In this document: one piece after another, positions 1 to 64,000 of the stretch
How positions within the stretch are numbered: the stretch's first letter is position 1
How the letters are laid out: every line of letters begins with the position of its first letter
From: Thermoanaerobaculia bacterium
Lineage (GTDB): Bacteria > Acidobacteriota > Thermoanaerobaculia > Multivoradales > Multivoraceae
Length of the DNA: 64,000 bases
Assembly: GCA_022822365.1 (NCBI GenBank)
Contig: JAJEBV010000035.1
Location: 136,082-200,081, forward strand
Reading direction: 5' to 3'
Position numbers and translations under genes: made by a program
Notes under the pieces: generated by a model
The model's database searches: none
Seen by the model: only the letters and a program-made list of their open reading frames with translations
Told to the model about the DNA's origin: nothing

Positions 1-340
1 CGGGCCACGTCGGTTCCGACGGAACGAAGCCGAAGCAACGGGGATGGTCCAGCCGGGTCGTCATCGGGAGGATGTCCTCCACGGCCCGCTGCAGCACCTC
101 CTCTGCCGGCCGGCCTTCCTCCGGCGGCTTCTCGAGCAGAATCCGTTCGAGCCCTTCCTGGAACTCCCCGTCCCAGGCGTTCTCGCCAGGCAGGCTCTCG
201 ATCCGAGCCACCGCGAGCTCCACGGCCTTTCCGGCCAGAGCCAGCATGGCTTCGGGAGACATCCGGAGGTCGGAGCGAGCCACTCCCCCATCGGCGGACC
301 GCGGGTCTCCGCCCTTGTCCCCTTCTTCGTGTTTGCCCAC
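1..340 (-). CDS. PLP-dependent group II decarboxylase, N-terminal part (runs off the window)
   Basis: Reading the minus strand from a GTG at 340 gives about 113 codons without a stop up to the window edge. The visible part is a helical N-terminal arm (MLALAGKAVELAVARIESL) followed by LDHPRCFGFVPSEPTWP. That is the signature of the start of the aromatic-L-amino-acid/glutamate decarboxylase fold (pattern HPRFFxxxPSxxTWPG). The PLP lysine lies outside the window, so substrate and activity cannot be judged. It follows the LLM oxidoreductase gene by 18 nt on the same strand, so the two may be co-transcribed. No good Shine-Dalgarno precedes the GTG; an internal ATG about 26 codons later is an alternative start. 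Confidence 0.72.
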   Translation of the reverse strand, partial: MGKHEEGDKGGDPRSADGGVARSDLRMSPEAMLALAGKAVELAVARIESLPGENAWDGEFQEGLERILLEKPPEEGRPAEEVLQRAVEDILPMTTRLDHPRCFGFVPSEPTWP

Positions 341-358
341 GATCGTCGATTCTAGGCG

Positions 359-1261
359 TTAGCGAAACGCCGGCGCGACCTCCTCGATGAACCTGTCGAG
401 GACTTCCCTCTGGCGGTCCGTGCCGCCCAGGTTGAACGCCGGGACGATGTACTCGTCCACACCGGCATCGCGGTAGGCGCCGACCGCGTCGGTGATCTCC
501 GAAACGCCACCGACGTTGGCCGGCATCGCCGTGCCGCGCCGGCGGATCCTGGACAGGAACGCCTCGTCGTCGCTCAGGAACAGGAGCGCGACCGCCGATC
601 GCTCGATCTCCGCCGGGTCCCGCCCGACATTCTCGCAGTGGGCGTCGAGCACGGCCATCTTGTGCTTGAGGATGTCCACCGTGCCCCAGACGTTCCACTC
701 GTCGGCGTGCTGGGCGGTGATCCGCAGCGTCACCTTCTCGCCGCCGCCGCCGATCATCAGCGGCAGGGGATCCTGGACCGGCTTCGGCTCGAGCGGCGCG
801 TCGACCAGTTGGTAGGCATCGCCGACGAAGCTCGCGTTCCGCCGGCCGTACAGCGCCTTGATCACCCGGCAGGCCTCGTCCAGACGGCGGAGCCGCTCGC
901 CCAGCGTGTAAAAGGGGATGCCGTAGGCCAGGTGCTCGTTCTCCTGCCAGCCGGCGCCGAGGCCCAGTACGACCCGGCCACCCGAGATGTGGTCGATCGT
1001 CGCCGCCATCTTCGCCAGCACGGCCGGATGCCGGTAGGTGTTGCCGGTCACCAGCGGACCGATCCGCACCCGCGGCACGGCAGCGGCCAGGGCCGCGATC
1101 GTGGTCCAACACTCCGCCCACGGCGCCGACGTGTCCTCGTCGTTCGGCATGAAGTGGTCGGCGTACCAGATGCCGTCCCAGCCCGTCGCCTCGACATGCC
1201 GGGACATCTCCAGCAGGTCGAACCAGGGCATCGTGGGGGCGGGCCAGTAGCTGAATCGCAT
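359..1261 (-). CDS. LLM-class flavin-dependent oxidoreductase
   Basis: A 300-residue luciferase-like monooxygenase family protein, a TIM barrel using F420 or FMN. It opens with the typical strand and helix (MRFSYWPAP, then GWDGIWYADHFMPND). It carries RVRIGPLVTGNTYRHPAVLAKMAA followed by GGRVVLGLGAGWQENEHLAYGIPF, the hallmark segments of F420-dependent LLM enzymes, and later PLMIGGGGEKVTLRI. Length fits the family (280-330 aa). Substrate is unknown. The cofactor is more likely F420 than FMN by resemblance, but this cannot be proven here. It is the first gene of a possible pair with the downstream decarboxylase. A second, distantly similar LLM enzyme lies at 33682-34575. Confidence 0.85.
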   Translation of the reverse strand: MRFSYWPAPTMPWFDLLEMSRHVEATGWDGIWYADHFMPNDEDTSAPWAECWTTIAALAAAVPRVRIGPLVTGNTYRHPAVLAKMAATIDHISGGRVVLGLGAGWQENEHLAYGIPFYTLGERLRRLDEACRVIKALYGRRNASFVGDAYQLVDAPLEPKPVQDPLPLMIGGGGEKVTLRITAQHADEWNVWGTVDILKHKMAVLDAHCENVGRDPAEIERSAVALLFLSDDEAFLSRIRRRGTAMPANVGGVSEITDAVGAYRDAGVDEYIVPAFNLGGTDRQREVLDRFIEEVAPAFR

Positions 1262-1379
1262 TCGAGGGCTCCGTCAAGCAGATTGCGTCGTGCGGCGCGT
1301 ACCTTACCGCGCAGGCACATGACACGTCCGCTGGGAGGTCAACGGCGCCTCTCAGACACTCCGAAGTGGGTGCAGTGGA

Positions 1380-1490
1380 TCTCCCACTGGGTACGCGGGT
1401 CTTCTGACCCGCTGCCGCCGAAGGCGTGTGACCACGGGTCTTCTGACCCGTGGAGGACAAGGCGCCGGCCGCCAGGCCGGCTTCGCCCGA
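1380..1490 (+). repeat. Dispersed palindromic repeat, copy A (two hairpins)
   Basis: This intergenic element contains GCGGGTC-TTCT-GACCCGC at 1395-1412 followed by TGCCGCCGAAGGCG. It has a second, stronger hairpin CCACGGGTC-TTCT-GACCCGTGG at 1432-1453 with 9-bp arms, then a GGCCGCCAGGCCGGCTTCGCC segment starting near 1464. The same 18-nt core recurs exactly at 31252-31269, 35866-35883 and 44643-44660, always between genes. It behaves like a REP/MITE-type extragenic element and may also act as a terminator. Confidence 0.8.
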
Positions 1491-1504
1491 CCGCCCAGGC
1501 GCGA

Positions 1505-1930
1505 CTACCGAGACTGCCAGCCCTCCGCTTCCACGGCAAGCACGATCCGCGCGCAAGCAAGCGCATCCGAGCCGGCGTCATGGTGCCGAAGAGGAATGCC
1601 CAAACGCCGACAGACATCCGGCAGCTTGGCGCTAGCAAAGGGCCACTGCCGGTGCGCCAGTTCCACCGTGCAGACAAAACGCCTTCGCGGCGGGCGCAGG
1701 CGGTAGCGAGCGCAGCACGCGTTGAGCACCCGCCGGTCGAACCTGGCGTTGTGAGCGGCAACGAACCGCGCTGATGCGAGCCATTCCTCCAACGTCGGCC
1801 AGAGATCAGCGAAGGTGGGCGCCTCGCGCACATCTTCCCAACTCAGGCCGTGGAGCCCTGTGAAGGTGAAGCGTCGGCCGGGAGGACGGATCAAGTACTC
1901 GTCATCGCCAAGCACGACCGTTCCCCGCAC
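1505..1930 (-). pseudogene. DEDDh (DnaQ-like) 3'-5' exonuclease, 5'-truncated
   Basis: The 141 codons match the middle and end of an RNase T/DnaQ exonuclease. LIRPPG and LHGLSWEDVREAPTF come first, then the Exo II region FVAAHNARFDRRVL, a CTVELAHRQWP segment and the Exo III region RHHDAGSDALACARI with the catalytic His and Asp. The Exo I motif (DxE in a VAIDxET context), which supplies two metal ligands, is missing from this frame. The only possible start is a GTG inside the CRISPR-like repeat at 1920-1946. Upstream sequence in another frame reads VAIDT, which may be coincidence or a shifted remnant. Without Exo I the protein should be inactive, so it is called a decayed gene. Intact relatives act in DNA repair, and some are fused to Cas2. 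Confidence 0.68.
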
Positions 1931-1946
1931 ACGCGGGGATGAACCG
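1920..1946 (+). repeat. Solitary type I-E-like CRISPR repeat
   Basis: The 27 nt read GTTCCCCGC-ACA-CGCGGGGA followed by TGAACCG. This is the classic type I-E repeat architecture: GTTCCCCGC stem, short loop, GCGGGGAT stem and the TGAACCG tail. No second copy occurs 55-65 nt away on either side and no cas gene is visible. It is therefore one isolated unit at the broken 5' end of the exonuclease gene, not an array. Confidence 0.6.
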
Positions 1947-1967
1947 AACTTTGGCCTCCAGTGTCAA

Positions 1968-2011
1968 TGGCAACCGAAAATGTCCCACTTGTGGCAACTG
2001 AAACTGCGCAC
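1968..2011. mobile_element. Possible IS21-family terminal remnant
   Basis: Two imperfect direct copies, TGGCAACCGAAAATGTCCCA at 1968 and TGGCAACTGAAACTGCGCAC at 1992, repeat with a 24-nt period. Such multiple short terminal repeats with a TGGCAAC core resemble the ends of IS21-like elements as I remember them. No istA or istB coding sequence remains nearby. If correct, an insertion here removed the start of the exonuclease gene. The rest of 1947-2190 shows nothing recognisable. Confidence 0.35.
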
Positions 2012-2192
2012 TTCTTCGGCTGCGGAAGGATCCTGACCAGGCGTCCCGAGTGGCGGCCCAGGACTCCGGCGTTTGCCGCGGGGAGCGCAACGAGCGGCCA
2101 CCCGCTGAACTGACACTGCTGCAGTAGCCGCCGTGGCTACGCCGCCGACATCATGAGGCCGTGTCGCTACACTCCGTCGACCACTCTCTCCC

Positions 2193-2435
2193 ACGCGCTA
2201 CTTCGGCGAACAAGTCAAGCGCAAGCGCCCTCACATCGACGCGGACTTGTGCCGTTCCGTCATCGAGTCACCTCTACGGAGCGAACGCCAGCAGGACGGC
2301 CGCATCCGGTTCTGGGGCAGAATCACCCTGCTCGGGGAAGCCACCGACCGGATCCTCCGCGTCGTCACCTTGGAGGACGGTAGGACCATCCACAATGCGT
2401 TTCTCGATCGCAGGTACCGCGAGGACAAGCAATGA
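2193..2435 (+). CDS. Small DUF2283-partner protein (DUF4258/toxin-like), start codon altered
   Basis: The frame is open from 2157. Family-like sequence begins RYFGEQVKRKRPHIDADLCRSV and continues with GRIRFWGRI and LRVVTLEDGRTIHNAFLDRRY. This is the pattern of small proteins encoded directly before DUF2283 genes, probably a toxin-antitoxin-like or regulatory pair. The codon where relatives usually start is ACG (2193-2195) instead of ATG. The first ordinary alternative is TTG at 2247, which would drop 18 conserved residues. The stop overlaps the next gene's ATG (ATGA). Expression is therefore doubtful but the coding frame looks preserved. Confidence 0.6.
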   Translation, partial: TRYFGEQVKRKRPHIDADLCRSVIESPLRSERQQDGRIRFWGRITLLGEATDRILRVVTLEDGRTIHNAFLDRRYREDKQ

Positions 2436-2647
2436 AGATGCACTACTACCCGGACACGGACAGCCTCTACGTGGAGTTCAAGAGCGAACCGAGCGTCGAA
2501 ACCAGGGAAGTCGCTGACGGTCTCAACGTGGATCTCGACGCGCGCGGGAACGTCGTCGGCTTCGACATCGACCACGCGGCTGAACGGCTCGACCTCGCGA
2601 CCCTGGAGACTGAAGCGCTACCGATAAGGGCGTACAAGGCCGGCTGA
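2432..2647 (+). CDS. DUF2283 domain protein
   Basis: A 71-residue protein with the DUF2283 pattern: MHYYPDTDSLYVEFKSEP, then VADGLNVDLDARGNVVGFDIDHA. The fold is a small beta-rich domain of unproven function that is repeatedly found in two-gene cassettes with a short basic partner, suggesting an antitoxin-like role. It overlaps the partner gene by 4 nt, so the two are translationally coupled. The gene ends just before a perfect inverted repeat at 2650-2665 that separates it from the convergent ATPase gene. Confidence 0.75.
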   Translation: MKMHYYPDTDSLYVEFKSEPSVETREVADGLNVDLDARGNVVGFDIDHAAERLDLATLETEALPIRAYKAG

Positions 2648-2649
2648 CG

Positions 2650-2665
2650 GCTGACATCTGTCAGC
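2650..2665. terminator. Inverted repeat between convergent genes
   Basis: GCTGACA-TC-TGTCAGC is a perfect 7-bp inverted repeat three bases after the DUF2283 stop, in the gap facing the convergent ATPase gene. No T-run follows, so a factor-independent terminator is only a possibility. Confidence 0.35.
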
Positions 2666-2700
2666 GCGAGAGATCGCTGCGCCGGCCGGGGCGAAGACCG

Positions 2701-3846
2701 TCACCAAACCGAGAACGGCTCCCCGGCCGGGACGGCCGTGATCCGGTCGTCGATGACATACCTCGTATCACCTGGGTACACGACGTACAGGGCCTCCAGC
2801 CGGAGGTCGTCGACGGCAATCGTCATCGAACGAGTCCGGCGCGGCGCGTCGACGCGTTTGATCTCCACGCCGACGCGACGGCCCTGCTTAAACAGCAACA
2901 AGTCGAGTTCCGCGCCGTTGTGGGTGGCCCAGAAACAGACCTCGTCGGGCGCCGATTCGGCGATGACCTTCTCCAGGATGAAGCCCTCCCAGGACGCGCC
3001 GATGCGGGGATGCACCTGCAGGGCATCCATCGTGCCCACACCGATCAACTCGTGATAGAGGCCGGAGTCCCGAAGGTAGATCTTGGGCCGCTTGACCTGC
3101 CGCTTGCGCAGGTTCTCGCGCCACGGCCGCAACTGCCGGATGAGGAACAGGTGCTCCAGGAGGTCGACGTAGCGCCGCACGGTCGCCTGGGCGACTTCAA
3201 GGGCCGTCGCCAGTTCCGCGACGTTGAGAATCTGCCCGTGGTAGTGCGCGAGCATTGCCAGCAGCCGGTGCAGAGCCGGCACGCCGAGCGCGGCACCGAA
3301 CTGCGGCAGGTCTCGTTCCACGAACGTCCTGAGAAAAGCCCTGCGCCAACCCGCGCTCTCACCATCCGTGTCAGCCAGAAACGACAGCGGGAAGCCTCCG
3401 CGCACCCACAGCTCAGGCATCCGGGCCACGCCGACCTCGTCGACTCCGAAGCCGCCGAGCTCGATGTACTCGATGCGCCCGGCCAATGACTCGGCGCTTT
3501 GGCGCAGCAGGTCGGGACCGGCGCTCCCCAGCACGAGGAAGCGCGCCGGGTTGTCGTCGCGGTCGACCAGAACCCGCAACATCGGGAAGAGATCGGGACG
3601 ACGCTGCACCTCGTCGATGACGACGAGGCCGCTCAGATCCTGAAGCGCCGTCCGCGGATTCTCGAGTCGCGCCAGGCTAACCGGATCTTCGAGGTCGAAG
3701 TAGTTGGCCGAGTCGGCAGACAAGAGCTGCCGGGCCAGAGTTGTCTTGCCGCACTGACGCGGCCCGACGGTCCCCACGACGGGGAAACGCGTGAGCGCCA
3801 GCTCAACGGACTTCTGCGCGGTGCGGGGAACCAGAAGCTTCGGCAT
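2701..3846 (-). CDS. AAA+ ATPase of the DUF4143 family
   Basis: A 381-residue protein using the ATG at 3846. Walker A is VGPRQCGKTTLARQL, Walker B LSGLVVIDEVQRRPDL, with a sensor region ARFLVLGSAGPDLLRQSAESLAGR. A winged-helix-like section and a C-terminal DUF4143 nuclease-like domain follow (FWATHNGAELDLLLFKQGRRVGVEIKRVDAP). The D-x(n)-ExK arrangement there is PD-(D/E)XK-like. These proteins are common in prokaryotes and often sit in accessory DNA; their cellular role is not settled. A start 7 codons upstream (3867) is possible, but it would lie inside the inverted repeat 3859-3879, so 3846 is preferred. Confidence 0.85.
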   Translation of the reverse strand: MPKLLVPRTAQKSVELALTRFPVVGTVGPRQCGKTTLARQLLSADSANYFDLEDPVSLARLENPRTALQDLSGLVVIDEVQRRPDLFPMLRVLVDRDDNPARFLVLGSAGPDLLRQSAESLAGRIEYIELGGFGVDEVGVARMPELWVRGGFPLSFLADTDGESAGWRRAFLRTFVERDLPQFGAALGVPALHRLLAMLAHYHGQILNVAELATALEVAQATVRRYVDLLEHLFLIRQLRPWRENLRKRQVKRPKIYLRDSGLYHELIGVGTMDALQVHPRIGASWEGFILEKVIAESAPDEVCFWATHNGAELDLLLFKQGRRVGVEIKRVDAPRRTRSMTIAVDDLRLEALYVVYPGDTRYVIDDRITAVPAGEPFSVW

Positions 3847-3858
3847 ATGTTCCAAGAT

Positions 3859-3879
3859 AATACACACTAGAAGTGTATT
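3859..3879 (-). promoter_or_regulatory. Inverted repeat/operator candidate upstream of the ATPase gene
   Basis: AATACAC-ACTAGAA-GTGTATT has 7-bp arms around a 7-nt spacer in an unusually AT-rich patch. On the minus strand it contains TATTAT, a good -10-like hexamer just ahead of the ATG at 3846. It could be a promoter with an overlapping operator, possibly for a near-leaderless mRNA. Confidence 0.4.
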
Positions 3880-3901
3880 TCTTCATGGAAACACTGGCCT
3901 C

Positions 3902-3939
3902 CTAGGCCAGAGCCGCGGCCACTTCGGCCAGCCGATGGC
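3902..3939. repeat. 38-bp direct repeat, left copy (matches the 3' end of hpnG)
   Basis: This segment matches 6566-6603 at 35 of 38 positions, including the core GCCGCGGCCACTTCGGCCAG. The right copy encodes the last residues of HpnG (RLAEVAAALA, stop). The left copy keeps the same tail and stop but has no hpnG sequence upstream of it. The two copies bracket the Spondin_N gene in direct orientation. The rest of 3868-4055 shows no gene. Confidence 0.75.
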
Positions 3940-4055
3940 TGAGGTGGTCCCGGTTGTTTGGACAGTTTCCGCGTCTGGCCAAGGCATTCTCGGTCGGTCG
4001 ATCAAGCCGCAGCCGCCTTCGCCGAGGGCCCGCCACGACCCTCTTCACGTTGACC

Positions 4056-6455
4056 TCAACCGGTCTGGCCTTCCGCGCCCTCGCAGACACCAGCGAACGC
4101 CTTCGTGTCCGTGATCGCGTCAGCCGGAGTTCCCGCCGCGTTGGAGTGCTCCCAGATTCTCCCGCCTTCGGCATCCGCCGCCGTGTCTTCCACCCGGATC
4201 GTGTAGCCGAGGTCCGTCGTTGATGCCGTGAAGACCCATACGTGGCCGTTCACCGAACAACCACCCTCCAGCACCTTCACGAGGACCTCCCAGTTCGAAT
4301 CGTCGAAGAACCAGAACAGGCCCGAGTCGTTCGTTCCCACGCGGGCCACGCTCGCGACGCCGCCAGCCTCGTCCGCCCCTCGCCAATCGACGGTCACGGC
4401 GAATCGCGAATCGAGCAGGCAGAGGGTCTCAGGCGCCGCCTCGCACGAGCCCGCCGGATCGTTCGCCTCGACCAGGAACGTCCGCGACGCCCGAGACTCC
4501 TCGCCGGCGCCGCTCAGGGAGAGAGTCACGTCGTAGAAGCCGGGCTCGGCCCAGGCGTGGCTTGGATTCAGGTCGCGCGCGGCGCGACCGTCGCCGAAAT
4601 CCCACTCGCGCCGTGACACCGCGCCCGAACTTCCGTCGCTGAAGCGCACCGGAACCCCGGCCCGCGCTCGGCACAGGTCGTCCGGGCACTCCACGTCGAC
4701 CGTGAAATCCGCGCGCGGAGGACCGGGGTCGACCGGCGGCGGAGGCGGAGGTGGGGGTGGAGGTGGGGGTGGAGGTGGAGGTGGGGGTGGAGGTGGGGGT
4801 GAAGGTCCTCCTCCTCCGCCGCCCCCACCGCCTCCACCTGGCGGTCCCGGCGGCGGCGGGGGTGGCGGCTGCGGAGGGGCCGGCGGAGGAGGAGGCTCCA
4901 CGGACCGCTCGTTGACGGTCATCGCGAAGAGAAGCGAGTCCGTGTCGGGTTCGGTCGTGTCGCTGTCCGTCACCGTGTACGTGTAGAACCTCCGCGCGCT
5001 CGCCGCCGACGCGACGCCGGACAATGTCCGCGACTGATCGTTGAAGACCAGTCCGGCCGGAGGCGTGGGAGTCAAGCTGTAGCGCAACGTTCCGTTGCCG
5101 CCCGTGGCCGCCGGCAACGACAGGCCGAGCGTGTCGCCAACGGTCAGCGTCTGCTCGGCGATCGAGGCGGACGGGGGAAACGAAGGAGCGGCGTCGCCGG
5201 GCGCCATCGTGGCGCCCATCCCCGACGTGGACCAGTCGCTGGAACCTTCCGCGTTTCGCGCCTGTATCCGCACGTGGTACGAGGTGGTCGCCTGGAGCCC
5301 CGCTATGGTCGTCGTGCGTACCGTTCCCGAATGCGCGTGGCTCGTCCAGGCGCCCGACGACGAGGAGAGTCGGTACTGGACCGCGTAGCCGCTGATGGGA
5401 GGTCCCTCGTTGCGCGGTTCGGCCCAGGCAGCCTTGAGCGTGCTGGCGGACGCGCCGGTCACCGCGGGAGCGCCCGGAGTGTCCGGCGGCTCGTTCTCAT
5501 CCACGACCGAGACGTTGACGGTCCGGGACGCGCTCAACCCGCCCCCGTCCCTCGCCACGACGGAGAAGGCGTAGCTGCTCCGGGCTTCGAAGTCCAGGTC
5601 CGTGGACGACCCGACGGAGAGCTGCGCCGTCTGCGAATCGACCGAGAACGAAGCACTGTCCGCGCCGGCCAGGCTGTAGGAAAGACTGTCGCCCGCATCC
5701 GGATCGTCCGCGGTGACCGGAGATCCGAACGTGCCGACGGTGTTCTCCCGCACGCTCAGCGCCAGAGCCGTCGACGGCGAGAACGCGGGCGGCCGGTTCG
5801 TGACCTGCAACTCGAAGACGAAGGTCGCCATGGCCTGGGTGGCGCCCGCGAACTTGCCCGTCCCCTTGATGCTCGTGATGGTCCCCCGCGGCACCGTGTC
5901 CGGGTTCGACAGGCTGAACTCCGTACCGTCCTCGGTGCCCGCGTCGTAGGGGAAGAGATCGACCTCCACCCGCGCCAACCACTCGTTGTTCGAATCCAGC
6001 AGCGAAAGACCGGATACGCCGACGAACCAGTCGGGGCTCGGGGCGATCATGGAGACGAGGGTGACCAGGGGATGGGTGTCCGTGATGTTGAAGTCAACCG
6101 ACGTCGAGGAAGTGCCGGTAGAGAGCCCGCTGCCGGAGATCACGGCGCCCCGATTGGCGCCGGCGGCGTTGATCTCCTGCGTGAGCCCGCTCGTACCCCC
6201 GAACTCCGCCATGGCCTCGATGCCGGACGTAGCCGTCCCGCCGACTTGCCAGAACGTCACGTTGCTGTTGTGGGTGCCGCCGATGAGCGGCGAGAAGTGG
6301 TCGCCGCCTGGAACCCCGCCCGGCGAGGCCGCGGCCGTCCAGATCCCCGTGAAGGTGACCCGATAGGTGACGGAGGCGCTCCCCTGGCCCAGCAGCGAAG
6401 ACGAACAGGCGAATCCCAAGGCCACCAGTGCCGGAATCAGCGCTCTACGTTTCAA
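4056..6455 (-). CDS. Secreted Spondin_N / cadherin-like / FN3 / PKD multidomain protein
   Basis: A 799-residue exported protein. A signal peptide (about 1-24) is followed by a Spondin_N domain (about 27-210, SVTYRVTFTGIWTAAASPGG, later SNVTFWQVGG). Then come a cadherin-like repeat (NTVGTFGSPVTADDPDAGDS; ARDGGGLSASRTVNV), a fibronectin type III domain (AVQYRLSSSSGAW; YHVRIQARNAEGSSDWS) and a putative Ig repeat. A glycine- and proline-rich hinge (about 518-580) precedes a PKD domain (REWDFGDGRAARDLNPSHAW). A C-terminal domain ends the protein (WFFDDSNWEVLVKVLEGG; NGHVWVFTASTTDLGYTI). Surface adhesion or matrix binding is the likely role by domain content. The gene is isolated between 38-bp direct repeats and is transcribed in the same direction as the hopanoid operon. 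Confidence 0.85.
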   Translation of the reverse strand: MKRRALIPALVALGFACSSSLLGQGSASVTYRVTFTGIWTAAASPGGVPGGDHFSPLIGGTHNSNVTFWQVGGTATSGIEAMAEFGGTSGLTQEINAAGANRGAVISGSGLSTGTSSTSVDFNITDTHPLVTLVSMIAPSPDWFVGVSGLSLLDSNNEWLARVEVDLFPYDAGTEDGTEFSLSNPDTVPRGTITSIKGTGKFAGATQAMATFVFELQVTNRPPAFSPSTALALSVRENTVGTFGSPVTADDPDAGDSLSYSLAGADSASFSVDSQTAQLSVGSSTDLDFEARSSYAFSVVARDGGGLSASRTVNVSVVDENEPPDTPGAPAVTGASASTLKAAWAEPRNEGPPISGYAVQYRLSSSSGAWTSHAHSGTVRTTTIAGLQATTSYHVRIQARNAEGSSDWSTSGMGATMAPGDAAPSFPPSASIAEQTLTVGDTLGLSLPAATGGNGTLRYSLTPTPPAGLVFNDQSRTLSGVASAASARRFYTYTVTDSDTTEPDTDSLLFAMTVNERSVEPPPPPAPPQPPPPPPPGPPGGGGGGGGGGGPSPPPPPPPPPPPPPPPPPPPPPPVDPGPPRADFTVDVECPDDLCRARAGVPVRFSDGSSGAVSRREWDFGDGRAARDLNPSHAWAEPGFYDVTLSLSGAGEESRASRTFLVEANDPAGSCEAAPETLCLLDSRFAVTVDWRGADEAGGVASVARVGTNDSGLFWFFDDSNWEVLVKVLEGGCSVNGHVWVFTASTTDLGYTIRVEDTAADAEGGRIWEHSNAAGTPADAITDTKAFAGVCEGAEGQTG
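4733..4801. repeat. Polyproline minisatellite
   Basis: Tandem GGAGGTGGGGGT-type units (12-bp period, with variants) encode an uninterrupted run of more than 20 prolines in the hinge of the Spondin_N protein. Unit gain or loss stays in frame, so hinge length can vary without breaking the gene. A second short GGC/GGA-rich stretch at 4830-4900 encodes the adjoining Gly/Pro segment. Confidence 0.8.
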
Positions 6456-6565
6456 GACACAGCCACCCCAGGTTCAGGTTCCATGGCACGATCGGGCGCC
6501 ACTACGGCCCCGCGAAGCGCCGCAGATTACCAAGTCCGCGACGGAAAGAGCTGTCCACTGAGCTT

Positions 6566-6603
6566 CTACGCCAGTGCCGCGGCCACTTCGGCCAGCCGAC
6601 GGC
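6566..6603. repeat. 38-bp direct repeat, right copy (3' end of hpnG)
   Basis: Partner of 3902-3939 with three mismatches. It contains the hpnG stop codon and the codons for its last residues. Confidence 0.75.
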
Positions 6604-7360
6604 CCAGGCGAGCCGTCCGAAGGCGAATCTTCGCCAGGGGAACGAGGGCCGAAGGACGCATCAGAGCCCCCCGCAACACCGGACCCAGTGAGGAGTCGCC
6701 GCCGGCCGCCGAGGCCCGCTCGAGCCAGGACGGAAGCCGGTCCGCCGCCGTGTCGCTGATCGCGCGCACGGCGGCGAAGGGAACGCCGCCACGCTGGAGC
6801 ACCCGGGCCGCCGCCCAGCTCTCCATGTCGACCGCGGTTATGGGAAGAGAGCCGGTACGCCGCCACAACGCCTCGCGCGACGAGGCGGTAACCACGAGAC
6901 CCGGCGCCGTGACCAGGACGCCCGGGCGGCAACCGCGGGACGCGGCCGCCCCGACCAGGGTCTCGTCGAGGTCGACGGGCGGCTGGTCCGGCGCCAACAC
7001 GGTCCGGCCGACGACCAGGGCGCCGACCTCGAGGTCCGGCGACAGGGCGCCGGCGATGCCGATCCAAACCACCCGGCCGCAGGCGCCCCGGGAGGCGAGG
7101 CGAACGCAGCGCTCGGCGGCCCGCCGCGCCGACCGCTCGCCGACTCCGCAGACGGCCACCTGGACGGGCCGGTCTCCGATGCGGCCCCGAACGGCAGCGG
7201 CCGCCGCGCCGTCCCGGACGCGCAAGGCGCCGTCGACGCGACGGAGCAGGGCCGAAGCCTCGGACTTCATCGCCGCGAGGTAGACCGTCTCCCCTCCAGA
7301 AGCCGGCGGGGGCGCCGGCGCACCCGGTGTGGGACGCGGCCGGCCACCTGGCGCCGTCAC
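6566..7360 (-). CDS. hpnG: Hopanoid-associated nucleoside phosphorylase-like protein HpnG
   Basis: A 264-residue member of the purine nucleoside phosphorylase/MTA nucleosidase superfamily. In hopanoid gene clusters this type (HpnG) acts on adenosylhopane to release adenine and give ribosylhopane. Seen here: ETVYLAAMKSEASAL, GVGERSARRAAERCV, VVWIGIAGALSPDLEVG and the nucleoside-binding segment ITAVDMESWAAARV with the conserved Met-Glu. It starts with GTG overlapping the hpnA stop (GTGA). A proline-rich N-terminal extension of about 20 residues is unusual. Its last 38 nt are duplicated at 3902-3939. Confidence 0.82.
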   Translation of the reverse strand: MTAPGGRPRPTPGAPAPPPASGGETVYLAAMKSEASALLRRVDGALRVRDGAAAAAVRGRIGDRPVQVAVCGVGERSARRAAERCVRLASRGACGRVVWIGIAGALSPDLEVGALVVGRTVLAPDQPPVDLDETLVGAAASRGCRPGVLVTAPGLVVTASSREALWRRTGSLPITAVDMESWAAARVLQRGGVPFAAVRAISDTAADRLPSWLERASAAGGDSSLGPVLRGALMRPSALVPLAKIRLRTARLGRRLAEVAAALA

Positions 7361-8358
7361 CGCCGCGGCCCCTTCACGTAGCCGTTCTCCTCGAACCAGC
7401 GCACCGCGCGTCCGAGCGCCTCCCGGACCGGATTCTGGGCCAGACCGAGCTCCCTGACCGCCTTGCCGGCATCGAAGAACATCCGGTGGCGCGCCATGCG
7501 CGCGCTGTCGAGCGCGACGCGGGGCTCGCCTCCGGCCAGCCGCGCCCAGCCGGTCGCCAGCGCCGCGGCGCCGACCGGCAGCCAGTGCGGCAGCCGCAGG
7601 CGGGGCGCCTCGAGCCCCGTGATCTCGCCAAGCATCCGCAGCATCTCGATCAGGGTGACGTTGCGGTGCCCCAGAATGTACTTTTCGCCGACCCGGCCGT
7701 GCTCCGCGGCCAGCAGGTGGCCCCGGGCAACGTCGCGCACGTCGATCAGGTTGAGCCCGGTGTCGACGTACGCCGGCATCCTCCGGTTCAGGAAGTCGAC
7801 GATGATCCGCCCCGTCGGCGTCGGCTTGAGGTCCAGTTCGCCAACCGGTGTCGACGGATTCACGATGACGACCGGAGCGCCGGCCGCGGCCGCCTCGACG
7901 GCGACGCGCTCGGCGTGGTACTTGCTGCGCTTGTAGTGCCCGACCATCGCGGCCTCGCTGACGGGAGTCGCCTCCGTCGCGGCGCGACCGCCGGGCTCCA
8001 GACCGAGCGCGCCGACCGAACTCGTGTAGACGATGCGTGCCGCTCCCGCCTCGGCCGCCGCCGCCAGCAGTTGGCGCGTGCCGTCGACGTTCGAGGCATG
8101 GACGTCACGCGGACGGCGGACGAACAGGCGGTAGTCGGCGGCGCAGTGGTAGACCTCGGTACATCCCGCGCAGGCTGCTCGGAGACTCGCCGGCTCCCGC
8201 AGGTCCCCCTCGACGATCTCCACCTCACAGCCGTCGAGGTTCGAGCGGTCTCCGCCCGGCCGCGCCAGGCAGCGCACGGGATCCCGGCCCCGAGCGAGGA
8301 GCGCGCGGACGACGTGCGCGCCGACGAACCCGGTGCCGCCGGTGACGAGAACCGTCAC
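7357..8358 (-). CDS. hpnA: Hopanoid-associated sugar epimerase HpnA (SDR family)
   Basis: A 333-residue extended short-chain dehydrogenase/reductase. It has the Rossmann motif VTGGTGFVGAHVV at the N-terminus, YHCAADYRLF, IVYTSSVGAL, the catalytic YKRSK (YxxxK) and VVIVNPSTPVGELDLKPTPTG, which is typical of HpnA. HpnA is predicted to act on the sugar part of hopanoid side chains. It sits between hpnH (26 nt upstream) and hpnG (4-nt overlap), in line with one hopanoid operon on the minus strand. Confidence 0.88.
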   Translation of the reverse strand: MTVLVTGGTGFVGAHVVRALLARGRDPVRCLARPGGDRSNLDGCEVEIVEGDLREPASLRAACAGCTEVYHCAADYRLFVRRPRDVHASNVDGTRQLLAAAAEAGAARIVYTSSVGALGLEPGGRAATEATPVSEAAMVGHYKRSKYHAERVAVEAAAAGAPVVIVNPSTPVGELDLKPTPTGRIIVDFLNRRMPAYVDTGLNLIDVRDVARGHLLAAEHGRVGEKYILGHRNVTLIEMLRMLGEITGLEAPRLRLPHWLPVGAAALATGWARLAGGEPRVALDSARMARHRMFFDAGKAVRELGLAQNPVREALGRAVRWFEENGYVKGPRR

Positions 8359-8384
8359 CCGTCAGGGCCGGGCCACCGGGGCCA

Positions 8385-9386
8385 TCATCCCGACAGGTGC
8401 CAGGCGGCAAGGCGCAGCGCGTCTTTCGGACTCTTCCGGAGATCGCGCACGACCGACGCCTCGAACCCCGAGTGCATCGCGCAGTTCGTGCACAACGGAT
8501 CCTCGCGCGACTCCCAGTAGTCCCAGTCCGTCTCCTCCCAGAACTCCTCGTAGGTCGCGTAGTGGCGCTTGCCGATCAGGTAGCAGGGCCCCTTCCAGCC
8601 GAGCGGCGTCCGCGTGACGGTGCTCCAGGGCGAGCAGGAGTAGTCCCGCAATCCGGCCGCGAACTCGAGAAACATGGGGGTCGATGTCAGCTTGTACTCG
8701 TCCGCGATCTCCAGGATGCGCCGGAACTTCCGTTCCGTGTCCTGGCGCGTGAGGAAGATGTCGCGGTCCACCGACTCGTACTGGTAGCCGGGTGAGATCA
8801 GCATGCCGTCGATGTCGAGGTCGCGCAGGAACCGGCACAGCTCCTCGACTTCATCGATCTTCGTTTCCTTGAACACGGTCGTGTTCGTCGTGACGTGGTA
8901 GCCGCGCTCCTTCGCCGCGCGGATCATCTCGATCGCCTTGTCGAACACGCCGTCCCGGGCGCACACGAAGTCGTGGGTCTCCCGCATGCCGTCGAGGTGG
9001 ACGTTCAGCGTCAGCCGCTTGTTCGGGGGCACCCGGTCGAACACCTTCGTGTCCAGGAGCAGCGCGTTGGTACAGAGGTAGATGTGCCGGCGTCGAGCGA
9101 TGATGCCGGAGATCAGTTCCGGAAGCTCCGGGTAGATCGTCGGCTCGCCGCCGCAGATCGAAACGACGGGCGCCTCGCTCACGCGCACCGCGTCGAGGCA
9201 CTCCGAGACCGGAAGCCTGTCCCTGAGCTTGCCCGTGTGCCGCTCCACCGCGCAGCCGAGGCAGGCCAGGTTGCAGGTGTAGAGCGGTTCGAGCATGAGG
9301 ACGAACGGATACCGGCGCCTGCCCAGGAGCGCGTTCCTGGCCTGGTGCTTCAGGTTGTCGGTCACCATGTGCAGCGGGGTTCGCAT
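8385..9386 (-). CDS. hpnH: Hopanoid biosynthesis radical SAM protein HpnH
   Basis: A 333-residue radical SAM enzyme that attaches an adenosyl group to diploptene, the first step of side-chain extension to C35 hopanoids. The Fe-S cluster motif CNLACLGC (Cys38, Cys42, Cys45) and the SAM-binding CGGEPTIYPEL are present, followed by ALLLDTKVFDR, NVHLDGMRETHDF and TTNTTVFKET, all characteristic of HpnH. The start MRTPLHMVTDNLKHQARNAL matches the usual N-terminus. It lies 33 nt after shc on the same strand, so substrate-producing and modifying enzymes are co-expressed. Confidence 0.93.
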   Translation of the reverse strand: MRTPLHMVTDNLKHQARNALLGRRRYPFVLMLEPLYTCNLACLGCAVERHTGKLRDRLPVSECLDAVRVSEAPVVSICGGEPTIYPELPELISGIIARRRHIYLCTNALLLDTKVFDRVPPNKRLTLNVHLDGMRETHDFVCARDGVFDKAIEMIRAAKERGYHVTTNTTVFKETKIDEVEELCRFLRDLDIDGMLISPGYQYESVDRDIFLTRQDTERKFRRILEIADEYKLTSTPMFLEFAAGLRDYSCSPWSTVTRTPLGWKGPCYLIGKRHYATYEEFWEETDWDYWESREDPLCTNCAMHSGFEASVVRDLRKSPKDALRLAAWHLSG

Positions 9387-9419
9387 GGATCTCAGGAAGG
9401 TCCTTTCGCGGGCATCGCG

Positions 9420-11444
9420 TCAGTGGACATCGGGCTGGCTGCCCGCAGCGTCGGGTTCCGACACGGTCATGTTCCTGTAGGCAGCCAGCGCCTCGAGCGG
9501 GAAGTACTGCGCGTAGCCGTGGTAGCGGAGGTAGAACACGCGGGGGAAGCCTACGCCGGTCCAATCGCGGTCGTACCACGAGCCGTCCTCGCGCTGACGC
9601 TCGTGCAGGAAGGCGACACCCTGGTCCAGCGCCGACACGATCCGGTCCGCGTCGCCCCGCCAGACCTGCGACTCGTACGACGCGATCAGGCCCATCATCG
9701 CCCACGCGGTCTGGGAAGCGGTGCTGTTGCCGCAGCCCTTGAAGCCGGGATCGTCGTAGGAACGAAGCGACTCGCCCCAGCCGCCGTCCTCGTTCTGTGC
9801 TTCCAGGAGCCAGCGGCGGCCGCGACGGCACGCCTGACTCAAACGGTCTGCGGCGCGGCCGCCGGTCCGCGCCGTCAGCGGCCCCAGGGCGGAGAGCGCG
9901 AGCCAGGTGCCGTAGATGCCGTTGGCGCCCCAACGCCCAGGCCAGCTCCCATCCTTCTCCTGCTCGCGAAGCAGGTAGTCCGTCGCGCGTCGAACCGGTC
10001 CATCGCCCGGACCGTGGCCGTGCGCCAGCAGCGCGTTGATCACCCGGGCCGTGATGTCGGGGGTGCTCGGATCGATCATCGCGTTGTGGTCGGCGAAGGG
10101 AATGAGGGTCAGGACCTCCTTGTCGGAGCAGCGGTCGAAAGAGGCCCAACCCCCGTCCGGGTTCTGCAGGCCGAGAAGCCAGCGCTGCCCGCGCTCCGCC
10201 GCGGCCTGCCTCCGCGTTTCCAACTCGCCGGTCCGTCCGCGGACCGCGGCCAGCAGCAACAGGACTTCGGCCGTGTCGTCGCAGTCGGGGTAGAGGTCGT
10301 TCCGGTACTCGAAACACCAGCCTCCCGGAGCGTCCTGGAGACTCTTCTCCCGCCAGTCGCCGGCAACCGTGACCTCGCGGTCGAGCAGCCACGCCAGCGC
10401 CTCCTGGACGGGCGCCTCGTTCCCGTCCATGTCCGCCGCCAGCAGAGCGCCCACCGAGAGCGCCGTATCCCACACCGGCGAGAAGCAGGGCTGAAGCCGC
10501 ATCTCTCCGGCCTCCTCGATCTCGAAGCGTTCGAGTTCCCGCAGTTGCCCCTGGACCAGGGGATGACTCTCTTCGTAGCCCAGGCAGCGAAACGCGATGG
10601 CCGCGTTGACCATCGCCGGGAAGATCGCGCCCAGACCATCCGAGCCCTCGACGTGGGCGATCAGCCACTCCTCCGCCTTCTCCAGGGCTCGGCGCCGCCA
10701 CCGGGGCACCGGGCCCACGACCTCCACCAGCTTGATCAGGCCGTTGACGCCGGCGAACACGGCTGACCAGAACGACTCGTAGAGAGTCCGCCGGCTGCGA
10801 CCGGGCCCGGAGTCTCCATGGAGTTCGTCGAGCGTCACATCGACCGGCACGCTCGGCCTGAGGGCCCAGATCACCGACAGCGGCACCACGATCGTCCGCG
10901 TCCAGGAGGACATCTCGTGCAGGTTGAAGTAGAACCAGCGCGGCAGCAGGATGAGTTCCGGGGGCACCGCGGGCGACCGCCGCCAGCTCCACAGCCCGAA
11001 GATCGACAGGTAGAGCCTCGTGTACGAGTTGCACGCGCGCAGTCCGCCCGCCCGCAGGATCGCCCGGCGCGCATCGGCCATGCGCGCCGACTGCGGATCG
11101 TCACCGGCGAGTTTCAGGCACAGGTAGGCCTTGACCGAGACGCTCGGGGCCGTCGGCCCGTCCGGATAGATCGCCCAGCCGCCGTCACTCTGCTGCTGAC
11201 TGCGCAGCCGCTCGCAGCACGCCGCGACGCGCGGGTCGTCGCCGCGTCCCAGGAAGTGAAGCAGCAGCACGTACTCCGACTCGAGAATCGTGTCGCCCTC
11301 GAGTTCCGAGCACCAGTGGCCGTCGTCCCGGCGCTGGCCCAGCAGATTGCGCACGGCCGCATCGATCATCACGTCGATGACCTTCGGCGGCGGAGTTGGA
11401 GACGACTCCGGGCGCTCGTGGAGTCCCCTGTTCAGGCTGACCAT
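9420..11444 (-). CDS. shc: Squalene-hopene cyclase
   Basis: A 674-residue cyclase that folds squalene into hopene at the membrane. The catalytic DxDD motif is visible in YPDCDDTAEVLLLL (around residue 385). Several QW repeats are present: QNPDGGWASFD, QEKDGSWPGRWG, QNEDGGWGES and QREDGSWYDRDW. Length is normal for the family (630-720 aa). It is the first gene of the shc-hpnH-hpnA-hpnG operon; squalene-forming hpnC/D/E genes are not in the window. Confidence 0.95.
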   Translation of the reverse strand: MVSLNRGLHERPESSPTPPPKVIDVMIDAAVRNLLGQRRDDGHWCSELEGDTILESEYVLLLHFLGRGDDPRVAACCERLRSQQQSDGGWAIYPDGPTAPSVSVKAYLCLKLAGDDPQSARMADARRAILRAGGLRACNSYTRLYLSIFGLWSWRRSPAVPPELILLPRWFYFNLHEMSSWTRTIVVPLSVIWALRPSVPVDVTLDELHGDSGPGRSRRTLYESFWSAVFAGVNGLIKLVEVVGPVPRWRRRALEKAEEWLIAHVEGSDGLGAIFPAMVNAAIAFRCLGYEESHPLVQGQLRELERFEIEEAGEMRLQPCFSPVWDTALSVGALLAADMDGNEAPVQEALAWLLDREVTVAGDWREKSLQDAPGGWCFEYRNDLYPDCDDTAEVLLLLAAVRGRTGELETRRQAAAERGQRWLLGLQNPDGGWASFDRCSDKEVLTLIPFADHNAMIDPSTPDITARVINALLAHGHGPGDGPVRRATDYLLREQEKDGSWPGRWGANGIYGTWLALSALGPLTARTGGRAADRLSQACRRGRRWLLEAQNEDGGWGESLRSYDDPGFKGCGNSTASQTAWAMMGLIASYESQVWRGDADRIVSALDQGVAFLHERQREDGSWYDRDWTGVGFPRVFYLRYHGYAQYFPLEALAAYRNMTVSEPDAAGSQPDVH

Positions 11445-11457
11445 GGCAGACCGGCGC

Positions 11458-12357
11458 TCAGAAGCTGTACTTCATGCCGAAACTGACTCCCCACATGCTC
11501 AGGTCGCCGGTCGACACGACGTACAGCACGTCGGCCCCGCCGGGACCGCGGCTCGAGTGGTGGCTCCGAAGCTGGTCCCAGGGTAGCCGGCCGCTCTCGA
11601 AGTCGCCGTACTCGACGAGCCGCGCCTTGACGCCGAGCGTCACCGAGTCGCTCACCGAGAAGTCGACGCCGGCGAGCAACTGGTAGGCGGACACGCTGTC
11701 CTCGAGCTTCGTGTTCGCGATGGTCGTCGTCCCCGCGACGATTCGCCGCAGGCTCTCCTCGTCCGGATGGCCGGCGAACGTGGTGATGGCGGCCGGATCG
11801 CCGTTCCGTTTCCACCGGTTGAAGTAGTCGATCGACGCGTCCGCCGTGCCGACGCCGAGGCCGAGGCCGACGTACGGTGAGACTCTCGCGCCCGGGGTGA
11901 AGTCCCAGTAGACGTTGGCGAAGAAGCTCTCGTACTGCACGGTTTCGACCCGCGTTTCCGCGATCTCCAACTCCTGCTGCGCCTTGTCCACCGTCACGTC
12001 GTCGGTCGCCGCCAGGTCGGCAGTGGCGTCGTACGAGAGCGCCGAGTGGGTGTACTCGAGTTCGGCTCGGATGTTGCCGAAGCGATAGCCCACCGCGAGG
12101 CCGCCCATCATGCCGGCGCCGCTGCCAATGTCCGAAGACCACGCCGAGGCCGGCGGATCACAGCCCGCGTTCGTGCCGTCGATCGGCACGATCCAGGCGT
12201 CGCAGGTCGTCGCGACGTCGTTGTCCGTGCCGTCCACGGTCATGGACGCTCCGTTTCCGATTCCCAGCTCAAACCCGAGGTAGAGGCCGTTCTGTGCCGT
12301 CGCCGCGGCGACCGGCGCCAGGGCCATCACGAGAAAGGTCGCAGTCGTCTTCGTCAC
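11458..12357 (-). CDS. Outer-membrane beta-barrel protein
   Basis: A 299-residue protein with a clear signal peptide (TATFLVMALAPVAAATAQ). Alternating amphipathic strands follow, including GLYLGFELGIGNG, MGGLAVGYRFGNIRAELEYTHS, YVGLGLGVGTADAS, YQLLAGVDFSVSDSVTLGVK and a terminal VSFGMKYSF. The final Phe is the usual BAM recognition residue. It resembles small OmpA/OmpW-like or P44-like barrels; the transported or bound ligand is unknown. It lies only 13 nt upstream of shc and 12 nt after the DUF4410 gene on the same strand, so read-through into the hopanoid operon is plausible. Confidence 0.8.
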   Translation of the reverse strand: MTKTTATFLVMALAPVAAATAQNGLYLGFELGIGNGASMTVDGTDNDVATTCDAWIVPIDGTNAGCDPPASAWSSDIGSGAGMMGGLAVGYRFGNIRAELEYTHSALSYDATADLAATDDVTVDKAQQELEIAETRVETVQYESFFANVYWDFTPGARVSPYVGLGLGVGTADASIDYFNRWKRNGDPAAITTFAGHPDEESLRRIVAGTTTIANTKLEDSVSAYQLLAGVDFSVSDSVTLGVKARLVEYGDFESGRLPWDQLRSHHSSRGPGGADVLYVVSTGDLSMWGVSFGMKYSF

Positions 12358-12369
12358 GGCTCGCCCCGC

Positions 12370-12984
12370 CTACCGAAGCACGCGCTTCAACAGCTCGACG
12401 ATCTTCGACGTGTTCTCCTGATTGTCGTCCTTCGTCATCTTTGCGGCGCCGCCACCACCGATCTTGAAGCCCATGCCCGTGCCGGCGCCGTAGCCGTGGT
12501 AGAGCGCGAGAACCCGATCGTCCGAGCTGTCGATGAACTCACACTCGAGGATCGATCTGGACTTGCCCGCTCCGCCGCCGACCGCATAGCGCATCATCCG
12601 GCTACCCGGTTCCACGTCCAGCTTGCAGTCGATCCGCAGGTAACCGCTGTCCGTAGCCGCGCGCGTATCGTCCAGCACCTGCGTGAACAGCCCGGACTTG
12701 CCCAGCCTCGCCGAGAGCTGTTCCCGCAACTGCGCATCGAGTTCGCGCTCCTGCAACGGCGCTTCGTTCGAGGCCTTCTTCCAGGCGATATCCGTGATGG
12801 TCTCACCGATAGCGACCACGTCGAACGTCCCCAGAGCTTCCCGGTCGTACACCTTCAACCACCGTCCCTTGAACTTGCCGGGGTTCTTGCCGATCGTCTC
12901 CTCCGCGGCGCTCGCCGCGGAAGCAGCTCCCAGGAGTGGCAGCATCAGGCACACAATCGCCGTCATCGAACTAGCACGTCTCAT
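12370..12984 (-). CDS. Exported DUF4410-like protein
   Basis: A 204-residue protein using the ATG at 12984 (MRRASSMTAIVCLMLPLL), which places a signal peptide at the start. A start 11 codons earlier gives a poor leader. The mature part has KVYDREALGTFDVVAIGETITD, LREQLSARLGKSGLF and LRIDCKLDVEPGSRMMRYAVGG, then ILECEFIDSSDDRVLALY. This is the style of DUF4410 proteins (glycine-rich centre, envelope-located, function unknown). It is encoded immediately upstream of the beta-barrel protein, so the two may work together at the envelope. Confidence 0.7.
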   Translation of the reverse strand: MRRASSMTAIVCLMLPLLGAASAASAAEETIGKNPGKFKGRWLKVYDREALGTFDVVAIGETITDIAWKKASNEAPLQERELDAQLREQLSARLGKSGLFTQVLDDTRAATDSGYLRIDCKLDVEPGSRMMRYAVGGGAGKSRSILECEFIDSSDDRVLALYHGYGAGTGMGFKIGGGGAAKMTKDDNQENTSKIVELLKRVLR

Positions 12985-13031
12985 CCTCGGTCCCTCCCGT
13001 TCTCCTTCGCTGGTCAAGCGTCAGGCCAACG

Positions 13032-13153
13032 ATTCTCCATCATGTAAGCGTCGTCGAAAACACTCTCGCCGGGCGTGTAGGCGCGTAGCACGACGTTCGG
13101 CTCAGGCTGAGCCGCGCCCGGCAAATCTCTGGCAAACAGATCGAAGCCGCTCC
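13032..13153 (-). pseudogene. Stray fragment of the Gfo/Idh oxidoreductase gene
   Basis: On the minus strand this stretch encodes GSGFDLFARDLPG then VLRAYTPGESVFDDAYMMEN. The intact oxidoreductase at 16805-17998 has SGLDLFASN then MLSAYAPDESVFDDAYIMEK at 17011-17132. The nucleotide match is strong, for example GCGTCGTCGAAAACACTCTC in both. Only about 120 nt survive, in the same orientation as the parent gene and with the whole restriction-modification island in between. Confidence 0.8.
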
Positions 13154-13174
13154 CCACGAGTCCAAGCTGATCGA

Positions 13175-13861
13175 TCAACACGTCCGGCGCCTCAGCCCAC
13201 TCAGGGCGCCTTGAGCTGGGGCTTCCCCGCATCCGTGAGTTTCTTGTTCAGCGCCTTCCGCTTCGAGGCCGCACGAGCCGGCACAACGTAGTAGAAATCG
13301 AACAACCTCGACGATCGCACCCGTGCTAGTGGACTTCATGGGGTGCGCAGCGAAGTTACCGACTTGTCGCACGGCGTCGACGTTCTGCCCAAGCGAGGAC
13401 GGCAACTGGCCGATCACTTCATCTATCTGGTCGGCCAAGTTCCGCTTCTTCGCACCACCCTTCGTAGTCAACACGCCTTGCAGACATCGTCTCGCTAGGG
13501 CAGCGGACGCTTTCCGGCTCCTTGGTAGTACGGATGCCGCTTCCTTGAAGTCCTCGGCAATACTCGGAGCCTCCGCCTCAACCTCTTTCGGCACCGTGCG
13601 ATCGGCCGAAGGCGGCCACAGCATCTCTCCGGCCCTCTGAGGCTGGCGCCCCTTATCCCCAGTTGCGACCGCCTTCAAGATCACGCCGCCACAACCTGGA
13701 CACCCCACACTCGCCACATAGAGGCGGCGCCCTGACCGTGTCTCATACAGCACCACGTCACTCGGCCACGTACCGTTCCCGCTATCGACATTCACCGATT
13801 CGAACCGGACAGAGAGTCTGCAGTGGGGACACGTCCCGGTCGCCTTGTCCCTGTAGTTCAT
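13175..13861 (-). pseudogene. DUF4145 domain protein, frameshifted near the C-terminus
   Basis: The N-terminal part has a paired-Cys zinc-ribbon-like segment (TCPHC, VGCPGCGG). The DUF4145 core follows: ALARRCLQGVL, LADQIDEVIGQLP, DAVRQVGNFAAHPM, STGAIVEV. After IVEV (about 13310) the frame degenerates, but another frame continues with RLFDFYYVVPARAASKRKAL then NKKLTDAGKPQLKAP and a stop near 13205, exactly the family's ending. The expected 10-15 residues between the two parts are missing, so a short deletion between like sequences probably removed them and shifted the frame. It begins with a 4-nt overlap with the probable restriction enzyme gene; DUF4145 proteins often accompany restriction and defence genes. 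Confidence 0.72.
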
Positions 13862-14469
13862 GAGTTCCCAATCAGCACATCGGGATTTCGGTACTCGACG
13901 TGTTCGACCAAGCGATCGAAGAAGCCGCCAAAGTCCACGGAGTCTGAGCAGAGCAGCGGACCGGCAGAGAAATCAACCTCGGCCAAGGCGAGCCCCTCGA
14001 AGGTCCCTGTCGCCCAAGCCGGGGGTGCTCGGTGCGACAACTGTTCCAGTCGCGACCTGAGGAGATCTAGCCAGGTCGAACCGTGCTTGGCGGAGTAAGA
14101 GTCTTGGCTTCGATCGAAGACCATGATGTACCCGATCACGATTTCCGGTGAGTGGAGTTGAGCGTTGGCCACCTCGCCGATCAGGTCGTCGATGCGGTTC
14201 GGCACAGTCCCAGGGATGTTCTTGAGGAGCGATTTCAGAGAGAGTCCAAGCCGGGCCTTGCCTCCGTGATGCCAAGCAACGTCCCACTGCTTAACGCGCC
14301 CGAAGCCCTCCACTTCCACCTCGGCACCGACGTCGTGGAGGCCACGCTCTTCCAGTTCCTGAACGCAGAAGTCGGCAAGGCGACTGAGTCTCGCCGGGGA
14401 CGTCGTCTTCTCTTCGACGACGGCAACGCGATAGAGGTGCTCTATCGCCTCTTGGACCGTAATGGGCAC
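13858..14469 (-). CDS. Probable type II restriction endonuclease
   Basis: A 203-residue protein encoded between a beta-class DNA methyltransferase (20 nt upstream) and a DUF4145 gene (4-nt overlap). Features are EVEGFGRVKQWDVAW followed by GKARLGLSLKSLLKNIPG, which could supply the D...(S/E)xK ligands of a PD-(D/E)XK nuclease, then NRIDDLIGEVANAQLHSPEIV and IGYIMVFDRSQ. That layout (core with xxK, then a helix and a beta strand) is common in type II restriction enzymes. I recognise no named family or specificity; the call rests mostly on position next to the methyltransferase. Confidence 0.55.
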   Translation of the reverse strand: MPITVQEAIEHLYRVAVVEEKTTSPARLSRLADFCVQELEERGLHDVGAEVEVEGFGRVKQWDVAWHHGGKARLGLSLKSLLKNIPGTVPNRIDDLIGEVANAQLHSPEIVIGYIMVFDRSQDSYSAKHGSTWLDLLRSRLEQLSHRAPPAWATGTFEGLALAEVDFSAGPLLCSDSVDFGGFFDRLVEHVEYRNPDVLIGNS

Positions 14470-14488
14470 GCAGGACCTCGGCTCGGTG

Positions 14489-15505
14489 TCAGCGAGCCTC
14501 CACCGTACCGCTCGCAGCTCGGTGGGTCACGACTTCCACCTGGCTGAACATGTGAGCCGCCTGCGTCGCAAGCCGACGCGTCGACGCGTCGAAGTACGAC
14601 GGTTCGACCTCCACACCGATGCTGTTGCGACCCCACTTCGCCGCCGCGGACTGCGTCGTCGCGGTACCCATGAAGGGATCGAACACCGTATCGCCCGCGA
14701 AGCTGAACATGCGGATCAACCGCTCCGCGATCTCCAGCGGGTAGGGTGCCGGGTGATTCCGCGTAGACGCGCCTCCAACGCCCTCCCAGACCTGCCGGAA
14801 CCACTTGTGGTGGAGTTCCGCCGGAATCAGGCTCAGGACCTTTGCCGCTGATGTCGGGCGGCGGTAGCCGCCGGGCTTCCGCTGCATCAGGATGAACTCG
14901 ATGTCGTTCTTGATGACCGCGTTGGGTTCGTACGGCTTGCCCAGGAAAGCGCCGGTGCCCCCAACCTCGAAGGCTGCGTTGGCGATCTTGTGCCAGATGA
15001 TGGGCGCGAGGTTGTCGAAGCCGATGCTCCGGCAGCGCTCCTGGATGGAGGCGTGCAGCGGCACCACGGTGTGCCGACCATGCCTTCGGCGCGACAGGCA
15101 CACGTCTCCGACCACGCACACCAGACGACCGCCTGGCACGAGGGCCTCGTAGCAACGCGCCCACACCTTGTCCAGTTGGTCCAGGAAATCCTCGTAGTCC
15201 GCTACCCAGCCCAACTGTCCCTCCGAGTCGGGGTACTCCTTGAGCGTCCAGTAGGGCGGTGACGTGACGACGAGATGAATCGACTCCTCCGGAAGCGGAG
15301 GCTCCGTGCGCGAGTCGCCCAGGAACAAGTCGTGGCGAGTCGGTGCCTCGGCCAGCCGGGCCTCGATCTCGGCCGTGGCCTTCGGGTCCCTGGCCAACTT
15401 CGGCAGGTCCCGACGCGGATTCTCAAAGGACCTCCAGCACTCCGGCACCAGATCGGCGAGCGGGTCTCTGGCCTCGACGTCGGCTTGGGCAGGTACCAGA
15501 CTCAT
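14489..15505 (-). CDS. Beta-class site-specific DNA methyltransferase (N4-cytosine or N6-adenine)
   Basis: 338 residues using the ATG at 15505 (MSLVPAQADVEARDP); longer versions would read through arginine-rich non-family sequence. Catalytic motif IV is TSPPYW (81-86) and the SAM-binding motif is FDPFMGTATTQSAAAKWGRNSIGVE near the C-terminus, so the order IV...I marks the beta class. Other typical blocks are GGRLVCVVGDVCL, PIIWHKI and RNHPAPYPLEIAERLIRMF. It would methylate the recognition site of the adjacent endonuclease and protect host DNA. TSPPYW is most often linked to N4-cytosine activity, but specificity cannot be read from sequence. Confidence 0.9.
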   Translation of the reverse strand: MSLVPAQADVEARDPLADLVPECWRSFENPRRDLPKLARDPKATAEIEARLAEAPTRHDLFLGDSRTEPPLPEESIHLVVTSPPYWTLKEYPDSEGQLGWVADYEDFLDQLDKVWARCYEALVPGGRLVCVVGDVCLSRRRHGRHTVVPLHASIQERCRSIGFDNLAPIIWHKIANAAFEVGGTGAFLGKPYEPNAVIKNDIEFILMQRKPGGYRRPTSAAKVLSLIPAELHHKWFRQVWEGVGGASTRNHPAPYPLEIAERLIRMFSFAGDTVFDPFMGTATTQSAAAKWGRNSIGVEVEPSYFDASTRRLATQAAHMFSQVEVVTHRAASGTVEAR

Positions 15506-15764
15506 GGGACCGACAGTACCACCGGACTGAACATCGAATCTGCGCCTACGGCGAAACCACAACCCCCCGAACCCGCGCGGCCCAACCCGCCGCCGGGCCG
15601 CGGCACCAGGGACGGGCGGCCACTCTCTGCCCAGGCCATCCACCGGCCGGCACATCGACTCACCCCTAAGCCCGTTCGCCCGAGTCACCCCAGACTTTAG
15701 TCGTTGCGGACCCGTAGTCCAGTACGCTTACCTCGGCGCGGACCGCAGGAAACCTGCGTCGACC

Positions 15765-16745
15765 TCAGCCGTCAGCGGAAGCGTCCAGCGGCTTGAAGTA
15801 CGGATTCCTGTGAATCACCGCGGCCTGGACCTTCTCGTTCAGGAAATCAGCCAATTCCCGCTCCCGTTCGAGCACCCAAACAAGCTCTTGCAGGTGGCAG
15901 AGTACCACCAGTTTGTGCTGAAGAAACTCGTGGCACGTCTGAATCGCCGCGCCTGTGAAACCGCTCGCTGAGATGATGAGTCCTCCTGCTTGATCCCTGC
16001 TCATCAACCGAACGAGGTGCTCAGACACTTCCGCCTTGCCAACGGGCCTTCCATGCCACTTCGCCTCGACAAAGTAGACAGAGCCTCTGAGCTCGATCAC
16101 ACCATCCACCTGCTCCACGATGCCCACGCCATCCTCACCGACGAGATGAAACGCCTCGTGCACTGCGATGTCAAAGGCAAGGAAGAGGCGATGGAGAGTT
16201 CCCTCCAACGCCTTTCCTCGCTTCTGCGGCGTAACGTCCGCGCCAAACAACGCGAACAACTCTTGCTTTGCCGCAGCGATCTTCGCCGCTCTCTTGCGTT
16301 TCTCTCGACGTTGTTTCTGCTCAACAGCTCGCCGACTCTGACGCTCTTCTTCCCGTGCCTGGTTCATTCGCGTGAACGCGTCTTTCTCGTTCACGATGGC
16401 GCGAACGCCAGCAACAGCGCCCCTTGCCTTGAGTCGGTCGTCCGGCCAACAAGCGTCGAAGTTCGTGAACTGAACTACGCGGCGCAACACTTCGCGGCGT
16501 TCCCGCAACGCCTGTTCGTCGCCCTCGTTGAGGCGCTGCAGCACCGTGCGCGCTATCTCGTACTTGCTGAGGTTCTTTCGATCAGAGACGAGGCGTTGAT
16601 GCAGGTCCGCCAAGATGCGAGATGGAACGCCTGCACCCTCGAAGAAGAGCAGCATGTCTCTCTTGCTCTTGTTCAGCAGCGGGAGGCTCTCGACCAGCAG
16701 GTTGAAGAGGTCCGGCGGATAGTGGAATGTAACGTCCGCATTCAT
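15765..16745 (-). CDS. Mrr-like restriction endonuclease-domain protein
   Basis: A 326-residue protein. The N-terminal half is helical (NLLVESLPLLNKSKRDMLLFF; RTVLQRLNEGDEQALRERRE) with a basic coiled coil at about 125-165 (REEERQSRRAVEQKQRREKR). The C-terminal half has a nuclease core: EQVDGVIELRGSVYFVEAKW (D and ExK ligands), then VSEHLVRLMSRDQAGGLIISASGFTGAA, which matches the Mrr_cat fold. Proteins of this type cut modified or foreign DNA. It lies upstream of the methyltransferase gene on the same strand and may be part of the same island rather than the same operon. Confidence 0.75.
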   Translation of the reverse strand: MNADVTFHYPPDLFNLLVESLPLLNKSKRDMLLFFEGAGVPSRILADLHQRLVSDRKNLSKYEIARTVLQRLNEGDEQALRERREVLRRVVQFTNFDACWPDDRLKARGAVAGVRAIVNEKDAFTRMNQAREEERQSRRAVEQKQRREKRKRAAKIAAAKQELFALFGADVTPQKRGKALEGTLHRLFLAFDIAVHEAFHLVGEDGVGIVEQVDGVIELRGSVYFVEAKWHGRPVGKAEVSEHLVRLMSRDQAGGLIISASGFTGAAIQTCHEFLQHKLVVLCHLQELVWVLERERELADFLNEKVQAAVIHRNPYFKPLDASADG

Positions 16746-16804
16746 CGGGATGCAACCTTACCCCGAACGAACTCGGACACCGCCCCTGTAGGCCCCCCGC
16801 AGAC

Positions 16805-17998
16805 TCACGCTAGAACAACCCGCCGTCCTTCCACCGCCGACACGTACGCCGAGTACAGCACCCGCACGACCTCCAGGCCGAGTTCGCCGTCCGACTCGGC
16901 GGCCACGCCGTCCAGCAGGTTGGCCGCAAACGCCTGGCACATGCCGAGTTGCCCCGATGTCCAGTCCTCGTCCGGCATCGGGGTCGTCCAGCCGGCGCCG
17001 GAGTCGATCTTCTCCATGATGTATGCGTCGTCGAAAACACTCTCGTCGGGTGCGTAGGCGCTCAGCATGTCGTTCGGGCTCAGGCTGAGCCGCAGCCGAC
17101 AGTTGCTGGCAAACAGATCGAGGCCGCTTTCCATTCCACCGAGGACGTGGTCGCCGCCCCAGGCGACGGCGCGGGAACCGTCGTCGAAGCCGATCACGGC
17201 GCAGCCCCAGTTCTCGACCTCGCCCCATTCGCCGGCGACGCGGAGTTCGTCCGCCGACAGGCCGGCGACGGCGCTCAGGTCGGCGGTCTCCGCACTGACC
17301 CAGGCCGGTCGTACCGGCTTGCCCGACCGCCGCAGCCCTTCCGTTCGCTTCAGGTGGAGCATCGCGCCGACCGGATGGGCGGCGAGCCGGATCAGGGCGC
17401 CGCCGCCGGTGTGCCGCCAGACGCGCGAGTACGGCGAGTGGGAGCCGCTGTGGCACTCGCCGCCCCGCATCTCGAGCAGGACGGAGTCCGCCTTCGCCAG
17501 CAGCCCGAGAGCGCGGCGGAAGGCCGGCGCGTAGATCCAGTTCTCGCCGTAGAGAAGCTGGACGTCGGCGCGTTTCGCTGCATCGACCATGGCCCGGGCG
17601 TCCGCTTCGGCCACCCGCAGCATCTCGCCACGGTCGCGACCGCCAACGTCGGCGTCGCTCGCGTCCTCCGGCAGGTCCTGGCCGGTGTAGGCGGTCAGCG
17701 GCTTCGTGCAGATGACGTGCTTGCCGGCCGCGGCAGCAGCCTCGGCCATCTCGCGATGCAGGCTGTTCGGCACGCAGAGATCGACGACATCGATCGCCGG
17801 GCTCGCGAGCATGGCGTCGAGGTCGTCGAAGACGGCCGGGATGTCGAAACGGCGCGCGTAGTCCTCCGCCCGCTTCCGCCGCCGCGACGCGACGCCGGCG
17901 ATCCCGGCCGAAACGACCTGCTTCCAGCAGCGCGCCCTTGTTTCAGCGAGGAACCCGGCGCCGACCACACCCACGCCCAACTGTCTCGCTCCGCCCAT
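16805..17998 (-). CDS. Gfo/Idh/MocA-family oxidoreductase
   Basis: A 397-residue NAD(P)-dependent oxidoreductase. The Rossmann start is GVGVVGAGFLAETRARCW. The nucleotide-binding half continues with IDVVDLCVPNSLHREMAEAA and AGKHVICTKPLTAYTG, where Lys in TKP corresponds to the family EKP motif. The C-terminal alpha/beta domain includes LYGENWIYAPAFRRALGLL and GGALIRLAAHPVGAMLHLKR. Substrate (sugar or cyclitol derivative) is unknown. It stands alone, divergent from the DUF2946-like gene, and part of it is duplicated at 13032-13153. Confidence 0.88.
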   Translation of the reverse strand: MGGARQLGVGVVGAGFLAETRARCWKQVVSAGIAGVASRRRKRAEDYARRFDIPAVFDDLDAMLASPAIDVVDLCVPNSLHREMAEAAAAAGKHVICTKPLTAYTGQDLPEDASDADVGGRDRGEMLRVAEADARAMVDAAKRADVQLLYGENWIYAPAFRRALGLLAKADSVLLEMRGGECHSGSHSPYSRVWRHTGGGALIRLAAHPVGAMLHLKRTEGLRRSGKPVRPAWVSAETADLSAVAGLSADELRVAGEWGEVENWGCAVIGFDDGSRAVAWGGDHVLGGMESGLDLFASNCRLRLSLSPNDMLSAYAPDESVFDDAYIMEKIDSGAGWTTPMPDEDWTSGQLGMCQAFAANLLDGVAAESDGELGLEVVRVLYSAYVSAVEGRRVVLA

Positions 17999-18081
17999 CA
18001 GCCCACCGGCCCCTTCTTCGCCACTCCGAGCCGAGCTTAGCGCCGAGCGCCGCCTCCGGCCTCTGCTAGCCTCTCCGGCCG

Positions 18082-18459
18082 ATGCTGGACCGCAACGGCT
18101 CGCCGCTCGCCTTCGTCAACGCGGTCGCGTTGACGCTCGCCACCGTGCTCACGGGAGCCTGGCATGCGAGCGGCCACGGCCACGAGGCGACCGCGGCGAA
18201 CGCCTCCCACTGCACGGTCGATCACGAAGCCGAGGCCGCCGCGCCCTCGGTCCACGCGACCGTCCGCGGCGCCGCCGCGCTGCACGATCACTCCTGCCTC
18301 GCCTGCCAGATCGGCCGTGCCATGACCACGGCCGGCGGCAAGGTCCCGAGCGCGAAACCGCCGGTTCCTGCCTCGGCCGCGGAATGGCCGGAAGGCGCGC
18401 ACAGGGCCGAGGGCGGGGAACGCCGGCAGCGGACCGCCCTCGGACCGCCCCAGGGCTGA
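18082..18459 (+). CDS. DUF2946-like histidine/cysteine-rich envelope peptide
   Basis: A 125-residue protein with an N-terminal hydrophobic segment (AFVNAVALTLATVLTGAW), several histidines (ASGHGHEA, HCTVDHEAE) and the motif LHDHSCLACQ. Such short H/C motif proteins (DUF2946 style) are frequently encoded next to TonB receptors and metal genes, so a metal-related role, perhaps copper, is a reasonable guess. The next gene downstream is a TonB-dependent receptor, 236 nt away. Confidence 0.6.
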   Translation: MLDRNGSPLAFVNAVALTLATVLTGAWHASGHGHEATAANASHCTVDHEAEAAAPSVHATVRGAAALHDHSCLACQIGRAMTTAGGKVPSAKPPVPASAAEWPEGAHRAEGGERRQRTALGPPQG

Positions 18460-18695
18460 GTCGACTCCGCCTCCGACTCCACTCGGCCGACTAGCCGCCG
18501 GAGACGTCGGAGACCACAAGCTTGCGAGCCCCTTCCACAGGGGCAACGGCGACGCCTCCGTCGCCGCCAGACCGACTCGCAGCGTCGCAGGGGTCGCACC
18601 GCCGACTGCTCGGCACGCTCCCGGACTGCGAACGCCGCAGCCAACGACCACCACCCATCGACTCGAACCGAACGCCCCCAGAGGAACTCTCCACC

Positions 18696-21065
18696 ATGCA
18701 CTCTCTTCGACCCAAGCACTCTCTCTTCCTCGCCTGCCTCCTTCTCCTGCCGCTGCCCGCGCTTGCGCGAGACGGCGACGTCTCGGGCACCGTGACCGAT
18801 CAGACCGGCGCCGCCCTGCCGGGCGTGACCGTGGAGGCAGCAAGCCCGGCACTTGCCGACGGCCCCCGCTCCGCCAGGACGGACGCCGACGGGCGCTTCG
18901 CCATCGGCGATCTGCCCGCCGGGGAGTACTCGGTCTCCTTCAGCCTCAGCGGCTTCGACACCCTGAACCGGGACGGCGTGCCGGTCTCCGACGCCGACGG
19001 CGCGACCCTTGATGTCCGCATGCAAATCGAGAGTCTCATCCAGGAGGTCACGGTCGTCGGCAGCAAGCTGGGCACGGGCCGGCAGGAGTTCGGCGTCAGC
19101 GTCGCCCATCTGGGCGCGGACCGCATCGACTCCGACGCGATCGTCAACGTCGAGGATGCCTTCCACCGGGCCGCGAACGTCTACGTCGGCACCGCCGAGC
19201 AGGGCGCCTACGCCATCCGGGGGGTGAACAACAGCGGCCTGGAGTCCGACCACTCCAACGGCACGGCGCTGGCCTCCGTCCTCGTCAACCAGTTGGCGCT
19301 CGCGCCGCGCACGAGCGACCATCTGAACCCGTCGCTGTTCGACGCCGAGTCGGTGGAGATCCTCCGCGGTCCCCAATCGACCTTGCAGGGTCCGAACTCC
19401 CTGATCGGATCCGTCCTCATCAACTACAACCGGGCCGCCTTCGACGGTTACGATGGGCGCGTCCGCGTCGAGGGCGGCAGCCTCGATACGGAGCGCATCC
19501 AGTTCATGCAGAACGTCGAGCTCGTTGACGAGATCCTCTCCGCGCGCGTCGTCCACGAGGACCGCTACATCCGCGGAGCGGTCTCGAACATCGTGAACGG
19601 CGCCGACGACCGGCAACGCACGGACGTCGAGACGACCCGCGTTCTACTGGCCTTGAGGCCGCGGGCGGACGAGAGCCTCCGGTTCGATCTCACCTGGCTG
19701 CGGAGCGACTCGGACTCGCTCCCCTGGGGCTACCACATGGAAGAGCCGTCGCGGGGCATCACGATGGAGGACCGGCAGCAGGTCTGGAACCGCGAGGACG
19801 CGTTTCCTTCCGACATCAACCTCCTGAACCTCGAGGCGCACATCGACATCGGCGAGCGCTGGGCCATCGACGCCGTCGTCGGCGCCAGCGAGTTCGACGG
19901 CCTGCAACTCTTCGACGCCGACTTCACGGCCTTCGACATCCTGAACGTCGACGCGTGGAGCAAGGACGATGTGGCGAGCCAGGAAGTCCGCGCCTCGTAC
20001 CGCGGCGGCGGCGTGAACCTGCTGCTCGGCGCCTTCCATTCGCAGTCCGACTTCGGCTACGGCTTCGAAGGCGTCGGCTTCTTTCCCGACGCGTCGGGCA
20101 ACATCGTTCCCTTCAACCGGACGACCAGATTGACCGAGGACGTCGAGCAGACCGACTTCTTCGGACGGGTCGAGTGGGATGCAACGGATCGGGTGTCCCT
20201 GGCCGGCGGCGTCCGGCTCAGCCGGGACTCCAGGGCCAACGCCAACTTCGCCGACAACAACGGCTTCATCAGCGTACTGGACGCCGGGAAGGACTTCGAA
20301 CAGGTGCTCCCGTCCGCTTCGGTGACGTTCGACGTGGCTTCGAACACCTCGCTGGGCGCGTCGTACGCACGCGGCTTCAAGGCCGGCGGGTTCGCCTTCG
20401 GGCTCTTTCTGGGGCTGGCGGAGCAATACGACGAGGAGTTCACGGACAACTTCGAGTTGTTCCTGAGGCACCGCACGGCCGACGGCCGCATGATTCTCAA
20501 CGCGAACGTCTACCGGATCGACTGGACCGATCAGCAGATCCCGTACACGCCTCCGATGGGCTTCCCGCAGTTCGACTCACTGGTCGCGAACGCCGGCGAG
20601 TCGCGCCTGCAGGGCCTTGAGATCGAGACCGAGGTCTTCGTCAGCAACGAGCTCAGCCTCTTCGGGTCACTCGGCGTCGCGGACTCCGAGTTCGTGCACT
20701 TCGTTCTCGACGGCGTGGACTACGCCGGCAGAGCGTTGCCGCAGGCGCCCGAGTGGAACGCCTCCGTAGGTCTCAACTGGCGCTCGCCGACGGGCTGGTT
20801 CGCCGGCGGAACGCTGAGCTACGCCGACGAGGCGTACAGCGAACTGGCGGCGCCGGAGGTCACGCGGTTGAGAACCCGGACGCTGCTCGACGGCCGGTTC
20901 GGCTACCGGCGCGGCGGTTGGGCGCTTTACGCCTGGGGCAAGAACCTGCTCGACCACCAGTACGAAATCCAGCTGTACAACGGCGCGCCGTTCGGACTGC
21001 CGGGCGCCTACGGCATCTACGGTCCGCCGCGTTCGGCCGGCGTCGGCATCGACTTCAACTGGTAG
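18696..21065 (+). CDS. TonB-dependent receptor
   Basis: A 789-residue outer-membrane receptor starting at ATG 18696 (GAGGAACT Shine-Dalgarno region upstream). A signal peptide (LFLACLLLLPLPALA) is followed by a carboxypeptidase-regulatory-like domain (GDVSGTVTDQTGAALPGVTV). The plug domain comes next (QEVTVVGSK; NVEDAFHRAANVYVG; ESVEILRGPQSTLQGPNSLI), then a long beta-barrel with TonB-receptor features (ASYARGFKAGGFAFG; WTDQQIPYTP; SVGLNWRSPTGWFAGG; GKNLLDHQYEIQ). The final residue is Trp, an accepted barrel end. The ligand is unknown; siderophores, vitamins, metals or glycans are all possible. Confidence 0.92.
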   Translation: MHSLRPKHSLFLACLLLLPLPALARDGDVSGTVTDQTGAALPGVTVEAASPALADGPRSARTDADGRFAIGDLPAGEYSVSFSLSGFDTLNRDGVPVSDADGATLDVRMQIESLIQEVTVVGSKLGTGRQEFGVSVAHLGADRIDSDAIVNVEDAFHRAANVYVGTAEQGAYAIRGVNNSGLESDHSNGTALASVLVNQLALAPRTSDHLNPSLFDAESVEILRGPQSTLQGPNSLIGSVLINYNRAAFDGYDGRVRVEGGSLDTERIQFMQNVELVDEILSARVVHEDRYIRGAVSNIVNGADDRQRTDVETTRVLLALRPRADESLRFDLTWLRSDSDSLPWGYHMEEPSRGITMEDRQQVWNREDAFPSDINLLNLEAHIDIGERWAIDAVVGASEFDGLQLFDADFTAFDILNVDAWSKDDVASQEVRASYRGGGVNLLLGAFHSQSDFGYGFEGVGFFPDASGNIVPFNRTTRLTEDVEQTDFFGRVEWDATDRVSLAGGVRLSRDSRANANFADNNGFISVLDAGKDFEQVLPSASVTFDVASNTSLGASYARGFKAGGFAFGLFLGLAEQYDEEFTDNFELFLRHRTADGRMILNANVYRIDWTDQQIPYTPPMGFPQFDSLVANAGESRLQGLEIETEVFVSNELSLFGSLGVADSEFVHFVLDGVDYAGRALPQAPEWNASVGLNWRSPTGWFAGGTLSYADEAYSELAAPEVTRLRTRTLLDGRFGYRRGGWALYAWGKNLLDHQYEIQLYNGAPFGLPGAYGIYGPPRSAGVGIDFNW

Positions 21066-21117
21066 AGGCGGCGCGCAGGGGACATCTCGCAACCACGCGT
21101 TTCAGGAGGACCACCCA

Positions 21118-22017
21118 ATGCCACAGACGAACGAAGGCCTTGAAGTCACCGGCCTGAACAAGACCTACCCGGGCGGCATCCGGGCGCTGGAAGACGTCGA
21201 CCTCACCGTCGAGCCGGGCCTCTACGGCCTGCTCGGCCCGAACGGCGCCGGCAAGAGCACACTGATGCGGACCCTGGCGACGCTGCAGGCGCCGGACAGC
21301 GGCACGATCCTGCTCGACGGCGTCGACGTCCTGGCGGACCCGGACTACCTGCGGCGACGGCTCGGCTACCTTCCGCAGCAGATCGGGACCTACCCGACGG
21401 TCACGGGCCGGCAACTCCTCGACCGGTTCGCGAACCTCAAGGGGCGAACGAACGCTTCCGAGCGGCGGCGTGAAGTGGCAGGACTCCTGGAGCGGGTGAA
21501 CCTCAGCCAGGACGCCGACCGCGCCGTGGCGACCTACTCCGGGGGCATGCTGCGCCGCTTCGGCATCGCGATCGCCCTGGCGGGCGACCCGCGCCTGCTG
21601 ATCGTCGACGAGCCGACTTCGGGCCTCGACCCGGCGGAACGGAGCCGCTTCCACCGGGTGCTGGCCGACATCGCGGCGGACAATGTCGTGCTGCTCTCGA
21701 CCCACATCGTCGACGACGTCGAGAGCCTGTGCGAGCGGCTGTCCATCCTCGATCAGGGCCGGATCGTCGCCGAAGGAACGCCGGCGTCCCTGGCCGCTGA
21801 GCTGGAAGGCCGGCTGTGGTCGCGAGTCGTGCCCCGCGGCGAGCCTCTGCCGGAGGACGCCCTGCACGTCTCGGCGAAGCCTGCCGGCTCGCTCGTCGTC
21901 GTCGAGGCGTCTTCCCGCCCCGACGACCGCTGGGAACCCCAACCGCCTCGCCTGGAGGACGTGTACCACGCCGCCATCGCGCACGGCAGCCGGCAGCGGG
22001 AAGCGAGGGTCGCGTGA
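21118..22017 (+). CDS. ABC transporter ATP-binding protein
   Basis: A 299-residue ATPase: Walker A LLGPNGAGKSTLMRTL, Q-loop region GYLPQQIGTYPTVTG, a signature-like YSGGMLRRFGIA, Walker B LLIVDEPTSGLDP and the H-loop STHIVDD. A C-terminal extension of about 60 residues follows. It is the first gene of a five-gene exporter operon: the next gene's GTG overlaps its stop (GTGA). It lies 52 nt after the TonB receptor with a strong GGAGG site, so receptor and exporter may be linked. Confidence 0.93.
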   Translation: MPQTNEGLEVTGLNKTYPGGIRALEDVDLTVEPGLYGLLGPNGAGKSTLMRTLATLQAPDSGTILLDGVDVLADPDYLRRRLGYLPQQIGTYPTVTGRQLLDRFANLKGRTNASERRREVAGLLERVNLSQDADRAVATYSGGMLRRFGIAIALAGDPRLLIVDEPTSGLDPAERSRFHRVLADIAADNVVLLSTHIVDDVESLCERLSILDQGRIVAEGTPASLAAELEGRLWSRVVPRGEPLPEDALHVSAKPAGSLVVVEASSRPDDRWEPQPPRLEDVYHAAIAHGSRQREARVA

Positions 22018-25000
22018 ACACGCTCCGTTTCGTCGCCGCCCAGGCGTGGCAGGAGTTCCGGGCCGGCTGCCGCGGGCCGCTCCTGGCGATCGTCTTCCCC
22101 GGGCTCATCGGCTACGCGCTCATCGTGATTCTCAACGCCGACTACATGCGCGAGATGGGCGCGACCGAGGTGCCGCGCAACAGCCCCCACGTGATCTACC
22201 TGATGATGGCCGGACAGGCCGTCTGGATCTTCTTCGTCTGGGCCTGGCTCTTCGGCCTGAACGTCGTCCGCGACCGGAACGCCAGCCTGCACGAGGTCGT
22301 CCTGTCGACACCTGTCTCCCTGCCGGCCCTGCTCTTCGGCCGCTACCTGGGCGCCCTGCTTCTCGCGACCCTCCTTCCGGTCGCAACGGCCATCGGCTTC
22401 CTGCTGGTTCCAGCCCTCGGCGCCCTGGGGATCATCCCGCCGGACGCGGTGGGGCCGCACCCCTGGTTCGCGATGGGCCACTCGCTCCTGCTGTTCACTC
22501 TGCCGACCGCGGCCGGAGTCGGCGCGCTGTTCCTGTGCGCGGCGGTTCGGACCCGAAGCGTCGCCGGGCCTTTCGCGGTCGCAGCCGTGCTGATGCTGGT
22601 CTGGATGGTGGCCATGGTCGTCGTTCGCGGCGGCGACGCCAGCCCGGCGGTCGCGACCCTGCTCGATGCCTCCGGCTTCGCCGAAATCGAGGAACAGACG
22701 AACCTGATGACGCCGCGCGAAAAGGCGGTCGCCGTCGTGGAACTGACGCCGCCGCTGCTCGTCAACCGCCTGATCTGGACGCTGCCGCCGCTGCTGCTGA
22801 TGGCGATCGTGCTGCGCCGCGTCGGCCGGGAACAACTGGCGCTCGAGAAGTCGCCGGCCGTTCGCCGGCGGCCAGCCGCGGCTCCCGAAGCGGTGCCCGA
22901 CACGGCGCCGGAAGCAACGGCGCCCAGGCGGGCGGCGGCCGCCACCTCCTGGCGAAGGGCGACCTGGAACGAGGCGGCATGGCACCTGAAGCTCTCGTTC
23001 CGAGGCTGGGGCACGCCGCTTGCCCTCGCCATGCTGGTGGCAACGGGCGTCGGCGGCGCCTTCGTTCACGTCGTCCTGCACGCCGACGGTCCGCTGCAGC
23101 CCCGCTCCGGGTTGGTCGAGCCGATGATCACCGACTACTTCTACCTGGTGGTCGTCTTCATGGCGGCCGCCTTCGTCGGCGTCATGGCCCGCCGCGACGA
23201 CCGCACCGGCTGGAGCGAGATCAGCGACGCGACCTCGGCGCCGGTCGGCACGCGGGTCGTCGGGCGGGCGCTGGCATCGCTTTGCCTTGCTTTCGCGTTC
23301 GCCCTGACTCCCCTGTTGTCAGTGTGGATCGTCACGGCGTTAGCGCTTCCCGGGGCCTTCAGTCTCGCGGCTCCGGCCCCCTTCTTCGGCCTGCTGCTGG
23401 CGCCCGCGCTGATGGAAATCGCCGCGTTCGTGCTGCTGGCGCATGCGCTGATCCGCCACGCGGGAGCGGCGCACGCCGTCTCGGTCATCTGCGTGTTCAT
23501 CATCGTGGTCAACCACGAACTGGCGGTCACGACCTATCCACCGGCGGAGTTCGGCGTGCCGGTACACGCCACGGTGTCCGAGTTCGCCGGCTGGGGGCCC
23601 TGGATGAACCACATTCTGACGGCCGACCTGTTCAAACTGGCCGTGGTGGCGGCGCTCGTTGCCCTGGCGTGGCTTGCGTGGCCGCGAGGCACCGCGCTGA
23701 CCGTGCCCCTGCGCTGGCGAACCGCTCTCGGCCGGGTCCCTGGCGGCGCGGGAGTGCTGGCGGCGGCCGGCGTCGTCCTGGCCTTCGGAACCCACGTCGT
23801 GCTGCACGAGCAGTTCGTGACCCTGGGCGGCTACCAGTCCGAGGCAAGCGAGACGGCGGAAGACGCCGAGTGGGAGAAGCGATGGTGGGCGTCGGCGACG
23901 CCGTTCTCGACCGCCGGCGGTGAAGCGATCGTCGATGTCGATCCCGCGGGAGGCACGGCCACCGCTCGATGGCGCCTGGACGGGGTCCGCTCCGCGTCGG
24001 GTCTTCTGCATGGAGCGCTTCCGGACGGCGCCGGGATCCGGCGCGCGACCGTCGACGGCGAAGAGGCGGCGGTCACGGTCGCCCTCGATCAGTTCTCGCT
24101 TGAACTCGGCGAGTGCGGCCGGCGTACCGTCCCGAACGCGGAAGAGCCTGACGACGCTGAGACGTCCGCGCCCCAGGCGGAGGGCTGCACCGTGGAGCTC
24201 GAACTGACCGTCCGCGACGAGGGCTGGGCGACCCACGGCGAGAGCAGGTGGCTGCACGAGTCGGGCGTCTGGCTGCGCGCGGCCGACGTCCTGCCGACGC
24301 TCGGCCACGATCCCGACCGGCTGGTGCGGGCGCCGCACGATCGCGAGCTCCACGGGCTGCCGGATGACCCTGCCGACGCCGCTCTCGGCGCGCTGACGCC
24401 CGCCATGGGAGTCGCCCCCGCGGGAGACTGGCGCTGGACGATTCGCTTCGCCGCCGGCGAAGGCGCGGACCCGTCACGGCAGGCGCGGACCGCGACCTCG
24501 GGCCAGGCCAGCGGCCCGCTCGACTTCGCCGCCGCCTGGTGGCCGCGGAAGCCCCTGGAAGCAAGCGTGGAAGGCGTGACCGTGTACCACAGCTCGAGCC
24601 GTTCGAACGACGTCGAGGTCGTCCTGAACGACGTGGCCGAGATGCGGGCCTGCGTCGCCCGCATGGTCGGAAGGGCGCCGCACGTCGGCGCCGTGCTGCA
24701 GGCGCCCCGCGAACTGGGAGGGACCGCCCTCCACGGCGAGCTGCTGTGGCTGCCGGAGCACGAGGGATGGGATGTCGCTCCCGACGGCTTCGGCCACTGG
24801 AGACGGCGCGCGACGCTCGCCGCGGCCTTCGCGGCGCGGCAACTCGCGGACGATGCCGGCCTGCGCAAGGAGCCCGGCGAGGACTGGCTGCGGGTCGGCG
24901 TGCCGGGCTGGATCGGCATGGAGTGCGTGCGCCGCGAGGACGGCAGGGACGCATGGCTGGCGCTGCACGCCCGTGTCAGCGGTCAGGTGATCGAGGCGTT

Positions 25001-25499
25001 CGGCGCGCTCGATGCGCCGGCGGTCAGCGTCGAAGCCGCAGGCGACGTGCCGTGGATTCGTCACTACACGCCGCTGGCGACGGCGGCATGGGTCGAGTCC
25101 ATCGGCCCGGCCGAGGCGATCACAGCCGTCGACAACGTGCTCGCCGCGGTCCGCGCCGGCGAAGCGCTGCCCGAAGCCTTGGCGGCCGCGGTCGGCGAAG
25201 GCGACGCCCGCGTGCTGCTCGGACCGCCGGCGGCATCGGACGTGCTGGTCGCCGAATCCGAGCGGACGGTGGAGATCGCGGGTCAGCGCTGGCTGTGGCG
25301 CGACGGCGGCTGGGAACCGCTCACGGTGCCGATCCACGTGACGCAACGCTACGAAGACGGCAGCGACGAGCGCCGCCGGATCGGACCGGTCCCCGCGACC
25401 GCCGAGACCGAAGCGCCCTTCACGATCATCGACGCCTGGCCGTCGTTCGAGCGTTCGCCGAGCGACAACGTCTGGCGTGGCGAAGGAGGAGACGAGTGA
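22014..25499 (+). CDS. ABC permease fused to a degenerate M1-aminopeptidase-like region
   Basis: 1161 residues from a GTG overlapping the upstream ATPase stop. The first ~590 residues hold many membrane helices in two permease-like halves (VNTLRFVAAQAWQEFRAG; VWIFFVWAWLFGLNVVRDR; later WHLKLSFRGWG and YFYLVVVFMAAAFVGVMARR). The last ~560 residues are a soluble extracytoplasmic part whose order (beta-rich start, LWLPEHEGWDV, later VGVPGWIGMECV) parallels the M1 peptidases found fused to such permeases. Where an HExxH zinc site would be expected the sequence is RRRATLAAAFAARQLAD, with no HExxH, so any M1 domain is catalytically dead. Substrate unknown. Confidence 0.75.
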   Translation: MNTLRFVAAQAWQEFRAGCRGPLLAIVFPGLIGYALIVILNADYMREMGATEVPRNSPHVIYLMMAGQAVWIFFVWAWLFGLNVVRDRNASLHEVVLSTPVSLPALLFGRYLGALLLATLLPVATAIGFLLVPALGALGIIPPDAVGPHPWFAMGHSLLLFTLPTAAGVGALFLCAAVRTRSVAGPFAVAAVLMLVWMVAMVVVRGGDASPAVATLLDASGFAEIEEQTNLMTPREKAVAVVELTPPLLVNRLIWTLPPLLLMAIVLRRVGREQLALEKSPAVRRRPAAAPEAVPDTAPEATAPRRAAAATSWRRATWNEAAWHLKLSFRGWGTPLALAMLVATGVGGAFVHVVLHADGPLQPRSGLVEPMITDYFYLVVVFMAAAFVGVMARRDDRTGWSEISDATSAPVGTRVVGRALASLCLAFAFALTPLLSVWIVTALALPGAFSLAAPAPFFGLLLAPALMEIAAFVLLAHALIRHAGAAHAVSVICVFIIVVNHELAVTTYPPAEFGVPVHATVSEFAGWGPWMNHILTADLFKLAVVAALVALAWLAWPRGTALTVPLRWRTALGRVPGGAGVLAAAGVVLAFGTHVVLHEQFVTLGGYQSEASETAEDAEWEKRWWASATPFSTAGGEAIVDVDPAGGTATARWRLDGVRSASGLLHGALPDGAGIRRATVDGEEAAVTVALDQFSLELGECGRRTVPNAEEPDDAETSAPQAEGCTVELELTVRDEGWATHGESRWLHESGVWLRAADVLPTLGHDPDRLVRAPHDRELHGLPDDPADAALGALTPAMGVAPAGDWRWTIRFAAGEGADPSRQARTATSGQASGPLDFAAAWWPRKPLEASVEGVTVYHSSSRSNDVEVVLNDVAEMRACVARMVGRAPHVGAVLQAPRELGGTALHGELLWLPEHEGWDVAPDGFGHWRRRATLAAAFAARQLADDAGLRKEPGEDWLRVGVPGWIGMECVRREDGRDAWLALHARVSGQVIEAFGALDAPAVSVEAAGDVPWIRHYTPLATAAWVESIGPAEAITAVDNVLAAVRAGEALPEALAAAVGEGDARVLLGPPAASDVLVAESERTVEIAGQRWLWRDGGWEPLTVPIHVTQRYEDGSDERRRIGPVPATAETEAPFTIIDAWPSFERSPSDNVWRGEGGDE

Positions 25500-26245
25500 C
25501 CGAATCACCGACGGGGCCCACGCCCCTTCTCGAAGCCCGGGGACTCTCCAAGGACTACGGCGACACGCGAGCCGTCGACTCCCTGGACCTGACCATCGCA
25601 CCGGGAGAGGTCTACTGTCTTCTCGGCCCCAACGGCGCGGGGAAGACCACCACGATCAACCTCTTTCTCGGGTTCGTGGCGCCCTCGGCGGGTCAGGCTC
25701 TCGTGGACGGCCTCAACGTGTCCACTCACGACCGCGAGACGAAGCGCCGGCTCGCCTACATCCCCGAGCAGGTCATGCTGTACCGGAATCTCAGCGGGCT
25801 CGAGAACCTCGAGTACTTCGCCGCCCTGGGCGGGCAGGGAGCGCTGGACCGGAATCGGCTGACCGAGATCCTGGTCGAAGCCGGCCTGGAGCGCGAAACG
25901 GTCGGGCGGCGGGTATCCGCATACTCCAAGGGCATGCGCCAGAAGGTCGGCATCGCGATCGCCATGGCCAAGGAGGCTGACGCGCTGCTGCTGGACGAAC
26001 CGACATCCGGCCTCGACCCGAAGGCCTCGAACGAGTTCTCGGCGCTGGTCGAGCGCCTCAGGGGCCGCGGCGTCGCCGTGCTCATGGCGACTCACGACCT
26101 GTTTCGCGCGAAGGACACAGGAACCCGGGTGGGCATCATGCGATACGGACGCCTGGTCACGGAGCTCAGCACGGCCGAGATCGGCCACGCCGACCTGGAG
26201 CGCATCTACCTGGAACACATGCAAGCCAATGGGGGGTCGCCATGA
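25496..26245 (+). CDS. ABC transporter ATP-binding protein
   Basis: 249 residues starting with a GTG that overlaps the permease stop. Walker A is LLGPNGAGKTTTINLFLGF, Q-loop AYIPEQVMLYRNLSG, signature AYSKGMRQKVGIA, Walker B ALLLDEPTSGLDP and H-loop MATHDLFRAK. The style is close to the NosF-type ATPases that work with DUF3526/NosY-like permeases, which are indeed the next two genes. It ends overlapping the following permease ATG. Confidence 0.93.
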   Translation: MTESPTGPTPLLEARGLSKDYGDTRAVDSLDLTIAPGEVYCLLGPNGAGKTTTINLFLGFVAPSAGQALVDGLNVSTHDRETKRRLAYIPEQVMLYRNLSGLENLEYFAALGGQGALDRNRLTEILVEAGLERETVGRRVSAYSKGMRQKVGIAIAMAKEADALLLDEPTSGLDPKASNEFSALVERLRGRGVAVLMATHDLFRAKDTGTRVGIMRYGRLVTELSTAEIGHADLERIYLEHMQANGGSP

Positions 26246-27654
26246 TCCGACACATCGCCCGCAAGGAGTTCACCGACGTACTGCGAGACGGCCGCTTCCG
26301 CTGGTCCTCGATTCTCGTGGGTGCGCTGCTGCTCGTGTCGCTGGCCCACGGCTGGGACCAGACGCGGAAGGCGCGCCAGGAACACGCGGCCGCACAGGCA
26401 ACCGCCCGCGAGCACTGGGACACGCAGGGTGAAAAGAACCCTCACTCGGCGGCGCACTACGGCATCTATGCGTTCAAGCCCCGCCTGGCGCTGTCCTTCG
26501 TCGACGAAGGCGTGGACCCGTACACCGGCACGTCGGTGTGGCTGGAGGCCCACAGGCAGAACGACTTCCTGCTGCGCCCGGCGCAGGACGCGACGGCAGC
26601 CCAGCGCATAGGGGCCCTGACGGCGGCACAGGTGCTGCAGCACCTCCTGCCGTTGCTGATCATCCTGTTGACGTTCGGCGCGTTCGCGGGCGAGCGCGAG
26701 CGTGGAACGCTGCGCCAACTGCTGGCTACCGGGATCGGCCGACGCGAGCTGGCCGCGGGCAAGGCACTCGGCATCGCCGGAGCGTTGTCGTTGCTGCTGG
26801 CGCCGGCCGCCCTGGTGGGAGCGGCAGCGCTGGTCGTGGCGAATCCCGGCCCGGCGGCATCCCCGCTCGCCCGGGCCGCCGTCCTGGCTGGCGTCTACCT
26901 GGCGTACTTCACCGCCTTCCTGGCGCTGTCCCTGGCCGTGTCCGCATGGGCGCGCTCGGCGCGCACCGCGCTGGTCGTCCTGCTGACCGTCTGGGTCGTC
27001 AACGGGCTCGTGGCGCCGCGCGTCGCGGTGGACCTGTCGAAACGGCTTCATCCGACGCCGTCCGCGCTGGAGTTCGCCCGTACCGTGGAGCAGGAGATGG
27101 CCACCGGCGTGGAGGGCATCCCCCGCCCGGATCGGGACGAGTCGACCCGGCGTCTGCTTGCCGAGTACGGCGTGGAGAGCGTCGAGGATCTGCCCATCAA
27201 CGCCGTGGGCGTCTACCTGCAGGAGAGCGAGGAGTTCGGAAACCGGATCTTCGATCGCAACTACGGCGCGCTGTGGGACGCCTTCGAGCGCCAGGGAGTC
27301 GTCCACGAGACGTTGGCGGTCGCGGCGCCGCTGCTCGCCGTGCGGACGCTCTCCATGGGACTGGCCGGTACGGACGTCGAGCAGCACCGCCACTTCGCCA
27401 GCGCCGCAGAGACGTACCGCCGCGATCTGATGCGGCGGATGAACGGCGACATGACCGAGAACTCGCTGACCGGGGACTTCACCTACACCGTCGGCGCCGA
27501 AGTCTGGGAGGCGGTTCCTCCGTTGCAGTACGCCGCCCCGACGCTGGGATGGGTCCTGGGCAACCGCGGCCTGTCACTCGCCGTGCTTGGAACGTGGCTT
27601 GCCGGAGCGATCCTTGCCGCCGCCGTGCGGGTGCGGCGTGCGGAGGTGGGCTAG
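26242..27654 (+). CDS. ABC transporter permease (DUF3526-like)
   Basis: 470 residues. An N-terminal helix (RWSSILVGALLLVSLAHGW) is followed by a long extracytoplasmic loop and a membrane block LQHLLPLLIILLTFGAFAGERERGTLRQLL. The EREx-GTL motif there is typical of ABC-2 permeases. More helices follow (AAVLAGVYLAYFTAFLALSL; TALVVLLTVWVVNGLVAP), then a second large external loop before a last helix. The arrangement matches DUF3526 permeases that pair with NosF-like ATPases. Start overlaps the ATPase stop by 4 nt. Confidence 0.88.
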   Translation: MIRHIARKEFTDVLRDGRFRWSSILVGALLLVSLAHGWDQTRKARQEHAAAQATAREHWDTQGEKNPHSAAHYGIYAFKPRLALSFVDEGVDPYTGTSVWLEAHRQNDFLLRPAQDATAAQRIGALTAAQVLQHLLPLLIILLTFGAFAGERERGTLRQLLATGIGRRELAAGKALGIAGALSLLLAPAALVGAAALVVANPGPAASPLARAAVLAGVYLAYFTAFLALSLAVSAWARSARTALVVLLTVWVVNGLVAPRVAVDLSKRLHPTPSALEFARTVEQEMATGVEGIPRPDRDESTRRLLAEYGVESVEDLPINAVGVYLQESEEFGNRIFDRNYGALWDAFERQGVVHETLAVAAPLLAVRTLSMGLAGTDVEQHRHFASAAETYRRDLMRRMNGDMTENSLTGDFTYTVGAEVWEAVPPLQYAAPTLGWVLGNRGLSLAVLGTWLAGAILAAAVRVRRAEVG

Positions 27655-29085
27655 GTGGCCGCGCGAACCATCCTGAGAAACGAGTGGCGCCTGCTCATGG
27701 CCGACCGGCCGCTCAAGATCGTCCTCGGGCTCTTCGTCATCCTTCTCGGCTACGCGCTGACGAACGGCGTGCTCTGGTTGCGGTTTCAGGAACGCACCGT
27801 GGAGGCCACACGAACCGGCAACGCCGAGCGCATCCACGCCTTCGAGCAGGAGCTGGAGGCCATCGAGAACGGTGCCGAACCGTCCTCACCCTTCGCCGAT
27901 CCGCGCTCGCCCCTCGTGCTGGGCGGGCCTTCAGGCAGCCACACCGCGGTGCTGGAGCCGGGTCCCCTGACGGCCCTTGCGGTCGGACAGAGCGACCTCC
28001 TTCCCTACTACTACGACGTCAACGTCTACACGAACGAATCGTCGTTTCAACAGAACGGGGAGGTCGAGAATCCTCTCAATCTGATGGTCGGCCGCTTCGA
28101 TCTGGCCTTCGTCGTGGTCTACCTGCTGCCGCTGCTCGTGCTGGCGCTCAGCTTCAACGTCCTCTCGGAGGAGCGCGAGCAGGGGACCCTGGCGCTGACC
28201 CTCTCGCAACCGGTGTCGGCCCGAACCGTCGTGACCGTCAAGCTCGCATTTCGGGCGCTTCTCGTGGCGGGGATGGTGCTTGCCGTCTCGTTGCTCGGAG
28301 CAACGGCCACGGGAGGCTTCGGTTCGCCTGGCCGGGTTCTTCTCTGGAGCGCCACGATCGTCACCTACGCGCTCTTCTGGTTCGTGCTTGCGGCCTGGGT
28401 CAACACTCTGCGCCGGTCCTCGGCCTGGAATGCAACGGTCCTCGTGGGCGCCTGGCTGGTTCTCGTCGTCGTGCTGCCGGCAGCGATCAACGCCGCGGCG
28501 AGTCTCCTGCACCCCTTGCCGTCCCGCGTCGAGATGATCACGGCCCAGCGGGAGGCGTCGAACGACGCTGTGAACCGCCGCAGCGAGCTCCTGGCCCGCT
28601 ACCTGGAGGACCACCCCGAGATGGCCGAAGGCGTGGTCGCCGACGAGCCCGGCCTAGGCGCACTCTCGTGGGCCGCCACGGACGCCGTGAACAGGCGCCT
28701 GGAGGAGGTCACGGCGGAGCACGATGCGCGCCGCGACGAGCAGATCGCGCTGGTGCGCCGCTATCGCTTCCTCTCGCCGGCGATCCTCGCGCAGGAAGCG
28801 CTCCTCGACGCCGCGGGCACCGGCGACGCGCGCTTCGCGGACTTTCAGTTCCAGGTGCGGACCTTCGCCGAACAGTGGCGGGAGTTCTTCGTACCCGCGA
28901 TCCTCGCTGGCGAACAGATGAGCGCTCGCGTCCTTCACGACCTTCCCAGGTTCCGTCCCAGGGATGAAGAACCCACCGAAGTCGCCCGCCGCGCCACCGT
29001 TCCACTCGCTGCACTTGGCGGACTTCTCGTGCTGGTGAGCGCGGGCGCCGGGATCGGACTAGGCCGCGTGCGAGGGGCGGACTGA
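27655..29085 (+). CDS. ABC transporter permease (DUF3526-like), second subunit
   Basis: 476 residues with the same plan as the preceding gene. A first helix (IVLGLFVILLGYALTNGVLWL) and an external loop come first, then LAFVVVYLLPLLVLALSFNVLSEEREQGTLALTL with the EEREQGTL permease motif. Further helices follow (FWFVLAAWVNTL; LVGAWLVLVVVLPAAINAAASL), then a helical external loop (PEMAEGVVADEPGLGAL) and a final helix. It starts with GTG directly after the upstream stop. With the preceding permease and the 25496 ATPase it forms a complete heterodimeric ABC-2 exporter. Confidence 0.88.
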   Translation: MAARTILRNEWRLLMADRPLKIVLGLFVILLGYALTNGVLWLRFQERTVEATRTGNAERIHAFEQELEAIENGAEPSSPFADPRSPLVLGGPSGSHTAVLEPGPLTALAVGQSDLLPYYYDVNVYTNESSFQQNGEVENPLNLMVGRFDLAFVVVYLLPLLVLALSFNVLSEEREQGTLALTLSQPVSARTVVTVKLAFRALLVAGMVLAVSLLGATATGGFGSPGRVLLWSATIVTYALFWFVLAAWVNTLRRSSAWNATVLVGAWLVLVVVLPAAINAAASLLHPLPSRVEMITAQREASNDAVNRRSELLARYLEDHPEMAEGVVADEPGLGALSWAATDAVNRRLEEVTAEHDARRDEQIALVRRYRFLSPAILAQEALLDAAGTGDARFADFQFQVRTFAEQWREFFVPAILAGEQMSARVLHDLPRFRPRDEEPTEVARRATVPLAALGGLLVLVSAGAGIGLGRVRGAD

Positions 29086-29110
29086 TCGACGGATACGATG
29101 CGCAGTCGAC

Positions 29111-31177
29111 ATGCCCAGAACGATGATTGCCGCCGGCGGCCTGTCCGCCTTGCTGCTCGCTGCGCCTGCAGCCGCCCAGCGCGGCGCGCCGGCCGGCGAG
29201 TGGCCGAGCTACGGCGGGGACGTCGGTTCGACCAAGTACTCGCCGCTGGACGAGATCGACGCCGATAACTTCGGCGACCTGGAGGTCGCCTGGCGCTGGC
29301 GGTCGGTGGACGGCTTCCTCAGCAAGTCGGAAGCCGGCGGCGAGTGGTATGCCGACCGGGATGTCATCTTCGACCGCCTGAAGGACGACGATCCCCTGCT
29401 CTGGCGAGCGGGCCGCGCCCCCTTCATCCGCAACCTGAAGGCGACGCCGCTGATGCAGGAGGGCCTGCTGTTCCTGAACACGCCGATCTCGATCGGGGCG
29501 GCGGTCGACCCCGGCAGCGGCCGGACGGTCTGGGCCTACAACCCGAAGAGCTACGAGAAGGGCACGACGACGATGACCGTGGTCTGGAACCAGCGCGGCG
29601 TCGCCTACTGGACTAACGGCGAGGAAGGCCCCGAAGCCGACAGCCGCGTCTACTGGGGCACCGGCGACGGCTACCTGCTCTCGGTCGACGCCCGTACCGG
29701 CCGCCCGAACGAGGACTTCGGCGACGGCGGCCGCGTCGACCTGATGGAGGGCCTGCCGCGCGCCAACCGCGGCGAGCGGGACTACCTGAACGCCCTGCTC
29801 TACTCGATGCAGTCGCCGCCGGTCGTGGTCCGCGACGTGGTCGTCACCGGCGCCTCGATCGCCGACCGCCGGATCACGAAGGAGTCCATCCCGGGCTGGG
29901 TGCGCGGCTGGGACGCGCGTACGGGCGAACTCCGCTGGGTCTTCCGCACCGTGCCCCAGGAGGGCGACGAGGGCGTCGAGACGTGGGAAGACGAGTCCTG
30001 GCGCTACTCGGGCAACGCGAACGTCTGGACGATGCTCTCCGGCGACGACGAGCACGGCATCGTCTACCTGCCGATCGGCACCGCGACGAACGACTTCTAC
30101 GGTGGCCACCGCCCGGGCGACAACCTCTACTCCGAGAGCCTCGTCGCGGTCGATGTCGAGACGGGCGAGAAGCTCTGGCACTTCCAGGCTGTCCGCCACG
30201 GCCTCTGGGACTACGACTTCCCGGCCGCGCCGACGCTGATCGACCTTCCGGGTCCGGCGGGCGCCGATCCCCGGCAGATCGTCGCCCAGGTCAGCAAGCA
30301 GGGCTTCCTCTACGTCTTCGACCGCGTCACGGGCGAACCGGTATGGGAGATCGAGGACCGGCCGGTGCCCCCGGCGACAATGCCCGGCGACACGGCCGCG
30401 GCGACACAGCCCTTCCCGACGAAGCCGGCGCCGTTCGAGTACCAGGGCGTGACCGAGGACGATCTGGCCGACTTCACGCCCGAGATCAGGCAGATGGCCC
30501 TCGACGTGATCGAGGACTACCGGATCGGCCCGCTGTACACGCCGCCGTCCCTGCCCGAACCCGGCGGCAAGCGGGGGACGATCTTCCGTCCGTCGGCCGG
30601 CGGCGGCGCGAACTGGTACGGCGCCGCCGTCGACCCGGAGACCGGCTGGCTCTACGTGCCCTCGCGCAACACGTTCAGCATGGTCACGTTCTACACGCCC
30701 GACCCGCTCGAAGGCGGCACGCTCCGCTACACCCACGGCGGCCGCGGGCGGCGGCCCGAGATGCCTGAGGGGCTTCCCCTGTTCAAGCCGCCCTACACAC
30801 GGATGACCGCGATCGACCTGAACACCGGCGAGCACGTGTGGATGAAGGCGCTCGGCAACAACGACACGCTCCGCAACCATCCCCGCCTGAAGGACCTCGA
30901 CCTGCCGCCCCTCGGCGGCGACACCTACACCGGGCCGCTGCTGACGAAGACACTGCTGATCCACGGCCAGCACGCCGCGGAGGACGACGGCGGCAACCGG
31001 CTCGTCGCCCGGGACAAGCGCACCGGCGACGTGATCGCCGAGGTGCCGTTGCCGGCACGCGGGCTCGGCACGCCGATGACCTACCTCTGGGAGGGCCGGC
31101 AGTACATCGCGCTGACGGTCGCCGGCCGGAGGGAGACGGACGGCGTGCCGGAGCTCATGGCGTTCGCGCTGCCTTGA
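29111..31177 (+). CDS. Quinoprotein (PQQ-dependent) dehydrogenase-like beta-propeller
   Basis: A 688-residue secreted protein. The signal peptide (MIAAGGLSALLLAAPAAAQ) precedes EWPSYGGDVGSTKYSPLDEIDA, the classical N-terminus of PQQ-dependent glucose/alcohol dehydrogenases. Propeller repeats follow (TVWAYNPKSYEKG; DGYLLSVDARTGRP; RGWDARTGELRWVFRTVP; LVAVDVETGEKLWHFQAV; FLYVFDRVTGEPVWEIEDRP; GWLYVPSRNTF). The substrate is unknown and no cytochrome domain is attached, so electrons would go to quinone or an external cytochrome. It begins 25 nt after the exporter operon on the same strand and a dispersed repeat follows it. Confidence 0.85.
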   Translation: MPRTMIAAGGLSALLLAAPAAAQRGAPAGEWPSYGGDVGSTKYSPLDEIDADNFGDLEVAWRWRSVDGFLSKSEAGGEWYADRDVIFDRLKDDDPLLWRAGRAPFIRNLKATPLMQEGLLFLNTPISIGAAVDPGSGRTVWAYNPKSYEKGTTTMTVVWNQRGVAYWTNGEEGPEADSRVYWGTGDGYLLSVDARTGRPNEDFGDGGRVDLMEGLPRANRGERDYLNALLYSMQSPPVVVRDVVVTGASIADRRITKESIPGWVRGWDARTGELRWVFRTVPQEGDEGVETWEDESWRYSGNANVWTMLSGDDEHGIVYLPIGTATNDFYGGHRPGDNLYSESLVAVDVETGEKLWHFQAVRHGLWDYDFPAAPTLIDLPGPAGADPRQIVAQVSKQGFLYVFDRVTGEPVWEIEDRPVPPATMPGDTAAATQPFPTKPAPFEYQGVTEDDLADFTPEIRQMALDVIEDYRIGPLYTPPSLPEPGGKRGTIFRPSAGGGANWYGAAVDPETGWLYVPSRNTFSMVTFYTPDPLEGGTLRYTHGGRGRRPEMPEGLPLFKPPYTRMTAIDLNTGEHVWMKALGNNDTLRNHPRLKDLDLPPLGGDTYTGPLLTKTLLIHGQHAAEDDGGNRLVARDKRTGDVIAEVPLPARGLGTPMTYLWEGRQYIALTVAGRRETDGVPELMAFALP

Positions 31178-31186
31178 CGTGGCATG

Positions 31187-31282
31187 GGAGTGGCCGCCAA
31201 AGCGGAGTCGGCCTTGCGGCCGACACGTACAGATAGCCGCCTTCGGCGGCAGCGGGTCAGAAGACCCGCGCACCCAGCAGGA
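31187..31282 (-). repeat. Dispersed palindromic repeat, copy B
   Basis: Read on the minus strand from 31282 it gives CTGGGTGCGCGGGTC-TTCT-GACCCGC, TGCCGCCGAAGGCGGC, then GTCGGCCGCAAGGCCGAC and CCGCTTTGGCGGCC. Order and sequence match copy C at 44632-44720 closely. It lies 10 nt after the quinoprotein stop and ends 12 nt before the next start codon, so three adjacent hairpins fill the spacer. Confidence 0.85.
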
Positions 31283-31294
31283 CGGAGATCCACC

Positions 31295-31990
31295 ATGCGA
31301 GAAACACTGGCCCTGGCAGTACTGGCAGCCGCGCTCATCGGTTGCGGTGGCGGCGATTCGTCCGCCGCCGCCACCGCCGTCGTCGAGGGGCAGGGCGCCC
31401 TGTCCATCAAGGGCGAGGTCTGGGCGGACAACTGGTTCGCCTTCTACCTGGGGGACCGCCTGATCATCGAGGATTCGACGCCGATCACTACGGAACGCTC
31501 GTTCAATGCCGAGACCTTCGTTTTCGAGGCCGACTACCCCCTCCAACTGAACTTCGTCGCCAAGGACTTCAAACAGGACGACACGGGTCTGGAGTACATC
31601 GGACGCCGCAACCAGCAGATGGGCGACGGCGGCCTCATCGCACAGTTCACGGATACGGCCACGGGTGAGACCCTCGCGGTGACCGACTCCGCCTGGCGCT
31701 GCCTGGTGATCCACGAGGCGCCGCTCGACCGCGCCTGCGTAGACGAGGACGAGCCGGCGCCCGGCGTGAGCCCTTGCCAGTTCACGGCAACGGCGGAGCC
31801 CGAAGGCTGGCGCATGCCTGGCTTCGACGACGCCGAGTGGCCGTCGGCGGTCGAGCACAGCGCGGCGGCGGTCAGGCCGAAGGGCGGCTACGACGAGATT
31901 TCGTGGCGGGGCGGAGCTAGCCTGATCTGGTCAGAGGACCTCGAGACGCAGAACACGCTGCTCTGTCGCTTCACCGTCGAACGACGCTGA
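31295..31990 (+). CDS. Putative lipoprotein of unknown function
   Basis: 231 residues from ATG 31295. The N-terminus METLALAVLAAALIGCGGG-like leader ends in a lipobox (LIGC), so the mature protein is probably lipid-anchored. The mature part is beta-rich: GALSIKGEVWADNWFAFYLG, ESTPITTERSFNAETFVFEA-like strands, WRCLVIHEAPLDRACVDED and DDAEWPSAVEHS, ending IWSEDLETQNTLLCRFTVERR. The DDAEWP...IW segment recalls carbohydrate-binding jelly-roll domains, but no family is recognised. Confidence 0.68.
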   Translation: MRETLALAVLAAALIGCGGGDSSAAATAVVEGQGALSIKGEVWADNWFAFYLGDRLIIEDSTPITTERSFNAETFVFEADYPLQLNFVAKDFKQDDTGLEYIGRRNQQMGDGGLIAQFTDTATGETLAVTDSAWRCLVIHEAPLDRACVDEDEPAPGVSPCQFTATAEPEGWRMPGFDDAEWPSAVEHSAAAVRPKGGYDEISWRGGASLIWSEDLETQNTLLCRFTVERR

Positions 31991-32003
31991 ACGCGCGCCG
32001 GAT

Positions 32004-32021
32004 GCCGGCCAGAAGGCCGGC
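32004..32021. terminator. Hairpin between convergent genes
   Basis: GCCGGCC-AGAA-GGCCGGC has perfect 7-bp arms in the 50-nt gap between the lipoprotein gene and the convergent enoyl-CoA hydratase gene. It could stop transcription from both sides and resembles the GGCC hairpin of the dispersed repeat family. Confidence 0.5.
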
Positions 32022-32040
32022 GCACCGACACTCTCCGGGG

Positions 32041-32820
32041 CTACGGCTTCGCCATGAAGGCGGCGACGGCATCGCGGTGCGCGTCGCTCGTGTAGGCGGC
32101 GTTCAGCTCTTCCATCTCGCGGCGGTGGACCTCGTCGAGATCGTGCGATGAGCCGTTCTTCGTCAGCAACCGCTTGACGGCGCGGAGCGAGCTGTCGGCG
32201 TTCTCGCCGATCCGGTCGGCGAGTTCGAGCGCCCGGTCCAGCGTCTCGTCGTGCGGCACGACGGCATTGGCGAAGCCCATCGCCCCGAGCTCCGCGGCGT
32301 CGTAGAGGGTTCCGGTCAGGCACATCTCGCTCGCCTTCGCCCAGCCGACGCGCTGCACCAGGAAGTACGACGAGCAGAGTTCCGGCACCAGCCCCATCCG
32401 TACGAAGAACATGCCGACGCGGGCACGTTCCGAGAGCACGATGACGTCGAACGGCAGGGCCAGGGTGATGCCGACCCCGACGGCGACGCCGTTGATCGCC
32501 GCGATCATCGGCTTCGAGTCGCGCACCAGCTCCACCCAGGGGCGCGGCGGCCTGCGGTCGGCCTCCGCTCCGGCCTCGCCGCCGTCGAGCCGGGCCTTGA
32601 ACTGCGCTCCGATGTCGGCGCCGGCGCAGAAGCCGCGTCCCGCGCCGGTGACGACGATCGCCGCCAGCCCCGGGTCCTCGTTGGCGGCTTCGATCGCGTC
32701 GACCAACTCGAAGTTCATCTGGCGGGTCCAGGCATTCAGCTTGTCCGGGCGGTTCAGGGTGAGGATGCGGGTGCGGCCCCGGTCCTCGACCAGGATCTGT
32801 TCGTAGCTCGGCGCGGTCAT
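32041..32820 (-). CDS. Enoyl-CoA hydratase/isomerase family protein
   Basis: 259 residues of the crotonase fold. Seen: ILTLNRPDKLNAWTRQMNFEL, the oxyanion-hole segment IVVTGAGRGFCAGADIGA, and KPMIAAINGVAVGVGITLALPFD with the second oxyanion glycine, then ARVGMFFVRMGLVPELCSSYFL. Glu in LVPE is in the position of a catalytic acid in hydratases. It probably acts in fatty-acid or aromatic acyl-CoA degradation; exact substrate unknown. It lies 65 nt downstream of ccmC on the same strand. Confidence 0.9.
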   Translation of the reverse strand: MTAPSYEQILVEDRGRTRILTLNRPDKLNAWTRQMNFELVDAIEAANEDPGLAAIVVTGAGRGFCAGADIGAQFKARLDGGEAGAEADRRPPRPWVELVRDSKPMIAAINGVAVGVGITLALPFDVIVLSERARVGMFFVRMGLVPELCSSYFLVQRVGWAKASEMCLTGTLYDAAELGAMGFANAVVPHDETLDRALELADRIGENADSSLRAVKRLLTKNGSSHDLDEVHRREMEELNAAYTSDAHRDAVAAFMAKP

Positions 32821-32885
32821 GGATGGTCTCCCCGATTGGCCCTTCCCGGACCCGTGATGGAAATGCGCGGCGCGCCCGGAGCGTC

Positions 32886-33593
32886 TCAGGCTCCCTCGAG
32901 CACCGGCTCGATGCGAGGCGGCGGCGCGGTCGCCTCGGCCCGCCGCCGCGCGAGGGAGATCCTGGCGCGGCGCGCAACGAACCAGACGCAGACGAGGAAC
33001 AAGGCGATTGCGTTGATCCGGAGCGGCAGGATCATCGTCGTGTGCACCGTCTCCGGCGACGACTGCATCTGGTGGATGCTGCGCCACCAGTTGACCGAGT
33101 AATAGACGAGCGGCGCGTTGACCGAGGCGACGATGCTCGCCGCCGCCGTCCACGGCGCGCGCCTGTGCTCCTCGGCGAAACGACGCAGCGCCAGCACGCC
33201 GAGGAAGGTCAGCCACATGACGAAGGTGAAGGTCAGCCGGGGATCCCAGGCCCAGTAGACGCCCCAGGTCGGCTTGGCCCAGACGATGCCGGAGAGCAGG
33301 CCGGCCGTCTCCAGGATGACGCCGACCTCGATCACGCCGACCAGCATGCCGTCGATCCAGTCCTTTCGCTTCCACAGCGAAGCGGCGCCCACGAAGCCGG
33401 CGCCGAAGAAGCAGACCAGCGCGTTCCACTGCAGCGGCACGTGGACGTAGAGGATGCGGTAGACCTCGCCCATGAAGCGCTCCGTCGGCGCCACGAAGAG
33501 GCCCAGGTAGACGCCCCCGATCAGCGCGGCGAGGCCGACCAGGCCGAACCAGTGCTCCCAGGCCCAGCCGCGTTTCGCGTCGACGGCGGTCAT
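32886..33593 (-). CDS. ccmC: Cytochrome c assembly protein (CcmC/CcsA-like heme handling)
   Basis: A 235-residue membrane protein with about six helices. Conserved His residues flank the heme-handling loop: RILYVHVPLQWNALVCFF, then WGVYWAWDPRLTFTFVMWLTF (the tryptophan-rich WWD motif) and YSVNWWRSIHQ. CcmC binds heme and passes it to CcmE for cytochrome c maturation at the periplasmic face. No other ccm genes are here, so this is an isolated copy or a detached piece of the pathway. The C-terminal tail is Arg/Pro-rich and not conserved. Confidence 0.88.
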   Translation of the reverse strand: MTAVDAKRGWAWEHWFGLVGLAALIGGVYLGLFVAPTERFMGEVYRILYVHVPLQWNALVCFFGAGFVGAASLWKRKDWIDGMLVGVIEVGVILETAGLLSGIVWAKPTWGVYWAWDPRLTFTFVMWLTFLGVLALRRFAEEHRRAPWTAAASIVASVNAPLVYYSVNWWRSIHQMQSSPETVHTTMILPLRINAIALFLVCVWFVARRARISLARRRAEATAPPPRIEPVLEGA

Positions 33594-33681
33594 CGCGCCG
33601 GGACGTTAGCACCGCCCACCCGGATGGCGCATCGTCTTGATACGGTCGACGCTCGATTTCAGGCCAAGGAGCACTCGGGCG

Positions 33682-34575
33682 ATGACGGATTCCACGAACA
33701 TCCTGGGCAAGCTGGGCGTATGGGCCGGCCTCGACGGTCTCTCGGCGACGCAGGCGGCCGAGTTCGCCTCCGCCATCGAAGCCCAGGGCTACGGCGCGCT
33801 GTGGACACCGGAGGCGGTCGGCCGCGACCCGTTCGCGCTCATCGCGTATCTCGGCGCCCGCACCGAGCGCATCACTCACGCCACCGGGATCGCCAACATC
33901 TACGCCCGCGACGCCATGACGACGAAGGCGGTCCACAAGACCCTGTCCGAGATGCTGCCCGGCCGCTTCGTCCTCGGCCTCGGCGTCTCCCACCCGCACC
34001 TGGTCACCCACCTGCGGGGACACGAGTACAAGCCACCGGTGCCGAAGATGCGCGAGTACCTGGAGGCGGTCGGCAAGGCCTTCTATCGCGGAGCCGAGCC
34101 CGAACAGGAAGCGCCGATCGTCATCGCCGCCCTGCGGCCGCTGATGCTGAAGCTCGTCGCCGAGGGCGCCGACGGCGCGCATCCCTACCTGGTCACGCCC
34201 GAGCACACGCGGCGGGCGCGCGAGATCATGGGCGAGGGGCCGCTCCTCTGCCCCGAACAGAAGGTCATCCTCACCACGGACGCCGAGGCCGCGCGCAAGA
34301 TCGGCCGCGCCAACCTCTACGTCTACCTGCGGGCCCCGAACTACCAGAACAGCCTGCTGGAACTCGGCTACACCGAGGACGACTGGCAGGAGTTCCAGGC
34401 CAGCGACCGCCTGGTCGACGCCCTGGTCGCCTGGGGCACGGAAGACCGGATCCGCGAACGCATTCAGGCCCACTGGGACGCTGGCGCCGACCACGTCTGC
34501 ATCCAGGCCTTCCGCCCCGACGGCAAGCCGGGAGCGGATCTCGACGCCCTGGCGACTCTGGCCCCCGGCGCCTGA
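33682..34575 (+). CDS. LLM-class F420-dependent oxidoreductase
   Basis: 297 residues from ATG 33682, which has AAGGAG 12-17 nt upstream. Typical features: LGKLGVWAGLDGLSATQAAE, GYGALWTPEAVGRDPF, ERITHATGIANIYARDAMTT and GRFVLGLGVSHPHLVTHLRG. A catalytic/cofactor loop follows (PIVIAALRPLMLKLVAEGAD). The subfamily (short N-terminus with GVW) is that of actinobacterial-type F420 enzymes. It is divergent from ccmC with an 88-nt gap and is followed by an esterase-like lipoprotein gene. Confidence 0.87.
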   Translation: MTDSTNILGKLGVWAGLDGLSATQAAEFASAIEAQGYGALWTPEAVGRDPFALIAYLGARTERITHATGIANIYARDAMTTKAVHKTLSEMLPGRFVLGLGVSHPHLVTHLRGHEYKPPVPKMREYLEAVGKAFYRGAEPEQEAPIVIAALRPLMLKLVAEGADGAHPYLVTPEHTRRAREIMGEGPLLCPEQKVILTTDAEAARKIGRANLYVYLRAPNYQNSLLELGYTEDDWQEFQASDRLVDALVAWGTEDRIRERIQAHWDAGADHVCIQAFRPDGKPGADLDALATLAPGA

Positions 34576-34604
34576 GCGCCCGCAACCGAACGAAGGAGAA
34601 CACC

Positions 34605-35813
34605 ATGAAGAACCGCCACTCCACCTCCCTCATCGTGACCGCCGCCGTCCTCGCGCTGGCCGCGCTCGCCTGCGCCCCGGCCGAGGAGGCCCCCGAACCC
34701 GTCGACCTCGAGGCGCCGCTCGCCGATCTCGCGGAAGGCTGGAACACGATCGATCCGGGCGGGACCACGACCTGCTCCGACGGTTCGCCGTTCCGGTTCT
34801 TCGTCCGCAAGGCCGATCCGACCCAGCTCGTCTTCTACCTCCAGGGCGGCGGCGGCTGCTGGACCGCCGAAACCTGCGACCCGCAGGGCCGGCCCACCTA
34901 CACGATGACCGCGATCGAGGAGATGCGCTCACCGAGCGGCACGGAACCCGAGGAAGGCGCGGCCCACGGCATCGCCGCGTTCAACCACCCGGAGAACCCG
35001 TTCGCCGACCACAGCTTCGTCTTCGTGCCCTACTGCACCGGCGACGTCCACATCGGCGACCGCGACACCGTGTACGACGTTCCGGCGACCGAAGAGGAAC
35101 CGGCGCGCCAGGTGACGATCCATCACCGCGGCTACACGAACGGCCGGGCCGCCCTCGACTGGACCTACGAGCACTTCCTCGGCCCCGAGACGGTGTTCAT
35201 CACCGGCTCGAGCGCCGGCTCGATCCCGTCGCCGGTCTACGCCCGCCACTTCGCGGAGAACTACCCGGCCGCCCGCGTCACCGCGCTGGGCGACGGCGCC
35301 GGCGGCTACCGGAACCTGACCGACAGCCGGCCGCACGAATCCTGGGGCACGCTGGCCGCGCTCTCCCACTTCGAGAACATGAACGAGGTCGACAGCGACG
35401 GATTCTCGTTCGAGTCGCTCTACATCCAGGCCGCGAAGGCCCACCCCGAGGCGATGTTCACGCGCTACGACACCGCCGAGGACGACGTCCAGCTCCAGTT
35501 CCTGCGGATCGCCGGCACGAACGTCGACGACGGCCTGCAGCCGCTGCTCGACGCGAACGAGGCGGACATCGACGCCGCCCTCGAGGGCCAGGACAACTAC
35601 CGCAGCTACATCGCGGCAGGCGAGCTGCACACGATCATGCTGCGGCCGCAGTTCTACACGTACGAGTCCGACGGCGTGCGGATCCGCGACTGGGTGGCGT
35701 CGCTCGCTGCCGGCGAGGCGGTCGACGACGTCCATTGCGGCGACTGCAGCGGGTCGCCGGAGCCGGAAAGCCGAAGTCCCGGAGACCGGCGAAGCGACCG
35801 GGCCCTAGCGTAG
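34605..35813 (+). CDS. Pectinacetylesterase-like lipoprotein hydrolase
   Basis: 402 residues from ATG 34605 (GAAGGAG just upstream). The leader VTAAVLALAALACAP carries a lipobox (LAAC-type, LAC). The domain starts WNTIDPGGTTTCSDGSPF and FFVRKADPTQLVFYLQGGGGCW, the signature of the pectinacetylesterase/Notum alpha/beta-hydrolase family. YCTGDVHIGDRD and the nucleophile segment FITGSSAGSIPSPVYA (Ser in SSAGS) follow. Late acidic and His positions (GELHTIML) could complete the triad. The C-terminus runs into Arg/Ser-rich residues before the repeat. A substrate cannot be assigned; bacterial members are not limited to pectin. Confidence 0.82.
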   Translation: MKNRHSTSLIVTAAVLALAALACAPAEEAPEPVDLEAPLADLAEGWNTIDPGGTTTCSDGSPFRFFVRKADPTQLVFYLQGGGGCWTAETCDPQGRPTYTMTAIEEMRSPSGTEPEEGAAHGIAAFNHPENPFADHSFVFVPYCTGDVHIGDRDTVYDVPATEEEPARQVTIHHRGYTNGRAALDWTYEHFLGPETVFITGSSAGSIPSPVYARHFAENYPAARVTALGDGAGGYRNLTDSRPHESWGTLAALSHFENMNEVDSDGFSFESLYIQAAKAHPEAMFTRYDTAEDDVQLQFLRIAGTNVDDGLQPLLDANEADIDAALEGQDNYRSYIAAGELHTIMLRPQFYTYESDGVRIRDWVASLAAGEAVDDVHCGDCSGSPEPESRSPGDRRSDRALA

Positions 35814-35815
35814 AA

Positions 35816-35915
35816 GGGTCGGCCTTCGGCCGGCGTTTCGAAGCCGCCTTCGGCGCGCGTTCTCGGCGGGTCAGAAGACCCGCGGCAACAGACCCGCGCA
35901 CCCAGCGGAGTCGGC
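35816..35915 (-). repeat. Dispersed palindromic repeat, copy D
   Basis: On the minus strand the order is CGCTGGGTGCGCGGGTCTG, then GCGGGTC-TTCT-GACCCGC (35883-35866), GCCGAAGGCGGC and GGCCGAAGGCCGACC. The 18-nt hairpin core is identical to the other copies. A partial second GCGGGTC arm suggests an internal rearrangement. It fills the gap after the esterase stop codon. Confidence 0.8.
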
Positions 35916-35924
35916 CGGCAGTGA

Positions 35925-37058
35925 CTACTCCGGGAACAGGCTCGGGTCGATGCCCGGGATGATCTTCAGGGCGTTGCGGAAGTAGACCTTCTCCAGCACC
36001 TCGTCGGACAGGCCGAGGCCGTACATCTTCCAGTGGGCGTGACGCTTCCGGTAGTAGTCGAAGTACTCGTCCCGCGTCTCCAGCACGCGGAAGTAGACGT
36101 GGTAGCCCTCGATCGGGTCCCACGAGTCCTTGCCCATCAGGACGCGGTCCTGGTACTTCTCCATGAAGGCGGCGCCCGTGATCGGCTGCCGGCCGAGTTC
36201 GGCGAGGACGGCCCCGAGTTCCGTGTAGACGTTCGGTAGCTCGTCGAGCAGCTTGCCGAGCCGCGCCAGGTCGTTGCCGAACCAGCCGAGATGGGCGTTG
36301 AGGAAGATCGTGTCCGGATGGTTCCGGAACAGGTTGTGCTGCTCGCTCATCGTCTGCTCGAAGGAGGCGAAGCGCTCGGGATCGTCGCGACGGCGGTTCG
36401 GGAACATCTTCAGCTCGAGCCAGCGCTCGTTGTGCTTGTCCCACGGGTCCCAGAAGGCAGACGGCTCGCCGACGTGGATCAGGACGGGGATGCCCAACTC
36501 ACCCGCCTTGTCCCACACCGGAGCGATCCGCGGATCGTCGGCCGCCACCCGCTTGCCGTGGATGTCCGTCTGGAACATGCTGAGGTTCTTGTAGATCTTG
36601 AGGCCCCGCGCGCCGGCGTCGTAGTCGGCCTGAAGCTGCGCCGCCGCTTTCTCGCCCCAGCCGGGTTCACCGATGCCCGAGAAGTCGACGTTCGCGTAGA
36701 CGACGAAGCGGTTCGGATAGCGGCCCTTGGTGGCCGCGAGGTTCGCCTTGAGGCCCTCACCCGAGCCGCCGCTCAGGTTGACGAACACGGCCATGTTCAT
36801 CGCGTCCATCTCCTTGACCATCTGGTCGATCCGGGCCGGATCCCGGGCGCGCAGGTGGCCGTGGGCGTCGACGAAGGGGAACTTTGCCCGGGTGACGGGG
36901 CCTCCCGGGACCTTGAGGGTCGAGCGCGGCTCGTAAGCCTCCACGGTCATCTCCTGACCGGCAGCCGGCAGCGCCGCTGCGAGCAGCAGGGAGGCGAGCA
37001 GTAGCCACCTCGGACCAGCGATGCGAATGGACGCGTTCGAACGATGTGTGACCGGCAT
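35925..37058 (-). CDS. Secreted amidohydrolase (amidohydrolase-2 family)
   Basis: 377 residues with a signal peptide (PRWLLLASLLLAAALPAAGQ). The TIM-barrel metal site starts with FPFVDAHGHLRARDP (HxH), followed by AVFVNLSGGSGEG, GARGLKIYKNLSM (candidate metal Lys region), PVLIHVGEPSAFWDPWDKHN and TIFLNAHLGWFGNDLARL. FMEKYQDRVLMGKDSWDP, with the late metal Asp, completes the set. These are the metal-binding positions of amidohydrolase-2/ACMSD-like hydrolases and decarboxylases. Substrate unknown. It is divergent from the membrane operon that begins at 37156. Confidence 0.87.
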   Translation of the reverse strand: MPVTHRSNASIRIAGPRWLLLASLLLAAALPAAGQEMTVEAYEPRSTLKVPGGPVTRAKFPFVDAHGHLRARDPARIDQMVKEMDAMNMAVFVNLSGGSGEGLKANLAATKGRYPNRFVVYANVDFSGIGEPGWGEKAAAQLQADYDAGARGLKIYKNLSMFQTDIHGKRVAADDPRIAPVWDKAGELGIPVLIHVGEPSAFWDPWDKHNERWLELKMFPNRRRDDPERFASFEQTMSEQHNLFRNHPDTIFLNAHLGWFGNDLARLGKLLDELPNVYTELGAVLAELGRQPITGAAFMEKYQDRVLMGKDSWDPIEGYHVYFRVLETRDEYFDYYRKRHAHWKMYGLGLSDEVLEKVYFRNALKIIPGIDPSLFPE

Positions 37059-37155
37059 GTTCTGTTCCTCAGCTTCCCTGGTGGATCGTCGAAGGCATCG
37101 AGGCCGTCGGAGTCTAAGGCATGGGACCGACAGCTACGCGCGTATACTCGCCACG

Positions 37156-37434
37156 ATGTCCATCGTGCGCGCCGCCGAGGTCGTCGTGCTGCTCTGCACC
37201 GTGTACATCGCCTGCGGGCTGGTCTTCGCGCCGCTCTTCGCCTGGCGCGGCGCCAGACGCATCGATCCCGCCGCGAAGACGGCCGGGCTCGGGTTCCGCC
37301 TGATCATCCTCCCCGGCGCCGTCGCTCTGTGGCCCGTGCTGCTTCGCCGGTGGCTCTCCGGCCGCCTGCCGCCGGTAGAGCGCAACGCGCACCGTAACGC
37401 GGCCGAACACCGCGACGAGCGGGGTTCCACATGA
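37156..37434 (+). CDS. Small membrane protein, first gene of a seven-gene operon
   Basis: 92 residues from ATG 37156 (MSIVRAAEVVVLLCTVYIAC). Two hydrophobic segments are visible: VVVLLCTVYIACGLVFAPLFAW and GLGFRLIILPGAVALWPVLLRRW. A polar His/Arg-rich tail follows. No named family is recognised. The last codons overlap the next ATG by 4 nt. Position ahead of a ferric-reductase/Rieske gene suggests a membrane redox or assembly helper. Confidence 0.65.
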   Translation: MSIVRAAEVVVLLCTVYIACGLVFAPLFAWRGARRIDPAAKTAGLGFRLIILPGAVALWPVLLRRWLSGRLPPVERNAHRNAAEHRDERGST

Positions 37435-37625
37435 CACGCGGCCTGCGCCGCGGCCACCGGCTGATCTGGGCGGTGCTGTTTCCGGTCGCGGCGATACTGC
37501 TGGCGGTGGCGTTGCTCTCAAGGCCCGAGCCACCCTTGATGGACGAGATACCCGCGGAGCGTGCGGGTGCAGCCGAGGCGGTCACCGTTACGGAGGACCC
37601 GCCGTCAGAGGATGAAGGCCCGTGA
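37431..37625 (+). CDS. Small single-pass membrane protein
   Basis: 64 residues with one helix (LIWAVLFPVAAILLAVALL) after a basic N-terminus, then an acidic, proline-rich tail (PLMDEIPAERAG; TVTEDPPSEDEGP). Both ends overlap neighbours by 4 nt, which argues strongly that it is translated as part of the operon. Function unknown; its topology suits an accessory subunit of the following reductase. Confidence 0.6.
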   Translation: MTRGLRRGHRLIWAVLFPVAAILLAVALLSRPEPPLMDEIPAERAGAAEAVTVTEDPPSEDEGP

Positions 37626-38695
37626 GCGCCGAGTACCAGGCGGTCCTCTGGAACCGCAACAAGAAGCTCTACGACCTGACGATCGCGGCCGGCGTCGTCC
37701 TGTTCCTTGGCCTCTTCGTCGGCATCGGGGTCGCGACGCGGCCACAAGCGACGATCGAGACCCTGCTGATTCGAGGGTTCGGCGCTAGCGGCCTGCTGCT
37801 GCTCCATGTCGTGCTCGCCATCGGGCCGCTCTGCCGGCTGGAGCCGCGCTTTCTGCCCCTCCTCTACAACCGCCGCCACCTCGGTGTCTGCACGTTCCTG
37901 CTGGCCCTGGCTCACGGCGGGTTCTCGATCGCCCAGTTCCATGGCCTCGGGGTCCTGAATCCACTGGTCAGCGTGCTGGCCAGCAACGGCAACTACGACA
38001 GCCTGTCCCAGTTCCCGTTCCAGGCGCTCGGCCTCCTGGCGCTGGTCATCCTGTTCCTGCTGGCGGCGACGTCGCACGACTTCTGGCTCGCGAACCTGAC
38101 GGCGCCAGTATGGAAGGCGCTTCACATGCTGGTCTACGTCGCCTACGGCCTGATCCTGGTCCATGTGGCGCTGGGCAGCCTGCAGGCTCCGGAGCGGCCG
38201 TCGGCGCTCGCCGTCCTGCTGGGCCTGGGCTTCGCCGGCATCGCCTCGTTGCACCTCGTGGCCGGCAGGCGCGAGCGCGTCCCGGCGCCGACCGCCGAGG
38301 CGGAGGGCTCCGCGGTCGACGTCTGCGCCGCCTCCGACATTCCCCTGGACCGGGCCCGGATCTTCCTCCTCAGCGGTGAGCGAGTGGCCGTGTTTCGCTA
38401 TCGCTCGGAGGACGGCGGTGAGCGAATCGCGGCCGTCTCCAACGTCTGCCAGCACCAGAACGGTCCGCTCGGCGAAGGCCGGGTCGTCGACGGCTGCATC
38501 ACCTGCCCCTGGCATGGCTACCAGTACCGGCCGGAGGACGGCTGCTCACCGGCGCCGTTCACGGAGACGATTCCGACCTTCAACGTCCGGGTCGAGCGAG
38601 ACCGGGTACTGGTGGATCCGCAACCCAACCCGCCCGGAACCCATGCCGAGCCGGCACGTCTCGGCACCGAAGCCGGCACCGGGGAGCCTTCGTGA
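37622..38695 (+). CDS. Ferric reductase-like membrane domain fused to a Rieske [2Fe-2S] domain
   Basis: 357 residues. Residues ~20-215 form about six helices with His pairs typical of ferric reductase/cytochrome b-type heme ligation (LLLHVVLAIGPLCRLEPRF, FLLALAHGGFSIAQFHG, LHMLVYVAYGLILVHVALG). After a linker, residues ~245-340 are a Rieske domain: CQHQNGPLGEG and CPWHGYQYRPEDG supply the CxH and CxxH cluster ligands. The fusion would pass electrons between membrane heme and a [2Fe-2S] centre. Partners may be the two small membrane proteins upstream and the unknown protein downstream, all with 4-nt overlaps. Confidence 0.85.
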   Translation: MSAEYQAVLWNRNKKLYDLTIAAGVVLFLGLFVGIGVATRPQATIETLLIRGFGASGLLLLHVVLAIGPLCRLEPRFLPLLYNRRHLGVCTFLLALAHGGFSIAQFHGLGVLNPLVSVLASNGNYDSLSQFPFQALGLLALVILFLLAATSHDFWLANLTAPVWKALHMLVYVAYGLILVHVALGSLQAPERPSALAVLLGLGFAGIASLHLVAGRRERVPAPTAEAEGSAVDVCAASDIPLDRARIFLLSGERVAVFRYRSEDGGERIAAVSNVCQHQNGPLGEGRVVDGCITCPWHGYQYRPEDGCSPAPFTETIPTFNVRVERDRVLVDPQPNPPGTHAEPARLGTEAGTGEPS

Positions 38696-39597
38696 CCGAG
38701 GAGCGCCAAGGCGATTTCTACGTCGGCTACGTCGACGAGACGCCGCCCGGCGTCTCGCGTTTCGCACGCCGCCTCGTGATCGGCCTCGTGCTGCTGGCCG
38801 CGGTTCTCGGCGCCGCCCTGGCGCTGCTGCTGGAACGGTTCGACGAGGGCGTGTTCGAGTACGGCACGGTACGGGACTACGAAGGCGAACTGCTCGTCGA
38901 TCCCCATCCCCGACTGCTGACGGCGGACGGACCGGCCGAGGGCTATCTGCTGGTTGGAGTCGGCAAGCAGGGACTCGACGTGGACAAAGAGCCCAGCCCG
39001 CCCTGGACACCCTCGCCATCCAGGAAGACCGGGGTTTCGGGCACGCTGATCCGGAACCCGGAAGCGGCGATGCTCGAAGTGCATTCCCTCGAGCTTCCCG
39101 AAGGAGCCGCCGAAGCTGGACCCGCCGTCGAGCCGACCTCCCCGGCCGCTCCGGCGGCCAACGGCTCGCCCCTCGACAGCGAGAGCGTCGGCCCGGAGTC
39201 CGAGGCGGCAACCATCGTCACTCGCGTACGCGGGCAGACCCTGGTGGGCGAGATCGTCGACACGAAGTGCTATCTCGGCGCCATGAAGCCGGGCCGCGGC
39301 AAACCCCACCGGGACTGCGCCTCGCTCTGCATCCGGGGCGGCATTCCGGCCGCGCTCCTCGTGCGGACGGAAGGCGGAGAGCGGCACCTCGTCCATCTGC
39401 TGAACCCGCGGGGCCAGCCGTTGGGGCGCGAGCTCCTCGAGTGGGTGGGCGAACCGGTCGAAGTCTGGGGAACCCTCAGGCGGCGCGACAACCGTCTGTT
39501 CCTGCGGACGATCACGATCAGACCGACACGCGCCCCGGCCCCATCCGTCGTCGTCCCCGCGGCGAGCGAAGCCGGGACTGCAACAGCCGATGACTGA
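38692..39597 (+). CDS. Membrane-anchored protein of unknown function
   Basis: 301 residues. One N-terminal helix (LVIGLVLLAAVLGAALALLL) anchors a periplasmic domain. It begins with a strand-rich piece (EYGTVRDYEGELLVDPHPRL), has a low-complexity middle (about 125-180, Pro/Ala/Glu) and a conserved-looking C-terminal part, LVGEIVDTKCYLGAMKPG followed by HRDCASLCIRGGIPAALLV. The Cys spacing there could bind a metal or form disulfides. It overlaps the Rieske gene by 4 nt and the next gene by 8 nt. The KCYLGAMKPG...HRDCASLC pattern recurs in proteins linked to membrane redox genes, but I know no function. Confidence 0.65.
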   Translation: MTEERQGDFYVGYVDETPPGVSRFARRLVIGLVLLAAVLGAALALLLERFDEGVFEYGTVRDYEGELLVDPHPRLLTADGPAEGYLLVGVGKQGLDVDKEPSPPWTPSPSRKTGVSGTLIRNPEAAMLEVHSLELPEGAAEAGPAVEPTSPAAPAANGSPLDSESVGPESEAATIVTRVRGQTLVGEIVDTKCYLGAMKPGRGKPHRDCASLCIRGGIPAALLVRTEGGERHLVHLLNPRGQPLGRELLEWVGEPVEVWGTLRRRDNRLFLRTITIRPTRAPAPSVVVPAASEAGTATADD

Positions 39598-40432
39598 ACC
39601 GGTACGCAGCAACGTCTCGACGACCGCTTCGAGCGTCGGCGCCGTTCCCAGCCCAGAACACCTGCCCGACGGCCAGATCGAAGCCGGCACCTACCGCCTG
39701 CGCTTCGCCCGCACCGAAGAGGACATCGACCGGCTGCTGACGCTGCGTTTCGAAGTCTTCAACCTGGAGTTGGGCGAGGGTCTCGACGAGTCGTACGACA
39801 GCGGCCGCGACACGGACGACTTCGACGCGAACTGCCACCACATGCTGGTCGAGCAGAGGGACGGCACGATGATCGGCACCTACCGGATGCAGACGGCCGC
39901 CATGGCGGCCCGCGGCAACGGTTTCTACTCGGCCATCGAGTACGACCTGGGGGCCCTGCCCGGCAGCGTCCTCGAGCAGTCGGTCGAGATCGGCCGCGCC
40001 TGCATTCACCGCAGGCACCGGAAACGGACCGTGTTGTTCCTGCTCTGGCAGGGGCTGGCCCGCTACATGGTGCACAACCGGCTCCGCTACCTGTTCGGCT
40101 GCTGCTCCCTGACCAGCCAGGACCAGGCCGCCGGCATCCGGCTCTACCGGCAGCTCGTCGCGGCGGGAAAGGTCCGGCAGGACCTGGACGTGCCGGTCCT
40201 TGAGCACGCCCGCTGCGAGGCGCCGCCCGAGGTGGTCGAGAAGCGTCCGGATGTCGAGATACCGACCCTGTTCGCGACCTATCTGCGCTATGGCGCCCTC
40301 GTCTGCAGCCGGCCGGCCATCGACCGCGACTTCAAGACGATCGACTACCTGGTCCTGATGGACACGGCCACCCTCAGCCGGCGCATCCGGCTGATCTTCG
40401 GACTCGACCAGGCGCCGGCCGTCGACACCTGA
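39590..40432 (+). CDS. OlsB-like N-acyltransferase (GNAT-type)
   Basis: 280 residues. After a variable N-terminus the domain reads YRLRFARTEEDIDRLLTLRF, EVFNLELGEGLDESYDSGRD, DFDANCHHMLV, IGTYRMQ, VEIGRACIHRRHRK and LLWQGLARYMVHNRLRYLF. This is the pattern of the ornithine/amino-acid N-acyltransferase family (OlsB), which puts a 3-hydroxyacyl chain on an amino acid. The next gene is a PlsC-type O-acyltransferase (OlsA-like), and the OlsB-OlsA pair makes ornithine-type aminolipids. The acceptor amino acid is not certain. The last residues are not conserved. Confidence 0.78.
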   Translation: MTEPVRSNVSTTASSVGAVPSPEHLPDGQIEAGTYRLRFARTEEDIDRLLTLRFEVFNLELGEGLDESYDSGRDTDDFDANCHHMLVEQRDGTMIGTYRMQTAAMAARGNGFYSAIEYDLGALPGSVLEQSVEIGRACIHRRHRKRTVLFLLWQGLARYMVHNRLRYLFGCCSLTSQDQAAGIRLYRQLVAAGKVRQDLDVPVLEHARCEAPPEVVEKRPDVEIPTLFATYLRYGALVCSRPAIDRDFKTIDYLVLMDTATLSRRIRLIFGLDQAPAVDT

Positions 40433-40437
40433 GGGGA

Positions 40438-41253
40438 ATGCGCCTCCTGCGCGTCTGCCGGCTGGCCTGGCGGGGTCCGGCGTTCCTCCTGCTCACGCTG
40501 GCCGCGTGGCTGCCGCTGTATGTCCTGAAGCCATTTCTCGTACGCCGCCGCTATCCGACCTGGCGAAAGGTCCGCTCCGGCATCATGCGCCGCTGGGGCC
40601 GCGCCTGCCTGGCCGTGCTCGGCTGCCGGGTCACGGACCGTGGCGCGCCGCCGGCGCCGCCCTGCCTGCTGGTCTCGAACCACATCTCCTACATCGACAT
40701 CCTGGTGCTCGCCGCGCACTCGCCCGCCCGCTTCGTCTCCAAGGCCGAGATCGCGGACTGGCCCCTGGCCGGCACCGTCTGCCGGACGGTCGACGTCATC
40801 TTCGTCGACCGCGGCCGGCGCCGCGACGTGACCCGCGTCGGCGAACAGATCGCCGAAGCCCTGGAGGCCGGCGACCCGGTCATCCTCTTCCCCGAAGGCA
40901 CGTCGACCCCGGGCGACGCCGTGGCCACCCTCAAACCCTCCCTGCTGGCGCCCGCCGCCGTCCAGGAGCTGCCGGTCCACTGGTCCGTTCTGCGCTACGA
41001 GACACCGGATGACGAGGATCCCGCCTTCCTGAGCGTCGCCTGGTGGGGCGAGATGCCGATGACGCCGCACGCGCCCGAGCTGCTCAAGCTCCGCCGCATC
41101 GAGTGCGAACTCGAGTTCGGAGCGGAACCCTTCCGGGCCGCCGACCGCAAGGAGCTCGCGAGCCTGCTGCGGCGGCGGATGACGGCGGCCTTCCGGCCCA
41201 TGGTCTCGAGCGCGGAGGCAGCCGCCTCGACCGGCGACCGCCGGTTCCCATGA
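40438..41253 (+). CDS. Lysophospholipid acyltransferase family protein (PlsC/OlsA-like)
   Basis: 271 residues with one or two N-terminal helices (AFLLLTLAAWLPLYVLKPFL). The acyltransferase motif I is SNHISYIDIL (NHx4D type, catalytic His and Asp) and motif III is LFPEGTSTPGD. SKAEIADWPLAGTVCRTVDVIFVDRG lies between them. It would add the second acyl chain to a lyso-lipid at the inner membrane. It follows the OlsB-like gene by 5 nt and overlaps the fusion gene by 4 nt, so aminolipid synthesis by the pair is the simplest reading. Confidence 0.85.
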   Translation: MRLLRVCRLAWRGPAFLLLTLAAWLPLYVLKPFLVRRRYPTWRKVRSGIMRRWGRACLAVLGCRVTDRGAPPAPPCLLVSNHISYIDILVLAAHSPARFVSKAEIADWPLAGTVCRTVDVIFVDRGRRRDVTRVGEQIAEALEAGDPVILFPEGTSTPGDAVATLKPSLLAPAAVQELPVHWSVLRYETPDDEDPAFLSVAWWGEMPMTPHAPELLKLRRIECELEFGAEPFRAADRKELASLLRRRMTAAFRPMVSSAEAAASTGDRRFP

Positions 41254-44096
41254 CGAAGTCCAATCGGCGTTTGCCCTGGCTCCGGATCGCGGTTGGCGCC
41301 TACGGTGCGCTGCTTCTTTCTTCGACCGTCGTGCGGTTGGCCGGAGACGAACAGCAACTGCCGCCGGAAGCTGGAAAGACGGTGGAGATCGCCGTGCCGA
41401 GCGGCGAAGGCACTCTGCGAATCGCTTGGAACGAGACGTACTCGCCGGTCGATGAGGGCCTACCCCTGGTGCTCCTGCACGGATCGCCCGGCGACGCGGA
41501 CAACTTCGGGCGGCTTACGACACGGCTACGCATCTACACGACTCTGACGAGGGCGTCGAACCTGTTCTCACCTCTACGGCAGGTGCAGGAGGCAGACCTG
41601 GTGCCCAACGCCGACGTGCCTGTGTTCCGCTCTTGTGTTCGGGAAGACCCACCGCTCCAGTCCCTCCTGGAGCGCGGACGGGTAGAGGGCCGTGTGGATT
41701 CCGACTCGCCCGACACGGACGACAGTCCGCGTGCCGACGCTACCCGACCCGACTTCCTTTCCGAACCCGCGGTCGTCCTGTCCGGCCTCTGCCGGCGAAC
41801 CATCGCGCCCGACTTGCCCGGCTTCGGCGCCTCCCAGCATCGCGTCGCGGACTACAGCGCCCGCGGTCACGCCGACTCGACGCTCAAGCTGCTCGATCGG
41901 CTGGCCGTCGACCGGTTCCACGTCCTCGGTTTCAGCATGGGGGGCGCGGTCGCGCTGCATCTTGCAGACCAGGCGCCCGACCGGGTCGCCTCCCTCATCC
42001 TGATGTCGTCTGTCGGCGTCCAGGAGCTCGAACTCCTCGGCGACTACCGGGTCAACCACGGTCTCCACGGTCTCCAGCTCGGACTGTTCTGGGGACTCCG
42101 TAACCTGCTACCGCACTTCGGCGCTTTCGATCAACCGGTCGCCCACTCCTACGCCCGCAACTTCTACGACACGGACCAGCGACCGCTACGAGGCATCCTG
42201 GAGTCCCTCGAAGCGCCGGTCTTCATCATCCACGGCGAGCAGGATCCACTGGTCCCGGCCGCCGCGGCGCTGGAACACCACCGCGTCGTGCCGCACAGCG
42301 AGCTGTGGATGCGGCCGGACAGCCACTTCTTCCTGTTCCGCGGCGGCGACGACCTGATGGATCGGATCGAGGAGTTCCTGGGCCGCGTCGAGGCGGGCGA
42401 GGCGGCCACGCGCGCCGATGCCGAACCGGAACGGCTAAAGCGAGCGGCGCTGCCGTTCGACGACATGGACCTGCCCCCGTTCACCGGGCCCGCCCTGCTG
42501 ATCGTCTTCCTGCTCCTCGTGTTCGCCGCGTACGCCAGCGAGGATCTGACCTGCATCACCGCAGGGCTGTTGGTGGCCCAGGGCCGGCTCGATTTTCCGG
42601 TCGCCGTCGCCGCCTGCTACGTCGGCATCCTGAGCAGCGACCTCGGCATCGCCTGGCTGGCGCGCGTCCTGGGCCGGCCGGCTCTCAGACTGCCGCCGTT
42701 CAAGTGGTGGGTCACTGAGGCCGCGATCGAAGAGGCCTCGGCCTGGCTGCGGCGGCGAGCCCTGGTCGTCGTCCTGGTCAGCCGCTTCCTTCCCGGAACG
42801 CGGCTGCCGACCTGCCTTGCCGCCGGCATCCTGCGCACCAGTCTGCTCCGGTTCTGCTTCTACTTCGCGCTGGCCGTGGCGATCTGGACACCCGCCTTCG
42901 TCGGCGTCAACGCGCTACTGGGACGCGAGGCGGTCGAGCGCTTCGGCGGCCGGCTGCCGGGGGGACTGCTTGGCGCGGCGCTGGCGCTGGCCGTCGTCAT
43001 CTTCACGGTGCGGAGCGTCGCCGTTCCGCTCTTCACCTGGCGCGGGCGCCGCCTCTGGCGCGGCCGCCTCCTGCGCGTCCGGCACTGGGAGTTCTGGCCC
43101 ATGTGGGCGTTCTACCCGCCGCTCGCGCTCTACATCCTCTGGCAGGGCCTGCGGCGCGGCCGCCTGACGGCGTTCACCGCGATCAACCCCGCCATGCCCC
43201 TCGGCGGCCTGCTCGGAGAGTCGAAGAGCGACATCCTGGACGGGCTCGCCGGCATCGGCGACGCGCTGCCGACCTGGATGCGGCTGCCGCCGGGAAGCCC
43301 GGAAGGGCGAATCGCGGCTCTGCGCTGCTTCCTGGAAGAAGAGAAGCTGGACTATCCGGTCGTGCTCAAGCCGGACACCGGCGAGCGCGGTCGCGGCGTC
43401 GCCGTAGCGCGTTCCGAGGCCGACGCGGCGACGTTCTTGGAGCGGACCCCGGGGCCGGCGCTCGCGCAGGAGTACGTCGCGGGCGAGGAGTACGGCGTGT
43501 TCTGGGCCCGCCACCCGGGCCGCCGCGACGGGCACGTCTTCTCGATCACCCACAAGGTCCGGCCCACGGTAACCGGCGACGGAACCAGCACCCTGGAGCG
43601 GCTGATCCTCGACGACGCACGCGCGGTCGCCATCGCGCACATCTACGCGCGCGAACACCCCGAAGCCGCAAAGCACGTACCCGAGGCCGGCGAAGTCGTC
43701 GAACTGACCGAGGTCGGCGCGCACTCCCGCGGAACGATCTTCCTGGACGCGAACGAGCTACACACGCCCGAACTCGAACGCGTGATGAACGCGATCTGCA
43801 TCGCCTACGACGGGTTCGACTTCGGTCGCTTCGACGTGCGCGTCCCAAACGCCGAGGCGCTGCAACGAGGCGAGGGAATCCGCGTGCTGGAAGTCAACGG
43901 CGTGACCTCCGAAGCGACCCACATGTACGACCGCCGTTACGGGTTCTTCGGTGCCCACACCATCCTGCGCCGGCAGTGGCGGATGGCATTCGACCTCGCC
44001 GCCGAGAGAATTCGAGAGGGCGTCCAGCCGGCGACCATGAGCGAGATCGTCCGCGCCGTTCGGGCTGAACGACGAGCCCGCCGCGGCGCGGCGTAG
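41250..44096 (+). CDS. Three-domain fusion: alpha/beta hydrolase, DedA membrane domain, ATP-grasp ligase
   Basis: 948 residues from ATG 41250. Residues ~45-390 are an alpha/beta hydrolase with oxyanion motif LVLLHGSPGDADNF, nucleophile HVLGFSMGGAVAL, late Asp in IHGEQDPLVP and His in PDSHFFLF. An insertion of about 70 residues follows the first strand-helix unit. Residues ~410-590 are a DedA/SNARE-associated (VTT) domain (YASEDLTCITAGLLVAQGRL; VSRFLPGTRLPTCLAAGI), a family of lipid flippase candidates. Residues ~640-940 are ATP-grasp (YPVVLKPDTGERGRGVAV; AQEYVAGEEYGVFW; RVLEVNGVTSEATHM). All catalytic positions look intact. It is the last gene of the operon, after two lipid acyltransferases, so an activity on membrane lipids is inferred. 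Confidence 0.85.
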   Translation: MTKSNRRLPWLRIAVGAYGALLLSSTVVRLAGDEQQLPPEAGKTVEIAVPSGEGTLRIAWNETYSPVDEGLPLVLLHGSPGDADNFGRLTTRLRIYTTLTRASNLFSPLRQVQEADLVPNADVPVFRSCVREDPPLQSLLERGRVEGRVDSDSPDTDDSPRADATRPDFLSEPAVVLSGLCRRTIAPDLPGFGASQHRVADYSARGHADSTLKLLDRLAVDRFHVLGFSMGGAVALHLADQAPDRVASLILMSSVGVQELELLGDYRVNHGLHGLQLGLFWGLRNLLPHFGAFDQPVAHSYARNFYDTDQRPLRGILESLEAPVFIIHGEQDPLVPAAAALEHHRVVPHSELWMRPDSHFFLFRGGDDLMDRIEEFLGRVEAGEAATRADAEPERLKRAALPFDDMDLPPFTGPALLIVFLLLVFAAYASEDLTCITAGLLVAQGRLDFPVAVAACYVGILSSDLGIAWLARVLGRPALRLPPFKWWVTEAAIEEASAWLRRRALVVVLVSRFLPGTRLPTCLAAGILRTSLLRFCFYFALAVAIWTPAFVGVNALLGREAVERFGGRLPGGLLGAALALAVVIFTVRSVAVPLFTWRGRRLWRGRLLRVRHWEFWPMWAFYPPLALYILWQGLRRGRLTAFTAINPAMPLGGLLGESKSDILDGLAGIGDALPTWMRLPPGSPEGRIAALRCFLEEEKLDYPVVLKPDTGERGRGVAVARSEADAATFLERTPGPALAQEYVAGEEYGVFWARHPGRRDGHVFSITHKVRPTVTGDGTSTLERLILDDARAVAIAHIYAREHPEAAKHVPEAGEVVELTEVGAHSRGTIFLDANELHTPELERVMNAICIAYDGFDFGRFDVRVPNAEALQRGEGIRVLEVNGVTSEATHMYDRRYGFFGAHTILRRQWRMAFDLAAERIREGVQPATMSEIVRAVRAERRARRGAA

Positions 44097-44101
44097 CCCC
44101 C

Positions 44102-44118
44102 CGCCGGCTGTGCCGGCG
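44102..44118. terminator. Hairpin between convergent genes
   Basis: CGCCGGC-TGT-GCCGGCG has perfect 7-bp arms directly after the fusion gene stop and before the convergent phasin-like gene. It probably separates the two transcription units. Confidence 0.5.
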
Positions 44119-44128
44119 ACGTCGCTCC

Positions 44129-44596
44129 CTACCTCGCCTTCGCCGCCGCCTTCTTCTTGGTCGTCCGGCGCCGCGGCTTCGGCTTCTCCAGCGCGTCGAG
44201 CCGCGCTTCGATCGCGCTCAGCCGTTCGATCACCGCCTCCAGGTCCGCCTTGCCGGGGACGCCGAGCTTCTCGAGCCGGCGCTCCAGGTGCTCGTCGATT
44301 CCCGTCCGCGCCTTGGCCTTCGTTTGCTCGATCCCCTTCCCGGCCGCGGAACGCACCTGCTGCACCTTCTCCTCGGCCTTGTCCCGCCAGCCGCCGAGGG
44401 AGTCCCGGCTCTGGCTCTCGACCTTCTCGCCGCGGGCGACCAGCCGGTCGAAGACCTTTGCCCCCGCGTCCGCCGCCTCGCCCGCCGCGCCGACGCCGGC
44501 AAGCGCCACCTTGTGGGCCTTGTCGACGGCGGATTCGACCACCGACCGCGCTTTCGATTCGCTGTCCCTGGTTTCCGCCGCGGATGCTGCTGTCAT
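44129..44596 (-). CDS. Phasin-like (polyhydroxyalkanoate granule-associated) protein
   Basis: 155 residues, almost wholly helical and charged. Features are ARSVVESAVDKAHKVALAGV, a coiled-coil part (KVFDRLVARGEKVES; AEEKVQQVRSAAGKGIEQTK), then LEKLGVPGKADLEAVIERLSA and a Lys/Arg-Ala tail (RRRTTKKKAAAKAR). This is the PhaF/PhaI plan: a phasin helix plus a basic DNA-binding tail that tethers storage granules to the nucleoid. The VPxKxDLExVxxRL segment is common to PhaI-like proteins. No PHA synthase is in the window. Confidence 0.65.
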   Translation of the reverse strand: MTAASAAETRDSESKARSVVESAVDKAHKVALAGVGAAGEAADAGAKVFDRLVARGEKVESQSRDSLGGWRDKAEEKVQQVRSAAGKGIEQTKAKARTGIDEHLERRLEKLGVPGKADLEAVIERLSAIEARLDALEKPKPRRRTTKKKAAAKAR

Positions 44597-44631
44597 CTCG
44601 TTCTCCCCTTGTCTGTTGCGGGACTGGCCGC

Positions 44632-44720
44632 CCGCTGGGTGCGCGGGTCTTCTGACCCGCTGCCGCCGCAGGCGGCCTGAGTTACGTGCCGGCCGCCAGG
44701 CCGGCTCCGCTTTGGCGGCA
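44632..44720 (+). repeat. Dispersed palindromic repeat, copy C
   Basis: Order: CGCTGGGTGC, GCGGGTC-TTCT-GACCCGC (44643-44660), TGCCGCCGCAGGCGGC, GAGTTACGTG, GGCCGCCAGGCCGGC and CCGCTTTGGCGGC. It fills nearly the whole gap between the phasin-like and PhyH genes, which are both on the minus strand. Near-identical in plan to copy B in opposite orientation. Confidence 0.85.
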
Positions 44721-44723
44721 AGT

Positions 44724-45506
44724 TCAATGCAAACCGCGCGCCTCGGCCAGCCGCCGCTTCACCGTCTCGATGGGATTTCGGTAGTCCACCGTGCCGAGAC
44801 CGCGGTTGGTCAACTTGTAACCGATCAACGCCTGCAGCTTCTCCGGCATTTCCACCACGACTTCCCACGGCACGCCGACGAACTGGTTCTCCCGCTGCTT
44901 GAGCCACGCCAGGTTGAAGTTGAAGTTGATCGAGCGCCGGTATCCGTTCTCCGTAGAGTTCCCGCCGCCCCGGTGCCAGACGGCGCCGTCCCAGAGGAAC
45001 AGCGCCCCGGCCGGCATCTCCACCGTGATGGTCGGCACGTCGGGATCGACCGGATCCGCCGAGCGGTGGCTGCCGGGAACGATCTCCGTCGCCCCATTCT
45101 CGGCCGTGAACGGATCGAGCGCGATCAGCGTGTTGGCGATCAGTGGAAAGTGAGGACGCGCAAGCGGATAGTGGCCGTCGTCCTGGTGCATCCGCTGGCG
45201 ACGATCGCCCGGGCCCGGCCGCATCGCGGCGACGCCGGAGACCTGGTAGTCCGGGCCGAGCACCGCCTCCACGAGCCCCAGCAAACGGTCGTCCATGAGA
45301 AGTTCGTCGACGGCGCGGGTCTTGGCCAGCAGGTTGTGGGTGTGGATCGTCTGCTGGCCGCGGTCGTCCGTCATGCGGCTGCCGATCTCGTCGAAGACGG
45401 GGGCAAGGCCGCGCCGCAGCCCCTCCAGCATCTCTTCGTCCAGGAAGTCGGGCACCACCGTGTAGCCGTCTTCGCGGACCTGGCGCGCTGAAGTCTCGAT
45501 ATCCAT
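44724..45506 (-). CDS. Phytanoyl-CoA dioxygenase (PhyH) family protein
   Basis: 260 residues from ATG 45506 (MDIETSARQVREDGYTVVPD). It is an Fe(II)/2-oxoglutarate-dependent oxygenase. The facial triad is visible as RMHQDDGHYPLARPHF (HxD) and the distal His in LFLWDGAVWHRGGGNSTENG, with a following Arg (YRRSINFN) for 2-oxoglutarate. Length is normal. Substrate unknown. It is divergent from the neighbouring alpha/beta hydrolase with a 68-nt shared promoter region. Confidence 0.9.
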   Translation of the reverse strand: MDIETSARQVREDGYTVVPDFLDEEMLEGLRRGLAPVFDEIGSRMTDDRGQQTIHTHNLLAKTRAVDELLMDDRLLGLVEAVLGPDYQVSGVAAMRPGPGDRRQRMHQDDGHYPLARPHFPLIANTLIALDPFTAENGATEIVPGSHRSADPVDPDVPTITVEMPAGALFLWDGAVWHRGGGNSTENGYRRSINFNFNLAWLKQRENQFVGVPWEVVVEMPEKLQALIGYKLTNRGLGTVDYRNPIETVKRRLAEARGLH

Positions 45507-45574
45507 GAAGTCCCGTGAACCGTGATCCGATGGAGGTTGCGCGGCAGCGTAACAAAGCATGTAGCCTTCGCTCC

Positions 45575-46480
45575 ATGACAAGAAAGACGATGTACCGCCG
45601 ACCGATGTTCCGGGCCCTCCTGGCGACGCTGATTGCGTTCGTCGCCTTCACCGGCGCCTGGGCGCAAAGCGAAGCCTCGACCCAGTCCTTCACGGCCAGC
45701 GACGGCGTCGAGATCCACTACCTCGTCGAGGGCCGCGGCGACCCGGTCGTGCTGCTCCACGGCATCACCGGCACCGCCGCTTCGAACTGGGGCGCCGCCG
45801 GCATCATCGGCCGGCTGGCCGAGGAGTTCCAGGTCATCGCCGTCGACCAGCGCGGCCACGGCAAGAGCGGCAAGCCGCACGACGCGGACAGCTACGGCGA
45901 GCGCATGGCCCAGGACGTCGTCGACCTGCTCGACCATCTGCGGCTGCAGCAGGCGCACGTCGTCGGCTACTCGATGGGCGGCTTCATCACGATGAAAGTC
46001 GTCGCCCTCGCGCCGGACCGGCTGATGTCGGCCGTGGTCGGCGGCGCCGGCTGGTGGATCCCCGAACTGCGGGACGAAGCGATGTTCGATGCGCTCGCCG
46101 TTTCGCTCGAGGAAGGCAGGGGTGGCGGCCCCCTGGTCGAGTTTCTGTGGCCCGGCGAGGAACCGCCGACCCCCGAGCAGGCTCAGGCGATCGGTCAGGC
46201 GATGGTCGCCTCGAACGACCAGATGGCCCTGGCAGCGGTCGTCCGCGGCATGGCCGGACTCGACGTGAGCGCCGAACTCCTGCGCATCAACAAGGTGCCG
46301 ACCCTCAACATCATCGGCAGCGAAGATCCCTTGAAGCCCAACGCCGACGCCCTGGTCGACGTCATGCAGGAGCATCGGCTCCACGTCATCGAAGGCGCGA
46401 ACCACATGAACACCCTGAGTTCCCCCGAGTTCGTCGACACCGTCCGCGCCTTCTTCATCGAACTCTGCAACTGCGCGTAG
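45575..46480 (+). CDS. Exported alpha/beta hydrolase
   Basis: 301 residues from ATG 45575, with a signal peptide (MFRALLATLIAFVAFTGAWAQ). The fold starts DGVEIHYLVEGRGDPVVLLHG (oxyanion HG), the nucleophile is in AHVVGYSMGGFITMK (GYSMG), and the acid and His are in NIIGSEDPLKPNAD and HVIEGANHMN. A lid region lies around WWIPELRDEAMF. It is probably a periplasmic esterase or lipase-like enzyme; substrate unknown. A 5-codon shorter start (45590) would also keep the signal peptide. Confidence 0.88.
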   Translation: MTRKTMYRRPMFRALLATLIAFVAFTGAWAQSEASTQSFTASDGVEIHYLVEGRGDPVVLLHGITGTAASNWGAAGIIGRLAEEFQVIAVDQRGHGKSGKPHDADSYGERMAQDVVDLLDHLRLQQAHVVGYSMGGFITMKVVALAPDRLMSAVVGGAGWWIPELRDEAMFDALAVSLEEGRGGGPLVEFLWPGEEPPTPEQAQAIGQAMVASNDQMALAAVVRGMAGLDVSAELLRINKVPTLNIIGSEDPLKPNADALVDVMQEHRLHVIEGANHMNTLSSPEFVDTVRAFFIELCNCA

Positions 46481-46513
46481 CGGCGACTGCGACGGCTACA
46501 GCCGGCGGCGGCG

Positions 46514-47650
46514 CTACGCCGAGAGCTGCGTCTCGACGAGCGTCGTCCAGTAGCGCATGCCGACCGGCAGGACGTCGTCGTTGAAGTCGTAGCGCGGCGT
46601 GTGGAGGCCGGCGCTTTCGCCGTTGCCCAGGAACATGAAGGCGCCCGGACGCTCCTGGAGCATGTAGGCGAAGTCCTCGGAGCCCATCACGGGGGCGAGG
46701 CTCGTCGTGACGTCCCGGCCGACCTCGCGGGCCGCGTTGGCCGCCTTCTCGGTCTGCTCGGCGTGGTTCACCGTCGCCGGGTAGTAGTGGCGGTACTGGA
46801 ACTCGAAGCCGGCGCCGTGAGCGGTGCAGATGCCGCGGCCGATCTGGCGCATCCTCCGCTCGACCAGTTTCTGCACCTCGGGCAGGAACGCCCGGACGCA
46901 GCCGCCGTGAACGATCCGGCTCGGGATCACGTTGTCCGCGTGACCGCCATGAACACGGGCCACCGTGATCACGGCGCTGTGGAGCGGATCCACGTTGCGG
47001 GCGACGATCGTCTGCAGCGCGAGGACGATCTCGGCCCCGATCGGGATCGGGTCCACCGTGCCGTGGGGAAACGCGGCGTGGCCGCCCGCGCTCGTCACCG
47101 CGAACTCGAACACGTCGATCGCCGCCATCAGCGGCCCCGCGCAGAGACCGAAGTTGCCGACCTCCATCCCCGGGTAGTTGTGGACGCCGTAGACCTCCTC
47201 GGCCGGGAACTGCTCGAACAGCCCCTCCTCGATCATCACCCGGGCGCCGCCGTCCTTCTCCTCCGCGGGCTGGAAGAAGAAGTAGACCGTGCCGTCGAAG
47301 GAGCGGTTCTCGGTCAGGTGCTTGGCCGCACCGAGCAGCATCGCGGTGTGGCCGTCGTGGCCGCAGGCGTGCATCTTGCCGGGGTTCCGGGAGCGGTGCT
47401 CGAAGTCGTTCTCTTCCTCGATCGGCAGCGCGTCCATGTCGGCCCGCAGCGCGATGCTGCGATCGGACGAGCCGGACCTGAGCACGCCGACGACCCCGGT
47501 GCCGGCGAGGCCGCGATGAACCTCGATGCCGCCGAAGGACTCGAGCAGCTCGGCCACCTTGCCGCTGGTCACCTCCTCCTCGAACGCCAGCTCCGGGTGC
47601 CGGTGGAAGTCCCGGCGCCAGGACCTCATCTGTTCGTGCAGCGGATCCAT
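46514..47650 (-). CDS. M20-family amidohydrolase (hippurate hydrolase-like)
   Basis: 378 residues. The metal-binding motif MHACGHDGHTAMLLGAA is complete, with MRSWRRDFHRHPELAFEE at the start, FFFQPAEEKDGGARVMIEEG, GVHNYPGMEVGNFGLCAGP and a C-terminal APVMGSEDFAYMLQERPGAF. These are hallmarks of the M20D aminoacylase/hippuricase/IAA-amino acid hydrolase group, which cleaves N-acyl amino acids in the cytoplasm. It stands alone on the minus strand, convergent with the alpha/beta hydrolase gene. Confidence 0.93.
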   Translation of the reverse strand: MDPLHEQMRSWRRDFHRHPELAFEEEVTSGKVAELLESFGGIEVHRGLAGTGVVGVLRSGSSDRSIALRADMDALPIEEENDFEHRSRNPGKMHACGHDGHTAMLLGAAKHLTENRSFDGTVYFFFQPAEEKDGGARVMIEEGLFEQFPAEEVYGVHNYPGMEVGNFGLCAGPLMAAIDVFEFAVTSAGGHAAFPHGTVDPIPIGAEIVLALQTIVARNVDPLHSAVITVARVHGGHADNVIPSRIVHGGCVRAFLPEVQKLVERRMRQIGRGICTAHGAGFEFQYRHYYPATVNHAEQTEKAANAAREVGRDVTTSLAPVMGSEDFAYMLQERPGAFMFLGNGESAGLHTPRYDFNDDVLPVGMRYWTTLVETQLSA

Positions 47651-47728
47651 GAGCTTCGATGGTAGCGGACGATCGAACCTCTCAGCGACCGCCTTCGGGG
47701 GCGAACGGGTCGAGCAGGTACTGGAAGG

Positions 47729-47914
47729 TCAGTCGAAACGCGGAGCGGAGCGGCGGCGCAACGCCCGGCGCGGCGGAGCCAGAGTCTCGGTCCGAGGTTC
47801 AGAGGCCAGCAGCAACGTCTTGAGGTCCGGCCTCGCTGCACGCAGCAGCCGCCTCCACTGCTTGATGGGCACCAGAACAGCCTTCTCTACTCCACGCTTC
47901 GTCACGATCTGCGA
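47729..47914 (-). pseudogene. Truncated Phd/YefM-type antitoxin
   Basis: The readable part is SQIVTKRGVEKAVLVPIKQW then RRLLRAARPDLKTLLLASEP and an Arg-rich end (PPRRALRRRSAPRFD). That is the second half of a Phd/YefM antitoxin (pattern PQIVTRRGxExAVLVPIEEW). The N-terminal DNA-binding part (MxxWxLxEAKxRFSEVV) is missing: the frame upstream is unrelated sequence, and no toxin gene follows. It therefore looks like a relic. The rest of 47651-48027 contains nothing else recognisable apart from the leuS leader. Confidence 0.6.
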
Positions 47915-48027
47915 CCCTCCGCTGGGCGAGGTTACTGCAGCGACCGCCCAGCCTACTGCCGGTACACTCCGCTGCCGGGCAGAACTAGGGCGCTGCGCCC
48001 CGAGCAAGCCGGTTGCGAGCGATTCAG

Positions 48028-50634
<2,607 letters not shown>

Positions 50635-50699
50635 AACCAACTACCCACCGCTAGAGTCTGAGATGTCCGCACATCACTTCCTCTTTGGAGGGACGCACC

Positions 50700-51257
50700 A
50701 TGGCATGGTTGACGGATCAGTTTGACGACAGGCGACAGCCACTGACGCCAGAACAGAAGAAGGCGGCCAAGCAGGATCGGAAGGCGGCCAAGAAGCAGGA
50801 GAAGGCTGAGCGACAACGCCAACGAAGAGAGGCTGCTGAAGAAGCTGCGCGGGCGCGGAAGGAGCGCCAGCGTGCTGCGATGTTCGCTCAAACACCGGCC
50901 GGGCTGGCACGCCAAGCGGCTGAGACCGGCCAGATCGTGTTCCAGTACATCGACACACTCGCAGAGACCACACCAAACGTCGTACCGATGGCAGGCGCGG
51001 AATCCGTCGAAGGGACGCAGGGACTGGCGGGCGACAAGCAAGCCCGTCAGCGAGAGAAGCTGCGCCGATTCGATCCTCGCCACCCCATCGAACAGATCGA
51101 GAGCGAGGGCTGGGAGCTTCTCGACACTGGCTACACGTTCCAGCCCACGATCACCGAGAGCCGCGACAAGTTCCTGGCGAGTGGCCAGCAGGAGGCCATA
51201 GGTGGTCGTGTGCTAGGGGTCTACACATTTCGCCGCTCCAACGGGCAGCCATCCTGA
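50700..51257 (+). CDS. Coiled-coil protein with a small C-terminal domain, unknown function
   Basis: 185 residues from ATG 50700, with GGAGG about 10 nt upstream. Residues ~15-65 are a highly charged helix (KKAAKQDRKAAKKQEKAERQ...). The C-terminal part (PIEQIESEGWELLDTGYTFQ, then GQQEAIGGRVLGVYTFRR) resembles short beta-hairpin domains of the DUF4177 kind (pattern IEXXXXEGWEL), which are poorly understood. It marks the start of a low-conservation accessory region after leuS. No partner gene is obvious. Confidence 0.65.
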   Translation: MAWLTDQFDDRRQPLTPEQKKAAKQDRKAAKKQEKAERQRQRREAAEEAARARKERQRAAMFAQTPAGLARQAAETGQIVFQYIDTLAETTPNVVPMAGAESVEGTQGLAGDKQARQREKLRRFDPRHPIEQIESEGWELLDTGYTFQPTITESRDKFLASGQQEAIGGRVLGVYTFRRSNGQPS

Positions 51258-51299
51258 GCGCGGGCCGGCGCCGGCCGAGGGGGAGCCTGATCTCACGAA

Positions 51300-51570
51300 C
51301 CACGCCTGCCCGACGACCGCGCCACTGACGTCTCGCTGAACTCCGCTGCGAAGCCGCTTCTGGACGCCGGCAACGCGGCTGCGGCACACCACCACGAGCG
51401 CGTTCGGCGGATCGAGGGCAAGCGGACGATCGAGTGCGACGAGATCTGTCGTACGTCTACGCGAAGCAGGATCTGACGCCACACCAGGACTACCTGCTCA
51501 GACAGATGCGGGGCGACGCGGCCCCGCACAGAGTTGCCGCTCGCGATCCGAAGAAGATCGGCTTCTAGCT
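51300..51570 (+). pseudogene. IS1-family transposase relic, frameshifted
   Basis: In one frame the sequence reads DVSLNSAAKPLLDAGNAAAA, HHERVRRIEGKRTIECDEI. In the next frame it continues SYVYAKQDLTPHQDYLL. Joined, this gives the IS1-family segment GVSxNTVxKLLxDAG...KRxIECDEIWSxVYAKQ. The Trp codon TGG is reduced to TG (ATCTG-TCGTAC near 51449), a one-base deletion. No terminal repeats or InsA part remain, and the tail (RVAARDPKKIGF) is not IS1-like. Confidence 0.6.
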
Positions 51571-51610
51571 GTGGCGGACATCCAGCATCCCGGAATCGTG
51601 GTCTCACGCT

Positions 51611-51823
51611 ATGAACCGCCGCCGCGCCGCATCACGGCGCTCGGTGGCCGTTCGGGCGCTTCGGCGCCGACCCGCAAGGGTGCGGATCCGACTCGATAGC
51701 GGCCTAGTTCTTCCCTTGCAGGAGCCAAACGGTCGCCTAGCGGTCGGCGACCGCGTGGTCGTCATCGGACCTGCCGACCTTGAGACCGAACGTGGCACGA
51801 ACTCGCTACGACGGGCCGACTAG
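51611..51823 (+). CDS. Possible small basic protein
   Basis: 70 codons from ATG 51611. The first half is very Arg-rich (RRRAASRRSVAVRALRRR). The second (RVRIRLDSGLVLPLQEPNGR, LAVGDRVVVIGPADLE) looks like a short beta-barrel/OB-like strand pattern. No family is recognised and the Arg-rich start could be non-coding. On the opposite strand a 30-codon frame (51820-51912, MADPNWANDCNSVKGDRGME...) converges on it and may be a gene remnant. The rest of 51824-52092 shows nothing else. Confidence 0.35.
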   Translation: MNRRRAASRRSVAVRALRRRPARVRIRLDSGLVLPLQEPNGRLAVGDRVVVIGPADLETERGTNSLRRAD

Positions 51824-52092
51824 GACTGGAGACTCAGCTTCGCCCGCAGGTACTCCATCCCGCGGTCGCCCTTGACCGAGTTACAGTCGTTCGCCCAGTT
51901 CGGGTCAGCCATGCCCGAACGCTACACACTGGACCGGCAAGCACCTACAACTACGGCCCGCATCCCGACTCGTGTAGCATCAAGTACGAGTCCCCGCTGT
52001 CAAGATTGCCGGACGGTCCCAGCCAACACACACATCGTCGGGGGACGGTAAGGGGTGTGTCGTGTTTCTGCGACCACGTATCAGGAGTATCC

Positions 52093-52575
52093 ATGCACTG
52101 CTACCCGGTCTACTTTCGTGCTGGTGGGCCAGTCGTTACCGACACCTTCGGTGCGATCACGTACATCAGCGGACGGATGCTGATCCAGATAGGAGAAGAC
52201 GAACAGACCGAGATTTGGACGGCCAACCCTGCTGGCGTGTACGTCGAAGCCCCTAGTCTCGAGGATGCTGTGACGGCTGCGGTTGACGAGCTCGGGCGCG
52301 GCTTGTCAGTTCTCGCCCAAGACGCAGGCAGCTACGCCGAGTTCGAGGTGCGCTCCAAGCGCCTTGTGGGGCGTCAACTCGCCAGTCTCGAGAAGCGATG
52401 GGCCGATGCCTGCTCGACGGCAGCGAAGCTGCCCGATCGAGCCGAGTTCGTGCGGTTGACCGAGACTCCCGACGTCGAGATCGCGAGCCGTCTCGTCTGC
52501 GAACGTTCGCCGCTTCGTCCTGGGTCGCCCCAAATGACTCTCGGCGACCTGCAGGTTGAACGGCAGGCAGTATGA
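52093..52575 (+). CDS. Unknown protein, first of a two-gene unit
   Basis: 160 residues from ATG 52093, with AGGAGT 6 nt upstream. The N-terminal half is strand-rich (CYPVYFRAGGPVVTDTFGAI, ISGRMLIQIGEDEQTEIW). The middle is helical (LEDAVTAAVDELGRGLSVLA; GRQLASLEKRWADACSTAA). No signal peptide or membrane segment. It overlaps the next gene by 4 nt (ATGA), so the two are coupled. I recognise neither family. The location, between an IS1 relic and a restriction system, suggests accessory DNA. Confidence 0.6.
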   Translation: MHCYPVYFRAGGPVVTDTFGAITYISGRMLIQIGEDEQTEIWTANPAGVYVEAPSLEDAVTAAVDELGRGLSVLAQDAGSYAEFEVRSKRLVGRQLASLEKRWADACSTAAKLPDRAEFVRLTETPDVEIASRLVCERSPLRPGSPQMTLGDLQVERQAV

Positions 52576-52820
52576 ACCCCACCGTTGGGTCGGATGAGGT
52601 CCAGGCCATGCTCCGTGCCTGCGCTCCGGATGTGATCGTCAGTTGCCACGAGAGCGGGGCCATCGCTCGACGAAACGGTCTAGAGTTCCCCTTTCTGTCT
52701 CCGTGCGAGGAGGGTCACCCGATCCGGGTCCCGCTAGGGACGGTCGAACTCTTGATCGAGGCGCTAGAGATCAACAGGGAGTGTGCTGGCGGGGAGCTGC
52801 CGATACTCGACCCGAACTAA
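52572..52820 (+). CDS. Unknown small protein, second of a two-gene unit
   Basis: 82 residues: DEVQAMLRACAPDVIVSCHE, then RRNGLEFPFLSPCEEGHPIR and VPLGTVELLIEALEINRECA. Cytoplasmic, acidic at both ends. Translationally coupled to the preceding gene by a 4-nt overlap. The two-gene layout could be a toxin-antitoxin or immunity-type pair, but nothing in the sequence proves that. Confidence 0.55.
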   Translation: MNPTVGSDEVQAMLRACAPDVIVSCHESGAIARRNGLEFPFLSPCEEGHPIRVPLGTVELLIEALEINRECAGGELPILDPN

Positions 52821-52994
52821 GAACCCGACCCCTCTACTTCGACGCCGTGCTGAACCGGGAAGCGCGCCGCCGCGAGATCTCAAAACCTAGCGCACTACTT
52901 CAGTTCGCCCACGCCACCCGATCGGGTATGATGACCGGCCGCTCGGAGCCCTCGTCGCGGCAGGCCTTCCGAGCCCAACCGTAGCGAGACCACA

Positions 52995-53237
52995 ATGAAG
53001 AGCGATATGCACCCCGAACTCCACCCGGTCGTGTTCATCGACCCGTCGGCGAACGCGGAGTTCATCTCCCAGTCGACGATGACCAGCGACAAGACCCGGG
53101 ACATCGACGGCGTCGAGCACTACGAGATCCGGCTCGAGATCTCGTCCGCGTCCCACCCCTTCTACACGGGGCGCCAGCACTTCGTCGATAGCGCCGGCCA
53201 GATCGAGAAGTTCCAGCGCAGGTACGGGCGCAAGTAG
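52995..53237 (+). CDS. rpmE2: 50S ribosomal protein L31 type B
   Basis: 80 residues: [20 protein letters not shown], then TMTSDKT and [20 protein letters not shown], ending [11 protein letters not shown]. This is the type B L31, which lacks the zinc-binding CxxC pair of type A and is usually the zinc-independent replacement form. It sits alone in an otherwise accessory region. The leader 52933-52994 can fold around CTCGGA...TCCGAG, and a TATGAT at 52927-52932 could be the -10 box. Confidence 0.95.
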
Positions 53238-53249
53238 CGTCCGTCCGAC

Positions 53250-53285
53250 CCTGGAGTTCCAGGCGATCCTGCCCGCGGCGGCAGG
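53250..53285 (+). terminator. Inverted repeats downstream of rpmE2
   Basis: CCTGGA-GT-TCCAGG (53250-53263) is followed by CCTGCC-CGCGGC-GGCAGG (53268-53285). Two adjacent hairpins just after the L31 stop are suitable for transcription termination, although no long T-run follows. Confidence 0.4.
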
Positions 53286-53532
53286 AGGTTTCGCTGCGTT
53301 CGCAAGGGGGCACTTGGCCTGTTGGCTGCCGCTGAGGACGGCAGAGAACAGGACCACCAACGGTTCCGGGCCCCTTCGCCGGTTACACTCGCATCAGCGG
53401 CTAGTAACGGCGCCGAGTCCGAGCGCCAGACTTGGAGGGGCCCTCCGACTAGACAGGCTTATGCAGTCAGACGTACATACTCCTGAGGCTCCGACACGCT
53501 CCTGCTCCAATCGCCCACCGGAGTCGCCCAAG

Positions 53533-55011
53533 ATGTACGCGCCGCTGCAGACTCCCTACGCCCAGAAGATCGAGCGCCTTCGCAACGGCGATCGCCCCCG
53601 AGTCCTTGATCTCTTCGCCGGTTGCGGCGGGCTCTCTCTGGGCCTTCAAGCAGCAGGATTCGACATCACCGCCGCAGTCGAGAACGACGCTGACGCCGCT
53701 CGCTCCCACGGAACCAACTTCCACAAGGCAGCGCCGGAGCATGTCTTGGCCCGCGACGTGCTCACGTCCCCAGATGCCTTCGCGCAGGAACTGGGCCTGG
53801 GACCGGCCGCCCACGCATTCGACGTGATCGTCGGAGGCCCGCCCTGCCAAGCCTTCGCCCGGGTGGGGCGCCCCAAGCTTCGGGAGGTACACGAGCACCC
53901 ACAGGCATTTCTCCATGACCCGCGCGCCCGACTGTTCCTCGAGTGGCTGCGCTACGTGGAGGCCTGCCAGCCCTTGGCCGTCCTGATGGAGAACGTCCCA
54001 GACGTTCTGAATCATGGAGGCCACAACGTCGCGGAGGAGACCTGCGCCTTTCTCCAAGAACGGGGCTACGCCTGCGCCTACACACTCCTGAACGCGTCGC
54101 TCTATGGCGTGCCGCAGATGCGGGAGCGGATGTTCCTCATCGGCTACCGGCGCGAACTGGCCCAGAACGTCCGCTTCCCGCAGCCCACACACTGGACCCG
54201 GTTGCCCCGCGGATACGAGGGCTCACGGGCTGTCGCACTGAAGTCGGTCCGCAAACCGAACGCGCGCCAACAACAGCTCCCGACCGTAGCCGGTTTCTAC
54301 GTCGATCCGCCGACGCCAAACGACGACTTGCCGCCCGCCGTAACAGTCAGAGACGCGATCCACGACCTGCCCGTCATCGATGCCCGAGAGGAGCTTCGCG
54401 CGGGCCGCCTTCGGCGCGGCGCCCGCCGTTTCGATACTCACCAGCCGTACAGCTCGTCACGACCGGTTTCGGCGTACGCACAGCGCATGAAGGCGTGGCC
54501 AGGGTTCGAAGCGCCAGCGCAACTCGCGGACCACGTAATCCGCTATCTGCCCCGCGACTTCGACCTGTTCGCACGGATGAACCACGGCGACCAGTACCCG
54601 GAGGCGTACCGCCACGCCTCCGACATGTTCGAGGAGCGACTGGCGGAGATGAGGGCGGCCGGGAAACCCGTTGCTCCCGGTTCGACGGAGTACGACCGGC
54701 TACGCCGGTCCCTCGTCCCTCCTTACGACCCCGGCAAGTTCCCGAACAAGTGGCGGAAGATGTGTCCCGACGAGCCGGCACGGACGCTCATGGCTCACCT
54801 CGGAAAGGACGGCTACAGCCACATCCACTACGACAGCGCCCAAGCCCGAACGGTATCAGTCCGCGAAGCCGCCCGCCTCCAGTCGTTCCCTGACGGCTTC
54901 CGGTTCTGCGGAACGATGAACCCGGCTTTCCGACAGATCGGGAACGCCGTGCCTCCCCTGCTCGCCAAGGCCCTTGGCGAAGAGATGCGCGAGGCCCTCA
55001 CGTCGACTTGA
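53533..55011 (+). CDS. DNA (cytosine-5)-methyltransferase (Dcm-type)
   Basis: 492 residues from ATG 53533; an ATG at 53461 (24 codons earlier) is the main alternative. C5-methyltransferase motifs in order: I RVLDLFAGCGGLSLGLQAAG, IV VIVGGPPCQAFARVG (catalytic Cys), VI VLMENVPDVLNH, VIII QMRERMFLIGYR, then a variable recognition region, IX EPARTLMAHLG and X RQIGNAVPPLLAKAL. The host DNA is probably methylated on cytosine at the recognition site of the enzyme encoded next. The stop overlaps the next start (TGATG), so the pair is coupled, and a vsr gene follows. Confidence 0.95.
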   Translation: MYAPLQTPYAQKIERLRNGDRPRVLDLFAGCGGLSLGLQAAGFDITAAVENDADAARSHGTNFHKAAPEHVLARDVLTSPDAFAQELGLGPAAHAFDVIVGGPPCQAFARVGRPKLREVHEHPQAFLHDPRARLFLEWLRYVEACQPLAVLMENVPDVLNHGGHNVAEETCAFLQERGYACAYTLLNASLYGVPQMRERMFLIGYRRELAQNVRFPQPTHWTRLPRGYEGSRAVALKSVRKPNARQQQLPTVAGFYVDPPTPNDDLPPAVTVRDAIHDLPVIDAREELRAGRLRRGARRFDTHQPYSSSRPVSAYAQRMKAWPGFEAPAQLADHVIRYLPRDFDLFARMNHGDQYPEAYRHASDMFEERLAEMRAAGKPVAPGSTEYDRLRRSLVPPYDPGKFPNKWRKMCPDEPARTLMAHLGKDGYSHIHYDSAQARTVSVREAARLQSFPDGFRFCGTMNPAFRQIGNAVPPLLAKALGEEMREALTST

Positions 55012-56129
55012 TGTCCGAGAAGCTCGCTCTCAAGCGACTGACTGCCTCCGACCTGACCTTCTTCGAGTGGCACTTCAAGAATCGCAACGCCGGTAACCAG
55101 AAGGCGATCAACCTGAACGCCGACGTCTTCGCCGGGCGGCTCTACCCGGCCGTTGAAGCCGTCGCCCGCCAAAGCCAGAACAAGCTTGGCGTCGACCTGT
55201 GGATCGGCGGACCGGGGGCAGCGTCGCCACACAACTACCAGCGCAAGATCATCAAGGGGGCGGCGTACAAGAACTGGCGCTTGGACGGCGAAGTCGTCTA
55301 CAACCCCGAAACCGATCCTGAGCGATTCAATGGGCTCCGGCCGGGAGACCTGGCCCTCCTCGGCTTCGATGGCGACCTGGTGCCGAACACGATGCACTTG
55401 GTCCTCGTCGCCAAGTCAGCACCGGAAGACAGCGAGCTCTTCACCCGGCTCGACGAACTGCTGGCGGACCGGCGTATGGCCGAGCTGCAGAGCAACTCCC
55501 TGCGGGAGCTCTGCGAAGCACTCTCCCTGCCGCGGCCACATCCGGCGTGGCTGCTCCTTGCCGAGGAGGACCTCACGGAAGCCGCTCTCGGTCAAGCCCC
55601 TGCCATCGCTCGGCTGCTCACTCGGCCCCGGCCGCGAAGAGTGTCCCTTGAAGACCTCCAAACGGCGAGGCGGACGGCCGAGGAACTCGGCCGGCTTGGC
55701 GAGAGCCTCGTGGACGTTCATCTTGAGCAACGCCGAGCAGCGGGAGAGATCGCCGAGTACGAGTGGACCGCCGAGATCAACGCGATCTCACCGTACGATT
55801 TCCGGCTTCGGCGTGATCGCACCTGGGAGAAGCTGGAGGTCAAGACGACGGCAGCGGGCTTCGACCGCGAGTACCACGTACCCCTAAGCGAACTCCGGGA
55901 GGCCGTCTACGCACCGGAAACCTACAGAATCGCCCGTGTGTACGACGCCACTTCCAGTTCCGCCAAGATGAGGATCTCCGAGGACTTCCGGCCATTCGCC
56001 CATTCCATCCTCGGCGCGTTCTCCGACCTTCCAGGCGGTGTCACACCAGACGGCGTGAGTATCGTCCCGGATGACCAGATGTTTGGCGAGGAGATCGTTC
56101 TCCTTGGGCCGTCCGACAGCGAGGACTGA
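55011..56129 (+). CDS. Restriction endonuclease with a DUF3883-like PD-(D/E)XK domain
   Basis: 372 residues encoded in a 1-nt overlap with the Dcm gene. The N-terminal ~200 residues are unfamiliar (FFEWHFKNRNAGNQKAINLN; LWIGGPGAASPHNYQRKII). The C-terminal ~150 match DUF3883: LGRLGESLVDVHLEQRRAAG, SPYDFRLRRD and TWEKLEVKTTAAGF (catalytic D and ExK), then SELREAVYAPETYRIARVYD. DUF3883 enzymes are nuclease domains in restriction and defence systems. The most economical reading is the cutting partner of the methyltransferase; specificity unknown. Confidence 0.78.
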   Translation: MSEKLALKRLTASDLTFFEWHFKNRNAGNQKAINLNADVFAGRLYPAVEAVARQSQNKLGVDLWIGGPGAASPHNYQRKIIKGAAYKNWRLDGEVVYNPETDPERFNGLRPGDLALLGFDGDLVPNTMHLVLVAKSAPEDSELFTRLDELLADRRMAELQSNSLRELCEALSLPRPHPAWLLLAEEDLTEAALGQAPAIARLLTRPRPRRVSLEDLQTARRTAEELGRLGESLVDVHLEQRRAAGEIAEYEWTAEINAISPYDFRLRRDRTWEKLEVKTTAAGFDREYHVPLSELREAVYAPETYRIARVYDATSSSAKMRISEDFRPFAHSILGAFSDLPGGVTPDGVSIVPDDQMFGEEIVLLGPSDSED

Positions 56130-56165
56130 TCCCCCGACAACCCGGGATACGTCGCCAAGCCAGGC

Positions 56166-56585
56166 TCAGAGCATCCGCGGAGGACCGAGGAAGGCCACGA
56201 GACGATCCAGGAGCGAGTCGTCAGTCTCGATCTCACACTGCCAAGCAACGAACACGCGCCACCCCTCGTCAGCCAATGCCTCGCGAACCCTCTTGTCCCG
56301 CTCGACGTTCGCCGCGAACTTCTCCTCCCAGAAGTCTCGGCGGGACTTCGGCGTGTAGGTCTTCCGGCAACCGTGACGGTGCCAGAAGCAGCCGTGGACG
56401 AACACCGCGGCGCGCCGACGCGTGAACACGACGTCCGGCGTGCCGGGAAGGCCACGCACATGGGTGCGGAAGCGGTAGCCCTTCGCGTGTAGAGATCGCC
56501 GAAGGGCCAACTCCGGCTTCGTGTTCGAGCCGCGAATGCGGCTCATCATCGCGCTCCGCTGCTGCCGCGACACGATGTCCGTCAT
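56166..56585 (-). CDS. vsr: Very short patch repair endonuclease Vsr
   Basis: 139 residues from ATG 56585 (MTDIVSRQQRSAMMSRIRGS). Vsr nicks beside T:G mismatches that arise when 5-methylcytosine deaminates. The catalytic Asp is in RGLPGTPDVVFTRRRAAVFVH, the zinc/nucleic-acid site in GCFWHRHGCRKTYTPKS, and YRFRTHVRG and FWEEKFAANVERDKR match the family. It converges on the DUF3883 gene (36-nt gap). Its presence with Dcm is expected, since C5-methylation makes such mismatches. Confidence 0.94.
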   Translation of the reverse strand: MTDIVSRQQRSAMMSRIRGSNTKPELALRRSLHAKGYRFRTHVRGLPGTPDVVFTRRRAAVFVHGCFWHRHGCRKTYTPKSRRDFWEEKFAANVERDKRVREALADEGWRVFVAWQCEIETDDSLLDRLVAFLGPPRML

Positions 56586-56703
56586 ACGCGCTACCCGTCC
56601 GCGAGCGCCCACATAGCGGGAAGTGTTACACAGCACCCCAAGCCCTCAGTCCGTCATCCTCTCAAACTGGACACACGACGACCGAACGGGACAGGATCGA
56701 GCG

Positions 56704-57036
56704 ATGGCAAACCATGAACTTCTCGCAGCAGCGAAGACGTGGATGGACACCATGAACTGGGAAACCCGCCACGACAACGTCGGCAGACTTCAAGCGAGAC
56801 GCACACCAAGCGACGAATGGCGCTTCGTCTCGCCTCACACCGTGACCAAGGTGAGAGGCGCTCACTACTTCGGATGGACGGACGGAGTCATCCACGTCTG
56901 CCAGAAGGACGAGCAGTACGACATGGTTCAGGAGCTACAGCGTAGGAGCGCCGGACGGTCCTTCGCCGGCGTCCCCATCCTGTGGGTGGAAGGCGACTTC
57001 GTCGTAGAGGCTTGGCACGTTGAACCGCCCACCTGA
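56704..57036 (+). CDS. Unknown small protein
   Basis: 110 residues from ATG 56704 (MANHELLAAAKTWMDTMNWE). A helical start is followed by a strand-rich part: RRTPSDEWRFVSPHTVTKVR, HYFGWTDGVIHVCQKDEQYD, then ILWVEGDFVVEAWHVEPP. No signal peptide. No family recognised. It sits between the restriction system and the next unknown gene, so a defence or regulatory role is only guesswork. The following gap (57037-57315) has a short frame ending VADGRGLVGIDDQELPL that looks like a gene remnant, and nothing else. Confidence 0.55.
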   Translation: MANHELLAAAKTWMDTMNWETRHDNVGRLQARRTPSDEWRFVSPHTVTKVRGAHYFGWTDGVIHVCQKDEQYDMVQELQRRSAGRSFAGVPILWVEGDFVVEAWHVEPPT

Positions 57037-57315
57037 TGCCCGACCTAGTGCCGGCACCATGAACGAGCGCTTACTCTCGCTACCGAACGAGAACCTGGAC
57101 CACTGAGGCTGCTCAAGACGAACACCGACCGCCTCATTCGGGGCGGGAGTGGGACGATCCACTCCTCGAAGATCCGGTCAAGCTTGTCGCCGACGGCAGA
57201 GGACTCGTCGGAATCGACGATCAGGAGCTTCCGCTATGAACGGTAACACTCTCCGTACCTGGAGCAACTTCCCATGAAGGACGTGCCCACTGAACGACAT
57301 CCTCGGAATCCCGCC

Positions 57316-58008
57316 ATGCTTTTCTTCTTTGTCAAATTCACCGCCAAGGAGCGCTACGCCCGGGACTTTCTGAGCGGCCGACTCTACGCTAACACGGTCC
57401 GGTACTTTCGCGAACTGGAAAGCGAAGGACAAGGGGACAAGTACGAGGGACTCGTTGGCTGGTTTCAACCAAGCCGAGGACAACTTACTATCGACGGACG
57501 TGACCTTACGCCCGACCTCGCCGGTCCGATCGGCCTCAGCCGAAACGACATACTGTCACATCATCTCTTCTGTCTATACTGTGGCCACACAGCCGGCATA
57601 TCTCCCGACGCGAGTGACGAGGAAGTGAAGGCGCGGATGCAACTGTCAGTCCGGCCAGACGAGTTCGGCGAGTATGCCGTCTTGGTGCGCAATGTCAAGA
57701 AGTTCATTGATCGCGTCCGAGAGGCGCTGGACAAGGAGGGGTACAAGTGGAGGAGCGGCTTGGTCGGGTACTACGACCCCAACACGTTCCATGGGCCGTT
57801 CACAAACCAGGACGCTGTGTTCAGAAAACAGCTCAAGCACGGCCACCAGAGAGAGTACCGGTTCGCCATAGACACCGGAAACACAGGCGATTCGCCGCTG
57901 GTCGTCGAAGTCGGGGACTTATCGGACATCGCCGAGATGTACCGGTTCCCGCGATTGGACGATGTCATGAGCACAATCGAAGTGCATAGTCGCCGATCTG
58001 GCGAGTAG
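57316..58008 (+). CDS. Unknown cytoplasmic protein of the NTVRYFRELE type
   Basis: 230 residues from ATG 57316 (MLFFFVKFTAKERYARDFLS); 14 codons more are possible upstream. Conserved-looking blocks: GRLYANTVRYFRELESEGQG, KYEGLVGWFQPSRG, ILSHHLFCLYCGHTAGISP, FGEYAVLVRNVKKFIDRVRE and FHGPFTNQDAVFRKQLKHGH, then REYRFAIDTGN. I have seen similar patterns in proteins scattered through bacterial accessory islands, with no assigned function. It lies 141 nt downstream of where the ubiquitin-like operon ends on the other strand (convergent). Confidence 0.65.
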   Translation: MLFFFVKFTAKERYARDFLSGRLYANTVRYFRELESEGQGDKYEGLVGWFQPSRGQLTIDGRDLTPDLAGPIGLSRNDILSHHLFCLYCGHTAGISPDASDEEVKARMQLSVRPDEFGEYAVLVRNVKKFIDRVREALDKEGYKWRSGLVGYYDPNTFHGPFTNQDAVFRKQLKHGHQREYRFAIDTGNTGDSPLVVEVGDLSDIAEMYRFPRLDDVMSTIEVHSRRSGE

Positions 58009-58148
58009 GTGGCCGTCTGGACCGACGACGCGCACACCCGGGTGCCTCTGGAGGACCTCGCCTGTGCATGCTGGTCCTTTTACATTCGGCCGAAGCCACG
58101 CCCTTCCTTGTGCGGTAAGTCGCGCCGTTCGTCCGAGGAAGCGTACCG

Positions 58149-59072
58149 CTACTCGTCGCGGTGCAGGTGCTTCCGCACGTCGAATCTGGGATCGCCGGTC
58201 TCGTCAGAGGGATGATGTCGGCATGGCTGATCCTTGAGAGTCTTCATTCGCTGACTGCGCGACAGCGTCCCTCTGTTACCGTCGTACTCGAGGTACACGA
58301 AAGACGGCGGATGCGGATACCACGGCGTCAAGAGCTGAGTGACCAAGCCTGTAGCAGCAGAGGCGAGGACTCCATTCGGCCATACGACCTGCGGCTGCCC
58401 GCCAGCCGCACCGTACCGGTTGGCCTCCTCCTTGAGCCGTTCGTCGGTCACCAATCCGCAGCACCGTAGGCATGGCCCGCCTGGGCTCGACAGGATGACT
58501 TGGCCGCTGACGAGGAACCCTGCCCTCCCAGGAAGAGAATGTACGTCCATACCGAGGTCGATATAGGGAATCAGATACCGACGCGCGAAGCGTTCGAGCT
58601 CGTCTCTTTCACGAAACGAGTCCAGGGCACCGACGATTACGTCCGCAGACTTCAGCGCTTCAGTGGCCTTCTGCCACTTCTGGCGAACAGCGACGATCCG
58701 CGCCCGCGGGTTCAGGCCTCGAACTACCCTCGTCCCGATACCGACCTTCGCGGGTTCGATGTCGATGTAGTCGAGGGTACCTCCCGCAAGCCGATTCAGG
58801 TACTGCACGAGCCTCCTGAGAACGACGAATCTAGCGGGTTTACAGTAGACATCTGCCAGTGTGCCTCCGACAAGGCGATTCGTGTTTGTCTCATCAATGT
58901 CGTCTGGATCTACGAGGACGTAGCCCCCGATGCCCACGTGTGCAGCCTGCTGCACCACATGCGAACCTCCGCCCCCTAGACCCACGATGCCGAGGGTCGC
59001 AGTTCTCAGTAGAGTTGGGCTCTCAAGCCCGAGGAAACTCTGGCGCTCGAGCCGGTTCACGCAGTGCTCCAT
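58149..59072 (-). CDS. E1-like (ThiF-family) activating enzyme of a bacterial ubiquitin-like system
   Basis: 307 residues from ATG 59072, which overlaps the JAB gene by 16 nt. The adenylation site is ATLGIVGLGGGGSHVVQQAA (nucleotide loop), YVLVDPDDIDETNTNRLVGG (Asp and the Arg finger), SADVIVGALDSFRERDELER and YIDLGMDVH. A CxxC (CLRCC) is the only obvious zinc pair. E1 enzymes adenylate the C-terminal glycine of a ubiquitin-like protein and take it as a thioester. Last gene of the four-gene operon UBL-E2-JAB-E1. Confidence 0.87.
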   Translation of the reverse strand: MEHCVNRLERQSFLGLESPTLLRTATLGIVGLGGGGSHVVQQAAHVGIGGYVLVDPDDIDETNTNRLVGGTLADVYCKPARFVVLRRLVQYLNRLAGGTLDYIDIEPAKVGIGTRVVRGLNPRARIVAVRQKWQKATEALKSADVIVGALDSFRERDELERFARRYLIPYIDLGMDVHSLPGRAGFLVSGQVILSSPGGPCLRCCGLVTDERLKEEANRYGAAGGQPQVVWPNGVLASAATGLVTQLLTPWYPHPPSFVYLEYDGNRGTLSRSQRMKTLKDQPCRHHPSDETGDPRFDVRKHLHRDE

Positions 59073-59560
59073 TTCCGGAGGGGCACGCCCACCGAAACGA
59101 ACGACGACATAGACACCCCAGCTTCCGAACGGCTGAGCCAGACCAAGCCGTGGGCTGCAGTGTCGCTGAGAACGACAGCTCCGTGTGCACACTCGGGAGC
59201 CACCTTGAAGAAGTCTGGAACGAACTTGGCGCTTTCACGCAGGTCGATCCCACTGAACCTGGGGATGCCGCTGCCGGCATGGGAGTGGACGTGGAACATT
59301 GCCGCCCCCTCCTGTAGAGCCCACTGCAACGCGTGGCGAATGGCATCGGGGCCCATCATGGCTCCGACTGTTGGATCCTTGAGGTACTCGTCGTCTGCCA
59401 CAGGTCGATACTCACGGGCGAGCACCAGGAGACCCGTACCCCAGGTCGACAGGCCCGCCGCAATGAACCCGACGCGCTCATGTGCAAAGGCGTGAGGTCG
59501 AACCAGATCGGCCCGGATGGCGGCGAGCAAGTCGGCCGTGATCTTGAAACAGATCTTCAC
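59057..59560 (-). CDS. JAB/MPN metalloprotease (deubiquitinase-like)
   Basis: 167 residues from a GTG at 59560 that overlaps the E2 stop (GTGA). The JAMM zinc site is present: Glu28 in FAHERVGFIAAGL and HVHSHAGSGIPRFSGIDLRE (HxH about 92-94, then Ser103 and Asp106). The spacing between HSH and Ser is eight rather than seven residues. In ubiquitin-like operons this protease trims the precursor tail of the UBL and/or removes it from targets. Here the UBL ends GGSS, so removal of two residues would expose the glycine pair. Confidence 0.87.
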   Translation of the reverse strand: MKICFKITADLLAAIRADLVRPHAFAHERVGFIAAGLSTWGTGLLVLAREYRPVADDEYLKDPTVGAMMGPDAIRHALQWALQEGAAMFHVHSHAGSGIPRFSGIDLRESAKFVPDFFKVAPECAHGAVVLSDTAAHGLVWLSRSEAGVSMSSFVSVGVPLRKWSTA

Positions 59561-59889
59561 GCGACAGCTCTCAGATGTGCACGGAGCATTTCCGGCCACC
59601 GCGTGCTCTCGGGAATGTGGTTCCACGACGGGGCCCACCAGTTCTGGTCTACGACGCGGTGTTGGGCCCAGTTGCTGCCACGGCAGGAGATCTTCCGTTC
59701 GAAGAACAGTCGCGTCGCGTAACCGGAGTGAGCGAACGGTACAAGCAGGAGATCCATGGTGACCTTCTGGCCCGCAGCCGTAAAGCCGAACGCCGGCAAC
59801 AGCACGACAGCTCTCCCACCCTCACGCAAAAGGCGGGCACTCTCGTGCATCGCCCTGAGACGTGCGAACTCCTCGGCCGGTTCGCTCAC
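59557..59889 (-). CDS. E2-like conjugating enzyme (prokaryotic E2 family E type)
   Basis: 110 residues from a GTG at 59889, coupled to the UBL gene by a 4-nt overlap. The start is helical (EEFARLRAMHESARLLREGG), then strands AVVLLPAFGF and KVTMDLLLVPFAHSGYATRL, then FFERKISCRGSNWAQHRVVD and NWWAPSWNHIPE, with WPEMLRAHLRAVA at the end. This matches the compact E2 fold of bacterial ubiquitin-like operons. Cys69 (ISCRG) is the only cysteine, hence the candidate thioester residue. The assignment rests on operon position as well as sequence. Confidence 0.75.
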   Translation of the reverse strand: MSEPAEEFARLRAMHESARLLREGGRAVVLLPAFGFTAAGQKVTMDLLLVPFAHSGYATRLFFERKISCRGSNWAQHRVVDQNWWAPSWNHIPESTRWPEMLRAHLRAVA

Positions 59890-60530
59890 GATGAACCTCC
59901 GGCAGGAACATGGCTGTAGAACTTCATGCCGTCACGGACCTCGGTCGTTTGGCCCTGCTCCAGCGGCTTGAGTTGGCCATCTTCCAGGACGTCGAGCACG
60001 TAGCCTGGTTCGACGCCCAGAACATCGGCTAGATCTTCCGTCTTGTAGTTGCCGCCTCGGATCTTCTTCTCCACATCATCGTTCAGGTACACGGTCACGA
60101 GTTCGACGACGTGGAGATGCTCGGTGCCGGCATCTCCGAGCTTCAGGATGCCGTCGGCTGGCAGTGGCACCGTGTCGCCCTCGCGTTCCAGTACCAAAGT
60201 CCCATCGGGATCCACAACCGCTACGGCTCGGAGTTCCCGCTGCGAGATCTCGGCCGCCCCCCACTCGTAGCCTCGATCATTGACCGTAAACCGAAAGATC
60301 CGGTCGCTCTTGAAGGCGCGAAACACGTTGCGCGGGCTTCGACTGAGGTCGACCGGCTCGTCCAAGCCCACGGAGCGCGTTCCCGGGAACAGGAGTTGAA
60401 TCAGGACGTGGTCTTCGACGGGCCGGAACCCCGTTGCAGCCAGAATCTTCCTGCCGTCCAGCACACGCCCGGCGACCGACGACTCGACATCGTTCACCTT
60501 GATCACGAATTCTCCGTCGTGGTGGTCCAT
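59886..60530 (-). CDS. Triple ubiquitin-like (multiubiquitin) protein
   Basis: 214 residues from ATG 60530. Three beta-grasp repeats are visible: about 8-76 (VIKVNDVESSVAGRVLDGRK), 77-142 (RFTVNDRGYEWGAAEISQRE) and 144-212 (VTVYLNDDVEKKIRGGNYKT). Each begins with a strand ending in a VND/LND turn and then a helix. The C-terminus is HVPAGGSS, so Gly211-Gly212 could be the conjugation point after two residues are removed. Proteins like this (multiubiquitin domain) are the conjugated modifier of bacterial ubiquitin-like operons. First gene of the minus-strand operon, divergent from the XRE gene. Confidence 0.86.
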   Translation of the reverse strand: MDHHDGEFVIKVNDVESSVAGRVLDGRKILAATGFRPVEDHVLIQLLFPGTRSVGLDEPVDLSRSPRNVFRAFKSDRIFRFTVNDRGYEWGAAEISQRELRAVAVVDPDGTLVLEREGDTVPLPADGILKLGDAGTEHLHVVELVTVYLNDDVEKKIRGGNYKTEDLADVLGVEPGYVLDVLEDGQLKPLEQGQTTEVRDGMKFYSHVPAGGSS

Positions 60531-60686
60531 GGCCTCGTTCTCTCTCTGTACGTTCAAGGGTGTATCCTCCCGCCGTGGTTGAGGTTGCTTGCCCAGCACC
60601 AGTTCAAGTGTGCCACTGGTGAAACACCCTAGCGCACGCTGTCTCACGAGTCAAACACTTGGAACGCGGCGTCCAAGGAGGTGTCA
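60531..60686. promoter_or_regulatory. Divergent control region with three related motif copies
   Basis: This spacer between the UBL and XRE genes holds three related copies of a motif that reads ACAC(C/-)(C/T)TTG(G/-)AAC: minus strand 60563-60552 (ACACCCTTGAAC), minus strand 60611-60602 (ACACTTGAAC) and plus strand 60655-60665 (ACACTTGGAAC). A half-like ACACCCT lies at 60624-60630. Repeats in both orientations in a divergent promoter are what an XRE-type repressor would bind. Confidence 0.5.
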
Positions 60687-61031
60687 ATGTCCGAGCCGGT
60701 GTCCCTGAAGTCACTGGGTCGCATGGTCGCGAAGAAGCGCGGCAAAGTCGGGATCCGTGCCACGGCACGAGCGATCGGTCTGTCTCCAGCCACGTTGTCG
60801 CGCGTGGAGAACGGGCAACTGCCCGACTTGGCGAACTTCAGGAAGCTCTGCGAGTGGCTGGAGATTGATCCGGCGGCCGTGCTTGGCTTCGACCCGGAGA
60901 ATCGTGACCGCCCCATCGCGGCCGTTCACTTCCGAAGTCGCCAGACCATGCGAGAGGAGACGGCCGTAGCCCTCCAAGACCTCATCCTGGCGGCGCAGAA
61001 GATGCTCGCGGAGGAGGCCGAGTCTGACTGA
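60687..61031 (+). CDS. XRE-family helix-turn-helix regulator
   Basis: 114 residues from ATG 60687, with a near-perfect AAGGAGGT seven nucleotides upstream. The HTH is IRATARAIGLSPATLSRVEN then GQLPDLANFRKLCEWLEIDP. The C-terminal third is helical (MREETAVALQDLILAAQKML). It is the probable repressor of the divergent ubiquitin-like operon and of itself. The stop overlaps the next gene's ATG (TGATG); XRE-ImmA pairs commonly form repressor/anti-repressor protease switches. Confidence 0.88.
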   Translation: MSEPVSLKSLGRMVAKKRGKVGIRATARAIGLSPATLSRVENGQLPDLANFRKLCEWLEIDPAAVLGFDPENRDRPIAAVHFRSRQTMREETAVALQDLILAAQKMLAEEAESD

Positions 61032-61618
61032 TGCGACGAGGATTCAAGGCTTGGTGCGAGCGCACTTCCTCCGAGTACCGCCAAGCGCTCGGCCTGTCCT
61101 TGGCGGTATCACTGGATCCGCTGATCTTGGCGGAGCACCTGAACGTACGAGTGCTGATGCCGGATGAAGTGCCCGGCGTCTCACCAAAGAGCCTCATCCA
61201 ACTGAAGGGAAGTGACGGCTTGGCCACTTGGTCCGCGGTGACGATCACCCAAGGCGGCATCCGACTCGTGATTCTGAACTCTGGTCACCCGAGCACGAGG
61301 CAAGCGAACAGCCTTGCCCACGAACTGGCTCACATCATCCTCAATCACACCTCCGATGACACTCAATGGTCGCCGGAGGGTGTCCTCTTCCGGAACAGCT
61401 TCGACGAGGAACAAGAGGACGAGGCGAACTGGCTTGCGGCCTGTCTGTTGCTGCCTCGCCAAGGACTGCTGCAAGCCTACCGCCGCCAACCTAGACCAGA
61501 TGAGTTGGCCCGACACTTCGGCGTCAGTCAGAAACTCGTCAACTGGCGGCTTCGCATGACTGGCATCACACGCCAAGCGAGGCGTGCGGCGGCCCTTCGC
61601 GCTGCCACCAACCGGTGA
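61031..61618 (+). CDS. ImmA/IrrE-family metallopeptidase
   Basis: 195 residues, start overlapping the XRE stop. The zinc motif is SLAHELAHIILNH (HExxH) and the third ligand region is DEEQEDEANWLAACLLLPRQ. The C-terminal helical part (RPDELARHFGVSQKLVNWRL) carries an HTH-like segment. Family members cleave XRE repressors, for example ImmA on ImmR in ICEBs1 and IrrE on DdrO. Here it would relieve repression of the ubiquitin-like operon when triggered. The trigger is not visible. Confidence 0.88.
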   Translation: MRRGFKAWCERTSSEYRQALGLSLAVSLDPLILAEHLNVRVLMPDEVPGVSPKSLIQLKGSDGLATWSAVTITQGGIRLVILNSGHPSTRQANSLAHELAHIILNHTSDDTQWSPEGVLFRNSFDEEQEDEANWLAACLLLPRQGLLQAYRRQPRPDELARHFGVSQKLVNWRLRMTGITRQARRAAALRAATNR

Positions 61619-61644
61619 GATCGGCAACACCGAAGTACAGGGGA

Positions 61645-63948
61645 CTACGACGCCAGCGCTCGCCAGATCTGGGCAACGGCGAAGCAGAGCCCGAAGCCGA
61701 GGGCAACGGGCAGCAGGGCCGAGACCGCCGTCCAGCGGACGCTGCGGGTTTCCTTCCAGATCGTGTAGAGCGTCGTCGAGCACGGGTTGTGGACGAGGGA
61801 GAAGAGCATCAGGCAGACGGCGGTCAGCAGGGTGAAGCCACCGGCCTCGAGGACGCCCGCGGTGGCGGCCTCGGAGTCCAGCTCGAACATGACGCCGGCG
61901 CCCGCGCCGACACCCGGCACGCCGGCCACGAGCACGGTCAGCATGAGAATCGTCGGGATCACGATCTCGTTGGCCGGGATCGCGATGATGTAGGCGACGA
62001 GGATGATGCCGGTCAGGCCAAGGGCAAAGCCGAAGGGGTCGAGGACGCCGATCAGGCCCTCGGCCAGCGATGCCTCGCCGGCGCGGACGTTGCTGAGCAG
62101 CCAGATGACCGCCCCGGCCGGCGCCGCGAAGATGACCGCGCGCCAGAGCACGATCAGCGTCCGGTCGATGATCGACGTGTAGATCGTCTGCAGGACCCGG
62201 GGCGGCCGGTACGGCGGCAGTTCGAGCGAGAAGGCGGACGCCTCGCCGCGCAGCACGGTGCGCGACAGGAACCAGGAGACGGCGAAGGTCAGCAGGACGC
62301 CCAGCACGGCGACGGCGACGATGGACAGCGCCGAAACCACGCCCGCGACGTGCGCCGGCACGAGGCCGCCGATGAAGATCGACGCGACGAGAATCTGTGT
62401 CGGCCAGCGGCCGTTGCAGAGCGAGAAGTTGTTCGTGATGATCGCGATCAGGCGCTCTCGCGGGCTGTCGATGATCCGCGTGGAGACGACCGCCGCCGCG
62501 TTGCAGCCCCAGCCCATCGCCATCGTCAGGGCCTGCTTGCCGTGGGCGCCGACCCGGTGGAACATCCGGTCGAGGTTGAACGCCACCCGCGGCAGGTAGC
62601 CGAAGTCCTCGAGCAGCGTGAACAGCGGGAAGAAGATCGCCATCGGCGGCAGCATCACCGCGACAACCCAGGCGGTGGCCAGATAGACGCCGTCGATCAG
62701 GAGGCCGTCGAGCCACCAGACGAGGCCAAACGCGCTGGCAACGTCCTTCAGCAGCGGATGGACCGTGTCGATCAGGAGCGACGCGAGCATCGACGACGGT
62801 ACGTTCGCGCCCGCGATCGTGAGCCAGAAGACGACCGTCAACATGAGCAGCATCAGCGGGAAACCGAACACGCGGCTCGTGACCAGGCGGTCGAGCCGGG
62901 CGTCGAAGTCGAAGCGGCGGCCCTCGCCGTCGCGGGAGACGGCGCGGTCCGCGATACGGGCGGCCTCAGCGTAGACCGCCTCGGTCAACGCCTGGTGGAA
63001 GTTCCGGCCCACACCCCATCGCAACTGGCCAGCCAGCTCCAGTACGGCCGCGCGGGCCGCGGGTTCGGCCGCAACGGAGGGCTCCGCCAGCTCGGCGGCG
63101 GCCGCCCGGGTCGCCTCCGGCTCGGCGACCGCCGCCGGGACGGCCTCGTCGCCATCCTCCCGCACGCCGAGATCGACGAGTTCCGCCAGCGATCCGTTCT
63201 CCACCGCGGCAGCCAGGGTGCGGTCGCCATCGAGCAGCCGGAGAGCGACCCACTGCGGATTCGGCAGCGTGGGAAACGCATCCTGGATCGCTCCGGACAA
63301 CCGGCGAGTCGCCTCGCTCAGCACCGGGGATCGGCCGCCGACACGCCGCGGCCGGCAACGGTAGGAACCCGTCGCGACCTCCGCGACGACCCGGTTCAGT
63401 TCCTCGAGTCCCTCGCCGGAGCGCGCCGCCGTCGCCACCACCGGCACGCCGAGATCCCGCGCCAGGCGCCGCGCATCGACCGTCAGCCCCTTGCGGCGCG
63501 CCTCGTCCATCAGGTTGAGGCATACGACCGCACGGTCCGTGATCTCCAGCACCTGGAGCGCCAGGTTCAGGTTCCGCTCCAGGCGCGTCGCGTCGACGAC
63601 GATCACGGTCACGTCCGGGCGGCCGAAGAGGATGAAGTCGCGCGCCGTCTCCTCGTCCAGGCTGGACGAGAGCAGGGAGTAGGTCCCCGGCAGGTCGACC
63701 AGCTTGTAGCGATCGCCGCCGTACTCGAAACCGCCCTCGGCGCGAGTCACCGTCTTGCCGGGCCAGTTGCCGGTGTGCTGGCGCAGGCCGGTCAGAGCGT
63801 TGAAGACCGTGCTCTTTCCCGTGTTCGGGTTGCCGGCCAGGGCGACGACGTAGTCCCAGTCGCTCATGTCGACGCCGAGCCGGACGAGGTTGCCCAGATG
63901 GTGCGCCGGACAGTTGGCGCAGTCGTGCGCGAGCGCGGGCTGGGTCAT
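61645..63948 (-). CDS. feoB: Ferrous iron transport protein FeoB
   Basis: 767 residues. The N-terminal GTPase is complete: G1 [20 protein letters not shown], the Feo switch [18 protein letters not shown]3 [12 protein letters not shown] and G4-like [16 protein letters not shown]-like helical region follows, then the membrane part with two gate modules: [20 protein letters not shown] and a terminal [16 protein letters not shown]. It imports Fe(II) across the inner membrane. The ATG overlaps the stop of the upstream gene (probable feoA). Confidence 0.94.
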
Positions 63949-64000
63949 GCCGACGCCTCCTGGGCGAGCTGCTGCACCTGGATCTGGTCGGCCTGCGACC
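63945..64000 (-). CDS. feoA: C-terminal end of the gene upstream of feoB, probably feoA
   Basis: Only the last 18 codons are in the window ([17 protein letters not shown], stop). The frame and the ATGA overlap with feoB are what a feoA-feoB operon shows. FeoA is a small SH3-like cytoplasmic partner of FeoB. With so little sequence the identity rests on position; a DtxR-like regulator is an alternative. Confidence 0.5.

Follow-up and report, generated by a model that had tools for sequence, protein, structure and literature searches.

Ornithine-type lipids are widespread, and the lipid built by OlsB and OlsA offers a free alpha-carboxylate. ATP-grasp ligases such as cyanophycin synthetase, GshAB, LysX/ArgX, RimK and Ddl extend a carboxyl end, the carboxylate being activated and then joined to an amine. 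An ornithine-taurine lipid is said to have been reported in 1976; we know of no genes for extended ornithine lipids of this kind, or for moving such lipids across membranes. Cerilipin is an ornithine-taurine lipid (PMC4484230). DedA homologues flip lipids, and in COG0586 flipping has been tied to acidic residues and two arginines; fusions of COG0586 proteins to rhodanese and PAP2 are also named (PMC10127716).

The window studied here, a stretch of 64,000 nucleotides from a Thermoanaerobaculia bacterium, holds an operon in which a single protein joins an alpha/beta hydrolase, a DedA domain and an ATP-grasp ligase directly behind OlsB-like and OlsA-like genes. In the literature searched, which included few subscription journals or bioRxiv preprints, no paper named both ornithine lipids and DedA, and no relevant paper was found on DedA with ATP-grasp or on NRDE with DinB and ATP-grasp. 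This agrees with an earlier note on this DNA, which had considered the three-part layout undescribed.

The operon and its three-part fusion protein

The features of the operon are as follows (positions in the window):

37156..37434, + strand: SMTM, a small one-helix protein that opens the cassette (conserved in 35 sequences; start codon chosen by homology)
37622..38695, + strand: FRieske, a fusion of a ferric-reductase-type membrane domain and a Rieske domain (Pfam Ferric_reduct 8e-13, Rieske 3e-15)
38692..39597, + strand: conserved membrane protein that belongs to no named family (motif from 41 sequences)
39590..40432, + strand: OlsB-like N-acyltransferase (NF052554 9e-39, Acetyltransf_5 1e-27)
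40438..41253, + strand: OlsA-like (PlsC family) O-acyltransferase (NF052552 1e-37, PF01553 7e-21)
41250..44096, + strand: three-part fusion protein, 948 aa (single open frame; homologues)
41274..41342, + strand: N-terminal membrane helix of the fusion, residues 9-31 (high-pLDDT helix)
41376..42392, + strand: alpha/beta hydrolase domain, residues 43-381, with Ser229, Asp332 and His359 (Pfam, model, homologue alignment)
41568-41780, + strand: disordered insert in the hydrolase domain, residues ~107-177 (predicted structure, relatives compared)
42462..43034, + strand: DedA/VTT domain, residues 405-595, with Glu431, Asp432, Arg512 and Arg518 (Pfam, NCBIfam, model, alignment)
43038..43244, + strand: linker, a membrane-embedded or interfacial helix followed by a conserved NP...GG..GESK loop (alignment, model)
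43245..44024, + strand: ATP-grasp ligase domain, residues 666-925 (NCBIfam, fold comparison, model)

The genes are tightly packed, with overlaps of 4 nt between FRieske and the 38692 gene and of 8 nt between the latter and the OlsB-like gene. OlsB-like and PlsC-like genes indeed precede the fusion, as claimed earlier; the 4-nt overlap, which had been placed between these two, is the ATGA shared by the OlsA-like stop and the fusion start codon, and the acyltransferase genes are 5 nt apart. Of the partner genes, the two acyltransferases had been recognised. The operon is longer than had been stated, since in the window it also includes FRieske and the 38692 gene; the DinB and NRDE/TANGO2 partners found in relatives had been missed as well. 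A promoter scan of the operon gave nothing above chance. The OlsB-like protein scores below the curated cut-offs (134 of 350 bits for NF052554, 127 of 320 for NF052555) and is a homologue, not a certified OlsB; the OlsA-like protein likewise falls below that of NF052552 (129 of 300 bits) and passes that of PF01553. As both are well under the curated ornithine cut-offs, the amino acid of the lipid may differ. SMTM, which ends in ERNAHR-AA, is conserved upstream of the Rieske gene across phyla. The 38692 gene, with the motif GEIVD-KC-LG-MKPG-K-HR-CA--CirGGiPp, had no Pfam or NCBIfam match, and one relative was likewise without a Pfam match; it accompanies FRieske in 11/11 context-checked loci that carry it.

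Translation of 41250-44096 gave one uninterrupted frame of 948 codons, and Pfam and model-based domains bore out the single hydrolase/DedA/ATP-grasp protein proposed before. From the N-terminus, a membrane helix is followed by the alpha/beta hydrolase, DedA (VTT), a membrane-embedded linker and the ATP-grasp ligase; AlphaFold models had a mean pLDDT of 86.5 for the whole fusion and 93.5 for linker and ligase. A missed stop between the domains, which the earlier note had named as a finding that would overturn its claim, or an assembly error could be ruled out, as the frame is open and free of stops in many genomes, both of the same genus and more distant. In one genome (G033) the fusion is split, most likely by a contig break, since both halves lie at contig ends. 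Averaged over the family, the net charge is about +3 before the N-terminal helix and -1 after it, a pattern which an N-in, hydrolase-out topology would fit.

The hydrolase domain matches Abhydrolase_1 (PF00561) with 82.6 bits against a cut-off of 25.8 (4e-23), including the Ser-Asp-His triad. The triad, earlier described as intact in the window protein, is kept by nearly all of 60 full-length homologues (Ser229 in 56, Asp332 in 60, His359 in 59). The domain resembles esterases, among them the membrane phospholipase A (6i8w) and ABHD6; its disordered insert is peculiar to the window's genus. Several family members (L113, L117 and also L031 to L033) lack the hydrolase, and it is therefore not essential to the core.

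The DedA domain passes the VTT (PF09335) cut-off with 45.9 against 33.9 bits (1e-11), and Glu431, Asp432, Arg512 and Arg518 are each present in 60/60 full-length homologues, the helix-1 spacing differing from that of Glu39/Asp51 in YghB (PMC10127716). The DedA sequence had no match in the PDB. In the linker, for which Pfam and NCBIfam hold no matching model, Asn646, Pro647, Gly653, Glu657 and Lys659 are kept in 60/60, and the GESK loop is possibly the seat of a lipid head group. ATP-grasp profiles match the C-terminal part below the Pfam cut-offs (cyanophycin synthetase model 8e-9). A focused structure model, however, gave an ATP-grasp fold for this part (VIA Z 17.2 to cyanophycin synthetase), nearest to cyanophycin synthetase, GshAB, LysX/ArgX, RimK and Ddl. 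The Lys/Glu/Asn positions reported as intact are so throughout the family, Lys707, Glu747, Lys769, Asp862, Glu881 and Asn883 each being kept in 60/60 homologues. Fold and conserved Lys, Glu, Asp and Asn residues place the domain among the ATP-grasp proteins, and ligase activity is predicted from the model.

Distribution, gene order and co-occurrence with OlsB

The nearest named relatives of the window's genome are MAGs of Acidobacteriota (Thermoanaerobaculia), some of them filed as Holophagales. A pattern search of public genomes gave 527 matches, of which 492 encoded relatives. The best 80 of these 492 were used; they represent Acidobacteriota, Planctomycetota, Gemmatimonadota, Verrucomicrobiota, Bacteroidota, Balneolota, Rhodothermota, Calditrichota, Krumholzibacteriota and Thermodesulfobacteriota; cultured hosts of the family include Paracoccus denitrificans, Fodinibius and Vibrio. 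Sixty distinct loci, drawn from at least nine phyla, were compared, and in 56 of them all three parts lie in one frame. Of the other four, L059 is cut by a contig end, L068 has the hydrolase in another frame, and L113 and L117 are without it. The family tree is mostly clustered by phylum with weak deep support, and we therefore make no claim for either transfer or vertical descent.

Most often the genes run SMTM, FRieske, 38692 gene, OlsB, OlsA, DinB, NRDE and fusion, with parts missing by lineage. In 44 distinct loci the sequence reached far enough upstream; OlsB was found in 38 of these, OlsA in 36, DinB in 31, NRDE in 14, and FRieske with the 38692 gene in 11; FRieske is kept beside OlsB in many loci. 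The architecture search proposed earlier thus showed the layout recurring across phyla, usually with OlsB/OlsA before it. In many loci one or both of two further genes lie between OlsA and the fusion, for example:

L023:11215-11742, - strand: DinB-fold gene
L065:312-1055, + strand: NRDE/TANGO2 gene, with a predicted Ntn-hydrolase fold

OlsF-like genes take the place of OlsB/OlsA in Vibrio, in Photobacterium and in one bacterium of the Desulfobacterales. They score 428, 407 and 393 bits, respectively, against OlsF (NF052615), under its cut-off of 620 and with nearly the whole model covered. Vibrio THAF191d and Photobacterium GJ3 carry DedA, ligase, DinB, NRDE and DoxX-like genes followed by the OlsF-like gene, which in the Desulfobacterales locus is divergent to the fusion. 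The Vibrio version of the operon also contains a gene for a YHS-domain (seleno)protein (L124:8319-8795).

When domains are fused in one lineage and encoded by neighbouring genes in another, this is classically taken to indicate that they work together. Paracoccus denitrificans PD1222 has adjoining separate ligase (PDEN_RS24485), hydrolase (PDEN_RS25810) and VTT (PDEN_RS24475) genes, Salinivibrio has VTT, ligase, DinB and NRDE as separate neighbours, Azospirillum has a VTT-ligase fusion without hydrolase, and in Variovorax the ligase gene adjoins OlsB. The earlier note would have given up its proposal had the parts occurred as separate genes in unrelated contexts. Mostly the opposite was found: separate genes often stand in related contexts, with some single ligase genes of Alphaproteobacteria elsewhere. 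OlsB was not near the copies of Azospirillum, Paracoccus and the Komagataeibacter plasmids. On the latter (L121, L126), a stand-alone ligase lies among metal-resistance genes and near arsenic-resistance genes, with a methyltransferase and, in L126, also an iron-containing redox enzyme on the opposite strand.

Across 297 genomes of Acidobacteriota, a strong OlsB match occurred in 34/40 with the ligase and in 18/257 without it (Fisher 2e-25), and 30 of 34 placed pairs lay within 6 kb. In Planctomycetota (199 genomes) the counts were 16/21 and 13/178 (Fisher 6e-12), with 13 pairs within 6 kb. The Fisher values ignore shared descent, a problem lessened by the count by genus in Acidobacteriota, where OlsB was present in 18/23 genera with the ligase and 6/143 without (Fisher 7e-15). 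At the thresholds used, 6/40 ligase-bearing genomes of Acidobacteriota and 5/21 of Planctomycetota had no OlsB match. Gene order and co-occurrence ruled out a chance neighbourhood of the fusion and the aminolipid genes.

Proposed role and alternative explanations

The protein family is real, widespread, tied to ornithine-type lipid genes and undescribed in the literature searched; the genetic tie of the fusion to the aminolipid genes is strong. Our main reading, to which we assign a probability of about 0.4, is that the fusion processes and moves an ornithine-type aminolipid made by the two preceding genes. In the inner leaflet, OlsB and OlsA would first make an amino acid lipid with an N-acyl and an O-acyl chain. 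The ATP-grasp domain, which would lie in the cytoplasm and be tethered to the membrane by the linker, would then phosphorylate the free alpha-carboxylate of this lipid and join an amine to it, either an amino acid or, as in cerilipin, taurine. Once extended, the lipid would be flipped by the DedA domain, and in the outer leaflet the membrane-anchored hydrolase, on the periplasmic side, would cut or transfer the ester-linked chain; the optional DinB, NRDE/TANGO2 and Rieske cassette may add further modification steps. We infer the order of these steps, the nature of the amine and what becomes of the ester. The aminolipid machine proposed in the earlier note accordingly holds as regards making and handling the lipid, by the conserved order in many phyla, the OlsB/OlsF co-occurrence and the neighbouring split genes; the ligase, DedA and hydrolase steps stay putative.

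The alternative that survives best, though we consider it unlikely, is turnover instead of export: the fusion and its partners would remodel or recycle aminolipids, the hydrolase removing the ester chain and NRDE the amide chain, DedA returning the lipid to the inner leaflet and the ligase re-using a product. Two candidate hydrolases in one operon, the esterase- and phospholipase-like hydrolase fold, the conserved Cys directly behind the initiator Met of NRDE and the mention of both TANGO2 and Ntn hydrolase in one paper (PMC7612213) speak for it. However, so tight an operon of ligase and lipid synthase genes points to synthesis, NRDE was found neither in the window's genome nor in its genus, and a single query, a weak negative, found no DinB relative in the window's genome.

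It is improbable that a fatty acid is activated by the ATP-grasp domain, which would then form an N-acyl amide on its own and so feed or bypass OlsB. An aminolipid review cites acyl histidines of Legionella next to ATP-grasp enzymes; it also gives acyl-ACP as the donor in ornithine-lipid synthesis (PMC11631085); moreover, OlsB stays in the operon and the nearest folds are those of peptide ligases. Still less probable is a role of DedA in recycling undecaprenyl phosphate, with the ligase modifying a cell-wall precursor and the aminolipid genes as mere neighbours. The ligase fold is D-Ala-D-Ala ligase-like, both arginines are kept, and the best curated DedA match is UptA (NF052604), although its 52.5 bits fall short of the cut-off of 250 and do not place the domain in that family; against this stand the adjacency to and co-occurrence with OlsB/OlsF in independent arrangements and a first re-entrant motif (SED) shorter than in characterised UptA-type proteins. 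Equally doubtful is a redox or heme stress cassette (Rieske, ferric reductase, TANGO2, DoxX-like) served by the lipid genes, for which the 11/44 loci with FRieske and the 38692 gene and heme trafficking by a bacterial TANGO2 homologue (PMC10470608) may be adduced, but the redox parts are optional where OlsB/OlsA are near-constant, and the operon NRDE (L065) matches PF05742 weakly, with 46 bits against about 200 in many other homologues.

Taking processing and export of an aminolipid as the preferred reading, we propose, more tentatively, a widespread, so far undescribed pathway in which head-group-extended (peptidyl- or taurine-type) aminolipids are made and carried over the inner membrane by a dedicated DedA flippase. 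If true, a DedA protein would have an aminolipid substrate, broadening the cargo of this family, and ligase, flippase and editing esterase would form one polypeptide. The family is a candidate for both the extended ornithine-type lipids and their membrane transport in many phyla. For the DinB and NRDE/TANGO2 genes, whose role is difficult to assign from other evidence, the operon provides a link to lipid metabolism.

Comparison with described systems

With ornithine-lipid synthesis by OlsB/OlsA or OlsF the operon has the upstream genes in common, as homologues that keep the known order or with an OlsF-like gene in their place, and to these it adds the ligase-flippase-hydrolase protein. The hydrolase has the fold and catalytic triad of 6i8w and ABHD6, and 6i8w is likewise a membrane enzyme, but here it is joined to DedA and a ligase. 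The ligase domain has the fold (Z 13-17) and the invariant Lys, Glu, Asp and Asn positions of cyanophycin synthetase, LysX/ArgX, RimK and Ddl at an identity of about 20% or less, whereas their usual N-terminal domain is replaced by the membrane linker with the GESK loop. Finally, the VTT domain resembles the COG0586/UptA undecaprenyl-phosphate flippases in having conserved acidic residues, spaced otherwise than in YghB, and two arginines in the second re-entrant helix, and differs from them in its shortened first motif, its low UptA score and its fusion to hydrolase and ligase.

Follow-up and report, generated by a model that had tools for sequence, protein, structure and literature searches.

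The four minus-strand genes described here lie in a 64,000-nucleotide stretch of Thermoanaerobaculia DNA (the window) and are a far-diverged but recognisable member of the Bub family. With a divergent regulatory gene pair, they very probably form a stress-inducible Bub conjugation pathway that works by the mechanism proposed below. The assignment to Bub is based on the E1 profile and the JAMM model, which both find BubCD as best match, on the UEV/BubB-like fold of the E2-like protein, and on the matches of the ubiquitin-like modifier (Ubl). The relation to Bub suggested by an earlier note on this DNA is thereby borne out, as E1 profile and JAMM fold are both nearest to BubCD. Conversely, the eukaryote-like thioester logic that the note assumed is not sustained, as neither E1 nor E2 has a conserved catalytic Cys.

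Operon anatomy

The genes run in the order Ubl–E2–JAMM–E1, and all four are joined by GTGA stop/start overlaps (Table 1). Homologues and these overlaps place the starts of E2, JAMM and E1 at 59889, 59560 and 59060, respectively; the longer open reading frames of the operon genes were rejected as over-extensions. The Ubl probably starts at ATG 60530, although a GTG farther upstream, at 60647, is another open option. All six genes, including the divergent XRE/M78 pair, were found at the coordinates of the earlier note, and its description of four overlapping genes beside a divergent pair holds. The four-gene synteny recurs in about ten independent loci, where E1/JAB genes are present alongside the homologues, and a chance arrangement is thus ruled out. 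All four operon genes are under purifying selection (dN 0.21–0.52 versus dS of about 1.2 or more). Restriction-modification genes adjoin the operon within the 64-kb window, and the operon sits in a small restriction-modification island.

Table 1 Coordinates of the operon, the divergent gene pair and selected sites within the window
Feature	Position	Strand	Remarks
Ubl modifier (BubA-like), three Multi_ubiq domains	59886..60530	(-)	about 214 aa from ATG 60530
Ubl C-terminal GGSS codons	59889..59900	(-)	presumed processing/conjugation site, from the sequence and the tails of relatives
E2-like protein (BubB-like), 110 aa	59557..59889	(-)	GTG start overlaps Ubl stop
E2 Cys69 codon	59683..59685	(-)	no conservation; relatives have G/S/H/D/N/A or a gap
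E2 Ser88 codon	59626..59628	(-)	invariant (16/16); candidate acyl acceptor
JAMM/MPN protease (like BubCD N-terminal half), 167 aa	59057..59560	(-)	GTG start overlaps E2 stop
JAMM motif H92-x-H94-x8-S103-x2-D106	59243..59287	(-)	invariant in all aligned relatives
E1-like adenylating enzyme (like BubCD C-terminal half), 303 aa	58149..59060	(-)	GTG start overlaps JAMM stop
E1 diverged in-frame tandem duplication, 84 nt	58713..58880	(-)	copies 58797-58880 and 58713-58796, 58% identical
E1 Tyr216 codon	58413..58415	(-)	invariant (31/31); equivalent of BubCD Y370
Divergent intergenic region	60531..60680	(.)	candidate operator repeats 60609-60627 and 60640-60658
XRE repressor, CapH-like position	60681..61031	(+)	HTH_3 1e-6; ATG option 60687
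M78/ImmA metalloprotease, CapP-like	61031..61618	(+)	Peptidase_M78 1.8e-22; HELAH zinc motif 61319-61333

Ubl modifier

Three stretches of the Ubl match Pfam Multi_ubiq (E=1.8e-19), in line with the three β-grasp repeats described in the earlier note, and the protein also matches the solved multi-ubiquitin chains of PDB 9cd2, 9d59 and 9d5b as well as BilA (8u38). Three domains are not a distinctive trait of this copy, as had been suggested, because polyUbls of two to three domains have been known since 2006 (PMC1779556). The window protein and most alphaproteobacterial relatives carry about three domains, the Ubls of Nitrosospira, Opitutaceae and G299 one, and that of G107 two. The C-terminus reads ...PAGGSS. 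A GGSS tail is shared with several relatives, while others end in GGAA, GGAS or GGSSSD, and the Ubls of several alphaproteobacterial plasmid copies in GQSS or GHSS. Across these tails, conservation is limited to the first Gly and to small residues from the third position onwards. Trimming to a free Gly–Gly thus fits the window Ubl but is no family rule, and the earlier statement that the protease must expose Gly–Gly is too strong, since with GQSS and GHSS tails among close relatives the family does not require the second Gly.

E1 enzyme and its internal duplication

The E1-like assignment of the earlier note is confirmed by a match to ThiF (4.6e-22) and by the E1 profile, whose best PDB match is Citrobacter BubCD (5.1e-24). 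In an alignment of 31 E1s, the only conserved Cys residues are 197, 200 and 280, which form the zinc cluster; no conserved non-zinc Cys was found that could serve as the catalytic one. Tyr216 and Pro223 are invariant in the same alignment. When a Bub E1 was aligned with the BubCD chain, the conserved Tyr fell on chain position 372, whereas PDB titles name the variants D104A and Y370F, the latter in 9eav. A two-residue tag offset reconciles the numbering: D106 of the chain then corresponds to the Asp of the JAMM motif, and Y372 to the conserved Tyr. The alignment of Tyr216 with the mutated Tyr of BubCD suggests oxyester chemistry, with Tyr216 as a candidate acyl acceptor.

The E1 gene also contains a tandem duplication that the earlier note had missed. 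It adds 28 residues between two ATP-binding residues, the arginine of the NxNR motif (R62) and Lys105, and is unique to the window among the aligned E1s, the closest of which (64% identical) lacks it. In the related Bub E1 of locus L049, about 20 extra residues are present at the corresponding position. As the genome holds no other full copy of the insertion, an origin as a dispersed repeat was rejected, and an assembly artefact is unlikely given that the two copies are merely 58% identical. The open frame, together with a dN of about 0.25 that lies far below a dS of about 1.5 or more (two closest relatives; values for E2 are much alike), argues against decay of the E1 gene.

E2-like protein and JAMM protease

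Where the earlier note expected Pfam to recognise all four proteins, Multi_ubiq and ThiF were indeed found, but neither the E2 nor the JAMM protein matches any Pfam, PADLOC or NCBIfam model. The E2 and JAMM proteins of relatives, searched singly in Pfam, gave no match either. Prok-E2_E (Pfam PF14462) in particular is matched neither by the window E2 nor by those of five relatives, whereas the E2 of another Bub-like operon (L066) matches it at 1.2e-13. Profile comparison of the window E2 family with Prok-E2_E-type Bub E2s gave E=4e-4 at a probability of 34%, without any direct sequence match. The E2 was thus identified from synteny in homologues and by AlphaFold/Foldseek. Its model (AF2 pLDDT 92.1, pTM 0.86) comprises a helix, a β-meander and a C-terminal helix, and Foldseek ranks the TSG101 UEV domain first, followed by Citrobacter BubB (9eae_C; prob 0.98, TMq 0.65, E=0.18). 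As the top E-values are weak (0.13–0.18), the predicted relation to E2 rests on the fold and the Foldseek probability. Still, the E2-like fold proposed earlier for the 110-aa protein agrees with the model. A fold search in a viral library returned nothing meaningful for the E2.

Tyr57, Arg60, Leu61, Asn73, Trp84, Ser88, His105 and Leu106 are invariant in 16 of 16 relatives. Ser88 lies in a W-x3-S-W/F motif and is a candidate acyl acceptor, although profile alignment places it one position off the serine of the WSRH motif in other Bub E2s. Conversely, Cys69, the single cysteine that the earlier note had taken for the catalytic one, occurs in the window only and in none of the 16 relatives. On grounds of conservation, it was rejected as the E2 catalytic residue.

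The JAMM protein was identified from synteny, its conserved motif and AlphaFold/Foldseek. The motif listed in Table 1, preceded by E28, is intact and conserved, so that the protein combines an MPN fold with the Glu and the H-x-H-x(7-8)-S-x2-D signature that define MPN proteases. Its model (AF2 pLDDT 87) finds the N-terminal half of BubCD in 9ea4 as best Foldseek match (E=1.6e-8, TMq 0.77), followed by BRCC36, CSN5 and Rpn11. Profile matches to activin/TGF-beta receptor kinases were weak and, in view of the fold search, were put down to chance. Conserved motif and BubCD-like fold together uphold the JAMM protease of the earlier note.

Regulatory switch

The divergent genes match HTH_3 and Peptidase_M78, as expected for the XRE regulator and ImmA-type protease proposed earlier. 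The best PADLOC match of the M78 protein is capP (9.6e-13), and its zinc motif, of the HExxH type, is conserved in relatives. The XRE protein has no capH match in PADLOC, whereas the HTH proteins of two relatives do match capH. By gene content (HTH plus M78 with HExxH), the pair is a CapH/CapP-like switch. The two repeats in the intergenic region are 19 nt long and 74% identical, and could serve as operator; a promoter scan of this region found no sigma-70 consensus.

A survey of the neighbours of homologues found XRE–ImmA-type (HTH+M78) pairs at several loci, as they flank the operons of Bradyrhizobium, Methylovirgula, Methylocystis, R. leguminosarum, Euryhalocaulis and G299. A fused HTH–M78 protein stands beside the operon in Opitutaceae and in genome G142. 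Other copies carry different regulators: a HATPase kinase with a STAS-like HTH protein in Nitrosospira (CapK/CapS-like), a WYL protein in a prophage-like copy (CapW-like), and an Xre–RES toxin–antitoxin pair at the switch position in Bosea. The Sphingobium operon has no recognised switch at that position. Regulators are hence interchangeable around one enzyme clade, and the most frequent ones are of DNA-damage types. Since 219 of 544 Bub operons are accompanied by CapW or CapH+CapP, and further ones by CapK+CapS (PMC13373217), XRE/ImmA control is not the special feature for which the earlier note had taken it.

Distribution of relatives

E1 searches retrieved the Ubl–E2–JAMM–E1 order also in Euryhalocaulis and Nitrosospira assemblies and in genomes G107 and G299, and on plasmids of Bradyrhizobium, Methylovirgula, Sphingobium, Methylocystis, Bosea and Rhizobium. 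The E2 proteins of the plasmid relatives (and the JAMM proteins where listed) are annotated as "hypothetical protein". JAMM and E1 form one protein in Opitutaceae/Lacunisphaera, Pirellulales, Spirosoma and one IMG/VR contig. That contig is the one viral record found; 50,697 phage records gave no match. The relatives thus span rhizobial plasmids, a prophage and several phyla. In the E1 tree, the window and its relatives form a clade (support 100/99) that is separate from the Bub-like operons whose E2s are of the Prok-E2_E type, with Methylovirgula (64% identical) and Bradyrhizobium as the window's nearest neighbours. A strong form of the JAMM gene occurs in one of 21 genomes of the window's genus, which marks the operon as accessory.

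Proposed mechanism and alternative readings

While the cell is at rest, XRE would keep the divergent promoters repressed. The M78 protease would be activated by DNA damage or by ssDNA, as may arise upon infection; cleavage of the repressor would then derepress the four-gene operon. The JAMM protease would cut the final residues off the triple Ubl; at a later stage, it could also remove conjugates. Following adenylation of the Ubl C-terminus by E1, the modifier would reach its targets via probable oxyester, not thioester, intermediates at E1 Tyr216 and E2 Ser88. We infer this chemistry from homology and conservation. Bub reportedly works via oxyester intermediates.

A Bil- or eukaryote-like thioester cascade through E2 Cys69 would explain the presence of this residue in the window E2 and the resemblance of the gene set to Bil. 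Such a cascade is hardly credible in view of the absence of Cys69 from all 16 relatives, the lack of any conserved E1 Cys beyond the zinc cluster, and the best fit of the enzymes to Bub structures. The E2-like protein might instead be a non-catalytic adapter of the UEV/RWD type, with E1 alone carrying the activated Ubl and passing it straight to targets. We regard this as rather unlikely. In its favour, the best Foldseek match of the E2 model is the inactive TSG101 UEV, a conserved catalytic Cys is missing, and Iyer et al. (2006) called the E2 of polyUbl operons an inactive E2/RWD (PMC1779556). Against an adapter stand the invariance of the serine in W-x3-S-W/F and of the C-terminal His (16/16), the E2-like gene that is co-encoded wherever the Ubl operon is complete, and the putative homologue BubB, for which PDB titles name structures of complexes with BubCD and BubA.

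With the chemistry unchanged, the pathway may also respond to DNA damage or stress in general instead of defending against phages, a reading we hold possible but less than probable. Phage protection by Bub operons has not been shown (PMC13373217), and most of the regulators belong to damage-sensor types; yet the adjacent restriction-modification genes, a CBASS system next to the operon of relative L038, and carriage on plasmids and a prophage-like contig all fit a defence island. An impaired window copy, in which ATP binding by E1 is disrupted by the extra residues between Arg62 and Lys105, appears improbable. The duplication is indeed missing from every other aligned E1, even the closest. Still, at 58% identity it would be old if it arose in tandem, yet E1 has stayed open and is as conserved as E2, and the L049 enzyme carries additional residues at the same place.

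Returning to the conjugation pathway, a broader picture falls somewhat short of being probable as a whole: a distinct and widespread Bub branch whose E2 and JAMM proteins are invisible to profile libraries, which would use Tyr/Ser acyl chemistry and tolerate a non-Gly residue at the "GG" position, and whose E1 nucleotide site would have been remodelled by duplication in the window copy. Bub pathways apparently perform ubiquitin-like tagging without catalytic cysteines, and the few invariants left in this diverged branch (E1 Tyr216; E2 Ser88, Asn73 and His105; the JAMM ligands) narrow down the required residues. Moreover, two gene families, E2 and JAMM, are pointed out behind public "hypothetical protein" labels, and a tie between the pathway and DNA-damage sensing emerges from the variety of regulators exchanged within a single enzyme clade.

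Comparison with known systems

The regulatory pair resembles CapH+CapP in the divergent HTH and M78 genes beside the operon, the capP match and the intact zinc motif; the HTH protein differs by lacking a capH match, and the likeness is here known from the genes. BilABCD follows the same overall logic of Ubl, E2, JAMM and E1. Bil runs a cascade with catalytic-Cys E1 and E2 enzymes, whereas no such Cys is conserved in the E1 and E2 of the window. The polyUbl operons of row 6e in Iyer et al. 2006 (PMC1779556) are alike in the two- to three-domain Ubl, JAB and E1, in a cysteine-less E2/RWD-like protein and in their mobile distribution. In row 6e, JAB and E1 form a fusion and a metal-binding protein is encoded in addition, whereas in the window JAB is split off and the extra gene is not seen. 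Citrobacter BubA/BubB/BubCD (PDB 9ea4, 9ea5, 9ea8, 9eae and 9eav) differs in its fused BubCD, as compared to separate JAMM and E1 genes in the window, where moreover the E2 lacks both a WSRH-type motif and a Prok-E2_E match, the JAMM protein shows about 15% identity, and E1 carries the tandem duplication. Still, the two systems share the set of Ubl, E2-like, JAMM and E1 proteins, the JAMM fold and motif, the E1 fold, and a conserved Tyr in the region that holds the catalytic Cys of canonical E1s.

Genes beside and within the operon

The operon that encodes the Bub-type Ubl, E2-like, JAMM and E1 proteins is adjoined by genes for a 5mC DNA methyltransferase, a NOV_C-domain protein and a Vsr endonuclease, in a stretch with a GC content of ~58–66% vs ~69% in the flanks. 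The NOV_C-domain protein is possibly a restriction enzyme. The trio probably represents a type II restriction-modification set that, together with the operon, probably forms a small defence island. The 244-aa protein encoded between the two gave no match in Pfam, PADLOC or NCBIfam. Within the E1 gene, a diverged, in-frame tandem duplication was found that is absent from every other E1 examined.

Features of the window and of related loci
Feature	Locus	Positions
Methyltransferase, NOV_C and Vsr genes	window	53314-56636
244-aa protein	window	57274-58008
E1 tandem duplication	window	58713-58880
Exonuclease-domain gene	L032	4425-5828
Exonuclease-domain gene	L059	2037-3428
Exonuclease-domain gene	L062	2048-3451
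PIN protein	L034	1495-2019
PIN protein	L095	754-1257
Xre-RES pair	L060 (Bosea)	3212-4308
HTH-M78 pair	L042	6984-8140
CD-NTase and effector	L038	6621-8976

Carriage and regulators of related operons

The prophage-like contig L067 (IMGVR_UViG_2883354860_000001), with terminase- and portal-like genes recognised by eye, encodes the E2 together with a JAMM-E1 fusion, and its regulator, a WYL protein, is divergently encoded; this operon may be carried by a phage. Nearly identical operons occur across Verrucomicrobiota and Planctomycetota assemblies (L034, L035, L036), reflecting either recent transfer or binning contamination. In the relative L038, a CBASS system comprising a CD-NTase (SMODS) and an effector nuclease with SAVED is encoded immediately upstream of the Ubl gene on the same strand.

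In three relatives, the divergent repressor–protease (HTH-M78) pair is followed by an exonuclease-domain gene (RNase_T/Exonuc_X-T_C in L032), which might shape an ssDNA signal for the M78 protease. A related pair adjoins a different multi-ubiquitin operon type in L042, from a genome of the window's genus, and thus the switch moves between operons. In Bosea, an Xre-RES toxin-antitoxin pair takes the same divergent position in place of the HTH-M78 pair. A PIN protein, assigned by a Pfam match in L095 and by eye as PIN-like in L034, lies beside a fused HTH-M78 regulator in both loci, an arrangement that resembles a toxin-antitoxin unit.
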